A stretch of DNA of 40,907 nucleotides from Chloroflexota bacterium (GTDB lineage Bacteria > Chloroflexota > Anaerolineae > J102). Made by a program: the position numbers and the translations under genes. The stretch is taken from positions 1-40,907 of the forward strand of contig JAADGC010000105.1 of the NCBI GenBank assembly GCA_013152585.1. The letters are read 5' to 3'. Positions 1-40,907 of the stretch are shown here, piece after piece (position 1 is the stretch's first letter; each line of letters opens with the position of its first letter). The notes under the pieces were generated by a model. It was not told where the DNA came from. It ran no database searches and worked only from the letters and a program-made list of their open reading frames with translations.

Positions 1-129
1 GCCTATGCAAAATCTTGACACACAGCCATCGACTATACACCAATTGGCGAATTTGCAGACTCTGTCATAAGATATGCAGGATAGCCAACAGTCACCGTCT
101 GCCTTCTCGCTCTCCATTCAGACAACCCG

Positions 130-408
130 ATGGCAATCGAGTTCTATACAATAACCCTATTGGTCATTTTGTGCATCCTTCTCGGATATTTTTTGGGTGG
201 GGCCCGATCTTCCTGGAAGAATGGTTCCGCAAAAATTCGCCGTATCAAAAAGGTGCAAGAAGAAAACAAAGAGCGCTTAGAAAAGGCGCGAAAAGAAGTG
301 CGTGACGGCCAAAAGCTGCGTATCAAGGCAGCTTTGACGTGTGGCCTTTGTATCACTCTGATCCTGATATTACTCACGATCATCCGAATGCAGATAAACA
401 TGCTATAG
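130..408 (+). CDS. Small membrane protein of unknown function
   Basis: 92 residues from ATG 130. A hydrophobic segment at about residues 5-24 (TITLLVILCILLGYFLGG) is followed by a strongly charged Lys/Glu/Arg stretch at about 30-66 that could form a helix or short coiled coil. A second hydrophobic segment lies at about 68-90. The pattern fits a two-pass inner-membrane protein with a charged cytoplasmic loop. No family was recognised and no clear Shine-Dalgarno precedes the start. The stop (406-408) is only 8 bases before the GTG chosen for folK, so the two may be co-transcribed. The window edge hides what lies upstream, so the start is uncertain. It could be spurious, but the membrane pattern is better than chance. 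Confidence 0.5.
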   Translation: MAIEFYTITLLVILCILLGYFLGGARSSWKNGSAKIRRIKKVQEENKERLEKARKEVRDGQKLRIKAALTCGLCITLILILLTIIRMQINML

Positions 409-416
409 GCGCTAAC

Positions 417-935
417 GTGCAACCACAAACCGTCATCCTGGCCCTGGGCACCAACCTGGGGGACAAAGAACAGAATCTGCAAACCGCCATCCGGCTCCTC
501 TGGCGGCAGCTACACAACATCCAAGCCTCGCCCCTTTACGAAACTGAACCCTGGGGTATCACCGATCAACCCAGCTTCCTCAACCAGGTGATCATGGGCA
601 CGACCACTCAGTCGCCCTTTGCGCTTCTGCGTTTTCTGTTGGAAATCGAACAGGAGATGGGGCGCGAGCGCATTGTGCGCTTTGGCCCCCGCCTGATCGA
701 TCTGGATATCATATTTTATGACAACTTAATCCTGACCAGCTACGATCTCACGATCCCCCACCCGCGCATGATTGAACGGAGCTTTGTTTTGGCGCCGCTG
801 GCCGATATTGCCCCCGATTGGGTGCATCCCCGGCTGGGGTGTACCGTCAAACAACTTCTCTCCCGCGTCGATGCCAGCACCGCCGTGCGCATCGACTCGT
901 CATCGCATTTGCCCGGAGATGTCGCGGGTGTCTGA
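417..935 (+). CDS. folK: 2-amino-4-hydroxy-6-hydroxymethyldihydropteridine pyrophosphokinase (HPPK)
   Basis: Transfers pyrophosphate from ATP to 6-hydroxymethyl-7,8-dihydropterin, the step before dihydropteroate synthase in folate synthesis; a cytoplasmic enzyme. Visible HPPK signatures are LALGTNLGDKEQNL near the N-terminus, ETEPWG and QPSFLNQV, and the family motif RFGPRLIDLDIIFYDN followed by IPHPRMIERSFVLAPL. The open frame runs back to 339, but the first 26 codons overlap the upstream gene and show no family similarity. GTG 417 puts the first beta strand a few residues in, giving 173 residues, typical for HPPK. The residues after the last motif (about 20) are less conserved. No other folate gene is visible in the window. 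It converges with the YfhO-Wzx fusion gene; the 43-base gap holds nothing notable. Confidence 0.93.
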   Translation: MQPQTVILALGTNLGDKEQNLQTAIRLLWRQLHNIQASPLYETEPWGITDQPSFLNQVIMGTTTQSPFALLRFLLEIEQEMGRERIVRFGPRLIDLDIIFYDNLILTSYDLTIPHPRMIERSFVLAPLADIAPDWVHPRLGCTVKQLLSRVDASTAVRIDSSSHLPGDVAGV

Positions 936-978
936 GCACTTACTCCCTCCGCCTCCCCGCCGTCCCCCCGCCGGCCTC

Positions 979-3900
979 CTACTCAGCCAGCTTGCGGAAG
1001 CGCCCCAAAGGCAACGCCCCCCACACCGCCGCCATATCCTGGGCATGATGCGCACCCAAGGCCACCAGGGCCACCAGATACACGGCAAAGCTCAACACAA
1101 TCGCCAACAACAGGCTCAAGGGATCTACCAATACGAACACGCCCACCATCATGACCCCGGCGACGACCTGCCGCCACAAGATATCCAGCCACGGCACCGG
1201 CGCCAGATACTTGCGCACCGCATAATAAAACGGGAAGAACAAAGACAGCTCCGACAAAATGGTGACCACGGCTGCCGCGGGTACGCCGTAACGAGGAATA
1301 AAAATAAGATTCCCCACCGTGTTAAACAGCACGCCAAACACAAACGCCCGTGTCAGAAAGCGTTGTTGGCCGATGGCAATCAGCACATAATGCGTGACCG
1401 AATTCATGAAGCCAATGGGGATGCTGAGGATGAGCAACTGCAAAGGCAAAATGGCGCCGGGCACGAACGCGTCGCCGCCGAGCAGCAAGATCAACGGTCG
1501 CGCCGTGAAGAAGACAAAGACCGTGACGGGGATGGCCATGATCGTCAGCAGGCGCAGGGCCAGCCAATGCGTGCGCTTCAGCGTATCGGGCTCGTCAGTG
1601 GCAAAACGAGACATCACGGGGAAAATGGCCAGGGTGAAGTAGCTGGGGATCACGTTTATGCCGTCGATGTACTTATAAGCCGCTGCATACAGACCCACGC
1701 CGAATTCTCCCACCCAGGGCGTGAGGATCAAAATATCGAGGCGCCAGAAAGCCGTAGCCAGAAGATGGTTGAGCATCAGAGGTCCGCTTTCGCTCAGCAT
1801 CCAACGTTGCAGCGCAAGATCAATACGCAGGAATGGCCGCAAAATACGCCGTCGTAAGAGCACGAACAACCACAGTGATTGCACAGCATTCATGATCAGA
1901 CTGACAGACGCCAGCCCTACAAATCCCCACCCCATCAGCAATACAAACGCCCCCATCGCCACCTTGGCCAGGGCCACGAACGAGGCCAGGCCGGCAGGAT
2001 ATTCCATCTGCTCGTAGGCATTGAACACGGACGTGAAAGCATCGCTGAGATTGGCAAAATACAGGGCCACCGCAAAAATGGCAATCGCCCACACCGTCTG
2101 ATTGGTAATGACGCCGGCGCGCCAATACAACCATGTGTACACCACCAGGATAGGTAAGATAATCACCCACAGGGCGGTACGCAGCACCAGCACATTGCCC
2201 AAAAACTCGTTGGCGGTCTTCTTATCACGCTTCTTAGCGACCTCGCGCGTGAGCAAAGTGCCCAGCCCAAAACGCACCAGGATCTCGAACAGGCCGTATG
2301 TCTGGACGGCAAAAGTATACGCCCCCTCGCCGCCCGGCGCCAATATGCGCAACCGCAATAAGGCAAAAGCATAGTCAATGAATTTATTGACCAGCGACAT
2401 GGTCATGGGCACCAGCGAATTTTTGGCCACGCGGCGTACTTCGGCCCCCTCGCCCTCTTCTTCCCGATAATAACGGCCCCAGGCCCACCAGCCGATCAAC
2501 AAAAGCAGCAACATGCCAGACAAGAAGCTGGCATAAATCCCCATCTTCAAACTCATGGGCGCATAGTGGAAGCGCACTTCCTGCAGCCCCGCACTGGGCA
2601 CATACACCGCTCGGAAGTTGCCATAGGCCCGCACAATCGGTACCTGCGTTTCTGGCCGCTGGTCGGAGGACGTTTTTTCCCGGGGGATGATGGTGGCTTT
2701 CCAGCCGGGGAAGTAGGCGTCGGCCAGCACCAACCAGCCCGGGGCATCGGTGTTCACTTCCACCACCACATCATTCAGGCCATATTCCTGCACGCGCACC
2801 TGACGTAGCGTGCCAAACTGCGGCGGCGGGTGCTCTATGGGGGCGTCTAACACCACCGTTTGCCGTGGATCTTGCTGGCGTACCGTCTGCCAGAACGCAT
2901 CATCCAGCGGCGCCACCAGGGCCTGGGGGGCAAACCAAACCCGGGGCATAGCCTGCATATTTTCGTAAATGCGCACCTCGTCGTTATACACCAACCGATA
3001 CTGCTCGTCCGTAATCTCCTGCGTGGTCACCACATAGCGCACCCCCAGCAACTGCAACAGCGGATCGTCCAGCGCCGGTGTGTTGGGGACATAGATGGGA
3101 GCGATGCGGTTGTAGAGCAGATCGCCTTGCGTTTGCAACTGCGACATGTATTGCACATATTGGCGGGTGATAATGGAGTCATAGCCGCGCACGTCCTGCA
3201 GCCCGGCCAGCATCCCCAGATTGGCGTTCAGCGTCTTCTGTTCCTGCGGATCCTGGTACGTGGTCAGGCGCCACGGCTGGTCGGGGGTCTGATGCTCCTG
3301 CAGCCAGGTGATGGCCGGGGGCTGAAAATCCAGGAGATCAGCATCAGCGTGGGGATTAAAGTCGTGACCAATCAGCCACAGGTCCAGCACCAGCAACAAC
3401 AAGGCTGCGGCCTGCCATACCCGCAGGCCCACCGACCACGTGAAAGCAGCATCGACCTGCGCCTCGGCTTCGGCCTCGGGGCTGACAGCGCCGATCAGAC
3501 GCCGTTGTCCCCAGGCACTGAGCGCCAACAGCAACACGCCACCGGCCCCCAACACCATAAAGCCAAACTGCAACAAACGCCCCGCCTCATAACTCCACAA
3601 CAAGGCGCCATCGGCGAACACCGCCTGCGCCAGATCCGAACCATCGACCACGCGTTGGGCCAGAGCCACAAAGGGCGCCGGCCACACCTTGCTCAACAAG
3701 AGCAGCGCCAATACCAGGGTGCCGCCCAGGCTCAGCAGCAGGCCGGCAATGCGGGCCGAATCGGGGAAGGTGAGAGATGGCAAACGCCGCCGACCGCCCA
3801 GGCGACCTTCATGCCCGCCTTCGATGGCCAGTTGCAAGCGTTCGAAACCAAATCCCGCCAACAAAGCCATGGACAGGGTGAAAGGAAAAACCCAACGAAA

Positions 3901-5235
3901 TGCCGAATGCAACTGGCGATAGCCCGGCAAGCCATAATAAAGGAGGGCGTAGAGGGGCGTGCCAAAGGCGAAAGCCAGCGACAACGCCGCCAGCAAGGCA
4001 AAGCCTATCACATAAAACCGGCCCGTGGGCGGCCGTTTCCAACCGGGTTGATCCGTGGGCTGACGTACAGTCTCCCCGCGCAAGCGGCCTCCCACATCCA
4101 AAAAAGCGGCCACCGCCAAAACCAACGTCAAAATCCCCAGGTAATTCGCACCTTCGACATAATTCTTCACGCCCCAAAAGACGGTGTGCGTCTCCTGACC
4201 GAAGGCATTCAGCCACACCCCAACCTGCTCTCCCGACCACCAGTCCCGGATGCTGTGATGGGTGGGGTTGCCGAAGATGTCGGGGATGGCAAACGTGAGG
4301 ATATGGCGGCTGGGCCAGGCCCAGTTCACAACCTGGCTATAACTCACCGAGCCGGCGCGAAAATTGTGCGAGACCAGCTCATACAGGGGGATCAGTTGCA
4401 CCGCGCCCAAGAGCAGCCCGGTCAGAGCCATGAAAAAAAGCCATCCCGCCATGCGCAACAAGGGTCGCCAGGCGCCCAGGCGCCGCCAGGCACCAAACAG
4501 GCGCCAGAGGCCGAACATGGCGCTGACCAGCAAGAAGTAATAAGTGACCTCGACATGGCCTGCCAATATCTGTACTCCCAGCACGGCGGCACCGGCCACG
4601 ATATAAGCCACGGGCACGAAGGGCGCGTTGCCTTTCTCTTCCTGCTTGCGCACCACAATTTCAATCAGCGCCAGCTCCAGCGGCAGCAACGATGCTCCGG
4701 CAATCATCATCGGGAACACCACTGAGCTTACGAAAAAACCGGAGAACATGTAGGCGATGCCGGCAAAGAGCGCACCGGCCCGTCCCACACGCAACACGCG
4801 GGCAAAGATGTACATACACATCCCGGCCAGTGCTAAAACCCACCATGTAAATACCCCATACGCCCTGGACAGTGGCAGCACGTAGTAAAGCAGGCTCAGC
4901 GGAAACATCGCCGAATGCTGGCCCGCGGCCAAAAACGGCACGCCCGTGAACAGATAGGGGTTCCATAAAGGCAATTGGTGCGCTTCCAAACTCTGCCGGA
5001 TCAACCGTTTCCAGGGGTAATTCTCCAGCACCAGATCCGACAGCAAGGCATTATGCGGTATTTCCACGCCCTTCTCGCCGGCATAATGCAGCCAGGGCTG
5101 AACCTGATAGATATTGTCCGCTGGCAATAGCGTCCGATTACCCAGAGCCACCGGTGCAAACCACAACAGTGGCAGCAAAAACAGCAACAGCAGCGCCCAA
5201 AGGTCGCGGCGCAACTCAGACGAGCGCATGCTCAT
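979..5235 (-). CDS. YfhO-type GT-C glycosyltransferase fused to a Wzx/MOP-superfamily flippase
   Basis: 1418 residues. Residues 1-915 look like a complete YfhO-family protein: an N-terminal membrane helix, the loop with [14 protein letters not shown] and [16 protein letters not shown], about a dozen membrane segments to residue 640, a large outside domain ([21 protein letters not shown]), then a last helix at about 893-915. Residues 935-1418 look like a complete polysaccharide flippase: about 12-14 membrane segments starting at [20 protein letters not shown], with the Wzx-like [12 protein letters not shown] and [14 protein letters not shown]. Both halves are near full family length, so this is a fusion, not a fragment. 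YfhO proteins transfer sugars from polyprenyl-phosphate outside the membrane, and MOP flippases move lipid-linked sugars across it. ATG 5235 overlaps the stop of the upstream GT2 gene as ATGA, indicating translational coupling. A further in-frame ATG lies at 5229. Confidence 0.88.
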
Positions 5236-5996
5236 GCCTCAGACTGAACGATGGCGGCTTTGCGACGATGGCGGGGCCGTAGGCGCCGATGGCGCAGGCG
5301 AATCTCAAACGTGCGATAAGCGGCTTCCAGCTTGACAGGTACCGACATCTTGGAACGACCAATACGGCGATCCTCAAAATGGATAGGAATCTCCACAATA
5401 CGATAGCCCAGCCGCTCGCTCACGTAGGCCATCTCCACCTGAAACACATAGCCATTGGACAAAATTGCATCCAGATCAATCCCTTCCAGGGCACTACGCG
5501 TCCAGGCTTTGAAACCAGCCGTCCCATCATGGACATGCAGCCCCAAGATCAGGCGTGTGTAAATAGCATTGGCCCACCAGCTCAAAAAACGACGCCACCA
5601 TCCCCAATGCTCATCCAGAGTGCCGCCGGGCACATAGCGCGAGCCCACCGCCACATCGGCATGGGCCAATACCTGCACCATCGCCGGCAAATAGACGGGA
5701 GAATGCGAAAAGTCGGCGTCCATCTGCACAATCACATCCGCACCCATGGCCAGCGCCCGCCGGAATCCATCCAGATACGAACGTCCCAGCCCCCGCAGTC
5801 CCTGCCGGTGCAACACAAATACTTTGTTTTCGTGGCGCCGGGCCAGCTTATCGGCAGACTCGCCGGTGCCATCGGGCGAACGATCATCCACCACCAGAAT
5901 CTGTAAGGACTCAAGGTCGAGGGCCAATAGTTCGCCGACGAGGGCAGACAGGTTGTCGGCTTCGTTGTAGGTGGGAATGACGATAATCGTATTCAT
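5232..5996 (-). CDS. DPM1-like polyprenyl-phosphate sugar synthase (GT2)
   Basis: 254 residues from ATG 5996. The frame is open to 6035, but [13 protein letters not shown] should sit at the very N-terminus, so this start is preferred. GT2 features are [10 protein letters not shown] (residues 36-44), the metal-binding [10 protein letters not shown] with DAD at 93-95, [18 protein letters not shown] and the RIGRSKMS segment typical of dolichol/polyprenyl-phosphate mannose synthases. Such enzymes load a sugar from a nucleotide donor onto a polyprenyl phosphate at the inner membrane face. It has no C-terminal membrane helices and ends in a basic tail ([13 protein letters not shown]), which may bind membrane lipid. 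Its last bases overlap the start of the YfhO-Wzx gene, so the two are very likely made together, this enzyme supplying the lipid-linked donor. The sugar cannot be read from sequence. Confidence 0.9.
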
Positions 5997-6029
5997 ACGC
6001 AAAAAACGCCAATGTGCCAACGACAGGCA

Positions 6030-6057
6030 TTGCACATGGGCAACGATGCATTATAAC
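6030..6057 (+). promoter_or_regulatory. Candidate sigma70-type promoter for the cupin operon
   Basis: TTGCAC (6030-6035), a 16-base spacer and TATAAC (6052-6057) on the plus strand, in the divergent gap between the GT2 gene and the cupin gene. It would give a leader of about 190 bases before ATG 6252. Pattern match only. Confidence 0.35.
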
Positions 6058-6251
6058 GACCCACTCCAAGCAGAGCAAATATGATCTGTGTACGAACGTG
6101 CTTCCGAGCACCTGACAAGGCCACCACGATGAGAGAAATGTCACAGCAACTGCGGCGGTTTGGTGGTATCATTAGGGCATTGTCGTCACCGACTGGTTCT
6201 GATTTCACCGTTCACTCCGCAACACGCAAACACTCCTCACAGGCAACCATC

Positions 6252-6584
6252 ATGATAGAAACCCCCTTTGTCCATTACGCCAACCTGATCGATCAATTGC
6301 CGGAAATTCCTGCCGACAGCATCATTAGCCGTTCCCTCTTCGATGACGGTCGTAGCAAGGTGATCCTCTTTGGCTTTGCCCCTGGCCAGGAGCTATCAGA
6401 GCACACCGCTGCTCGCCCCGCCATTCTCCATTTCCTCAGTGGCGAAGCCACGCTCAGCCTGGGGGATGAAACAATGCCGGCCAGCCAAGGTACTTGGGCG
6501 TACATGCAGCCCCATCTATCGCACAGCATTGTCGCCAAAACCGCCGTCGTCATGCTCCTACTGATGCTGGCGCCCACAGACTGA
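6252..6584 (+). CDS. Small single-domain cupin protein
   Basis: 110 residues from ATG 6252. The frame opens at 6081, but the extra 57 residues are basic and not cupin-like. One cupin barrel is visible: GFAPGQELSEHTAARPAILHF carries the first motif (an HT pair and the later acidic position), LSGEATLSLGDE lies between the motifs, and the second motif region is PHLSHSIVAK. Proteins of this size often bind a metal or a small ligand, or act as sensors; no substrate is evident. It lies 16 bases before the NnrS-like gene, so the two probably form an operon. In several bacteria such cupins accompany NnrS or redox genes. A weak start context (no clear Shine-Dalgarno) leaves some doubt about the exact start. 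Confidence 0.8.
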   Translation: MIETPFVHYANLIDQLPEIPADSIISRSLFDDGRSKVILFGFAPGQELSEHTAARPAILHFLSGEATLSLGDETMPASQGTWAYMQPHLSHSIVAKTAVVMLLLMLAPTD

Positions 6585-6600
6585 CCCCCCTGCCCCCCCC

Positions 6601-7605
6601 ATGACACGCTATACCCCACCAGCAAACACACCCCTACGCTCGCGCCTGCCTCTGCTGGCGCTTTCTCTGTCGATGCTCGTCCTGGCGAGCTGGGCGGGAT
6701 TGCTGCGCCTGGGATGGCAATGGCCGCTGATCCGTCCCACGCTACCGATGGCCCACGGCCCGCTGATGGTCAGCGGCTTTTTGGGAACGCTGATCTGTCT
6801 GGAGCGCGGGATTGCCCTGGTGCCGGTGGTGCAGGGCAAAGCTCGCATATTGCTGCTGCTGCCTTCCCTGCTGGCGGGACTGGGGGGACTCGTGGTGGCG
6901 ATGGGTATAGCCAATCCCTTGGGCCCGATCTTGATGACGCTGGGGAGCCTGGGCCTGGTGGCACTCATGACCCGCATTTATCGGCTGCACCCGGCGTTTT
7001 ACTCTCTGGTGATCTGGTTGGGCGCGGTCGCCTGGGCCGGGGGACAATTTCTGTGGCTATTCGGGCAACCCGTCTATGCCATCATCCCCTGGTGGACTGG
7101 CTTCCTGGCCCTGACCATCGCCGGCGAACGGCTGGAGCTGAGCCGTCTGTTGCGGTTGCCGCCGCCTGTCCGGCGTCTGTTCATGCTGGCCACGGCGCTA
7201 TTGGGTACAGCCATGCTGCTGACGTTGCTCCGTTATGACACGGGCATGGCGCGTTCTGGGGCTGGCCCTGTTGCTGCTGGCAGCATGGCTGCTCCGCTAC
7301 GATATCACCCGGCGTCGGCTGCATGTGGGCGGGCAGACCCGTTTCATAGCCGTGGCGTTGCTCAGCGGATATGGCTGGCTGGGCATCAGTGGGGCCTTGT
7401 TTATCATCTACGGCGGCATGGCAGCGGGGCCTTATTACGATGCCATGCTTCATACATTTTTCCTGGGCTATGTCATGAGTATGATCTTTGCCCACGCGCC
7501 CATCGTCTTCCCCGCGGTTTTGGGGCGTCCCCTGCCTTTTACTCCCTGGTTTTACAGCCATCTGGGCCTGCTACACGCCTCCCTGCTGCTGCGCATCACC
7601 GGTGA
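6601..7605 (+). CDS. NnrS-like polytopic membrane protein, N-terminal part (frameshifted)
   Basis: From ATG 6601 about 212 residues form a plausible membrane protein with about seven hydrophobic segments. Conserved-looking stretches include PMAHGPLMVSGFLGTLICLERGIAL and LALTIAGERLELSRL, which recall the NnrS/heme-copper-like family (up to 12 helices with conserved His). After about 7240 this frame turns into proline- and arginine-rich residues unlike a membrane protein. The continuation (RVLGLALLLLAAWLLRYD) is read one base later. Removing one G from the GGG at 7239-7241 would join them through DTAWRVLGLALL. Either the gene is broken or the sequence has one extra base. The real coding part of this entry is about 6601-7238. 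Confidence 0.6.
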   Translation: MTRYTPPANTPLRSRLPLLALSLSMLVLASWAGLLRLGWQWPLIRPTLPMAHGPLMVSGFLGTLICLERGIALVPVVQGKARILLLLPSLLAGLGGLVVAMGIANPLGPILMTLGSLGLVALMTRIYRLHPAFYSLVIWLGAVAWAGGQFLWLFGQPVYAIIPWWTGFLALTIAGERLELSRLLRLPPPVRRLFMLATALLGTAMLLTLLRYDTGMARSGAGPVAAGSMAAPLRYHPASAACGRADPFHSRGVAQRIWLAGHQWGLVYHLRRHGSGALLRCHASYIFPGLCHEYDLCPRAHRLPRGFGASPAFYSLVLQPSGPATRLPAAAHHR

Positions 7606-7732
7606 TCTGACATTGCAAACCGGCCTTCGGCAGTGGGGTGGCTTGCTCAATGCCCTGGTGCTTTTGCTGTTCCTGCTCAACACCGTCGTTGCCATCCGCA
7701 GAGGGCAATCCCGGGCGCCGGGGCAGGAGTGA
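7235..7732 (+). CDS. NnrS-like membrane protein, C-terminal part (frameshifted)
   Basis: 165 residues in the next frame, continuing the protein that begins at 6601. It has about five hydrophobic helices, including MLHTFFLGYVMSMIFAHAPI with two His in a membrane segment. That feature is expected in the heme- or metal-binding part of NnrS-like proteins. The tail is short and basic (RRGQSRAPGQE). An ATG happens to fall at 7235, so this part could be translated alone, but the preceding sequence is coding in the other frame and has no ribosome site. Repaired, the whole gene would encode about 376 residues, close to the usual NnrS length. The stop is followed directly by repeat A1. Confidence 0.6.
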   Translation: MTRAWRVLGLALLLLAAWLLRYDITRRRLHVGGQTRFIAVALLSGYGWLGISGALFIIYGGMAAGPYYDAMLHTFFLGYVMSMIFAHAPIVFPAVLGRPLPFTPWFYSHLGLLHASLLLRITGDLTLQTGLRQWGGLLNALVLLLFLLNTVVAIRRGQSRAPGQE

Positions 7733-7735
7733 GCA

Positions 7736-7963
7736 CGATGGCGGTTTCGCTGAATGAACGTCCATCAAAGACCTCCCGTTTTGCTCTTGCTGACTGGAAG
7801 TCAGGCTCTTCAGGCCTGCGACCAGGAGTCGGCGAAGATGGGACGACGATGGCCGTTTCCCGGCGCAAAACGTGCAAAGAGCCCGAGCCTGCCCTCGAGT
7901 GCAGTGAAGGGTATCCTCGGCCAGCGTCAGCCCCAAAAAGGAACGTTATTTCTAGACGGTACC
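7736..7963. repeat. Interspersed repeat A, composite copy A1 (X half + Y half)
   Basis: The whole gap between two convergent stop codons. The left half (X, about 7753-7845, plus) shares TGAACGTC and the hairpin-forming GAAGTCAGGCTCTTCAGG with copy A3 read on the minus strand. The right half (Y, about 7858-7963, minus) matches copy A2 over about 105 bases, roughly 80 percent by eye. It includes GAAATAAC, GACGCTGGCCGAGG and CTCGAGGGCAGGCTCGG. Each half points away from the gene that ends at its edge. No open frame. Confidence 0.75.
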
Positions 7964-9466
7964 TTAATCAGCGTCAAGGGCTCCCATCTGATGAAAGGCC
8001 GGTTTCAGCGCCGGGTACAACGAGCGGTACAGGGGATACAGCCGTGCATAGGCACCCTGATCCGGCCCCGGCGCAACGCGCCCGGTCACCTGAATGGTGG
8101 CATCACAGGCCGCCTCCACACTGTCAAAGATCCCCGCACCTGTCGCAGCCAGCAAGGCGGCGCCGTAGGCCGCACCTTCGGTAGTATTGACAGTCACAAT
8201 CTCGGCCCCGAACACATCTGCCAGGATCTGCCGCCAAAGCAAACTCTTCGCCCCACCGCCGGTGACACGCACCTGCGCCACCTCGTCCAGACCGGCTTCT
8301 TTCATCAGTTCGAAACTATCCCGTAAACCAAAAGCCACACCCTCCAGTACAGCCCGCGTGAAATGGGCGAAACCGTGCCGCACCGTCAGGCCCACGAATG
8401 CTCCCCGCGCCAAAGGATCGGGATGTGGCGTGCGCTCACCGGTCAGATAAGGTAGGAAAAACAGATCGTCGCTGCCGGCGGGGACGTCCGCCGCCGGGGC
8501 CAGCAGGACGTCGAAGTCCATCCCGGCGCCAAAAGTATCCCGATACCAGCGCAGACTGCCCGCGGCCGAGAGCATCACGCCCATCAGATGCCATTTACCG
8601 GGCACGGCATGACAGAAAGCATGCAGGCGTCCCTGGGGCTCGATAAAAGGCGCATCGGTGGTGGCGAAAACCACGCCCGACGTCCCCAAACTCACGGAGA
8701 TCACTCCGGTGCGCACGGCGCCTGTTCCCACAGCCGCCGCTGCCTGGTCGCCCCCTCCCCCGAAGACCGGCACCCCGGCAGGCAAACCGAGTTCGGCGGC
8801 TACGTGCGGGGTCAGCCTCCCCGTCGTCTCCGTGCCTTCGAAGGTGGGGGGCAGATAAGCCGTTGGGATATCCAAAGCTGCCAGCACCTCGGACGACCAG
8901 TCGCGCTTCGCCAGGTCAAAAAGCAGTGTTCCGGCGCCACCTGCCCGATCAGTGGCAAATTCCCCTGTCAGTTTATAACGCACATAATCCTTGGGCAGGA
9001 GGATATGCCGCACCCGCGCCCATATCTCGGGCTCATGCTGCTGCACCCAGACGATTTTGGGGGCAGTAAAGCCCGTCAGGGCGTCGTTGCCGGTGATCTG
9101 GATCAGGCGCTCCCGGCCCAGACGCGTGCGAATTTCGTCGCATTGGCGAGCAGTGCGCTGGTCGTTCCACAGGATGGCGGGGCGCAGCACTTCGCCACGC
9201 GCGTTCAGCAGCACCAACCCGTGCATCTGACCGGTCAGACCGATGCCGGCGATGGATGCCGCCTCCACGCCAGACTGCCTCACCACTTGACGGATGCTTT
9301 CTGCCGTGGCTTGCCACCACAGGGACGGGTCTTGTTCGCTCCACAGCGGTTTCGGCGTGTCGTAGGAGTACTTGCGGGCCGCCATGCCCACCACCTGGCC
9401 GTCCGCGTCCATCAACAGGGCTTTTGTGGCTGTGGTGGAGGAGTCTATGCCGATAAAATAAACCAT
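7964..9466 (-). CDS. xylB: Xylulokinase (FGGY carbohydrate kinase)
   Basis: 500 residues, full family length. It phosphorylates D-xylulose with ATP to xylulose 5-phosphate, linking xylose use to the pentose phosphate pathway. The N-terminal phosphate-binding motif GIDSSTTATKALL has Asp8. GLTGQMHG (residues 77-83) carries the substrate-binding MHG typical of xylulokinases, GGGGDQ holds the probable catalytic base Asp240, and TGGGAKSLLWRQILADV is the C-terminal FGGY signature with adenine-binding GAAYGAALLA after it. No xylose isomerase or transporter is next to it, so the substrate rests on family similarity; another pentulose is possible. There is no clear Shine-Dalgarno. A candidate promoter lies at 9492-9521. 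The stop codon TAA lies at the edge of repeat A1. Confidence 0.92.
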   Translation of the reverse strand: MVYFIGIDSSTTATKALLMDADGQVVGMAARKYSYDTPKPLWSEQDPSLWWQATAESIRQVVRQSGVEAASIAGIGLTGQMHGLVLLNARGEVLRPAILWNDQRTARQCDEIRTRLGRERLIQITGNDALTGFTAPKIVWVQQHEPEIWARVRHILLPKDYVRYKLTGEFATDRAGGAGTLLFDLAKRDWSSEVLAALDIPTAYLPPTFEGTETTGRLTPHVAAELGLPAGVPVFGGGGDQAAAAVGTGAVRTGVISVSLGTSGVVFATTDAPFIEPQGRLHAFCHAVPGKWHLMGVMLSAAGSLRWYRDTFGAGMDFDVLLAPAADVPAGSDDLFFLPYLTGERTPHPDPLARGAFVGLTVRHGFAHFTRAVLEGVAFGLRDSFELMKEAGLDEVAQVRVTGGGAKSLLWRQILADVFGAEIVTVNTTEGAAYGAALLAATGAGIFDSVEAACDATIQVTGRVAPGPDQGAYARLYPLYRSLYPALKPAFHQMGALDAD

Positions 9467-9491
9467 AATGCGTTCGTTTTTGCGTCTTCAA

Positions 9492-9521
9492 ATGGTACTT
9501 GACGAAGATCACCACATTCAA
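9492..9521 (-). promoter_or_regulatory. Candidate xylB promoter with overlapping inverted repeat
   Basis: On the minus strand TTGAAT (9516-9521), an 18-base spacer and TACCAT (9492-9497). A 6-base inverted repeat CAAGAC/GTCTTG (9519-9524 and 9535-9540) touches the -35 box and could be an operator. Short and unproven. Confidence 0.3.
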
Positions 9522-9637
9522 GACACCTGCGAAGGTCTTGTGTAGCATCTTTGCCTGATAGATTTCGGGACGAATGTCCTGTCCAACAGGGTGTATCCTG
9601 TGCGGGCTCGGCGTCTATGCGTCACAAATCTTTGCGG

Positions 9638-11260
9638 TTAGGGCGCAAACTGGTAGTCCCAGCCGAAGTCCACCTCTTTACGCGCTTCGCCCGGGCCGAT
9701 GCTCAGGCTGTGCTGACCGTCACCGGGGGAACTCCAGGCGCCGGGGAGGAAGATGGGCTGGTTGTGATCAGATGTGGGATCGATGCTGACGCAGTATTCG
9801 CCAGGCAGTAATTTGCTGAATTCGTAGTTGCCGCCGGCATCGGCCACAGTGGTGGCCATGCCGGTAGCCGGGCAAATACCCGTGCCCAGGGTGACGATGG
9901 CCCCACCAATGGCGGGTTCGGCCTCATCGTGACGGCCGTCAGCTAAATACGAGCCATCATCGAGGATGCGGCAGCCCGGCGGGGGAGATTCGGCACTGAG
10001 CCCGGCGTTGGCACACAAATCATGCCATACCTGTCCCTGAATCGAAGCCGTGCGGGTGGCATCCTGGGGAACAACGATGCTGACCCAAAAAGCCTGATCC
10101 GCGTTGCGACCGATACCGAACAAAGCGCCCGTGCTGTCCTGTAACTTCCACGAACTCCTGTAGCTGCCCTTTCTGGCAGGTGCGACCAATCGTATCGAGA
10201 CTTGCACCACATCGCCGGGGGCAACGGTTTGCCCCAAGGGGAACGTTGTTACTTTGCCCATGGCATCCCCTCCCGTCCCCACAATCTGATACTCCGGCGT
10301 CCAGGTGCAAGTGCCCCCGTTGCGCAGGCGCCACGTCTTCACAAAATTCTGGTGACCGCCTATGCGGGTTTTATCTCTTACGGTGACATCACTGACAAAT
10401 TCGGCTTTGTTGGTACAGCCAAATGTCTTCGTAGCAGGTGCCGGGGTGGGCACGATAACGGTTTCGCTACGGATGATGCTGCCATCCTCGTCGCTGCGAT
10501 ACACAAAGCGCTGCTCACCCGCGGTCAGGCCAATCAGGTAGCCGGGGGTGATCTGCTGAATGCAGGCTTCATCGGCCGCGGCCAGTCCCAGGCAAGCATC
10601 GGGCCATTCCCGGGCTTCGATGCTGTCGATGGAGATGGCTCCGGGGGCAATGTCGAGTTGTTGCGCCAGCATGCCCTGCACCACGTAGGCGACATCCGGG
10701 ATGGTCGCTGCCGGCGGCGGGGATGCAGGGGATGCCGGAGCCAGAGCTGACTCGATTTCTACCGAGCGAGCGCTGTTGTCAACGCTGAGCTCGAAGCTAT
10801 CGGTCATGCCGTTGACGTCCACGACGTACGTGCCCGCGGGCAAATCCTGCGTTTCCAGGCTGATCATCTGCTCAAACGACGTTGCCTCGGGATGGCATTC
10901 TGTATCACCCGAGCTTTGGGTCATGATGGCCACATGAAAACGATTGCCGGCTCGCACCGGCTGCACCTCGCCGATTGTGGTGCAATCATCGGGCAGGGTA
11001 CCACGGGCAATCACCCGCACCTGCACCGGAAATGATTCCAGTATCTGAATACTGATACTTTCGACCGCGGCCAGTCGGATGACGGCGGCACCTGCGTCGG
11101 CATCGAGGCCGGGAGAGGTGGCGAACCTTTCTTTGCGAGCACTGCCACAAGCACTCAACACCAGCAGTGACAGGATCAGCAAGCTCAAGACAAGCAGGCT
11201 ATGCCGTCGGCGACGCGGAGGGAGAGTCGAGGCGATGGCAAGAGATGATGGTACAGACAT
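9638..11260 (-). CDS. Secreted lipoprotein with NBR1-type Ig and SdrD B-like domains
   Basis: 540 residues. A basic N-terminus (PPRRRRHS) and hydrophobic run end in a lipobox LVLSAC, predicting lipidation at Cys38. A middle region at about residues 175-265 has the WPDACLG ... TPGYLIGLTAG pattern often seen in Chloroflexota surface proteins. Residues about 277-400 are an Ig-like domain of the NBR1 central-domain type (KTWRLRNGGTCTW, VAPGDVVQVSIRL, GSYRSSWKL). Residues about 405-535 resemble a collagen-binding B / SdrD-like domain (GQVWHDLC, GGAIVTLGTG, DAGGNYEFSKLLPGEYCVSID). The protein probably sits on the outer face of the membrane and binds other macromolecules; no enzyme domain is seen. 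GGAG lies about 10 bases before ATG 11260. Confidence 0.85.
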   Translation of the reverse strand: MSVPSSLAIASTLPPRRRRHSLLVLSLLILSLLVLSACGSARKERFATSPGLDADAGAAVIRLAAVESISIQILESFPVQVRVIARGTLPDDCTTIGEVQPVRAGNRFHVAIMTQSSGDTECHPEATSFEQMISLETQDLPAGTYVVDVNGMTDSFELSVDNSARSVEIESALAPASPASPPPAATIPDVAYVVQGMLAQQLDIAPGAISIDSIEAREWPDACLGLAAADEACIQQITPGYLIGLTAGEQRFVYRSDEDGSIIRSETVIVPTPAPATKTFGCTNKAEFVSDVTVRDKTRIGGHQNFVKTWRLRNGGTCTWTPEYQIVGTGGDAMGKVTTFPLGQTVAPGDVVQVSIRLVAPARKGSYRSSWKLQDSTGALFGIGRNADQAFWVSIVVPQDATRTASIQGQVWHDLCANAGLSAESPPPGCRILDDGSYLADGRHDEAEPAIGGAIVTLGTGICPATGMATTVADAGGNYEFSKLLPGEYCVSIDPTSDHNQPIFLPGAWSSPGDGQHSLSIGPGEARKEVDFGWDYQFAP

Positions 11261-11572
11261 GACGATGATGACTCCTCGAAGGGAAGAGGGAAAAGCAGGG
11301 GCGGGGCCGCTGATCAGAATGCAGGTAGCCTCTCGACTGCTGTGGAGGGCAACATGCGCATAGTATAACCGATTTTAGCCGGTTGCGACACCGCGGCACC
11401 AAGCGGCGTCTGGTTTGTGCCTTCTTTGGCGGTCATGCTTCGCCCAGGCAGCGAAAAACGTGTTTAAACACGTTTCCGCAAGCGGAGAAACCCACTTGTT
11501 TTGACCGCGAACGACGCCCGGCCTCTCCAACATAAAACGCCCCCACGAACTATTCGTAGGGGCGTTGCCAAC
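11261..11572. other. Intergenic region: leader of the lipoprotein gene and stacked palindromes
   Basis: No gene seen. Contents: a TATACT box on the minus strand near 11361-11366 without a good -35; a perfect 20-base palindrome at 11456-11475 (half site AAACGTGTTT) directly followed by a 12-base hairpin TCCGCAAGCGGA at 11475-11486; and the tRNA operon terminator at 11531-11566. Confidence 0.6.
11531..11566 (-). terminator. Intrinsic terminator of the tRNA operon
   Basis: Arms AACGCCCC (11536-11543) and GGGGCGTT (11559-11566), extended inward after one mismatch by ACGAA/TTCGT, loop CTA. On the minus strand the stem is followed by TTTTATG. It lies just past the 3' end of tRNA-Ser(GGA). Confidence 0.7.
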
Positions 11573-11662
11573 TGGCGGAGAGGGTGGGATTCGAACCCAC
11601 GATCCCCAAGGGGATACGCGCTCTCCAGGCGCGCGCACTAGGCCAAACTATGCGACCTCTCC
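11573..11662 (-). tRNA. tRNA-Ser (anticodon GGA), CCA encoded
   Basis: A 90-base cloverleaf with a long variable arm, as in serine tRNAs. The acceptor arms GGAGAGG and CCTCTCC pair, followed by discriminator G and an encoded CCA (11573-11575). The anticodon loop is CTGGAGA in a GCGCGC stem, giving GGA (reads UCC/UCU). The T arm has GGTTCGAATCC. It is the last gene of a three-tRNA operon. Confidence 0.95.
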
Positions 11663-11690
11663 AGGAGTAACAAAATGAACTGGAAGAAGG

Positions 11691-11778
11691 CGGAGAGGGA
11701 GGGATTCGAACCCTCGAGGGCGATTAACCCTACGCGTTTTCGAGACGCGCGCACTAGGCCAAACTATGCGACCTCTCC
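11691..11778 (-). tRNA. tRNA-Ser (anticodon CGA)
   Basis: An 88-base serine tRNA with the same acceptor stem and nearly the same 5' half (about 36 bases from GGAGAGGTCGCATAG) as the neighbouring Ser(GGA) gene, suggesting tandem duplication. The anticodon loop is CTCGAAA, giving CGA (reads UCG). The long variable arm is GGTTAATCGCC-like. No CCA is encoded after discriminator G, unlike its neighbour. The spacer to the next tRNA is 28 bases. Confidence 0.95.
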
Positions 11779-11814
11779 ACATGGATGATGAAATTGTCAA
11801 ATGGCGCAACAAAA

Positions 11815-11886
11815 AGCGGGTGATCGGACTCGAACCGACGACATTCAGCTTGGGAAGCTGACGTTCTACCACTGAACTACACCCGC
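11815..11886 (-). tRNA. tRNA-Gly (anticodon CCC)
   Basis: A 72-base cloverleaf. Acceptor GCGGGTG pairs with CACCCGC, discriminator T, no encoded CCA. The D arm has AGTTCAGTGGTAGAAC and the anticodon loop TTCCCAA gives CCC (reads GGG). The T loop is GGTTCGAGTCC. It is the first gene of the tRNA operon; its promoter starts 13 bases upstream. Confidence 0.95.
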
Positions 11887-11898
11887 AGGGTGATTTGT

Positions 11899-11928
11899 AT
11901 TATAAGCCAGCACCGGCATTTTGGTCAA
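11899..11928 (-). promoter_or_regulatory. tRNA operon promoter
   Basis: Minus strand TTGACC (11923-11928), 18-base spacer, perfect TATAAT (11899-11904), placed so that transcription would begin a few bases before tRNA-Gly. This is the best promoter match in the window. Confidence 0.7.
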
Positions 11929-11971
11929 CCACTGCGAGCTGTATTTCTACAGGATCATCGCCGGAGAAACG

Positions 11972-12030
11972 TTGGCTCTTTTGGATTTCGTGGGGGGCGC
12001 ACTTCAGACCTCAGGGAGGGGGTCAGAAGG
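11972..12030 (+). repeat. Interspersed repeat B, partial copy B1
   Basis: TTGGCTCTTTT, GATTTCGTGGGGGG and the CAGACCTCAGGGAGG stretch match the reverse complement of copy B3 (38700-38761) with scattered changes. Lies between the tRNA promoter and repeat A2; no gene is seen between 11929 and 12107. Confidence 0.65.
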
Positions 12031-12107
12031 ACTGCCTGCACCGAAAACCCATTCGCTCCATCCTCCTATTCGTTGTCATATCTGAAGCATATAACAGCGA
12101 CTAATGG

Positions 12108-12266
12108 GACTCATCGAATCCCCCGCCGTCCGATCTTCGCCCCATGAAGAGTCGGCACCGGCCGACTCCCGGCGCAAAACAGAGACCGAGCCTGCCCTCG
12201 AGCGCAGTGCAGGGTACCCTCGGCCAGCGTCTGTCCTAAAAAGGGAAGTTATTTCCAGACGCTTCC
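12108..12266 (-). repeat. Interspersed repeat A, copy A2 (Y type)
   Basis: Read on the minus strand it starts at the lysS stop codon (TAAGGAAGCGTCTGG) and aligns with the Y half of A1, including a hairpin CCGAG...CCCTGC/GGGCAG...CTCGG at about 12188-12224. Its far end (12114-12157) matches the far end of A3: GCCGACTCT, CATGGGG and CGGCGG blocks and a final ATTCG. Confidence 0.75.
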
Positions 12267-13760
12267 TTAGCTTTCGGGCCGCAAGTGCGGGAAGAGGATG
12301 ACTTCGCGGATGTTGGTCTGATTGGTAAGCAACATCGTCAGACGGTCGATACCCATGCCAAAGCCACCGGCCGGGGGCATGCCATAGCTTAGGGCATTGA
12401 CATAGTCCTCGTCCACAGGATGGGCCTCTTTATCCCCGGCCTCGAAATCACGTCCCTGATCGATAAAGCGCTGAAGCTGATCGATGGGATCGTTCAATTC
12501 ACTGAAGGCGTTGCAAATCTCCATGCCGCCCACAAAGCCCTCGAAACGTTCCACGGTCAGAGGATCGTCCACCTTTTTCTTGGCCAGCGGCGAAACGTCA
12601 ACCGGATAATCGACCAGGAACGTGGGCTGAATCAGATTCGGCTCGACAAACAAGCCCAGGAGCTTATCGATCAATTTGCCCCGCGTCGCCTCGATGGGGG
12701 CATCGATTTTAAGGGCGCGCATGGCCGTGCGCAAGCTATCTGCATCGGGATATTCGTTGTAGTCGATACCGCAGGCATCAAAGATCGCCTGCCGCAGGGG
12801 AATCCGCGGCCACGGCGGCCGGAAATTGAGGATGTGCTCGCCCCACTGGACTTCGTATCCCCCGGTCACTTCCTGAGCCACAGTCGCCAACATAGCCTCG
12901 GTTCGCTCCATAACGCCCACATAGTCGGTGTAGGCTTCGTAAAATTCTAATTGCGTAAATTCGGGGTTGTGTTTGTGGCTGATGCCTTCGTTGCGGAAGT
13001 CCCGCCCAATCTCATACACGCGATCATAGCCGCCCACCAGCAGCCGTTTGAGATACAGCTCGAAACTGATGCGTAGATACAAATCCTGGCGCAGATAATT
13101 ATGATGGGTGACAAAAGGCTCGGCAGCGGCACCGCCGTAGACGGACTGCAGGATGGGCGTCTCCACCTCCAAAAAACCTTCGCCATCGAGATAGCTGCGC
13201 AGCACCCGCAAAATGGCAGCGCGGGTGCGGAATACCTGGCGCACCTCGGGGTTGGCCAACAGGTCGAGATAGCGCTGACGCTGGCGCACTTCGGGGTCTT
13301 TAATGCCGTGCCACTTGTCGGGCATGGGCCTGAGTGACTTGGCCAAAAGCGTCATTCCCGTCACCTGGCAGGTGATCTCGCCCGTGCGCGTGGTGACCAT
13401 GGGTCCTTGCACTGCGACGATGTCACCTAAATCGACCAGTTTCTTAAAGAAGTCATTGTAGCGCTCGGCGCCCAGCAAATCCCGGCGCACCATGATTTGC
13501 AGGCGGCCTGTGCCATCCTGCAGATGGCCGAAGCTCAGCTTGCCCATGATTCGCAGCGCCACCAAACGCCCGGTGAGCTGTACGGGAGTCTCGTCAAGCT
13601 GTCCGGCCTCATACGCGACCAAGGCCTCAGCGATAGTGTGGCTGCGCTGCACCCGGGCCGGAAACGGATCGATGCCTTTGGCTTGAAGTTGCTGTAATTT
13701 CTGGCGTCGCGCCAGTTCCTGATCCAGGTACTCCTGGGAGGATGGGGCTGAGTCTGTCAA
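12267..13760 (-). CDS. lysS: Lysine-tRNA ligase, class II
   Basis: 497 residues; charges tRNA-Lys with lysine. Residues about 55-150 form the anticodon-binding OB fold (VQLTGRLVALRIMGKLSFGHLQD). The class II core follows: KDPEVRQRQRYLDLLANPEVR and a motif 1 region, motif 2 around FELYLKRLLVGGYDRVYEIG ... FRNEGISHKHNPEFTQLE, and motif 3 GMGIDRLTMLL at about 468. VGGMEICNAFSELNDP is characteristic of LysRS. The start is TTG at 13760: no in-frame ATG/GTG fits, and GAGGTGA lies 5 bases upstream. It lies 509 bases downstream of the greA start with only a 30-base gap after greA, so it is read in a greA-lysS operon. It ends at repeat A2. Archaeal-type class I LysRS is excluded by these motifs. Confidence 0.97.
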   Translation of the reverse strand: MTDSAPSSQEYLDQELARRQKLQQLQAKGIDPFPARVQRSHTIAEALVAYEAGQLDETPVQLTGRLVALRIMGKLSFGHLQDGTGRLQIMVRRDLLGAERYNDFFKKLVDLGDIVAVQGPMVTTRTGEITCQVTGMTLLAKSLRPMPDKWHGIKDPEVRQRQRYLDLLANPEVRQVFRTRAAILRVLRSYLDGEGFLEVETPILQSVYGGAAAEPFVTHHNYLRQDLYLRISFELYLKRLLVGGYDRVYEIGRDFRNEGISHKHNPEFTQLEFYEAYTDYVGVMERTEAMLATVAQEVTGGYEVQWGEHILNFRPPWPRIPLRQAIFDACGIDYNEYPDADSLRTAMRALKIDAPIEATRGKLIDKLLGLFVEPNLIQPTFLVDYPVDVSPLAKKKVDDPLTVERFEGFVGGMEICNAFSELNDPIDQLQRFIDQGRDFEAGDKEAHPVDEDYVNALSYGMPPAGGFGMGIDRLTMLLTNQTNIREVILFPHLRPES

Positions 13761-13790
13761 AACATCACCTCGGTCAACAAGCTGGTTGTG

Positions 13791-14270
13791 CTACTCGATT
13801 TTGAGCAGTTTGAAGAGAACTTCGCCCCCGGGGGTGTTCACCTTGACGGTGGCACCCATCTTCTGTCCCATCAGAGCGACGCCTATCGGGGATTCGTTGG
13901 AAATGCGCCCCTGGCTGGGATCAGCCTCAGCCGATCCTACAACAGTGTAGACCTCTTCGTCGTCGAATTCAAGATCCCGTACGGTGACGGTGCACCCCAA
14001 CGACACCTCATGCACCGGGCCATCGTTTTTATCGATCAAAACCGCATACTTGAGCTTTTCCTTGATCTCCATGATGCGGCCTTCATTCATGCCTGCCTGA
14101 TATTTTGCTTCGTCGTAGCCAGCATTCTCAGAAATATCCCCTTCCAGGCGTGCCGATTCAATCTGGCTGGCGATCTCTGGCCGACGCACTTTTTGGCGCC
14201 ATTCCAGCTCTTCATTGAGTTTTTGATATCCTTCACGGGTCAGATAGACCGTCTTTTCTTCCGTAAGCAT
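13791..14270 (-). CDS. greA: Transcription elongation factor GreA
   Basis: 159 residues from ATG 14270 (the codon before is TTG, less likely), with GGAG about 12 bases upstream. Binds the RNA polymerase secondary channel and stimulates cleavage of backtracked RNA. The N-terminal coiled coil (residues about 8-75) carries the tip acidic residues in EGDISENAGYDEAK. The C-terminal FKBP-like domain starts at about 80 (GPVHEVSLGCTVTVRDLEF) and has the DPSQGRISNESPIGVALMGQK stretch typical of GreA. It is normal length. It heads an operon with lysS. A promoter and a terminator-like hairpin precede it (see 14367-14453), suggesting control by premature termination. Confidence 0.96.
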   Translation of the reverse strand: MLTEEKTVYLTREGYQKLNEELEWRQKVRRPEIASQIESARLEGDISENAGYDEAKYQAGMNEGRIMEIKEKLKYAVLIDKNDGPVHEVSLGCTVTVRDLEFDDEEVYTVVGSAEADPSQGRISNESPIGVALMGQKMGATVKVNTPGGEVLFKLLKIE

Positions 14271-14366
14271 CAATCGTGATCTCCAATAAAACAGTGTCAG
14301 GGCGAGCTGGTGTCTTTCGCCCGTTCTCGGATGCAGCTACAACCCGCATCGATGCGCGACGCAGGG

Positions 14367-14402
14367 TAAAAAAAGAAGAACTGAGAGCTAAAGACTCAGT
14401 TC
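14367..14402 (-). terminator. Intrinsic terminator in the greA leader
   Basis: Arms GAACTGAG (14378-14385) and CTCAGTTC (14395-14402) with a 9-base loop. On the minus strand the stem is followed by TTCTTTTTTTACC. It begins about 16 bases after the predicted start of transcription from the promoter at 14425-14453 and ends about 95 bases before the greA ATG. It could also stop transcripts running through from mobB. Confidence 0.75.
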
Positions 14403-14424
14403 CGCCCGAGAATTCTATAGGCCC

Positions 14425-14453
14425 ATTATAGCTGATTTGCAGTTGTTTGGCAA
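14425..14453 (-). promoter_or_regulatory. Predicted greA promoter
   Basis: Minus strand TTGCCA (14448-14453), 17-base spacer, perfect TATAAT (14425-14430). It lies between repeat A3 and the leader terminator, about 150 bases before greA. Confidence 0.65.
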
Positions 14454-14461
14454 GAGTAGCC

Positions 14462-14572
14462 TTTGAACGAATCTCCGCCATCCGAGCTTCACCCCATGGA
14501 GAGTCGGCGAAGGCCGTCCTCTGGCCGCAGGCCTGAAGAGCCTGACTTCAGTCAGCGAGAGCTAGACGTTCA
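14462..14572 (-). repeat. Interspersed repeat A, copy A3 (X type)
   Basis: Read on the minus strand it starts one base after the mobB stop. It carries TGAACGTCTAGC, the nested hairpins around CTGACTGAAGTCAG and CTGAAG/CTTCAG, then GGCCTGCGGCC, matching the X half of A1. Its far end matches that of A2. No open frame of interest. Confidence 0.75.
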
Positions 14573-15361
14573 CTAAGGCCGTTTACCGTGCAACCAACCC
14601 ACCAACCAGTCAGCCACCGCATCCGCCTCATCCAGCCCGAATTGCGGACGTGGCAAGGGCCACTTTTCATCCGTCACCAGGAGCAGCAACTCATCGGCCT
14701 CGCATAGCAGTTCATCGCTGCGGGCAGCGCGGTGCACCTCGATCTTGGGATAAGGACCGCACTTATAGCCTTCGGTCAGCACCATATCGACGCCTGAAAA
14801 ATGCCGGACGATCACAGCATCCATATCCGCAACGCCATCTTCCCGGCTAAACTCGGCAACTTGCACAGCACTGGCCCCCACCACGATATCGGCGCCAGCC
14901 TCGGACAGACGATACGTATCCTTGCCGGGAACATCAAACGGCGTGGGATGACCATGATGCTTAAGAACCCCTACCCGCAACCCGCGCGCCTTCAGGGCCG
15001 GGATCAGCTTTTCGATAAACGTAGTCTTGCCGGTGCCAGATTTGGCGACCACCGACACCACTGGCGGCAACAACAAAATACGAAACGCGTTACTCAGGGC
15101 CAGAACCGCCTCCCGATTCAGACAAAAACGCACCGGCGCCGGCGGCGTGACGCTCGCGTCCTTTCTGACGAGGTCGGCGAGCTGCAACTGGTGCAAGTGA
15201 TGGCGAATCTTGGCCGGGGAGAGCGATAAAGTATCACTCAAATGACGTACGTTGGCCGGGCCGTGTGCCAACGCCTGGATAAGTTGCCATCGCGTGGGAT
15301 GAGATAAGAACTTGAGTGCATCGAGGGATGGAGGCAATGGCATGTTGTGCACCTGGTCCAT
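14573..15361 (-). CDS. mobB: MobB-type molybdopterin-guanine dinucleotide biosynthesis GTPase with N-terminal ArsR-like HTH
   Basis: 262 residues from ATG 15361. Residues about 10-75 are a winged helix of the ArsR type (LKFLSHPTRWQLIQALAHGP, recognition helix around SLSPAKIRHHLHQLQLADLV). Residues about 101-262 are MobB: P-loop AKSGTGKTT at 106-114, LKHHGHPTPFDVPGKDTYR, GADIVVGAS, and the MobB signature LTEGYKCGPYPKIEV. MobB binds GTP and helps MobA attach GMP to molybdopterin. The HTH is unusual for the family and may make the protein a regulator or simply a fused neighbour. The frame is open to 15454, but that start would lie inside the promoter at 15441-15468, so 15361 is chosen. No other molybdenum gene is visible. 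It ends at repeat A3. Confidence 0.85.
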   Translation of the reverse strand: MDQVHNMPLPPSLDALKFLSHPTRWQLIQALAHGPANVRHLSDTLSLSPAKIRHHLHQLQLADLVRKDASVTPPAPVRFCLNREAVLALSNAFRILLLPPVVSVVAKSGTGKTTFIEKLIPALKARGLRVGVLKHHGHPTPFDVPGKDTYRLSEAGADIVVGASAVQVAEFSREDGVADMDAVIVRHFSGVDMVLTEGYKCGPYPKIEVHRAARSDELLCEADELLLLVTDEKWPLPRPQFGLDEADAVADWLVGWLHGKRP

Positions 15362-15440
15362 GTTGAGGATTCTTTTCCGTGGCGTATGTGTTTGCTTGTC
15401 TTCAGGGAGATTCTTAGCTTTCTGGACTATCATTACCCCG

Positions 15441-15468
15441 ATCATACCCGACATGGAACGATTTGCAA
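15441..15468 (-). promoter_or_regulatory. Predicted mobB promoter
   Basis: Minus strand TTGCAA (15463-15468), 16-base spacer, TATGAT (15441-15446). It gives a leader of about 70 bases and rules against the longer mobB reading frame. Confidence 0.5.
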
Positions 15469-15611
15469 AACTTGCGTTTGCCCTATTCTCTTATCCATTT
15501 CCCGCGCAGACGTCGCCCCCTGACCCCCTGGCGTCAAATCCCACCTGTGCGCGGCCACACGCTCTGCCCGTCCTTGCGAACTCATTCTATCACCCCGACA
15601 CTTTTGACCCA

Positions 15612-15674
15612 TTTGGCTCTTTCAGAACTCAAAGGGGTCTTCATTCAGACCCCCCTGAGTTGCGGTTGAACCAT
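15612..15674 (-). repeat. Interspersed repeat B, short copy B2
   Basis: On the minus strand it starts ATGGTTCAACCGCA 46 bases after the glnA stop and ends at AGAGCCAAA, the same two ends as B3. Between them is a hairpin GGGGTCT/AGACCCC (15634-15640, 15647-15653) with outer arms ACTCA/TGAGT. No T-run follows, so it is not a classic terminator. Otherwise nothing is seen in 15469-15719. Confidence 0.65.
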
Positions 15675-15719
15675 CCACTTCTGCCGATAAATCGGGAGCT
15701 TTATTTTTCGGAATTGGCC

Positions 15720-17123
15720 TTAGATGCTGTAGTAAAGCAGGAATTCGTAGGGATGGGGGCGCAGGCTGACGGGGCCGACCTCTTCCTCCCGCTTGCATGC
15801 GACGTATTCTGCCAATAAGTCGGGAGTAAAAACGCCGCCTTCGAGCAGGAAGTCAGAGTCGATTTCCAGGGCATCAAGGGCCTCGTTCAGCTTGGCCACG
15901 GTCATTTCTACTTTGTCGATATTGCCCTCCTCGAAAAGATCGGTTTGGGCCGGTTCACCGGGGTCGATCTGGTTCTTGATGCCGTCGAGGCCGGCCATGA
16001 GCATGGCAGCAAAGGCCAGATAAGGGTTGGCGGCCGGATCGGGCGAGCGGAATTCGAACCGTTTGGCTTTGGGTAAATCGGAGTACATGGGAATGCGGCA
16101 GGCCGCCGAGCGATTACGGGCCGAGTAGGCGATGACCACCGGGGCTTCGTAGCCGGGCACCAGGCGCCGATACGAGTTGGTGGTGGGAGCTACGATCGCC
16201 AGCAGGGCATTGATGTGTTTGAGGATGCCACCAATATACCACAGCGCCATCTGACTGAGACCGGCGTACATATCTCCGGCGAACAACGGAGTATCACCCT
16301 GCCACAGGCTTTGGTGCGTGTGCATCCCAGAACCATTATCGGCAAAGATAGGCTTGGGCATAAAGGTGACGGTCTTGCCATGTCGTTTGGCCACGTTCTT
16401 GACAATGTATTTGTACATCTGCACATGATCGGCCATCTGCACCAGAGGGCCAAAACGCATGTCGATCTCGCACTGGCCGGCGGTGCCTACTTCGTGATGA
16501 TGCACTTCGATGTCGACGCCGGCATCCATGAGCGCCCGCACCATCTCAGAGCGCAAATCCTGGAGGGTGTCGAGTGGGGCGACCGGGAAATAGCCACGTT
16601 TGTGGGGAATAGAGTGGCCGAAACCAAAGATGCCGTTGTTCCAGGGGCCTTCGCCGCTATCGATTTGATAGGCGGAAGAGTACTCACCGGCCGAGTACAT
16701 CACCTGATCAAAGATGAAAAACTCGGCTTCGGGGCCGAAGTAGGCGGTGTCGGCAATGCCTGTCTGGCGCAGATAGGACACGGCCTTCTTAGCAACATAA
16801 CGGGGATCGCGATGGTAAGGTTCGCGGGTGATGGGATCGTATACATCGCCGATGATGCTAAGCGTGGGCATTTCGCAAATCGGATCGACGACCGCAGTAC
16901 TGGGATCGGCCAACAAGATCATGTCGCTGGCTTCGATACTTTTAAAGCCACGGATAGAAGAGCCATCGAAGCCCAATCCCTCTTCGAACGCGCTTTCGAC
17001 CGTAAAGTGTTTGGTAGGTATCGAAAAATGCTGCCATTGTCCAAAGACATCGGTGAATTTTATATCCACCATTTTCAGATCGTGTGCAGCAATGAGTTCC
17101 AGGACATCAGCAGGGGTGGTCAT
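15720..17123 (-). CDS. glnA: Glutamine synthetase type I, Phe at the adenylylation position
   Basis: 467 residues from ATG 17123 (the longer frame to 17189 adds non-homologous residues; TGGAG lies about 12 bases upstream). Makes glutamine from glutamate, ammonia and ATP; a cytoplasmic dodecamer. Visible are the N-terminal beta-grasp VDIKFTDVFGQWQHFS, the latch GFDGSSIRGF, metal ligands in YFGPEAEFFIFD and EVGTAGQCEIDMRF, HTHQSLW, the NRSAACRIP loop, and RFEFRSPDPAANPYLAFAAMLMAGLDGI. It aligns with the GSI-beta type, including the segment HPGE-like DPGEPAQTDLFEEG. Where the family has NLYDLP with the adenylylated Tyr, this has DLFEEG with Phe397. The preceding palindrome and promoter suggest transcriptional control instead. 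It stands alone as a gene. Confidence 0.97.
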   Translation of the reverse strand: MTTPADVLELIAAHDLKMVDIKFTDVFGQWQHFSIPTKHFTVESAFEEGLGFDGSSIRGFKSIEASDMILLADPSTAVVDPICEMPTLSIIGDVYDPITREPYHRDPRYVAKKAVSYLRQTGIADTAYFGPEAEFFIFDQVMYSAGEYSSAYQIDSGEGPWNNGIFGFGHSIPHKRGYFPVAPLDTLQDLRSEMVRALMDAGVDIEVHHHEVGTAGQCEIDMRFGPLVQMADHVQMYKYIVKNVAKRHGKTVTFMPKPIFADNGSGMHTHQSLWQGDTPLFAGDMYAGLSQMALWYIGGILKHINALLAIVAPTTNSYRRLVPGYEAPVVIAYSARNRSAACRIPMYSDLPKAKRFEFRSPDPAANPYLAFAAMLMAGLDGIKNQIDPGEPAQTDLFEEGNIDKVEMTVAKLNEALDALEIDSDFLLEGGVFTPDLLAEYVACKREEEVGPVSLRPHPYEFLLYYSI

Positions 17124-17245
17124 GAGAAAACTCCAGGGGGTAAGGATAAAGGTTTGCAGAGGTCGATCATACTTCAGCAGGCAGGTCAAAACAGAGCCAG
17201 GCCAGCATCCGACCGCCCATACTCGCCTTTCTGCCTGCTACACCG

Positions 17246-17274
17246 AGTATAACGGCAATAGACCCCGCAGACCA
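17246..17274 (-). promoter_or_regulatory. Candidate glnA promoter
   Basis: Minus strand TGGTCT (17269-17274), 17-base spacer, TATACT (17246-17251). The -35 is weak, which would suit an activator bound at the adjoining palindrome. Leader about 115 bases. Confidence 0.4.
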
Positions 17275-17291
17275 TGATCCAAATGGATCAT
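17274..17291. promoter_or_regulatory. Palindromic candidate operator upstream of glnA
   Basis: A perfect inverted repeat ATGATCC-AAAT-GGATCAT, immediately upstream of the candidate glnA -35 box. The size and place suit a dimeric regulator. The regulator is not identifiable here. Confidence 0.4.
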
Positions 17292-17382
17292 CTTTGCCCC
17301 AACACCCCCCTCACTCCCGGCCCCGGGCGGCTATGGCAGCGGAGACGCGGGCGCTCAGCCACCCAGGTCTCCGCCCAAGGGA

Positions 17383-17781
17383 TCATGCTATGGCTAAAGC
17401 AAGAGGCTTGCTGTCCTGCCACAGGCCATGTACGTTGCACAATGACATCGCTACCAGGGTGCCCGGCTTATCCACCTTCATGCTGAAGGTTACGCCGGGG
17501 TCGGTGTACACAGGCCCCTTGTTGGCGCCTTTTGCCGACTCGCCATGGCCACGGAAATCGAAGTGTCCGACCTGATAGGTGAAGGCGTCGCCCGCAGGTT
17601 TGAAGTAGACGTCGATCCAGGCGATGTGATGCTCGGTGGTATTAGGATGCGGAATTTCCTTGCCCACGCTGACGCTAACCATGAAAGGTTGCCCGGCCTG
17701 AACCGTGTCAGGGGCGTCGATCGCTGGCACATGTTTTTCTTTCTTCCAATCGGCAGTTTGCACCAGATCCGAGAAGTTCAT
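17383..17781 (-). CDS. Superoxide reductase, neelaredoxin type (class II, no desulforedoxin domain)
   Basis: 132 residues from ATG 17781; AAAGGAGGCGAC gives a strong ribosome site 5 bases upstream. Reduces superoxide to peroxide at a mononuclear Fe(His)4Cys centre in the cytoplasm. The centre is visible: Glu15-Lys16-His17 in the EKHVP motif, His45 in EIPHP, His51 in EHHIAWIDVYF, and Cys115/His118 in SLCNVHGLW. There is no N-terminal Cys4 desulforedoxin domain, so it is the short form. It has its own promoter (17849-17878) although a GH18 gene lies upstream on the same strand. Together with rubrerythrin (38900) it forms a typical anaerobe oxygen-defence set. The open frame extends to 17892 but runs across the promoter. 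Confidence 0.95.
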   Translation of the reverse strand: MNFSDLVQTADWKKEKHVPAIDAPDTVQAGQPFMVSVSVGKEIPHPNTTEHHIAWIDVYFKPAGDAFTYQVGHFDFRGHGESAKGANKGPVYTDPGVTFSMKVDKPGTLVAMSLCNVHGLWQDSKPLALAIA

Positions 17782-17848
17782 TTGTCGCCTCCTTTGATGG
17801 ACGAAGTTCCAGTTGAGAGATGGAAAATGGAGAGTGTTAACAGCTTTG

Positions 17849-17878
17849 ATTATACAGCGCTTGTCGACAGCGTTCCAA
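17849..17878 (-). promoter_or_regulatory. Superoxide reductase promoter
   Basis: Minus strand TTGGAA (17873-17878), 18-base spacer, perfect TATAAT (17849-17854), about 70 bases before the start codon and outside the upstream GH18 coding region. Confidence 0.6.
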
Positions 17879-17892
17879 ATGACTCGTGCCAC

Positions 17893-19086
17893 CTACCATT
17901 TGGCCATCACCAAGGGGAGAAAGGGGCCGGTGGGGATGGGGCTGGGGCTGGGAGAAGGACTGGGGGTGGGCGTAGGCACCGCGGCCTTGCCCAGGAAGTC
18001 CCAGATGGCCGGATCATCGCTGCCTAAATACCACAAGGCCACGCCAGCTACGCCCATCTCTTGCGCTAGCTGCCACCGCGCCCCCACACTGTCTCGATCG
18101 GCATAAACCACACTATGCCCGTCGCCATAGCTAAACCAGTGCTCCTGCACCGGCCCCCTTGCGTCGGATTCCCACCACTGGATGGCGGGCTCGTACTGAG
18201 CGATCAGACCCTGCACATCCCTCCAGTTGAGGGCGCGGCCGTTGGTGGAACCGGTGGGTTCCAACTTGGCCTGCAGATGAGTCTGAGAGGCGGCATCGCC
18301 TGCCGCCGGCCACCAATCGTAGCCATACAGGGGAATACCCTGGATGAGCTTGGCAGAAGGGATAAGCTGGCCGGCGTACGACATGACATCGCGTACCCAA
18401 TGTACCGGGGCGATGGGGCCAGGGGGCTGGCTGCCGACACAGCCGGTGCGCCAACACCAGCCATAGGTCATCACCCGCACTTCGTCGGCAACGATGCCGA
18501 TTGCCTCATAATCGAGCGCCCCCACCCCATCCCAGGCAGCGGCGGCTGAGGTCTTGGCCTGCACATCCACGCTGAGCAAGCGGTCATATGCGTGCAGGGC
18601 CACGGCTAGCTCGGCCAGGAACTGACTATACGCGTCCCGATCCGTGGCGTAAAGATTTTCATAGTCGATGTCGATGCCATCGTAACTCAGGCTAAGTACT
18701 TCGTACACAATGGCCTGAATGTGTCGGGCACGCGTGGGATCACTGCTCAGCACCGCATGCACGCGTTCGGGATCAAAGCCATTGCTGATGGTGGGGATCA
18801 CCAGGATGTTGGCCTGATGTGCGGTTGTGACCAGATCGGAGTTGGCAGCACCAGGGCGGGCAGTCAGAGTACCCTCGGCAGTCATGCCATACCAAAAAGG
18901 ACTGATTTCATCGATCTGGCCGGCATGGCTGCGAAACGAAGCCATCGCCACATCCGCATCCCAATCAGATGGCATCCAGACGACCACGCGGGGCAGCACC
19001 GCCGTAGGTGCGGCCTGGGTGATGGGTTGGCGGCCGGCATAGAACATGCCTGCCAGCACAAGGCAAAGCAGTAGAGTCTGTTTCAT
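17893..19086 (-). CDS. Secreted glycoside hydrolase family 18-like protein
   Basis: 397 residues from ATG 19086; an in-frame GTG at 19095 is an alternative. A signal peptide (KQTLLLCLVLAGMFYAG) is followed by a GH18 TIM barrel at about residues 32-365. VVVWMPSDWD is the first strand, ISPFWYGMTAEG the second, and YDGIDIDYENL is the catalytic DxxDxDxE motif with the proton-donor Glu present. VRVMTYGWCW and the closing strand GVAGVALWYLGSDDP also fit. Such proteins cleave chitin or peptidoglycan-type beta-1,4 glycans, often at cell walls (YaaH/CFLE-like). The C-terminus is a short Pro/Thr/Ser linker ending FLPLVMAKW, a possible anchoring tail. The gap to the URO-D-like gene upstream is 48 bases, so they may share a transcript. 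Confidence 0.88.
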   Translation of the reverse strand: MKQTLLLCLVLAGMFYAGRQPITQAAPTAVLPRVVVWMPSDWDADVAMASFRSHAGQIDEISPFWYGMTAEGTLTARPGAANSDLVTTAHQANILVIPTISNGFDPERVHAVLSSDPTRARHIQAIVYEVLSLSYDGIDIDYENLYATDRDAYSQFLAELAVALHAYDRLLSVDVQAKTSAAAAWDGVGALDYEAIGIVADEVRVMTYGWCWRTGCVGSQPPGPIAPVHWVRDVMSYAGQLIPSAKLIQGIPLYGYDWWPAAGDAASQTHLQAKLEPTGSTNGRALNWRDVQGLIAQYEPAIQWWESDARGPVQEHWFSYGDGHSVVYADRDSVGARWQLAQEMGVAGVALWYLGSDDPAIWDFLGKAAVPTPTPSPSPSPSPIPTGPFLPLVMAKW

Positions 19087-19134
19087 GGCGCTCACCAGAG
19101 TGTGGCATCCGGGCGTCAGAACGGCGTGGGGGAT

Positions 19135-20301
19135 TTATGCTGGCAACGGATAAGCCCCAAATTCTTTCACGGCATCGGCCAGGGCCACGATATTCTCGGG
19201 TGGCACACCGGGCATGATCGTGTGCACGGCAGCCACCATGTAGCCACCATCCTGCCCTAACGTGTTGATCACCCGGCGCACCTCCTGGCGCACCTCCTGC
19301 GGCGAGCCGTCGGGGAGGATATGATGCGTGTCGATGGCACCGCAGAAGACCAACTCTTTGCCATAGCGCTTCTTCAGCTCGGGCAGATTCGACATGCGAC
19401 CGGCCGAAGTCTGCACCGGGTTCAGCACATCCACCCCGATCTCGATGAAATCCTCGATCAGATCAAAGACATCGCCATCCGTGTGGAAGAACACTTTAGC
19501 AGAGGTGTGCTCCTTGATAAAGGCAATATAGTCGGCATGAATCGGTTTCAGAATCTGGCGATACATAGTCGGTGAGATGAGCAGACTATCCTGCGTGCCC
19601 AGATCATCGCCAATTTTGATCATATCCACATTGTCGCCCAAAGCCGCCAGAAAATGTCCCATCAAACGCTTACAGGACTCGGCGATCTTCCACAACAGGG
19701 CCTGCGCCAAATCAGGGTCTATGGCCAATGTGAGCAGAAACTGATCCATCCCCATCATGGCAAAAGCGCGCTCGAAGGGGAATAACAGCCACGGGATGGC
19801 TAAAATGGCGTACTCATTCGCCGCCGCCAGGTGGCGCGCCTGCTCGCGCACATGTGCCACCCGCGTGGGATCGTCCATATCCGGCCAGCCGGGATAGTTG
19901 AGAATATCCTCCACACTTTGGGCGGCGGCCAGGGGATGCACGCCGGGGAACCACTCGCCAGGGTTGATTTCCACCTGTCCGCTGCCCCACGAATCGATAA
20001 ACGGGGCATGGGGCAATCGCCGGCGATTGCGTTCGACCATGGCCTGAGGCTGGCGGTCGAGCACCCCGCGCACATCCACGCCCAGCCGTACCATGGTCTC
20101 CTCATCCACCAAGGCGGTGCCCAATTCGGGCCAATCATACACATAGCGATCTGGCGCCTCGATGCCCAAGAGCTGCTTCAACTGGCGATAGACCGGCATT
20201 TTGATGCTGGTAGCATTGCTCACGCCCATTACTAACGGCACTCGATCAGGGATATCGTGATTCAGCACCGCTAAAACGCGTTCACGAGAGGTCATTGGCA
20301 T
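19135..20301 (-). CDS. Uroporphyrinogen decarboxylase-like methyltransferase family protein
   Basis: 388 residues from ATG 20301 (an in-frame ATG two codons on at 20295); AAGGAGT lies just upstream. The longer open frame to 20373 would begin inside the promoter. The URO-D fold is visible: TSRERVLAVLNHDIPDRVPL at the N-terminus, MIKIGDDLGTQDSLLISP, the HTDGDV metal-binding strand (a His near the active site), GVDVLNPVQTSAGRM and VFCGAIDTHHILP near the end. The IGDDLGTQ segment and overall form match the branch that contains MtaA/CmuA-type methyltransferases and many uncharacterised proteins of carbohydrate-degrading bacteria, not the heme enzyme HemE. The substrate is unknown. It shares a divergent promoter region with the GT-C gene. 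Confidence 0.85.
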   Translation of the reverse strand: MPMTSRERVLAVLNHDIPDRVPLVMGVSNATSIKMPVYRQLKQLLGIEAPDRYVYDWPELGTALVDEETMVRLGVDVRGVLDRQPQAMVERNRRRLPHAPFIDSWGSGQVEINPGEWFPGVHPLAAAQSVEDILNYPGWPDMDDPTRVAHVREQARHLAAANEYAILAIPWLLFPFERAFAMMGMDQFLLTLAIDPDLAQALLWKIAESCKRLMGHFLAALGDNVDMIKIGDDLGTQDSLLISPTMYRQILKPIHADYIAFIKEHTSAKVFFHTDGDVFDLIEDFIEIGVDVLNPVQTSAGRMSNLPELKKRYGKELVFCGAIDTHHILPDGSPQEVRQEVRRVINTLGQDGGYMVAAVHTIMPGVPPENIVALADAVKEFGAYPLPA

Positions 20302-20344
20302 GGTCTTACTCCTTGGAAGGTAACCGGACTTAGACTGAACACTG

Positions 20345-20373
20345 ATCCTAAACGAAGGTTCTACACAGTGCAA
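20345..20373 (-). promoter_or_regulatory. Promoter of the URO-D-like gene
   Basis: Minus strand TTGCAC (20368-20373), 17-base spacer, TAGGAT (20345-20350); leader about 37 bases. Confidence 0.5.
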
Positions 20374-20421
20374 ATAAGAGCTTGTGCGGGCAGATATGCC
20401 AAATTTCAGTCTCGCTCCTTC

Positions 20422-20450
20422 TTGTCAATCACCCCAAACGATGCTACCAT
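20422..20450 (+). promoter_or_regulatory. Candidate promoter of the GT-C gene
   Basis: TTGTCA (20422-20427), 17-base spacer, TACCAT (20445-20450), divergent from the URO-D-like promoter with about 50 bases between the -35 boxes. Confidence 0.4.
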
Positions 20451-20574
20451 GGGCTAATCTCATTACCTTGCTGACGGGAGCAAGCCAGGAACCATCTCTT
20501 TCCCGAGAGCGCGTTTGCAAAAGGATTCCTTGCACACCACACCCTCATTGCTTCCTGATTTCTTTGCTTCCCAC

Positions 20575-22314
20575 ATGCTTCTTGGAGAGATTACACCTTT
20601 GTTGTCGCTTAAGCTAGACTGGAAACGAATCAGCCTCGCCCTGGTTTTGATCCTACTACTCCTCATCTTTGCCCAAGCAGCACATTCTGTCGTTCCCTCC
20701 GAAGATGCGTTCATCACCTTTCGCTATGCTCGGAATCTGGCGGAAGGGCAGGGTCTGGTATGGAATCCGGGCGAAGATCCCGTGGAAGGCTCCACCGAGT
20801 TCTTGTGGGTTATCCTGCTGGCCGGCGCCTACCGGTTGGGACTGAGTATAGAACAGGCCGCCTGGATTCTCAGTTATGCCGCCGCCGCCGTGACAGCCTT
20901 GCTGGTGGGGTTGATCGCCTACTGGCTGAGCCGCAGGCAGATCCTGGCCATGATGCTGGCGGGGGGCGCTTTCGCGATCGGCCCCGCGGCCTATTACGCA
21001 CACTTTGGTTTTGCCACGAATTTATTCAGCCTGTTTCTGGTGGGCTCCTTCCTGGCCCAACTGCTCTGCCTCTATGCCCGGCACCGGAAAAGACTTCTCC
21101 GGGTCGGTTGTAGTTTGTTGGCACTGAACCTGCTGTTGCTGAGCCTCACCCGCCCCGAAGGGGTGCTTTATAGCTTGCTGGCAGTGGCCGTCAGTTGGCA
21201 CCTTTCGGCAGGCGAAACACGCAAACACCTCATCCGAGCCGTCCTCATCTATCTGGTCGTGCCGGGACTGGTCTATTTTGGCTGGCGCTGGCTCTATTTT
21301 GGCTATCCTTTGCCCAACACCTTTTATGTCAAGTCTTATGGGGAATTCCTGCACCTGCGCTACATTTGGGACATCTACGAAATGTTCCGTTTTACAGCGC
21401 CCTTGTTGCTTCTGTTTGGCTGTGCCCTTGTGGTGGATCATCGGAAGCGGGCGATGCAAATGCTTTGGTTGTTTACCCCGGCTTTTCTGTTTCCCTGGTT
21501 TTATCTGCTGATCGATCAAACGCAAAATATTGGTTTTCGGTTTCAATATCCCATTTATCCGTTATTCTTGCTGGCTGCCGTTTATGGCGTAGGGGTATTG
21601 GCGCCTCGGGTGGCATCACCGTGGCGGTGGCGACAGCTATGGGAGCAATTCCCGCGGCTGGTGGGGACATTCCTGGCTTTGTTTGCCGTCGCCGTTCCCC
21701 TTGACAACCGCACTTTCCTGATTGTCCTGGCCCTGGGCCTGCTGCTGCTCAAACTTTGGGATTACCGGGATTCCAGTGCCAACACCGGCTCCCACCGACA
21801 GTATCTGTACCTGATCTTCACGGCCGTATTTACGCTGTTCCTGCTCCGCCAGAGCTATTTCCTGGCTAAATCTTTCTACCACACCCAATTTGATGATCGG
21901 CGAGCAGTTGGCATGGCGCTGCTGCCCTTTGCCGACAAAGACTACACCATTGTCGTCAGTGAAGCCGGTTGGATACCGTATTTTTCAAGATGGAGGGCGA
22001 TCGATTCTTTCGGCCTGAATGACGAGCATATCGCCCACGAGGGCTTGTCTTTTGACTATCTCGATAGCGTCCATCCCGACATCATCATGTATCACGATGT
22101 CGCACGTCCCAATCCCCCACGCTGGACCGACATGATCGCCACGTTGCAGAGCTATGTCCAGCGCCGCGGCTATACCCTGGCGGCTATCGTTGAACGCAAA
22201 GGAAAAAACGATCTGCATATTTACTACGTGCGGCCAGACAATCCCGACGCCGAGGCGCTCATCCAGGCCATCACCGAACACGATCAATACTCGTATCAAT
22301 ATCGGGCTCCCTGA
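20575..22314 (+). CDS. GT-C superfamily integral membrane glycosyltransferase
   Basis: 579 residues from ATG 20575; a TTG at 20515 could add 20 residues. The first helix (ISLALVLILLLLIFA) is followed by an outside loop SEDAFITFRYARNLAEGQGLVWNPGE. Its acidic pair Glu-Asp matches the catalytic loop of polyprenyl-phosphate-dependent GT-C enzymes, and VEGSTEFLWV is a conserved stretch of that group. About ten further membrane segments run to about residue 440. A C-terminal outside domain follows (AGWIPYFSRWRAIDSFGLND, HIAHEGLSFDYLDSVHPDI). It probably moves a sugar from a lipid carrier to a cell-surface acceptor. It is related in layout to arabinosyl- or mannosyltransferases of Actinobacteria; the sugar is unknown. 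Monocistronic, facing the terminator of the next gene. Confidence 0.85.
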   Translation: MLLGEITPLLSLKLDWKRISLALVLILLLLIFAQAAHSVVPSEDAFITFRYARNLAEGQGLVWNPGEDPVEGSTEFLWVILLAGAYRLGLSIEQAAWILSYAAAAVTALLVGLIAYWLSRRQILAMMLAGGAFAIGPAAYYAHFGFATNLFSLFLVGSFLAQLLCLYARHRKRLLRVGCSLLALNLLLLSLTRPEGVLYSLLAVAVSWHLSAGETRKHLIRAVLIYLVVPGLVYFGWRWLYFGYPLPNTFYVKSYGEFLHLRYIWDIYEMFRFTAPLLLLFGCALVVDHRKRAMQMLWLFTPAFLFPWFYLLIDQTQNIGFRFQYPIYPLFLLAAVYGVGVLAPRVASPWRWRQLWEQFPRLVGTFLALFAVAVPLDNRTFLIVLALGLLLLKLWDYRDSSANTGSHRQYLYLIFTAVFTLFLLRQSYFLAKSFYHTQFDDRRAVGMALLPFADKDYTIVVSEAGWIPYFSRWRAIDSFGLNDEHIAHEGLSFDYLDSVHPDIIMYHDVARPNPPRWTDMIATLQSYVQRRGYTLAAIVERKGKNDLHIYYVRPDNPDAEALIQAITEHDQYSYQYRAP

Positions 22315-22333
22315 TGCCGGGTTCGCTGCCCAC

Positions 22334-22361
22334 AAAAAAGCCCGCCGGGTGAGGGCGGGCT
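22334..22361 (-). terminator. Intrinsic terminator of the DUF4091 gene
   Basis: Stem AGCCCGCC/GGCGGGCT (22339-22346 and 22354-22361), loop of 7, followed on the minus strand by a run of six T. Lies 50-80 bases past the stop of the minus-strand gene and just after the GT-C stop. Confidence 0.85.
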
Positions 22362-22412
22362 GAATAGGATGTCGTCGGAATGCTGGGTAGGTGATCTGCT
22401 GTGTACGCTCTG

Positions 22413-25103
22413 TTAACGCAGAAGCCAGGGCAACCACTGTTGGGAAGAGGTGAGCGCGGGAGCCGGGCTTGGGGTCGAGGTGGGGGTGGGGGTGCCACCA
22501 GCAATGCCCCGCAGCAGACGAATATTGTCTACAAACAAGTGACGGCGGCCCAGGGGCCAGCGATGTTGCTTGTCTTGATAGTCGGTTTGTTCTGTAACGG
22601 TCTCAGGCGCCAGGCTGAGCCAGACGACGCTACTCAGGTCGACATCGCCGGCTATTTCGGCGATGGGAATGGAGATGTGACGGGCTGTGTGAGGCCAGAG
22701 GAGGATGATGCCCCCGCTGCTGGGATACCACCCATTCTGGCTGTCGGCTATACCGACTTCCAGTTCCGTGGTGTAGTCGCTCTGATTGTAGACATCGAGT
22801 TCCAGAGCATCATACCCTCGCCAATCGGTCAATGGAAGCGCTTCTGTGTCCACTTCAGCGTCATCGCCCACGTTGTCATCGAACAGAATCGAGAACGACC
22901 AGTCCCCATCGGTGGCATGCTCCTGGCTGCGGCTGGCGCTGAGCACATTGGCATATTCCCAAAGCTCGGGAGCGATTTCAGCATCTGTTTCGAAGGAGAA
23001 GAGGGAAGTGGTTGTGATGGGTAGCGGAGACAGGGCGGCGTTCAAGGGCATCGTGCTGATGGGAAGGGTCTGGGCGCGGTAGTGGGGATGGCTGATGGTG
23101 ATGGCGGTGTCGTCTGAACCAACTGGCAGGGTGTAAACACCGCTAGAATCGCTACGGGTTGCCGTGTGTGCAGCCTGCACCCAGGCGGCGGCCACGGCAA
23201 TGCCGCTATCAACATCGGTGACCTGGCCAGTGAGGGTGACGGGAACCAGGGGACGCTCTCCGCCAAGGATGGAACCGATCCAGGCACGTTGAGCGTAAAG
23301 GTCCTCGGCTGCGGGATCGGCATGAAAGAGGTCGGTGGGGATGAGCGTGCGGGCCACGGCATGTGCGTAGGCGTCGGAGGTGGCGGCCGCCAGCAGGGTG
23401 AGGTAATCGAAGTCGTTAAGGGATTGGCGGAGTATTTTCAACCGCAGGGAGGGCAGCGGACCATCGATATTCTGATTGGGGTCGTTTTCGATGTGGTAAC
23501 CAGGCCAGAAAAAGGCGCCGCCACCATGCCCGTAAACGCCCGTAAATGTGCTGGTCCAGGGGCTGTGGGGAACCAGATCTTCATCAATCCAGGCAGCAGC
23601 GGCCCATCCCTGCACACTGTAGACGTCGTAGAGGAAGGCGTCCCAGGCCAGCGCCCGATGCAGTGTGGCCTTGTAGTCGATAAAATCGCCGTAGTCATTG
23701 AGATAATAGCTGATCGTTTCGCCCAAGGCCTGGCGCTTTTGAAAAAGTGAGGGATTGCTTTCCACATCATCCGCAACCACTTGCCAGTCATCCACCCAGC
23801 CCCTGAGATCCACCCAGCCGCGTTCGGGGGGGCCGGGCGGTGCCGGATAGACGCTGGCAGCGGAAACGCGCAGGGTGGTATCTGCGGCTTTGATGAGCTG
23901 GCTCCATTGTTGCAAGCGCTGTAAACCTGCAGGGCCATTATGCAAGGGCTCGTCCGCCACCCATTCGGTCTCGTCTACGGGATAGGCCATGGCCTTGTCG
24001 AGCCAGCCAGCGGCGGCATAATGATGGCGCAGCGCCCGGTAGTATTGCGTCGCTTTAGCCACGAACAGGGGATCATCGAAGGCAGCCGCTTCGTAATAGT
24101 CTCCCTGGCCATTACGGAAGGAGTATTGCTCGGAAACGCCGTCCCAGGGGTCAGGAAGAAAGAAGAGGGAGAGGCCTGCATCCATGTAAGGAGCCATTTC
24201 AGCGTCAATGCCGCTAAAATCCAGGGCCAGGGTGTCGTTTGATTCGCTGACTTGAGGACGATGGAGGAAGCTGCCGGGGATGAGCCGGTGTGCGAAGAGC
24301 GCCTGGTTCATTTTGTTGGCCAGCGGTGCCACGGCTTCGACCGTCTCGGGCACATTGTATTGCGATGGTAGGGTCCAGAGTGGATCGGAGGGCACGAAAA
24401 CGCGCAGGCTGGGGCGGTCGGCTAAAGTGAAATCCCAGATATGGAGGAGAAGGGAAATGGCGGCCACAGGCTGCTCCTGCACCGTGACCGTGAAGGTTGT
24501 GGTGAAGTCACCGGCCGGCCAATCCGCAGGGATGGCGATATCCACCCACAGGGCCTGACTGCGGCCGGCAGGGATGTCGAAAGGCGCACCGACACGATGC
24601 GCGGGATCGTATGGATCCACGAAGGGGATCAGGGGATCGGGGATAGCACCGGGGGCAAGGATGGCGACGGGAATGCCGGCGCCCCAGGGATCGGAGTTGG
24701 TCTCGACGGCATAATATCCCTGACGATAAAGGATGATGGTGGGCGTAGCACGATCGCCCGTACCGGAGAAGGCGCCGGGGATAACGTCTACGTTGCGCAG
24801 GGGGGCAGAGGTACTAAGGATGAGCTGGAAGGCGGCAGTTTCATTGCGCGCAGCACGCAGCGTCACCTGCTGCCTGTCTGCATCCCAGACGGTGTTATGG
24901 GTCTCGGGAACAGCATCTGGCAGCACTTTGCGTGCATCCCCGGCGGCCCACAGGGTGAGCGCATCGTCCATCCCCGGTGTGGTGGCCGCCGGGGGCTGAG
25001 AAAGCGCAGATGGCACATAGGCACATGTCGCCAGCACAGACAAGAGGATGAACAAAAATAGTGCTGTTGCCGCCCGCAGGGGACTATTCGTAGCATGGTT
25101 CAT
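22413..25103 (-). CDS. Secreted multidomain glycoside hydrolase-like protein (DUF4091) with regulatory-like and jelly-roll domains
   Basis: 896 residues from ATG 25103, chosen for the very strong AAGGAGGTGGGCT site. Signal peptide about 1-38 (LFLFILLSVLATCAYVPSALS). Residues about 45-620: an N-terminal beta domain (LRAARNETAAFQLILST) and a barrel of the DUF4091 type with AYPVDETEWVADEP, SYYLNDYGDFIDYKATLHRAL and WAAAAWIDEDL, ending in LRLKILRQSLNDFDYLTLL. Residues about 645-715: a carboxypeptidase-regulatory-like domain (LTGQVTDVDSGIAVAAAWV). Residues about 720-860: a carbohydrate-binding jelly-roll (WSFSILFDDNV, YDALELDVYNQS). Then a Thr/Pro/Ser linker ends in WLPWLLR. It probably acts on extracellular polysaccharide; family members are poorly characterised. 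Preceded by a nested inverted repeat (25144-25222) and followed by a terminator. Confidence 0.82.
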   Translation of the reverse strand: MNHATNSPLRAATALFLFILLSVLATCAYVPSALSQPPAATTPGMDDALTLWAAGDARKVLPDAVPETHNTVWDADRQQVTLRAARNETAAFQLILSTSAPLRNVDVIPGAFSGTGDRATPTIILYRQGYYAVETNSDPWGAGIPVAILAPGAIPDPLIPFVDPYDPAHRVGAPFDIPAGRSQALWVDIAIPADWPAGDFTTTFTVTVQEQPVAAISLLLHIWDFTLADRPSLRVFVPSDPLWTLPSQYNVPETVEAVAPLANKMNQALFAHRLIPGSFLHRPQVSESNDTLALDFSGIDAEMAPYMDAGLSLFFLPDPWDGVSEQYSFRNGQGDYYEAAAFDDPLFVAKATQYYRALRHHYAAAGWLDKAMAYPVDETEWVADEPLHNGPAGLQRLQQWSQLIKAADTTLRVSAASVYPAPPGPPERGWVDLRGWVDDWQVVADDVESNPSLFQKRQALGETISYYLNDYGDFIDYKATLHRALAWDAFLYDVYSVQGWAAAAWIDEDLVPHSPWTSTFTGVYGHGGGAFFWPGYHIENDPNQNIDGPLPSLRLKILRQSLNDFDYLTLLAAATSDAYAHAVARTLIPTDLFHADPAAEDLYAQRAWIGSILGGERPLVPVTLTGQVTDVDSGIAVAAAWVQAAHTATRSDSSGVYTLPVGSDDTAITISHPHYRAQTLPISTMPLNAALSPLPITTTSLFSFETDAEIAPELWEYANVLSASRSQEHATDGDWSFSILFDDNVGDDAEVDTEALPLTDWRGYDALELDVYNQSDYTTELEVGIADSQNGWYPSSGGIILLWPHTARHISIPIAEIAGDVDLSSVVWLSLAPETVTEQTDYQDKQHRWPLGRRHLFVDNIRLLRGIAGGTPTPTSTPSPAPALTSSQQWLPWLLR

Positions 25104-25143
25104 TTTAGCCCACCTCCTTCTTAACCAATGATGCCAGAAAAAA

Positions 25144-25222
25144 AGCCACGGAATAACACGGAAAGGCACAGGAAGGATGAAAGACAAGCACATTCCGTGT
25201 CATTCTGTGTTTTTCCGTGGCT
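25144..25222. repeat. Nested inverted repeat upstream of the DUF4091 gene
   Basis: Outer arms AGCCACGGAA (25144-25153) and TTCCGTGGCT (25213-25222); inner arms ACACGGAA (25156-25163) and TTCCGTGT (25193-25200). The arms are built from a CACGGAA unit repeated with small changes. Degenerate CACGGAA-like units also occur near 29516-29555. Confidence 0.7.
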
Positions 25223-25254
25223 AGCAGCTTGTCGGAGAAGTCGCACCAGGGTTG

Positions 25255-25303
25255 AAAACACCCCTGATTCGAATGCCTTTAGGGCTTGAACTCAGGGTGT
25301 TTT
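25255..25303 (-). terminator. Terminator-like hairpin after the SDR gene
   Basis: Arms AAAACACCCCTGA (25255-25267) and TCAGGGTGTTTT (25292-25303) with one bulge and a 24-base loop. On the minus strand the last arm ends in TTTT. It lies 80 bases past the end of the GT2-cysH-SDR operon. Confidence 0.45.
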
Positions 25304-25305
25304 GA

Positions 25306-25327
25306 GTGTGGAACCGGTGTGGAACCG
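25306..25327 (+). repeat. Exact 11-base tandem duplication
   Basis: GTGTGGAACCG occurs twice in a row (25306-25316, 25317-25327), in the gap between the SDR stop and the hairpin. Function unknown; perhaps a recent slip. Confidence 0.8.
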
Positions 25328-25383
25328 ATTCCAAAATACTTTTCCGATAGGCTCCTTGATCAGATTTCATATGCTTTGCTGGA

Positions 25384-26364
25384 TTACACATCCTCTTCGA
25401 GAAGATTGTGTCCTGCCGTTAGCGGGCCTAAATTCCGCAACCGCCCCAATAGTTCCGCTAAGCCACTTTCAATGGAAAAAAGGGGCCGCCATCCGAGCTG
25501 AGCGAATGCCGCTCCCTCAAGCTCGAAGGAGAAGTGCGTCAGGGCATCTTGATCGGTATAACGCACCTGCACATCCGGTTTCGAATAACGCACTGCTTCC
25601 CCCAAGTCTAGCACCGAGACATTTTTTCCCACAACGTTCAGAATGCGTCCGACCGTCAAATCTTCGTGCTTCAGACAAAAGCGAATCGCCGAGCTGGCAT
25701 CGCGCACGTGCACCACAGGGCGTCGCTGCCGACCGTCACCATAGACAGTCAACGGCTTGCCCACCCCAGCCAGATAAGCGAAACGGTTGGCTACAGCCGC
25801 CACGCGCACACCAGGAGCGTAACCGAAAAAAGTTCCCAGTCGCAACACGGTACCTGCCAGACCTCGTTCATTGGCAACACGTATATTCTCCTCAGCTCGA
25901 TACTTGGACTGAGCATAAGGCCCAATAGGATGACAAAGGTCTTCCTCGTGGAAGGGGCCACCTGGTCCGTACACGGCAGCGCTACTGGCAAAGATAAAGC
26001 GCTGTACACCGGCCTCCAGACAGGATTCCACCAGCCGAGCCGTACCCCAATGATTCACTTGCTCCACCCAAATAGGGTCATGACCAAAGCCCATGGCTGT
26101 GCTGACAATTGCCGCCAGATGCACCACAACATCAACGCCTTCTAACGCATAGCGGAGGGCAGAGGTATCCAAGATATCACCCTCGATAAATTGATAGTGG
26201 CCTTTCTCGGGTAGATCCATGAGCGCCTGTAAACGGCCTGATTGCAGATTATCAAGAACTCGAATAGTTATCGCATTGGTTTCAGTGTCAAGCGCCAGAT
26301 CCCGAATCAGTTGGGAGCCCAGGTAGCCACAGCCACCAGTAACCAGAATTGTGTAATGTTCCAT
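25384..26364 (-). CDS. NAD-dependent epimerase/dehydratase (extended SDR)
   Basis: 326 residues. Rossmann signature VTGGCGYLGSQLI at residues 8-20, Asp38 in VLDNLQSGR (prefers NAD), DILD near 63, HLAAIVS, the catalytic Ser127/Ser128 in FASSAAVYG, and Tyr150-x3-Lys154 in PYAQSKYRAEE. The C-terminal domain has RLGTFFGYAPGVR and VYGDGRQRRPVVHVRDAS, typical of nucleotide-sugar epimerases and dehydratases (GalE/RmlB relatives). The substrate is not assignable. It starts one base after the cysH stop (26366-26368), so the two are translated from one message. With the upstream GT2 this suggests a role in making or altering a glycan sugar. Confidence 0.88.
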   Translation of the reverse strand: MEHYTILVTGGCGYLGSQLIRDLALDTETNAITIRVLDNLQSGRLQALMDLPEKGHYQFIEGDILDTSALRYALEGVDVVVHLAAIVSTAMGFGHDPIWVEQVNHWGTARLVESCLEAGVQRFIFASSAAVYGPGGPFHEEDLCHPIGPYAQSKYRAEENIRVANERGLAGTVLRLGTFFGYAPGVRVAAVANRFAYLAGVGKPLTVYGDGRQRRPVVHVRDASSAIRFCLKHEDLTVGRILNVVGKNVSVLDLGEAVRYSKPDVQVRYTDQDALTHFSFELEGAAFAQLGWRPLFSIESGLAELLGRLRNLGPLTAGHNLLEEDV

Positions 26365-26365
26365 T

Positions 26366-27094
26366 CTATCTCTCCTCTTTTGTCTCTTTTGGAGTCAGCG
26401 AAAAAACCGGAGAAAGAAGCATTGTATGCAGGCCACATTCGGCCTTTGCCTGTCCAGACCACCGACCGGCTCGTTCATCTTCGTCTTCCCCGACAGGACG
26501 CGTGCAGGGCGCACACCCCACGCTCAAGTACCCTCGTGTAAGAAGAGGATGCTCCGGCAAGTCATAATCGGCAATATATTTCCAAACATCACGTCGTGTC
26601 CAGGTTACCATGGGGCAAATCTTATAAATGCCGTTATCCTGCAGGCTCACGACGGGCGTGTGACGACGTTCTGGCGTCTGGTCGCGACGAATACCGCTGA
26701 TCCACGCCTTCAGTCCCCGCATGGCTCGCCGCAACGGCTCCACCTTATTGATATAGCAGCAGCGGTCAGGGTCTCGCCGGTATAGATCACCAAATCGTCT
26801 CAAAAAATCGTCATGCCCCATTCCTGCCCGCAACACTTCGACATTTAGACCATATGTAGCGATCAATCTATCTCGGTACGCCAACGTCTCAGGGAAATGA
26901 AAACCAGTATCCAGAAAGAAAACTGGCAACTGCAGTGTCACTTCAGCGATCATGTGTAATAATGGAACACTCTGTGTCTGAAAAGAAGACGTCGCCGCAA
27001 TACGTGGCCCAAACGTCTCCCAGGCCCAAATCAAGATGTCTTGCGGCGTTAGCGTTTCCAATCGCTGATTGATCCGATCTATGTCCATGCTCAT
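26366..27094 (-). CDS. cysH: CysH-type adenylyl-/phosphoadenylyl-sulfate reductase
   Basis: 242 residues. Reduces APS or PAPS to sulfite with thioredoxin, the second stage of sulfate assimilation. Visible are SSFQTQSVPLLHMI (nucleotide-binding SSFG-like loop), VFFLDTGFHFPETLAYRD, the Cys112-Cys113 pair in RCCYINKVEPL, and Cys194/Cys197 in GCAPCTRP. Those four Cys would hold a 4Fe-4S cluster as in APS-type reductases. The C-terminal catalytic Cys220 lies in ECGLH. WISGIRRDQTPERR is also typical. The presence of all four cluster Cys favours APS as substrate. No other sulfate gene is nearby; instead it lies between a GT2 (61 bases upstream) and an SDR (1 base downstream), an odd place. An ATG two codons in (27088) is an alternative start. 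Confidence 0.92.
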   Translation of the reverse strand: MSMDIDRINQRLETLTPQDILIWAWETFGPRIAATSSFQTQSVPLLHMIAEVTLQLPVFFLDTGFHFPETLAYRDRLIATYGLNVEVLRAGMGHDDFLRRFGDLYRRDPDRCCYINKVEPLRRAMRGLKAWISGIRRDQTPERRHTPVVSLQDNGIYKICPMVTWTRRDVWKYIADYDLPEHPLLTRGYLSVGCAPCTRPVGEDEDERAGRWSGQAKAECGLHTMLLSPVFSLTPKETKEER

Positions 27095-27155
27095 AGAAAA
27101 ATCATCATATCCTGTAACTCATCCACCTTTCACTTCTATTTGGATAACGATCAAA

Positions 27156-27788
27156 CTATCTCTTTCGCAGCAACCAGGGCAGTAGAAAGAAGAATTGTTG
27201 CAAATGATACCAGGCAATTCGCCTGGGTTTGCCAATAGCTTGCAAATGGACGGGAACTTCTTCGAGCCTTCCCCCTCGGGCAAGAACCTCCAGCGAAAAT
27301 ATACCACATATACATGCCCCCTTCAAAGTAAGCTGCCGAGCAGTTTCTGCACGTATCGCCCGGAAGCCGGTGCCGCTATCGCCCACCGGCGCTCTAAAAT
27401 TTGCCAGCCACGTCAGAAAGCGCTCCGAAGGACGAGGTATAGAGTCGCGATGGCCCTGAACCATATCAGCCTCGTCGTTCAGGATGGGCTGAACCAGTGT
27501 CGGAATCTGCTCTGGCGGGAACTCTCCATCTGCATCAATCGTGACGATAATCTCGCCAATAGCCTCGCTAAAACCACGTTTAATCGCGGCGATGTATCCC
27601 CGGTTTTGTTTCTGCCGAATCACCCGCGCCCCTGCCTGCCGGGCTTCTGCGGCCGTTTTATCAGTACTGTCGTCATCCACGACCAGGACTTCATCCACAT
27701 AAAGCGCCACGGCTCGCACCGTTTCGCCAATGCGCCCCGCCTCGTTATAAGCGGGAATGACGGCCGTAATCCCCGTAGAGATACTCAT
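27156..27788 (-). CDS. GT2 glycosyltransferase, DPM1/GtrB-like
   Basis: 210 residues. GT-A fold start ITAVIPAYNEAGRIGETV, VLVVDDDSTDKT at 35-45, NRGYIAAIKRGF, and the metal-binding TIDADGEFPPEQI with DAD at 85-87. Then GHRDSIPRPSERFLTWLAN, DSGTGFRAIR, CICGIFSLEVLARG and VPVHLQ, all as in dolichol-/undecaprenyl-phosphate sugar transferases. The C-terminus (WYHLQQFFFLLPWLLRKR) is hydrophobic and may touch the membrane, but two full helices are not present. It lies first in a GT2-cysH-SDR group. Its ATG overlaps the stop of a short minus-strand frame (27785-28018) as ATGA, hinting that a now-decayed gene preceded it. Confidence 0.9.
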   Translation of the reverse strand: MSISTGITAVIPAYNEAGRIGETVRAVALYVDEVLVVDDDSTDKTAAEARQAGARVIRQKQNRGYIAAIKRGFSEAIGEIIVTIDADGEFPPEQIPTLVQPILNDEADMVQGHRDSIPRPSERFLTWLANFRAPVGDSGTGFRAIRAETARQLTLKGACICGIFSLEVLARGGRLEEVPVHLQAIGKPRRIAWYHLQQFFFLLPWLLRKR

Positions 27789-28313
27789 CCTAACACAGCC
27801 TCCGATAAAACTTCTATGGCCAGCAGAAACTCGGCTAAATACGAGTGGAAGAAACGGCCGTGACCAATGCCATTCAGCTTTCTTTCTTCATGGTCAGCCT
27901 TTCTCAGCGCTTCCTTCTGGAATGCCGAGAGGAATCGCCCCATGCGGGCGTCCTTGACTTGAAAGCCTACTTCCGAGGTCTGTATTACGCCTCTGAAATA
28001 TTGAAAATGCTTCCGCAAAAACCGGAGCCAATTTTATTCCAACGCATTACTTGCTTTATCGCCACCTTGGGCAGCATGCACAGCCCGCCTCTGCGCATCC
28101 GAGCTGCCTCATTGGCGAAGGTATTGACAAAGGACACAAAGAAATAACTGTTTCATAGGACAATACGACGAATGCCTTCTTTTAGATGCGGCACGTTGAA
28201 GTTTCTGGATCACTTTAGAGATACCAGGCATCCATGCCTTATGTTGAGTGCGTGAGGGGCGACACAGAAAATGACGCCTGTTCTGGCCAATCATCGCCAA
28301 TTATCGAGTGCCT
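27789..28313 (-). other. Gap with possible decayed coding sequence
   Basis: 525 bases between fcl and the GT2 gene. Minus-strand frames give short coding-like pieces in different frames: about 77 codons at 27785-28018 (SYLAEFLLAIEVLSEAV near its end, joined ATGA-fashion to the GT2 start) and a stretch near 28030-28190 containing VPHLKEGIRR. None forms a full protein and no family is recognised. It may be the remains of one or more polysaccharide genes. No promoter or RNA is evident. Confidence 0.35.
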
Positions 28314-29461
<1,148 letters not shown>

Positions 29462-29569
29462 TGGCCACCTCCCGGATGTCACAGTGAGACCCCATGAGCT
29501 GCGGTGGAGCCTCTTTCTATTCCGTAAAAATCCGGATGAATCCGTGGCAAAAACACCAGACTGCAGTTC
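29462..29569. other. Breakpoint region between gmd remnant and NusG-like gene
   Basis: Holds CTGGCCACCTCCCGGA (29463-29478 region), identical over 16 bases to part of repeat B3, and degenerate CCGTAAAAATCCGGATGAATCCGTGG units. No gene. Confidence 0.5.
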
Positions 29570-30148
29570 CTAATACTGCCGGTTCCTGAGCGGCCTTCCC
29601 CGGCCACGCGTGGTGCGGCCTCGCCGCCGCACCTGGCTCGCACGCTCAATCGCCGCCAGTTCCATCTCCACCTCATTCTGCTGTCCCAAAAAACTCAACA
29701 ACACGATCACCCGTTCTTTAGCAGGCAGATGGCGCACAAACACGGCATGAAGCCCCTGCAACGGCCCTTCCAGCAAACGCACCTCCTCGCCGGGCTGATA
29801 CAGATGCGGCACCCACCCCCCGCGAGCGTTCAACCGCCTCACCTCCAGCCGTATCTGCTCGACCACGTGTGCCTGCAAGGGCAGCGGATGGCCTTCACAA
29901 GCCACCAGCCGCAAGACACCCGGGGTATAGTTGATCGCTGTCATCTGTAATTGTTCCGGGTCTGCCTGCACGAACAAATAACCGGGAAATAAGGGCCGCG
30001 GCTGCATCTTGCCCCGATATTTTTGCAAAACCTCCGGCAAAAACACATTCATGTGCAAGAGTTGTTCCAGGCGGTCGGCGGCCAGTAACTCCTTGTGGGT
30101 TCTGGCATGCACCACATACCATAAGGCAGATAATCTGTTTGTAGTCAT
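29570..30148 (-). CDS. NusG paralog of the RfaH/LoaP/UpxY type
   Basis: 192 residues from ATG 30148 with GAGAGAGAG upstream; the frame opens further to 30457 but that part is not NusG-like and spans the promoter. The NGN domain is at about residues 8-110: WYVVHARTHKELLAADRL, NVFLPEV, RPLFPGYLFVQ and YTPGVLRLV are the typical strands and RNA polymerase contact surface. The KOW domain follows at about 118-168 (YQPGEEVRLLEGPLQGLHAVF, KERVIVLLSFLGQQNEVEM), then a very basic tail (RRRGRTTRGRGRPLRNRQY). Specialised paralogs of this kind prevent early termination in long polysaccharide operons. It lies directly upstream of gmd/fcl. It has its own promoter (30378-30406) and a leader of about 220 bases. 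It is not the housekeeping nusG, which sits with secE and rpl genes. Confidence 0.88.
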   Translation of the reverse strand: MTTNRLSALWYVVHARTHKELLAADRLEQLLHMNVFLPEVLQKYRGKMQPRPLFPGYLFVQADPEQLQMTAINYTPGVLRLVACEGHPLPLQAHVVEQIRLEVRRLNARGGWVPHLYQPGEEVRLLEGPLQGLHAVFVRHLPAKERVIVLLSFLGQQNEVEMELAAIERASQVRRRGRTTRGRGRPLRNRQY

Positions 30149-30601
30149 GGGGCTCTCTCTCTCATTCTTTTGTTTCCCGTCTCTCGAGAGTTGGGCAAGA
30201 TGCGATATGGGGCCGCTCGATGGGCTTTGCCTCGGAGCCGTCACTCGTGAGGACGGTCGTGGAGCCCAAGCGCTGCCCTCCTGACGCCGCTGGAAATCAG
30301 GATCGAGAGCCGGGAGATGGAGCGTCTGTCTGGAGCAATGGCTACAACAAACAGACGCATTGAATCGAAGTACAAAAAGGATAGCACGCCAGGACGTGAT
30401 CCGCAAGAAGACTTGTAAAGAATCCAGCAGGCAACTGTGCCCATAGCAAGTCATCACTTTTCACTGCCATACCATTCTCTCATCCTTGAGGAAGGCCGCG
30501 CCCAGGCCGGTTCCCCCTTGTTCCTGTGTTTATCCGCATCCAAAAACTTGACCATTTGCTATCATTTTTACCCTCCAAGCTATCTGGCCCAGGAGGTGCA
30601 T
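30149..30601. other. Gap: leader of the NusG-like gene
   Basis: No gene seen. Contains the promoter at 30378-30406 and a leader with a hairpin around CCGTC/GACGG (about 30239-30257). The side towards 30601 shows nothing recognisable. Confidence 0.5.
30378..30406 (-). promoter_or_regulatory. Predicted promoter of the NusG-like gene
   Basis: Minus strand TTGCGG (30401-30406), 17-base spacer, TATCCT (30378-30383); predicted leader about 220 bases. Confidence 0.45.
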
Positions 30602-31615
30602 TCAGGTACGTACCAGCCCCCAGCAGAATCCTGCCCCGGCGGCAGTGGCTCGCACCAGCAGCAGCGGCAGTGTCACCGCCAACACCGGTGGATCGTGGCG
30701 GACCACCAGCAGCAGAAAGGGGATGGCACTGACTACAAACAAAAGCGCCAGCACCAACGCCAGCCATCCCGCCCCCGACCACAGGCCCCAGGCTGCCAGA
30801 CTCAGCCACAACAAGCCTGCCAACCCAATCTGAATTTTCACGCTCTGCGTCATGTGCGCATCCTTGAGCATATAGCCCGGATGCTGGCGAGCCAAAAACG
30901 CCTTCCAATAGCCAATGCGAAACTTGCGCCGGGCATAGGCTACCGCCGAGCACACATGCCAGTGATACACCATGGCCTGGGGCACAAAGCGAAACACGTG
31001 CCCCGCCTCGGCCATGCGGTACGAAAGTTCGTGATCCTCGCCCGCAGCGCTGGCAAAACGGTCATCGAACCCGCCGGCGTCCACAAAGGCCTGACGCCGA
31101 TAACAACAATACGAGGTATCAAGGGCATTCACCGAACCCTGTTGGGCGGCAATGTGGGCAATGCGGCGATAACGTTCTTCGTATTCCAGTTGGATAAAGC
31201 GGGCGACCAGCTCCTTCTGCCGGCACCGATACACGCCCCGGGCGCCGCTCACATCGGCATCGGCCAACGGCTTCAACAACTGCGCCAAGAAATCGGGAGC
31301 CGGTTCGCAGTCGGCGTCCGTAAAAACCACCACGGGCGCCAGCGCCGATGCCACACCGGCATTGCGCGCCGCCGCGGCTCCGGCATGGCGGCCCCGCACC
31401 ACCCTCGCCCCGGCCGCCTTCGCCACCTGCGCCGTATCATCACTGCTGCCATCGTCCACGACTACTATCTCGTAAGACTCATCGGGCAGTGTTTGTTGTT
31501 GTAGGGCTGCCAGGCAACGTGGTAAAATTTGGCTGGCGTTATACGCCGGCACGATCACGCTCACACGCAATAGAGATGCTGGAGATGGGGCTTCGATGGG
31601 GGGTGTTGATGTCAT
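30602..31615 (-). CDS. Membrane-anchored GT2 glycosyltransferase
   Basis: 337 residues from ATG 31615. GT-A domain at about 15-245: VSVIVPAYNASQILPRCLAAL, VVVDDGSSDDT, AGAAAARNAG, the metal-binding VFTDADCEP, and the acceptor-side GFDDRFASAAGEDHELSYRM with the catalytic ED. The C-terminal part has three hydrophobic segments at about 262-335 (IGLAGLLWLSLAAWGLW and two more), so the enzyme is fixed to the inner membrane. It likely adds a sugar in repeat-unit synthesis. It is third in the flippase-GT2-GT2 run, with 122 bases to the previous gene, a gap that holds repeat C1. Donor and acceptor are unknown. Confidence 0.9.
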   Translation of the reverse strand: MTSTPPIEAPSPASLLRVSVIVPAYNASQILPRCLAALQQQTLPDESYEIVVVDDGSSDDTAQVAKAAGARVVRGRHAGAAAARNAGVASALAPVVVFTDADCEPAPDFLAQLLKPLADADVSGARGVYRCRQKELVARFIQLEYEERYRRIAHIAAQQGSVNALDTSYCCYRRQAFVDAGGFDDRFASAAGEDHELSYRMAEAGHVFRFVPQAMVYHWHVCSAVAYARRKFRIGYWKAFLARQHPGYMLKDAHMTQSVKIQIGLAGLLWLSLAAWGLWSGAGWLALVLALLFVVSAIPFLLLVVRHDPPVLAVTLPLLLVRATAAGAGFCWGLVRT

Positions 31616-31660
31616 GGGTACCTTACCGATGGAAATGATGTCTGTGTTCTCTGCGCTTGT

Positions 31661-31714
31661 CCGCGAATCGAATTCGCCGGCTCACAGCGCCAAGACCCCG
31701 CAGGGTCTTCGCTT
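31661..31714. repeat. Two-hairpin element C, copy C1
   Basis: Hairpin 1 GCGAAT-CGA-ATTCGC (31663-31668, 31672-31677), then CGGCTCACAGCGCC, then hairpin 2 AAGACCC-CGCA-GGGTCTT (31692-31698, 31703-31709) and TCGCT. Copy C2 at 35735 has the same layout and loops with paired base changes in both stems. Confidence 0.7.
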
Positions 31715-31737
31715 CCCGTCTAACCACTGAACACTGA

Positions 31738-32748
31738 TCACTTTCTTCCTGCCTCGGCGTCTTGGCGTTGATTAATCTCTGCGCCCTGGCACCGGGAAGG
31801 AGCCAACGTTTCGGGGATGTGACCTTGCCGCGCCCAGGCCCAGATCGCCTGGTACGTCCGGCGTTGGGCAGCCGCGCGGGAAGCGGAGATGATGGGGAGT
31901 CGATAAATAAGGAGCTTGATCAGGGCAATGACGCCCATGCCCAGACGATGCAGCCGCGCCGCCTGGGGCCCGACCCACAATCGCAAATAGCGTTGGGCTG
32001 CGTCTACGGCCAGCACCGCTGCCAGGGTTGATTGTTGCCGGCTGCTCTGCCCCCCCACATGCGTGATCACGGCATCACCTACCAGCACCGTGGCAAAGCC
32101 AGCTTGCTGCACACGCCGACATAGGTCCACGTCTTCGCCATACATGGGAAAATCAGGATTCAGGCAGCGCAAAGCAGGGGGGAGATGGGACGAAAACAAC
32201 AAACAGGCACCTGAAAGTACGGGAACAGAGGCTGTCTGACGGCGGTCGAAGTTGGAGCGAAGATTGGCCGCAAAATAGGGATGGTGCGGAAAACGACGAC
32301 TGAGGCCCGACCAATCCGCTAGCTCGGAGCCGGCGCTGGGCGGATACCGCCCCGTGCGCAGATCATCCTGCCCGTTTGCATCCAGGATGCGCGGGCCTAA
32401 TAGACCGGCCCGGGGATGCGTATCGGCGTAATGGATGAGACGCGCAACACTGTGGGGATGAAGAAGGGTGTCGGGATTGAGGAGCAGCAGGTGTCGGCCT
32501 CGGGCCCGCAGCAGTCCTTCGTTTGCTGCTGCAGTATACAGCCAATTGTGCGAAAGCGCAATCACCTGCACGTGGGGAAAATGCTGCCGCACGAAGGTGG
32601 CGCTGCCGTCATCCGAGGCATTGTCGACCACAATCACCTCAGCGCCGTACAGATCCCCGAGAGCAACCGGCAACGAAGCCAGACAACGGGCCAGATGCGC
32701 CCGCACATTCCAGCTCACGATCACGATGCTGACATCAATCGCCGACAT
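31738..32748 (-). CDS. GT2 glycosyltransferase, rhamnosyltransferase (WbbL)-like
   Basis: 336 residues from ATG 32748; the frame opens at 32910 but GGGAGGG before 32748 and overlap with the flippase stop (TGATG) decide the start. Visible are SIVIVSWNVRAHLARCLASL, VIVVDNASDDGS, NWLYTAAANEGL, LLLLNPDTLLHP with the DxD-like NPD, LSGACLLF, and FPMYGEDVDLCRRVQQAGF with the catalytic ED. It belongs to the WbbL/RfbF-like group that adds rhamnose or similar deoxysugars. The C-terminus after about residue 320 (AEINQRQDAEAGRK) is encoded by a sequence resembling common AACGCCAAGACGC intergenic repeats, so the reading frame may run into a repeat. Coupled to the flippase. Confidence 0.9.
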   Translation of the reverse strand: MSAIDVSIVIVSWNVRAHLARCLASLPVALGDLYGAEVIVVDNASDDGSATFVRQHFPHVQVIALSHNWLYTAAANEGLLRARGRHLLLLNPDTLLHPHSVARLIHYADTHPRAGLLGPRILDANGQDDLRTGRYPPSAGSELADWSGLSRRFPHHPYFAANLRSNFDRRQTASVPVLSGACLLFSSHLPPALRCLNPDFPMYGEDVDLCRRVQQAGFATVLVGDAVITHVGGQSSRQQSTLAAVLAVDAAQRYLRLWVGPQAARLHRLGMGVIALIKLLIYRLPIISASRAAAQRRTYQAIWAWARQGHIPETLAPSRCQGAEINQRQDAEAGRK

Positions 32749-34316
32749 CAGTCCCTCCCCGCCCCGGTCATAAGGCGTTGCCAAGTCGCAACCAGCCACG
32801 CCCGCTCCCGCGGCCGCAGGATGCCCAATCTTACCAGACCGCCGGCATACAGCACGACAAAGATCGCAGCCAGCACAAGCAATTTCCCCAGAGAAACACC
32901 CCCCCACCAACGCTCAAGCCCTGCCAACAGCATCCCCGCCATACCCGCCCAGGCCAACGGTGGTGCGACCGACGACCACAGTTCCTTGCCTTTTGCCCCG
33001 ATCAAATGCGCATACACCCCCAATGTCAGCAACGAAGTGCCTGCCACTGCCGCTACATTGGCAGCCACCACGCCCCCCAGACCCCAACGCGGGGTCAGCA
33101 ACAGGATCAGCAACCCATTCAGAGCCAGATTCAGGGCCGAAAAGAAAGTTGGCCAGCCCGGACGTCTCAGGGCCAGAAAACCCACCGAGGCCACGCTGGC
33201 CATGGCGGCGATCCCCCACGCTGCTGCCAATGCCTGCAGCGTGCGTCCGGCTGTCCACACGTCGCCCTCGCCCAGCCACACCGTCATAAAGGGCAGTGCC
33301 AATGTCATCATGCCCACCATCACCGGCGCCATGCCCATCACCAGCAGGCGCAGCGCCCGCGAATACAACCGCCGCACCTCTGCCATACCCCCCTCCACCT
33401 GCGCCGTCGCCAGCGCCGGATAGGCCGCTCGTGCCCATGCCAACGCCAGGGCAAACATCTGCAAAGCAATGACAGTGGCCAGTTCATAATAAGCCAGCGG
33501 CTCCAACCCCACCCATCGCGCCAGCGCCACCTTGTTCGTGGCCGTAAAGGCCAGGGCGATCAGTCCCACGGCCAGCACATTGGCGCCAAAGCGGTGATCC
33601 GCCCATCTCAGGCCCCCGAATTTCGGCCCCAACCGCCAACGCACCCCTGCCAGTACCCGCCGCACTGCCAGCCACAAAACCACGGCCTGCACGCTCACCG
33701 ACAGCACGTACGCTGCGGCGACGCCCGCCAGCCCCAGGCCCGCCAGCACTGCGACCACCGCTGCCCCGGCAAATATCAACCGCGCCAAAGCCTGGGCGGC
33801 GCTGCTGAAAATCATCTGTTGCATCCCTTCCAGCACCGCCGACCCCAGCAAACTCAATCCCACCGGCAAAAAAGCCAGCACCAGCCAGCGCCCGGCCACG
33901 GTGGCCGCGGGTAGCCAGCGTAGCGGCGTGCCCAGCGCCGACACCAGCCCTGGCGCCACCCACATCCCCACCCCCACCAAGCCCAGCCACATCACCAGCA
34001 GCGGCCATAACATACGATTCACATCGTCCCCCACCGCCGCCAATTGCCTGCGTGCCCGCCGTTGGGCTACGTGCAACACTAATGCGCGCCCCAATCCCAC
34101 ATCCACCAACTGCGCCAGAGAGATGAGCACCCCCAACAAGGCCCATACCCCAAATGGCGATTCTCCCAAATGCCGGAGCAAAAACGGCAGCAATAGCAGG
34201 GCCGCCAGCGAGCTCACGGCCAGGCTGAGGGCATTGAACCCGGCATTCCCCGCCACGACACGCACACTGCTCCAGGCAGGTGCTGACGGCACGGAAACAA
34301 TCTCGTTGTCTGGCAT
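32748..34316 (-). CDS. Polysaccharide flippase, Wzx/MOP superfamily
   Basis: 522 residues with about 12-14 membrane helices. The N-terminal pattern VRVVAGNAGFNALSLAVSSLAALLL followed by HLGESPFGVWALLG and DVGLGRALV is typical of O-antigen flippases and PST exporters. The middle has LRWADHRFGANVLAVGLIALAFTATNKVAL and Tyr-rich LEPLAYYELATVI. It moves undecaprenyl-linked oligosaccharide units to the outer face. It differs from the flippase half at 979-3740 in sequence, so the genome carries two. First gene of a run with two GT2 genes; the stop overlaps the next start by one base. A weak ribosome site precedes ATG 34316. Divergent from the GT4 gene. Confidence 0.9.
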   Translation of the reverse strand: MPDNEIVSVPSAPAWSSVRVVAGNAGFNALSLAVSSLAALLLLPFLLRHLGESPFGVWALLGVLISLAQLVDVGLGRALVLHVAQRRARRQLAAVGDDVNRMLWPLLVMWLGLVGVGMWVAPGLVSALGTPLRWLPAATVAGRWLVLAFLPVGLSLLGSAVLEGMQQMIFSSAAQALARLIFAGAAVVAVLAGLGLAGVAAAYVLSVSVQAVVLWLAVRRVLAGVRWRLGPKFGGLRWADHRFGANVLAVGLIALAFTATNKVALARWVGLEPLAYYELATVIALQMFALALAWARAAYPALATAQVEGGMAEVRRLYSRALRLLVMGMAPVMVGMMTLALPFMTVWLGEGDVWTAGRTLQALAAAWGIAAMASVASVGFLALRRPGWPTFFSALNLALNGLLILLLTPRWGLGGVVAANVAAVAGTSLLTLGVYAHLIGAKGKELWSSVAPPLAWAGMAGMLLAGLERWWGGVSLGKLLVLAAIFVVLYAGGLVRLGILRPRERAWLVATWQRLMTGAGRD

Positions 34317-34435
34317 GGATGGACGAATGAGCAGGTTGGGGAATCAGTCAACGGGCGGGATAGGGACGTTGGCGGCAGAATCATGTCCATTATCCTCCAA
34401 AATGCCTGACAGGGCGAATGTGATAAAATGCAAAC

Positions 34436-35518
34436 ATGATTTCGGTCTATTTGCTGCGCTCCAGCCGCCATCTGGGCGGAGTCGAGCGCCAACTGCTCGA
34501 TCACGCCCTGCGCCTGCGGGATGCCGCCTGGCAGCCACACCTGCTGTGCCTGTATCGTGCCGGCGGCGAACACCCCCTGGTGGTCGTGGCCCGGCAACAT
34601 GGCCTGCCAGCCACCACCGTGCCCGACCCCAGTCCCTGGCACCCCGGCGCCTGGCGCCAGCTCCGGCGCCTGCTGACCCCGCACCCCGCAGGCATCCTCC
34701 ACACCTGCGATTATCGCAGCGATACCCTGGCCTGGGCCATACGCCGACCCTGGCCGCAGGTAGCCGAATCGCACGGGCACACGGCCGAAAGCCTGCGCAT
34801 GGGGATATGGAATCGTCTGGATAGCTGGGGGCTGCGCCGGATGGCGGCCGTAGCCGCGGTATCACCGGCCTGGGCCCAGACGCTGCGCCAGCAGGGTATC
34901 GCCGCCGGGCGCTGCCACGTGATCGGCAACAGCCGTGCTATCCTCCCTACGACATCCCCGCCCCCTCCGGCCGCCCTGCCGGCGCCGGGACCACACATGT
35001 TGTTTGCGGGCCGGCTCTCGCCCGAAAAAGGCCTGCATGTGCTGCTGGCGGCCTGGCCGACCCTCCGCCGGCACTTCCCCAATGCCCACCTTTGGGTGCT
35101 GGGCCCCGCCCCGGCCTCGACTTACCGCCGCCGCATCCGTCCTCACCTGCGCCAGCCGGGCATTCACCTGCTCGGCTATCAGGCTGATATCCGCCCCTGG
35201 CTACAAGCGGTGGAGGCTGTCATCATCCCGTCACTGCGCGAGGCCTGGGGGATGACAGCATTTGAGAGCCTGAGCATGGGTGTGCGGGTTTTGACCACCG
35301 GCGTGGGTGGCCTGCCGCTGCTGTGCCGGTCTGCACCTCATGCCCACCTCGTGCCCGCGGGCAGCCCCGCCGCCCTGGTGGCGGGCGTGCAGCACATCCT
35401 GGCGCCCGATTTTCCGCATGGTACTGAACTCGGGCGCCAGTACTGCGCCCGGCCCGCATTCGATCCCGGCCGTCGTTTTGCGGAGTGGCTGCGGATTTAT
35501 GAATCGGTGCTCCCGTAG
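34436..35518 (+). CDS. GT4 family glycosyltransferase
   Basis: 360 residues. Two Rossmann-like domains. The N-terminal one has SVYLLRSSRHLGGVERQLLDHA, TCDYRSDTLAW and ESHGHTAES; the C-terminal one from about residue 180 has MLFAGRLSPEKGLHVLLAAW, LWVLGPAP, HLLGYQADIRPWL and the nucleotide-sugar-binding IIPSLREAWGMTAFESLSMG with the E-x7-E pair. Retaining enzyme, cytoplasmic, no membrane helices. It probably takes part in the same polysaccharide as the divergent flippase-GT2 group. There is no Shine-Dalgarno; TGATAAAAT lies 7-15 bases before the ATG, so a leaderless transcript is possible. The DNA is more GC-rich than average. Confidence 0.9.
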   Translation: MISVYLLRSSRHLGGVERQLLDHALRLRDAAWQPHLLCLYRAGGEHPLVVVARQHGLPATTVPDPSPWHPGAWRQLRRLLTPHPAGILHTCDYRSDTLAWAIRRPWPQVAESHGHTAESLRMGIWNRLDSWGLRRMAAVAAVSPAWAQTLRQQGIAAGRCHVIGNSRAILPTTSPPPPAALPAPGPHMLFAGRLSPEKGLHVLLAAWPTLRRHFPNAHLWVLGPAPASTYRRRIRPHLRQPGIHLLGYQADIRPWLQAVEAVIIPSLREAWGMTAFESLSMGVRVLTTGVGGLPLLCRSAPHAHLVPAGSPAALVAGVQHILAPDFPHGTELGRQYCARPAFDPGRRFAEWLRIYESVLP

Positions 35519-35837
35519 ATTGGTACATCATGGCCGCCGTACCACGGCCGGGAGCCCGGGAGAATGAGGGCGGGAGCCGTGAGTTATCCAAGGCCGCGCC
35601 CGCAGGCAAATCCGTGATTCGCCGTTGGCACATCTTCGGTCACATCCTCTCGCCAAATTCCGGCGATGCGCCTGCTTCCTGCCGATATTTGGCAGCACGG
35701 TCATCCGCTGGCATAATGGCATTTCCCAGCCACCCCGGCAAATCGCATTTGCCTGCTCAAGTCGCCAAGTTCCCGCAGGAACTTCGCTGGTCTGGTCACT
35801 GATCACAGATCAGAAACTCACTTTGGGACAATCCCTT
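35519..35837. other. Hairpin-rich gap between GT4 and lipoprotein genes
   Basis: No gene. Several small hairpins follow each other: GGCAAAT/ATTCGCC with one mismatch (35613-35631), CGCC/GGCG (35651-35665), TGCC/GGCA (about 35680-35694), and copy C2 at 35735-35790. Confidence 0.6.
35735..35790. repeat. Two-hairpin element C, copy C2
   Basis: Hairpin 1 GGCAAAT-CGC-ATTTGCC (35737-35753), then TGCTCAAGTCGCC, then hairpin 2 AAGTTCC-CGCA-GGAACTT (35767-35784) and TCGCT. Same order, spacing and second loop as C1. Confidence 0.7.
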
Positions 35838-36473
35838 ATGTCAAAAACACACCTGCTTTTACTTCCCATCCTTGTTATCCTGGTCGCAGGGCTGCTGTCA
35901 TGCACCGCTGCGATCCCCATTCCCATCCCCGAAACGCCGGTGTCCACACTCGCCCTGCCTTCGCCCACACCCACAAGCGTGCAGGCCACCCCCACCCCTA
36001 CCTCCACCCCCACATCCACGCCCAGCCCCACAGCTACGCCCACACCCACGCCCGTTCCCACGGCCACGCCGCGGCCACAGCGTAGCCCCACCCCATCCAC
36101 GCTGTCCTACGACATCAGCGAAGCCGATATTAATCGCCTGCTGCAGCAACAACTGCAAAACCAGCCCGATCTGCCCGTACAAAATCTCAGCGTAGATCTG
36201 CGGCCGGGAGCAATCGCCCTGCTGGGGCAAGTGACGGTCGGCTTTTTCAATCTCGATACCGAAGTCATACTCACTGTCACCGTGACCAACGGCAAAGCCA
36301 TCCCGGCGGTTGCCAGTATCCAGGTGGCGGGGCAAATAGTAGGCGGCATCGTCGAACAGCAAATGATCCAACCGTATCTCGACCAGTTTCTCAACGCCGA
36401 CATCGGCATGGAGATCGACAGCGTTGACATCAGCGACAACAACATCCACATTGAGGGCCGGCCGCTTGAGTAG
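35838..36473 (+). CDS. Lipoprotein with Pro/Thr linker and LmeA/DUF2993-like domain
   Basis: 211 residues from ATG 35838; the frame is open from 35625 but the extra part crosses element C2. The signal sequence LLLLPILVILVAGLLSC gives a lipobox with Cys22. Residues about 30-90 are a low-complexity Pro/Thr/Ser linker, encoded by CCCACACC-like DNA. Residues about 92-211 form a domain beginning SYDISEADINRLLQQQL, with SVDLRPGAIALLGQVTVG and ending MEIDSVDISDNNIHIEGRP. This recalls LmeA/DUF2993 and YpmS-like proteins, which bind lipid or are tied to envelope glycan synthesis. Probably outside the membrane, on a flexible stalk. It is followed after 53 bases by the hydantoinase-like gene. Confidence 0.8.
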   Translation: MSKTHLLLLPILVILVAGLLSCTAAIPIPIPETPVSTLALPSPTPTSVQATPTPTSTPTSTPSPTATPTPTPVPTATPRPQRSPTPSTLSYDISEADINRLLQQQLQNQPDLPVQNLSVDLRPGAIALLGQVTVGFFNLDTEVILTVTVTNGKAIPAVASIQVAGQIVGGIVEQQMIQPYLDQFLNADIGMEIDSVDISDNNIHIEGRPLE

Positions 36474-36526
36474 CACGCCCCCAACTCGTAGCGCACCCTT
36501 TTCCGTTTCGCTCCTCTAACCCTTAC

Positions 36527-38605
36527 ATGATGACAATCGCCCTCGGAATCGACACCGGCGGCACCTACACCGACGCCGTCCTCCTGGCCCAACCCGGCGA
36601 TCAGGTGCTGGCCACAGCCAAATCACTCACCACCCACCACAACCTCTCTCTGGGCATCAACGCCGCCATCACCGCCGTATTTGAGCACCCCAGCCACGAC
36701 ATTCGCCCTCAGGCCGTCGACATGGTCTCGCTATCGACCACCCTGGCCACTAACGCCATTGTCGAAGGCCAGGGCAGTCCCATCTGCCTGATCCTGATCG
36801 GCTACAGCCCTGATCTCATCCGTAAATTCGGCTTCGAGAAAGAACTGGGCACGGCCAACATCGTCTACGTGGCCGGCGGCCACGATATCCTGGGCAACGA
36901 AGCAGCGCCGCTCGACGAGGAAGCCCTGATTCACACCATCGTCGCGCAGCGGGATCAGGTCGAAGCCTTTGCCATATCCGGCTACTTTGGTGTCCGCAAT
37001 CCGGCCCACGAACTGCGCGCCCGGCAACTGGTGCAGGAGCTCACGGCCAGCGATGAGCACGATCCCCTGCCCGTCACCTGTGGGCACGAGCTCAGCACCC
37101 GGCTGAATTCGGTGCGCCGCGCCACCACCGCTGCCCTCAATGCCCGCCTCATCCCGTTGCTCATCGACCTCATCTCCACCGTGCAGGCAGCGCTGAACCA
37201 ACTGGGGGTTTCGGCACCCCTGATGGTTGTCAAGGGCGATGGCTCGCTGGTGCGGGCGGGTTGGGCGATGGACCGCCCCATCGAAACGATCCTCTCGGGA
37301 CCGGCGGCCAGCGTCATCGGCGCCTGGCGTCTGGCCGGGGAAAAGGATGTCTGGGTTGTGGATATGGGCGGCACCACGACCGATATTGCCAGTCTGCAAA
37401 ACGGCCTGCCCCGCGTCAATCCCGATGGCGCCCGCGTGGGCCGCTGGCAGACGATGGTCGAGGCCATCGATGTGTTCACGGTGGGGCTGGGCGGTGATAG
37501 CGACGTACGCGCTTGCAGGCGCACGCAGCGCTATGATCCCCTGGCTATCGGCCCCCGTCGGGTGATGCCGCTCTCATTGCTGGCCCACCAATACCCGCAG
37601 ATCACGGCCAAATTACGCGCCCAGTTGGCTGAACCCGAACAGGGGGACGAATCCGGGCGCCTGGTATTGGCCCAACGCAAACATCTGCGCCATCTATCCG
37701 AGGCCGAGGCCGAACTGGTGGCGCAATTGCAGGCCGGTCCGCAAACGACGCACGATGTGCTGGGCCATTATCGGGTGACCGCTCCCGCCTTGCGACGCAT
37801 GGAGAGGCTAATCGACGAACGCAAGCTCATCCTCTCCGCGTTCACGCCCACCGATGCCCTGCACGTATTGGGCTTGTTGGCTGTGTGGGATACCGAAGCC
37901 GCGCGGCTGGGGGCCGAGCTGCTGGCCCGGCAACTGCACCTGGACGTGCAAACCCTGTGCGAACGAGTGCTGTTGGGCGTATCCAGTCGCATTGCTCAGG
38001 CGCTGGTCAGTAAAACCCTGTTGGATGATGGCATCATCCCCCAATGGGATCAGGAGCCGACGGCAGCGGAACTGCTGGCCCGGGCATTGTACCAACCCCA
38101 GGCTGTCGATCTCGATAGCAGCATCACCTTGCGTCGCCCCGTGATCGGCATCGGTGCGCCCGCCGCGGCTTTCATGCCCCGCACCGGCGCCCAACTGCAC
38201 ACGCACGTCACCATCCCCGAACACGCCGAGGTAGCCAACGCCATTGGCGCCGTAGTGGGCAGTGTGGTGCAGCACCGCACCGTCGAAATCCAGCCCGTTG
38301 AAATCCGGCTGAGGGCTCGCTTCCGCTCCTATCTGCCCGACGGCATCCACGACTTTGCCACTCTCGGGGAATGCGTGCGTTTTGCCGAAGCAGCCACGCG
38401 CCAGACCATCATTGCCCAGGCACGTCAGGCCGGCGCCCAGCAGGTCGAGGTACGCATGCAACGCCTGGACCACACCGCCCCGGTGCAAGAGGCATTTGGC
38501 GGCGAACTCTATCTGGGCACAGACTTGATCTTCACGGCAGTGGGCCGCCCCAGTTTGCGGGCCGAGGGGAATCGTGGTCACCCGCCACGGCTCACTGATA
38601 ACTGA
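36527..38605 (+). CDS. Hydantoinase A / oxoprolinase family protein (HyuA-like)
   Basis: 692 residues, usual HyuA length; ATG 36527 or 36530. Members are ATP-dependent enzymes opening lactam rings (N-methylhydantoin, 5-oxoproline) or carboxylating ketones (acetone, acetophenone). The N-terminal actin-like phosphate loop is GIDTGGTYTDAVLL, then STTLATNAIVEGQG, CGHELSTRLNSVRRATTAALNARL, VVKGDGSLVRAG, ETILSGPAASVIGA, VVDMGGTTTDIA and VGLGGDSDVR. About residues 370-520 are less usual for the family and contain a helix-rich segment (LRHLSEAEAELVAQL, GHYRVTAPALRRMERL) that resembles a winged helix. The partner HyuB, normally adjacent, is missing, so it may act alone or with a distant partner. Repeat B3 follows its stop. 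Confidence 0.85.
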   Translation: MMTIALGIDTGGTYTDAVLLAQPGDQVLATAKSLTTHHNLSLGINAAITAVFEHPSHDIRPQAVDMVSLSTTLATNAIVEGQGSPICLILIGYSPDLIRKFGFEKELGTANIVYVAGGHDILGNEAAPLDEEALIHTIVAQRDQVEAFAISGYFGVRNPAHELRARQLVQELTASDEHDPLPVTCGHELSTRLNSVRRATTAALNARLIPLLIDLISTVQAALNQLGVSAPLMVVKGDGSLVRAGWAMDRPIETILSGPAASVIGAWRLAGEKDVWVVDMGGTTTDIASLQNGLPRVNPDGARVGRWQTMVEAIDVFTVGLGGDSDVRACRRTQRYDPLAIGPRRVMPLSLLAHQYPQITAKLRAQLAEPEQGDESGRLVLAQRKHLRHLSEAEAELVAQLQAGPQTTHDVLGHYRVTAPALRRMERLIDERKLILSAFTPTDALHVLGLLAVWDTEAARLGAELLARQLHLDVQTLCERVLLGVSSRIAQALVSKTLLDDGIIPQWDQEPTAAELLARALYQPQAVDLDSSITLRRPVIGIGAPAAAFMPRTGAQLHTHVTIPEHAEVANAIGAVVGSVVQHRTVEIQPVEIRLRARFRSYLPDGIHDFATLGECVRFAEAATRQTIIAQARQAGAQQVEVRMQRLDHTAPVQEAFGGELYLGTDLIFTAVGRPSLRAEGNRGHPPRLTDN

Positions 38606-38626
38606 TTACACCCTTGCGTTAAAAAA

Positions 38627-38761
38627 ATGGTTCAACCGCATCTCAGAGGGTCTCCCCGTGACCTCTGGGGGGTGGTCAAAAACACTCTGTTTGGGCAAAA
38701 ATCCTGGCCACCTCCCGGAGGCCCGAATGGCGACCCCCACGAAATCTAAAAGAGCCAAAAA
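38627..38761 (+). repeat. Interspersed repeat B, long copy B3
   Basis: Starts ATGGTTCAACCGCA 22 bases after the hydantoinase stop and ends AGAGCCAAA. Near its start is a hairpin CAGAGGGTC/GACCTCTG with one bulge. In the middle is GGCCACCTCCCGGAGG, and then CGACCCCCACGAAATC shared with B1. B2 has the same ends and a different stem at the same place. Confidence 0.7.
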
Positions 38762-38814
38762 CATCGGTGATCGCCGGCGGCCCGCCGGGCCAGGGCACGT
38801 TATGACGCATATCA

Positions 38815-38843
38815 TTGCATATTTTCGGTGATTTTGCTATCAT
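38815..38843 (+). promoter_or_regulatory. Rubrerythrin promoter
   Basis: TTGCAT (38815-38820), 17-base spacer, TATCAT (38838-38843); leader about 50 bases. Lies just after repeat B3. Confidence 0.65.
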
Positions 38844-38899
38844 GCAGGAAGTAATGCTAGTAAATATCCCGTTCACTTGACGCAAAAAAGGAGACTCAT

Positions 38900-39397
38900 A
38901 TGTCTGACACACACGATAATCTCAAGAACGCCTTCGCTGGCGAAAGCCAGGCTAATCAAAAATATCGCGCCTTTGCCAAACAAGCAGAACGAGCGGGTTT
39001 TTCCAATATCGCTCGCTTGTTTCGTACCACGGCCGAGGCAGAAAGAATTCACGCCGAAGGCCATCTCAAAGCCATGGAGGGGATTGGCAACCTGGTCGAA
39101 AATCTGCAAGCTGCGATCGCCGGTGAAACCTACGAATACACCGAGATGTATCCTCCCATGCTCGAACAAGCGCAGACAGAAGGCCATAAGGCCAAGCGCA
39201 TGTTCGCATACGCAGTGAAAGTCGAAGAGGTACATGCTAAACTCTATCAGATGGCCCTGGAGGCAGCATCGCGCGGTGAAGATCTCGCCGTGACTGAGTT
39301 CTATCTATGCCCGGTTTGCGGCTACATCGAGTTCGGTAAACCCACCGATCCCTGCCCCATTTGCGGTGCGAAGCCCAATAAATTTGTCCTGGTTTAG
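38900..39397 (+). CDS. rbr: Rubrerythrin
   Basis: 165 residues; AAAGGAG 9 bases before ATG 38900. A peroxidase of anaerobes that reduces hydrogen peroxide with electrons passed from its rubredoxin centre to a diiron site. The diiron ligands are visible: Glu15 (GESQANQKY), Glu48 and His51 (AEAERIHAEGH), Glu76/Glu79 (AGETYEYTEMYPPM), Glu110 and nearby His112 (VEEVHAKLY). The C-terminal rubredoxin-like domain has Cys137-x2-Cys140 (CPVCG) and Cys152-x2-Cys155 (CPICG). Shorter than the classic 191-residue Desulfovibrio protein, in the range of compact rubrerythrins. It has its own promoter and a strong hairpin after the stop. It would remove the peroxide made by the superoxide reductase at 17383. 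Confidence 0.96.
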   Translation: MSDTHDNLKNAFAGESQANQKYRAFAKQAERAGFSNIARLFRTTAEAERIHAEGHLKAMEGIGNLVENLQAAIAGETYEYTEMYPPMLEQAQTEGHKAKRMFAYAVKVEEVHAKLYQMALEAASRGEDLAVTEFYLCPVCGYIEFGKPTDPCPICGAKPNKFVLV

Positions 39398-39421
39398 GAC
39401 GTAAATAACAACGCATCTTGC

Positions 39422-39460
39422 ACAATACCTGGCAGGGCAAGCAAGCCTGTCAGGTATTGT
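39422..39460 (+). terminator. Strong hairpin after rubrerythrin
   Basis: Arms ACAATACCTGGCAGG (39422-39436) and CCTGTCAGGTATTGT (39446-39460), 15 pairs with one G-T, 9-base loop. No T-run follows, so it may act as a 3' stabilising stem or a terminator needing help. Confidence 0.55.
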
Positions 39461-39538
39461 GGCGTTCGTCAGTGTCCTCTTTTCAGGACAGACGCACGGC
39501 ACGACCAAGGAATCAAAAAGAGCCAAAGTGGTTCAGGC

Positions 39539-40681
39539 TCATTCGAACTCACGCCTGGCAGTGATGCGAATCCCATTCTCCACCTCGCAATCCGCCACCA
39601 ACACCAGATAACCGCCTCCCCCGGCGCCGGAGAGCTTGTAGCCCAAGGCGCTGTCTCGATAGGTTTCCAACAGGTCAAGGACAGTCGGGGTGAGCATGTT
39701 GGGAAACATGGCGGTCTGGGCCTCGAACGAGCGGCGCACGGCAGCGCCAAAGCCGGTAGCATCCCGGTGCAAAATCGCCTGCCAGCAGTCCGTCGTGGCC
39801 TCGGCCAGAGCCTGGGCGTCCGCCCGGGTAATGCGGGTGTTGGCCAGCACAGCAAAGCCATCGCGACGGGGCCCCAACGGGATCAGGTGAAGCAGGTCTT
39901 CCACAAAACGTAAAGCGTCCTCATCGGGCAGATGTTCGATGTGATGGGGCCAGTAGTCGCCGTCATAGTCGGAGCGGGCCAAACCGGAGAAAACCAGGCC
40001 GATCGTGTCCTGGGCTCCGGATATCTCGGTGGTTCCGGGCGGGTTGTCGCAACAGAAGAGCATGTAGGCCAGCTTGTGGGGATCTTCCACGGGCAGGCGA
40101 TTGCCCCATAGCCTCATGGCCGTATGCCGGGTGCTGGTGGCCATGCCACTGCGCTCGTTGAACTCGAGGGTCGGTTCGACGGAAAGCGTGATCACCGAAC
40201 CCGGATGATGTTTGGAGACGAAGGGTTGGTCGAGCCAGCCGCCGGCGAGGTCAATGCGGTAAGGAAGACGGTCTATGGTGCGCAGCGCTGTGGTGGAGCG
40301 GGGATGCAGGCCGTTGTGAGGGGTGCGTCGTAACACCACGTATTCGATACCCAGGCTTTCCACCAGCTTGCGCTTATCGGGCGTATTGCCGTCCTCGTTG
40401 ACCACGAAGACGTCGGGGTGGAGGGTGCGCAACTCCGGCTCGAAGTCGAGATACCCCGAGCCGCTGGAGATCAGCGCCTGATGCACGCAGCTCACATTCT
40501 GCACCATGAAACGACGCTCCTCCTCGTTGTTGATGGGAGGCCGGCCTTTGAGATCGAAGACGGTCTTGTCAGAGCCCAGGGCAACGATCAACTCGTCACC
40601 ACAGGCGGCCGCGCGTTGGAAAAACTCCACATGGCCGCTGTGTAACATGTCAAAACAACCACTGACTAAAACCTTCTTCAT
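39539..40681 (-). CDS. Cytidylyltransferase-like domain fused to GHMP kinase-like domain
   Basis: 380 residues from ATG 40681 (an in-frame GTG at 40687 is an alternative; GAGGTG lies 11 bases upstream of the ATG). Residues 1-130: a nucleotidyltransferase of the HxGH family (VSGCFDMLHSGHVEFF, with H14-S-G-H17), as in glycerol-phosphate and sugar-phosphate cytidylyltransferases; RRTPHN closes the domain. Residues about 138-380: GHMP-like fold with motif 1 (LPYRIDLAGGWLDQP), SGAQDTIGLVFSGL, and motif 3 (YKLSGAGGGGYLVLVAD), closest to heptose-phosphate kinase HddA and fucokinase. The usual GHMP motif 2 (PxxxGLGSSA phosphate loop) is not seen. It probably makes or handles an activated sugar (CDP/ADP/GDP-sugar) for the envelope. 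Stands alone, converging with rubrerythrin. Confidence 0.82.
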   Translation of the reverse strand: MKKVLVSGCFDMLHSGHVEFFQRAAACGDELIVALGSDKTVFDLKGRPPINNEEERRFMVQNVSCVHQALISSGSGYLDFEPELRTLHPDVFVVNEDGNTPDKRKLVESLGIEYVVLRRTPHNGLHPRSTTALRTIDRLPYRIDLAGGWLDQPFVSKHHPGSVITLSVEPTLEFNERSGMATSTRHTAMRLWGNRLPVEDPHKLAYMLFCCDNPPGTTEISGAQDTIGLVFSGLARSDYDGDYWPHHIEHLPDEDALRFVEDLLHLIPLGPRRDGFAVLANTRITRADAQALAEATTDCWQAILHRDATGFGAAVRRSFEAQTAMFPNMLTPTVLDLLETYRDSALGYKLSGAGGGGYLVLVADCEVENGIRITARREFE

Positions 40682-40866
40682 AACCACATCTGCACCTCAC
40701 TCAAGCTGAACGCCGGTGGCTTTAGTCCTGACATGACTCTTCTCTCCAGTAACGTAATATTGATCTCTATCATGCCATATCCAGGCTTCTTTGACCAATC
40801 CCGTTAACCAGCACGCGAGGGCGTCAATAGATGGCTTAGCAACGCATTTTTTGACACGAATTACCC

Positions 40867-40905
40867 GAATTTCACGAATTATTTGCCCCATTTTTCGTGA
40901 AATTC
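40867..40905. repeat. Inverted repeat of ACGAATTTC units at the window end
   Basis: Perfect 12-base arms GAATTTCACGAA (40867-40878) and TTCGTGAAATTC (40894-40905), 15-base loop. ACGAATT units also precede it (about 40855). The window ends inside the array. No gene is supported between 40690 and 40907. Confidence 0.75.
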
Positions 40906-40907
40906 GT

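Follow-up and report, generated by a model that had tools for sequence, protein, structure and literature searches.

A single long membrane protein is encoded in the 40,907-nucleotide stretch of Chloroflexota DNA analysed here (the window), which, according to structure models, is composed of a complete YfhO-type GT-C half and a complete MurJ/Wzx-type flippase half, and its gene is coupled to that of a DPM1-like GT2 glycosyltransferase. A predicted GT-A synthase, flippase and GT-C enzyme are in this way encoded together, and we give about an even chance to the reading that the two genes form a transmembrane glycosylation module, in which the flippase half carries the lipid-sugar of GT2 to the GT-C half. 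The features are as follows.

979..5235, minus strand: fused gene, YfhO-type GT-C plus MurJ/Wzx-type flippase, 1418 aa (open frame, recurring in relatives)
5232..5996, minus strand: GT2 glycosyltransferase, 254 aa, DPM1-like, predicted polyprenyl-phosphate-hexose synthase (Pfam, structure match)
5232..5235, minus strand: ATGA, stop of GT2 and start of the fusion (read directly from the sequence)
2470..5235, minus strand: GT-C half, residues 1-922, 14 predicted transmembrane helices, N-in/C-in (model, YfhO profile, loop charges)
5116..5118, minus strand: D40, first outside loop, candidate catalytic residue or metal ligand (conservation, loop topology)
5035..5037, minus strand: D67, second acidic residue of the first outside loop (conservation)
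4549..4557, minus strand: H227-V228-E229, outside face (conservation in fused versus stand-alone proteins)
2557..3342, minus strand: beta-rich outside domain, residues 632-893 (model)
2470..2556, minus strand: last GT-C helix, residues 894-922, running from outside to inside (model)
2431..2469, minus strand: linker, residues 923-935, short, charged and cytosolic (sequence and model)
982..2430, minus strand: flippase half, residues 936-1418, MOP superfamily, MurJ/Wzx-like (PF01943, model)

The frame from 979 to 5235 (minus strand) was free of stops over its 1418 codons in the reading-frame list, and GT2 and the fusion overlapped or were separated by a brief gap in most orthologous loci. An uninterrupted fused frame was found in 45 of 61 genomes of the class, with identities of 34-85%; the 61 were the window's own genome and 60 relatives, and tallies were counted from listings. 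As many genomes from independent assemblies carry this fused frame, we take the junction near 2430 as genuine on this sequence comparison. Both frames reported by the first-pass annotation, a DPM1-like GT2 gene overlapping a long gene by ATGA and a YfhO/flippase fusion in one 1418-residue chain, were thus confirmed.

A PDB sequence search with the entire 1418-aa chain returned no match, so the halves were modelled one by one. In the models the GT-C half begins and ends inside, and helix 1 of the flippase, in the orientation assumed from the MurJ/Wzx family, starts inside too, so that the chain would pass directly into the flippase. This supports an inner location both for the end of the YfhO half and for the start of the flippase, while the mutual facing of the halves is left free by the C-half model (residues 600-1418, pTM 0.71).

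The GT2 protein matched Pfam Glycos_transf_2 (E 1.7e-24), and its closest solved structure was the dolichol-phosphate mannose synthase of P. furiosus (5mlz, E 9e-29, residues 3-219), which has the same catalytic domain. The protein is DPM1-like over the catalytic domain and keeps the DAD motif intact. It has no membrane domain and ends in a short basic tail; the P. furiosus enzyme differs in this respect, as it has a C-terminal membrane domain of its own. GT2 probably loads the lipid, with a polyprenyl-P-hexose as the predicted product.

The N-half model (pLDDT 87, pTM 0.89) had a GT-C fold, with structural matches (VIA) to STT3 (Z 20.5), AftD (Z 19.5), DPY19 (Z 18.8) and ArnT (Z 14.4), the whole range over STT3, PMT, AftD, DPY19 and ArnT being Z 14-20. 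Pfam YfhO gave no match in hmmscan of the full 1418-aa chain; when the N-half was scanned alone, PF09586 reached E 2.4e-6 and 26.7 bits against a cut-off of 28.5, covering residues 669-772 only, and the genome scan scored YfhO at 18.8 bits for the window's copy. Because this match is partial and below the cut-off, the completeness of the YfhO half is judged from the models. PF09586 matched all 36 orthologous N-halves (36/36, best E 4e-22), and the N-half profile also aligned with 19 YfhO-like paralogues from the phylum that stand alone; by sequence the N-half is therefore assigned to the YfhO family.

The catalytic acids of GT-C enzymes sit in the first outside loop, where residue 40 was Asp in 41 of 42 fusions and residue 67 was Asp in all 42. 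The modelled membrane fold and these acidic residues characterize the N-half as a putative GT-C enzyme, whose predicted activity is sugar transfer from a polyprenyl-linked donor. D40, D67, E229, R293, H327 and many more positions were invariant or nearly so among fusions. H227, E229 and H327 are all placed outside; position 229 was Glu in 33/33 fused proteins, and Gln (16/19) or Glu (3/19) in the stand-alone YfhO paralogues. E229 and H327 seem to mark the fused subfamily, with other residues in most stand-alone paralogues. Part of the beta-rich domain (residues 632-893) overlapped weakly with beta domains at the C-terminus of dextranases (Z 5-7).

In the C-half, PF01943 (Polysacc_synt) matched residues 936-1211 with 88.2 bits (E 8e-25, cut-off 28.2). 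The model of residues 600-1418 (pLDDT 85.5) was compared with known folds over 400-450 residues, giving MurJ Z 32.2, WzxE Z 30.5 and, for the best drug MATE, Z 27.6, and the superposition on WzxE had a TM-score of 0.82 on the target. Judged by its modelled fold, the C-half comprises an entire MOP flippase of the type that handles lipid-linked sugars; MurJ and WzxE share this fold, but stand alone without a GT-C domain. Four residues, R963, R997, R1019 and E1329, were invariant in all fusions and mostly retained by stand-alone relatives. The NCBIfam equivalog thresholds were not reached for Wzx_EPS (40 of 800 bits) or SpoVB (29.5 of 372 bits). No GtrA domain was matched in GT2 or the fusion protein, and the sole GtrA match of the genome lies on a different contig.

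Thus the near-complete Wzx/MOP flippase first assigned to residues 935-1418 held up both by profile and by fold, and the near-complete YfhO domain at 1-915 held structurally while Pfam alone fell short of its cut-off. Of the checks proposed with that annotation, the domain search on the 1418-residue protein recovered Polysacc_synt above the cut-off and missed YfhO on the whole chain; structure prediction gave each half the claimed fold, the joined chain being modelled as separate halves.

The window's draft genome is 3.8 Mb, and its close named relatives are Caldilineae/Caldilineales MAGs of Chloroflexota. The survey was made within Chloroflexota, and one scan of genome contigs returned close relatives only. 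Among the 61 class genomes, those outside the 45 were mostly truncated by contig ends, one had no match and five had paralogues only. In a sample of 301 genomes of the phylum, fused frames were also present in about 12 families outside the class, and in many other genomes the flippase stood alone, with about 480-600 residues. Of the 41 class loci with enough flank, 26 had a GT2 orthologue directly upstream of the fusion. For the 15 genomes without adjacency, a clear GT2 orthologue was found elsewhere in seven (54-71% identity) and weaker homologues only in eight. No third gene was widely shared across 17 compared loci, and GT2 and the fusion consequently behave as a two-gene unit. A search for an STT3-type oligosaccharyltransferase gave two weak matches only, which speaks neither for nor against an N-glycan as acceptor.

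The history was inferred from the sampled genomes. In the enzyme-half tree, all 33 fused copies formed one clade apart from the 19 stand-alone YfhO paralogues (SH-aLRT 100, quick search), and in the flippase-half tree fused and stand-alone forms were mixed, at least four changes being forced by well-supported branches. A profile built from the final YfhO helix and the linker (889-928) hit the N-terminal extensions carried by five stand-alone flippases (26.8, 23.5, 19.5, 13.4 and 8.8 bits), where about 1260 shuffled control sequences scored 7.1 bits at most; the same profile detected no remnant in the remaining stand-alone flippases. It also matched the helix at the C-terminus in several YfhO proteins that stand alone, so the helix is YfhO-derived. 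A decayed fusion was seen in G338, where most GT-C helices are gone and the flippase is still attached. In addition, one and the same slot, following a leucyl aminopeptidase gene, is occupied by the fusion in G154 and G123, by GT2 and then a flippase without the YfhO half in G237, and by the flippase alone in G245, G131, G222, G276 and G199.

The simplest reading of these sequence data would be that the fusion arose once, long ago, and that the enzyme half (and GT2) was lost repeatedly thereafter, the helix being left over in some lineages. As the other solo flippases show no remnant, repeated independent fusion keeps some probability, though less than a single fusion. That the stand-alone flippase is the ancestral, never-fused form was considered less likely in view of the single enzyme-half clade, the mixed flippases and the five helix remnants. 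A relocated enzyme half was sought in genomes with a solo flippase and gave mostly paralogue-level matches; G204 and G096 have possible relocated halves, although the tree places the two among paralogues.

In the preferred module, GT2 would charge polyprenyl phosphate with one sugar at the inner side of the membrane, and the MurJ/Wzx-like half would flip the lipid-sugar outward. The GT-C half, held by the short cytosolic linker, would then take the sugar off the lipid outside and add it to a cell-surface acceptor, either glycan or protein. The parts, their folds and topology, the outside acidic residues, the fusion and the pairing with GT2 were derived from sequence and models; from these we infer the three activities, the transfer of a sugar to an acceptor, and the GT2 product as cargo of the flippase.

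Several observations were counted for this module. A DPM1-like GT2 goes with a GT-C fold common to the polyprenyl-P-sugar transferases ArnT, AftD and DPY19, the C-half is nearer to MurJ/WzxE than to drug MATEs, and D40 and D67 are (nearly) invariant on the outside. GT2 and the fusion are also the sole pair widely common to loci whose neighbours change, 7 of the 15 genomes without adjacency have a clear GT2 orthologue at another place, and the same division of roles was proposed for GacI/GacK/GacL and for AglD/AglR/AglS, where AglR is presumably akin to Wzx flippases. The case of G237, with GT2 directly before the YfhO-less flippase, favours a substrate shared by GT2 and the flippase, as one case. 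Counted against the module were the 8 of 41 class genomes which have the fusion without a clear GT2 orthologue, and the Wzx homologue of Listeria, which is dispensable for the GtcA-dependent pathway there. A further proposal, which we put forward tentatively and below even chances, is a single-chain flippase-transferase, in which the Wzx-type half would hand its own polyprenyl-P-sugar directly to the GT-C site, as an ancestral Chloroflexota device whose enzyme half was shed many times while flippases kept its last helix.

Pyrophosphate-linked glycans are the cargo of most characterised Wzx/MurJ proteins, which also counts against the module. In an alternative that we regard as less likely than the module, though a serious one, the flippase half would move the acceptor, a polyprenyl-PP-oligosaccharide, which the GT-C half would decorate, and the lipid-sugar of GT2 would be flipped by another protein, e.g. 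of the GtrA family. The cargo of MurJ and WzxE, whose folds are the closest among solved ones, is pyrophosphate-linked, a GtrA-family protein which could flip the GT2 product is present in the genome, and stand-alone flippase relatives survive without adjoining GT2 or YfhO, in G227 beside GT4, LPG_synthase_TM and Wzy_C (Wzy-like) genes and in G183 beside GT4. Both the GtrA-family protein and these stand-alone relatives weigh against the preferred module as well. However, glycan-assembly genes are not conserved next to the fusion, where only the single-sugar GT2 is, and G237 pairs GT2 with a flippase lacking YfhO.

That the GT-C half was lost repeatedly while the flippase stayed suggests that the flippase is able to act alone, and from this it could be argued that the halves act on unrelated substrates and the fusion merely sets their ratio or membrane insertion. 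We hold that to be improbable, given that the fusion has long been conserved class-wide, with its short linker and an unchanged GT2 partner. Less credible still is a GT-C half serving as dead scaffold or regulator for the flippase: the truncated yet flippase-fused GT-C half of G338 would fit it, but the (nearly) invariant D40, D67, E229, R293, H327 and many others in fusions do not, and we give it very little weight. Finally, a frame broken near the junction in G005 (one MAG) and an internal TGA within the matched stretch of G048, itself one of the 45 fused-frame genomes, might hint at an assembly or frameshift artefact. This reading, of negligible probability, was rejected since dozens of independent assemblies share the same fused junction at 34-85% identity.

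The component set of the preferred module has known counterparts. GacI/GacJ/GacK/GacL of S. pyogenes likewise comprises a GT-A synthase, a Wzx-type flippase (GacK, proposed) and a GT-C for a single sugar on C55-P, but as separate unfused genes, with a helper (GacJ) and a GT-C of PMT_2 type instead of YfhO (PMC8035078). CsbB/GtcA/YfhO of Bacillus subtilis, Listeria and S. aureus shares the GT2 and the YfhO-family GT-C, whereas its flippase is of the small GtrA type, its GT-A is membrane-linked and its genes are unfused (PMC8035078, PMC7389260). In Haloferax volcanii, AglD/AglR/AglS perform the same three roles, namely DolP-mannose synthesis, a proposed flippase or flippase aid, and mannose transfer to the finished glycan outside; they differ as three separate genes working with archaeal dolichol, and AglS is likened by role alone (PMC3871713).

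The first-pass annotation had seen an unrelated flippase family replacing GtcA in an architecture of which it knew no described example. The replacement is not demonstrated, as the genome also encodes the GtrA-family protein, and a non-GtcA flippase is not new in itself, since the Wzx-type GacK (PMC8035078) and AglR (PMC3871713) are proposed for the same role. For the fusion, its remark agrees with the open-access literature, where no report of a flippase-transferase fusion was found; the three-part set had already been described. Its claim of three activities in two coupled genes stands for the three parts, the fusion and the coupling; the GT2 product would be no more than a presumed cargo, because stand-alone flippases persist without adjoining GT2/YfhO, two of them beside GT4 genes. 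The covalent flippase-transferase fusion would therefore be the new element, as far as the open-access literature tells, while the component set and the Wzx-type flippase are already known.

To our knowledge, the passage of lipid-linked sugars from flippase to transferase is unexplained, and the flippase in most systems was guessed from genetics. The natural fusion fixes the pairing of flippase and transferase. It offers a single chain for purification and imaging and a way to test the hand-over, and the stand-alone descendants would serve as natural controls for what the enzyme half adds.

Two overlapping frames (6601-7605 and 7235-7732, together spanning 6601-7732) were found in the window, which look like a single membrane-protein gene broken by a frameshift. 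Two further features were recognized:

Window 9638-11260: protein containing domains of the N_BRCA1_IG and SdrD_B types
Window 25384-31615: small cluster in which two GT2 genes accompany genes for a PAPS reductase and a sugar epimerase/dehydratase

The former protein is likely surface-exposed, and the latter cluster lies about 20 kb from the pair formed by the GT2 gene and the YfhO-flippase fusion. In the same genome (G000), a second DPM1-like GT2 (C204:15788-16465), 46% identical, was identified together with eight weaker GT2 relatives.

In genome G005 (locus L018), a further gene separated the GT2 gene from the fusion, and the fusion carried a frameshift near the junction of its halves, close to the contig end, which could be either a real split or an assembly error. 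In genome G338 (L083:4394-7081), a protein of 896 residues was revealed, in which a truncated YfhO-derived half was still joined to the flippase, and this protein resembles a decay intermediate of the fusion.

In genome G146 (L084:5234-9183), a PMT-family GT-C gene, the product of which possessed an N_BRCA1_IG domain at its C-terminus, directly followed a stand-alone flippase gene with overlapping frames. The flippase thus adjoins a GT-C in G146 as in the fusion, but the GT-C is of a different type.
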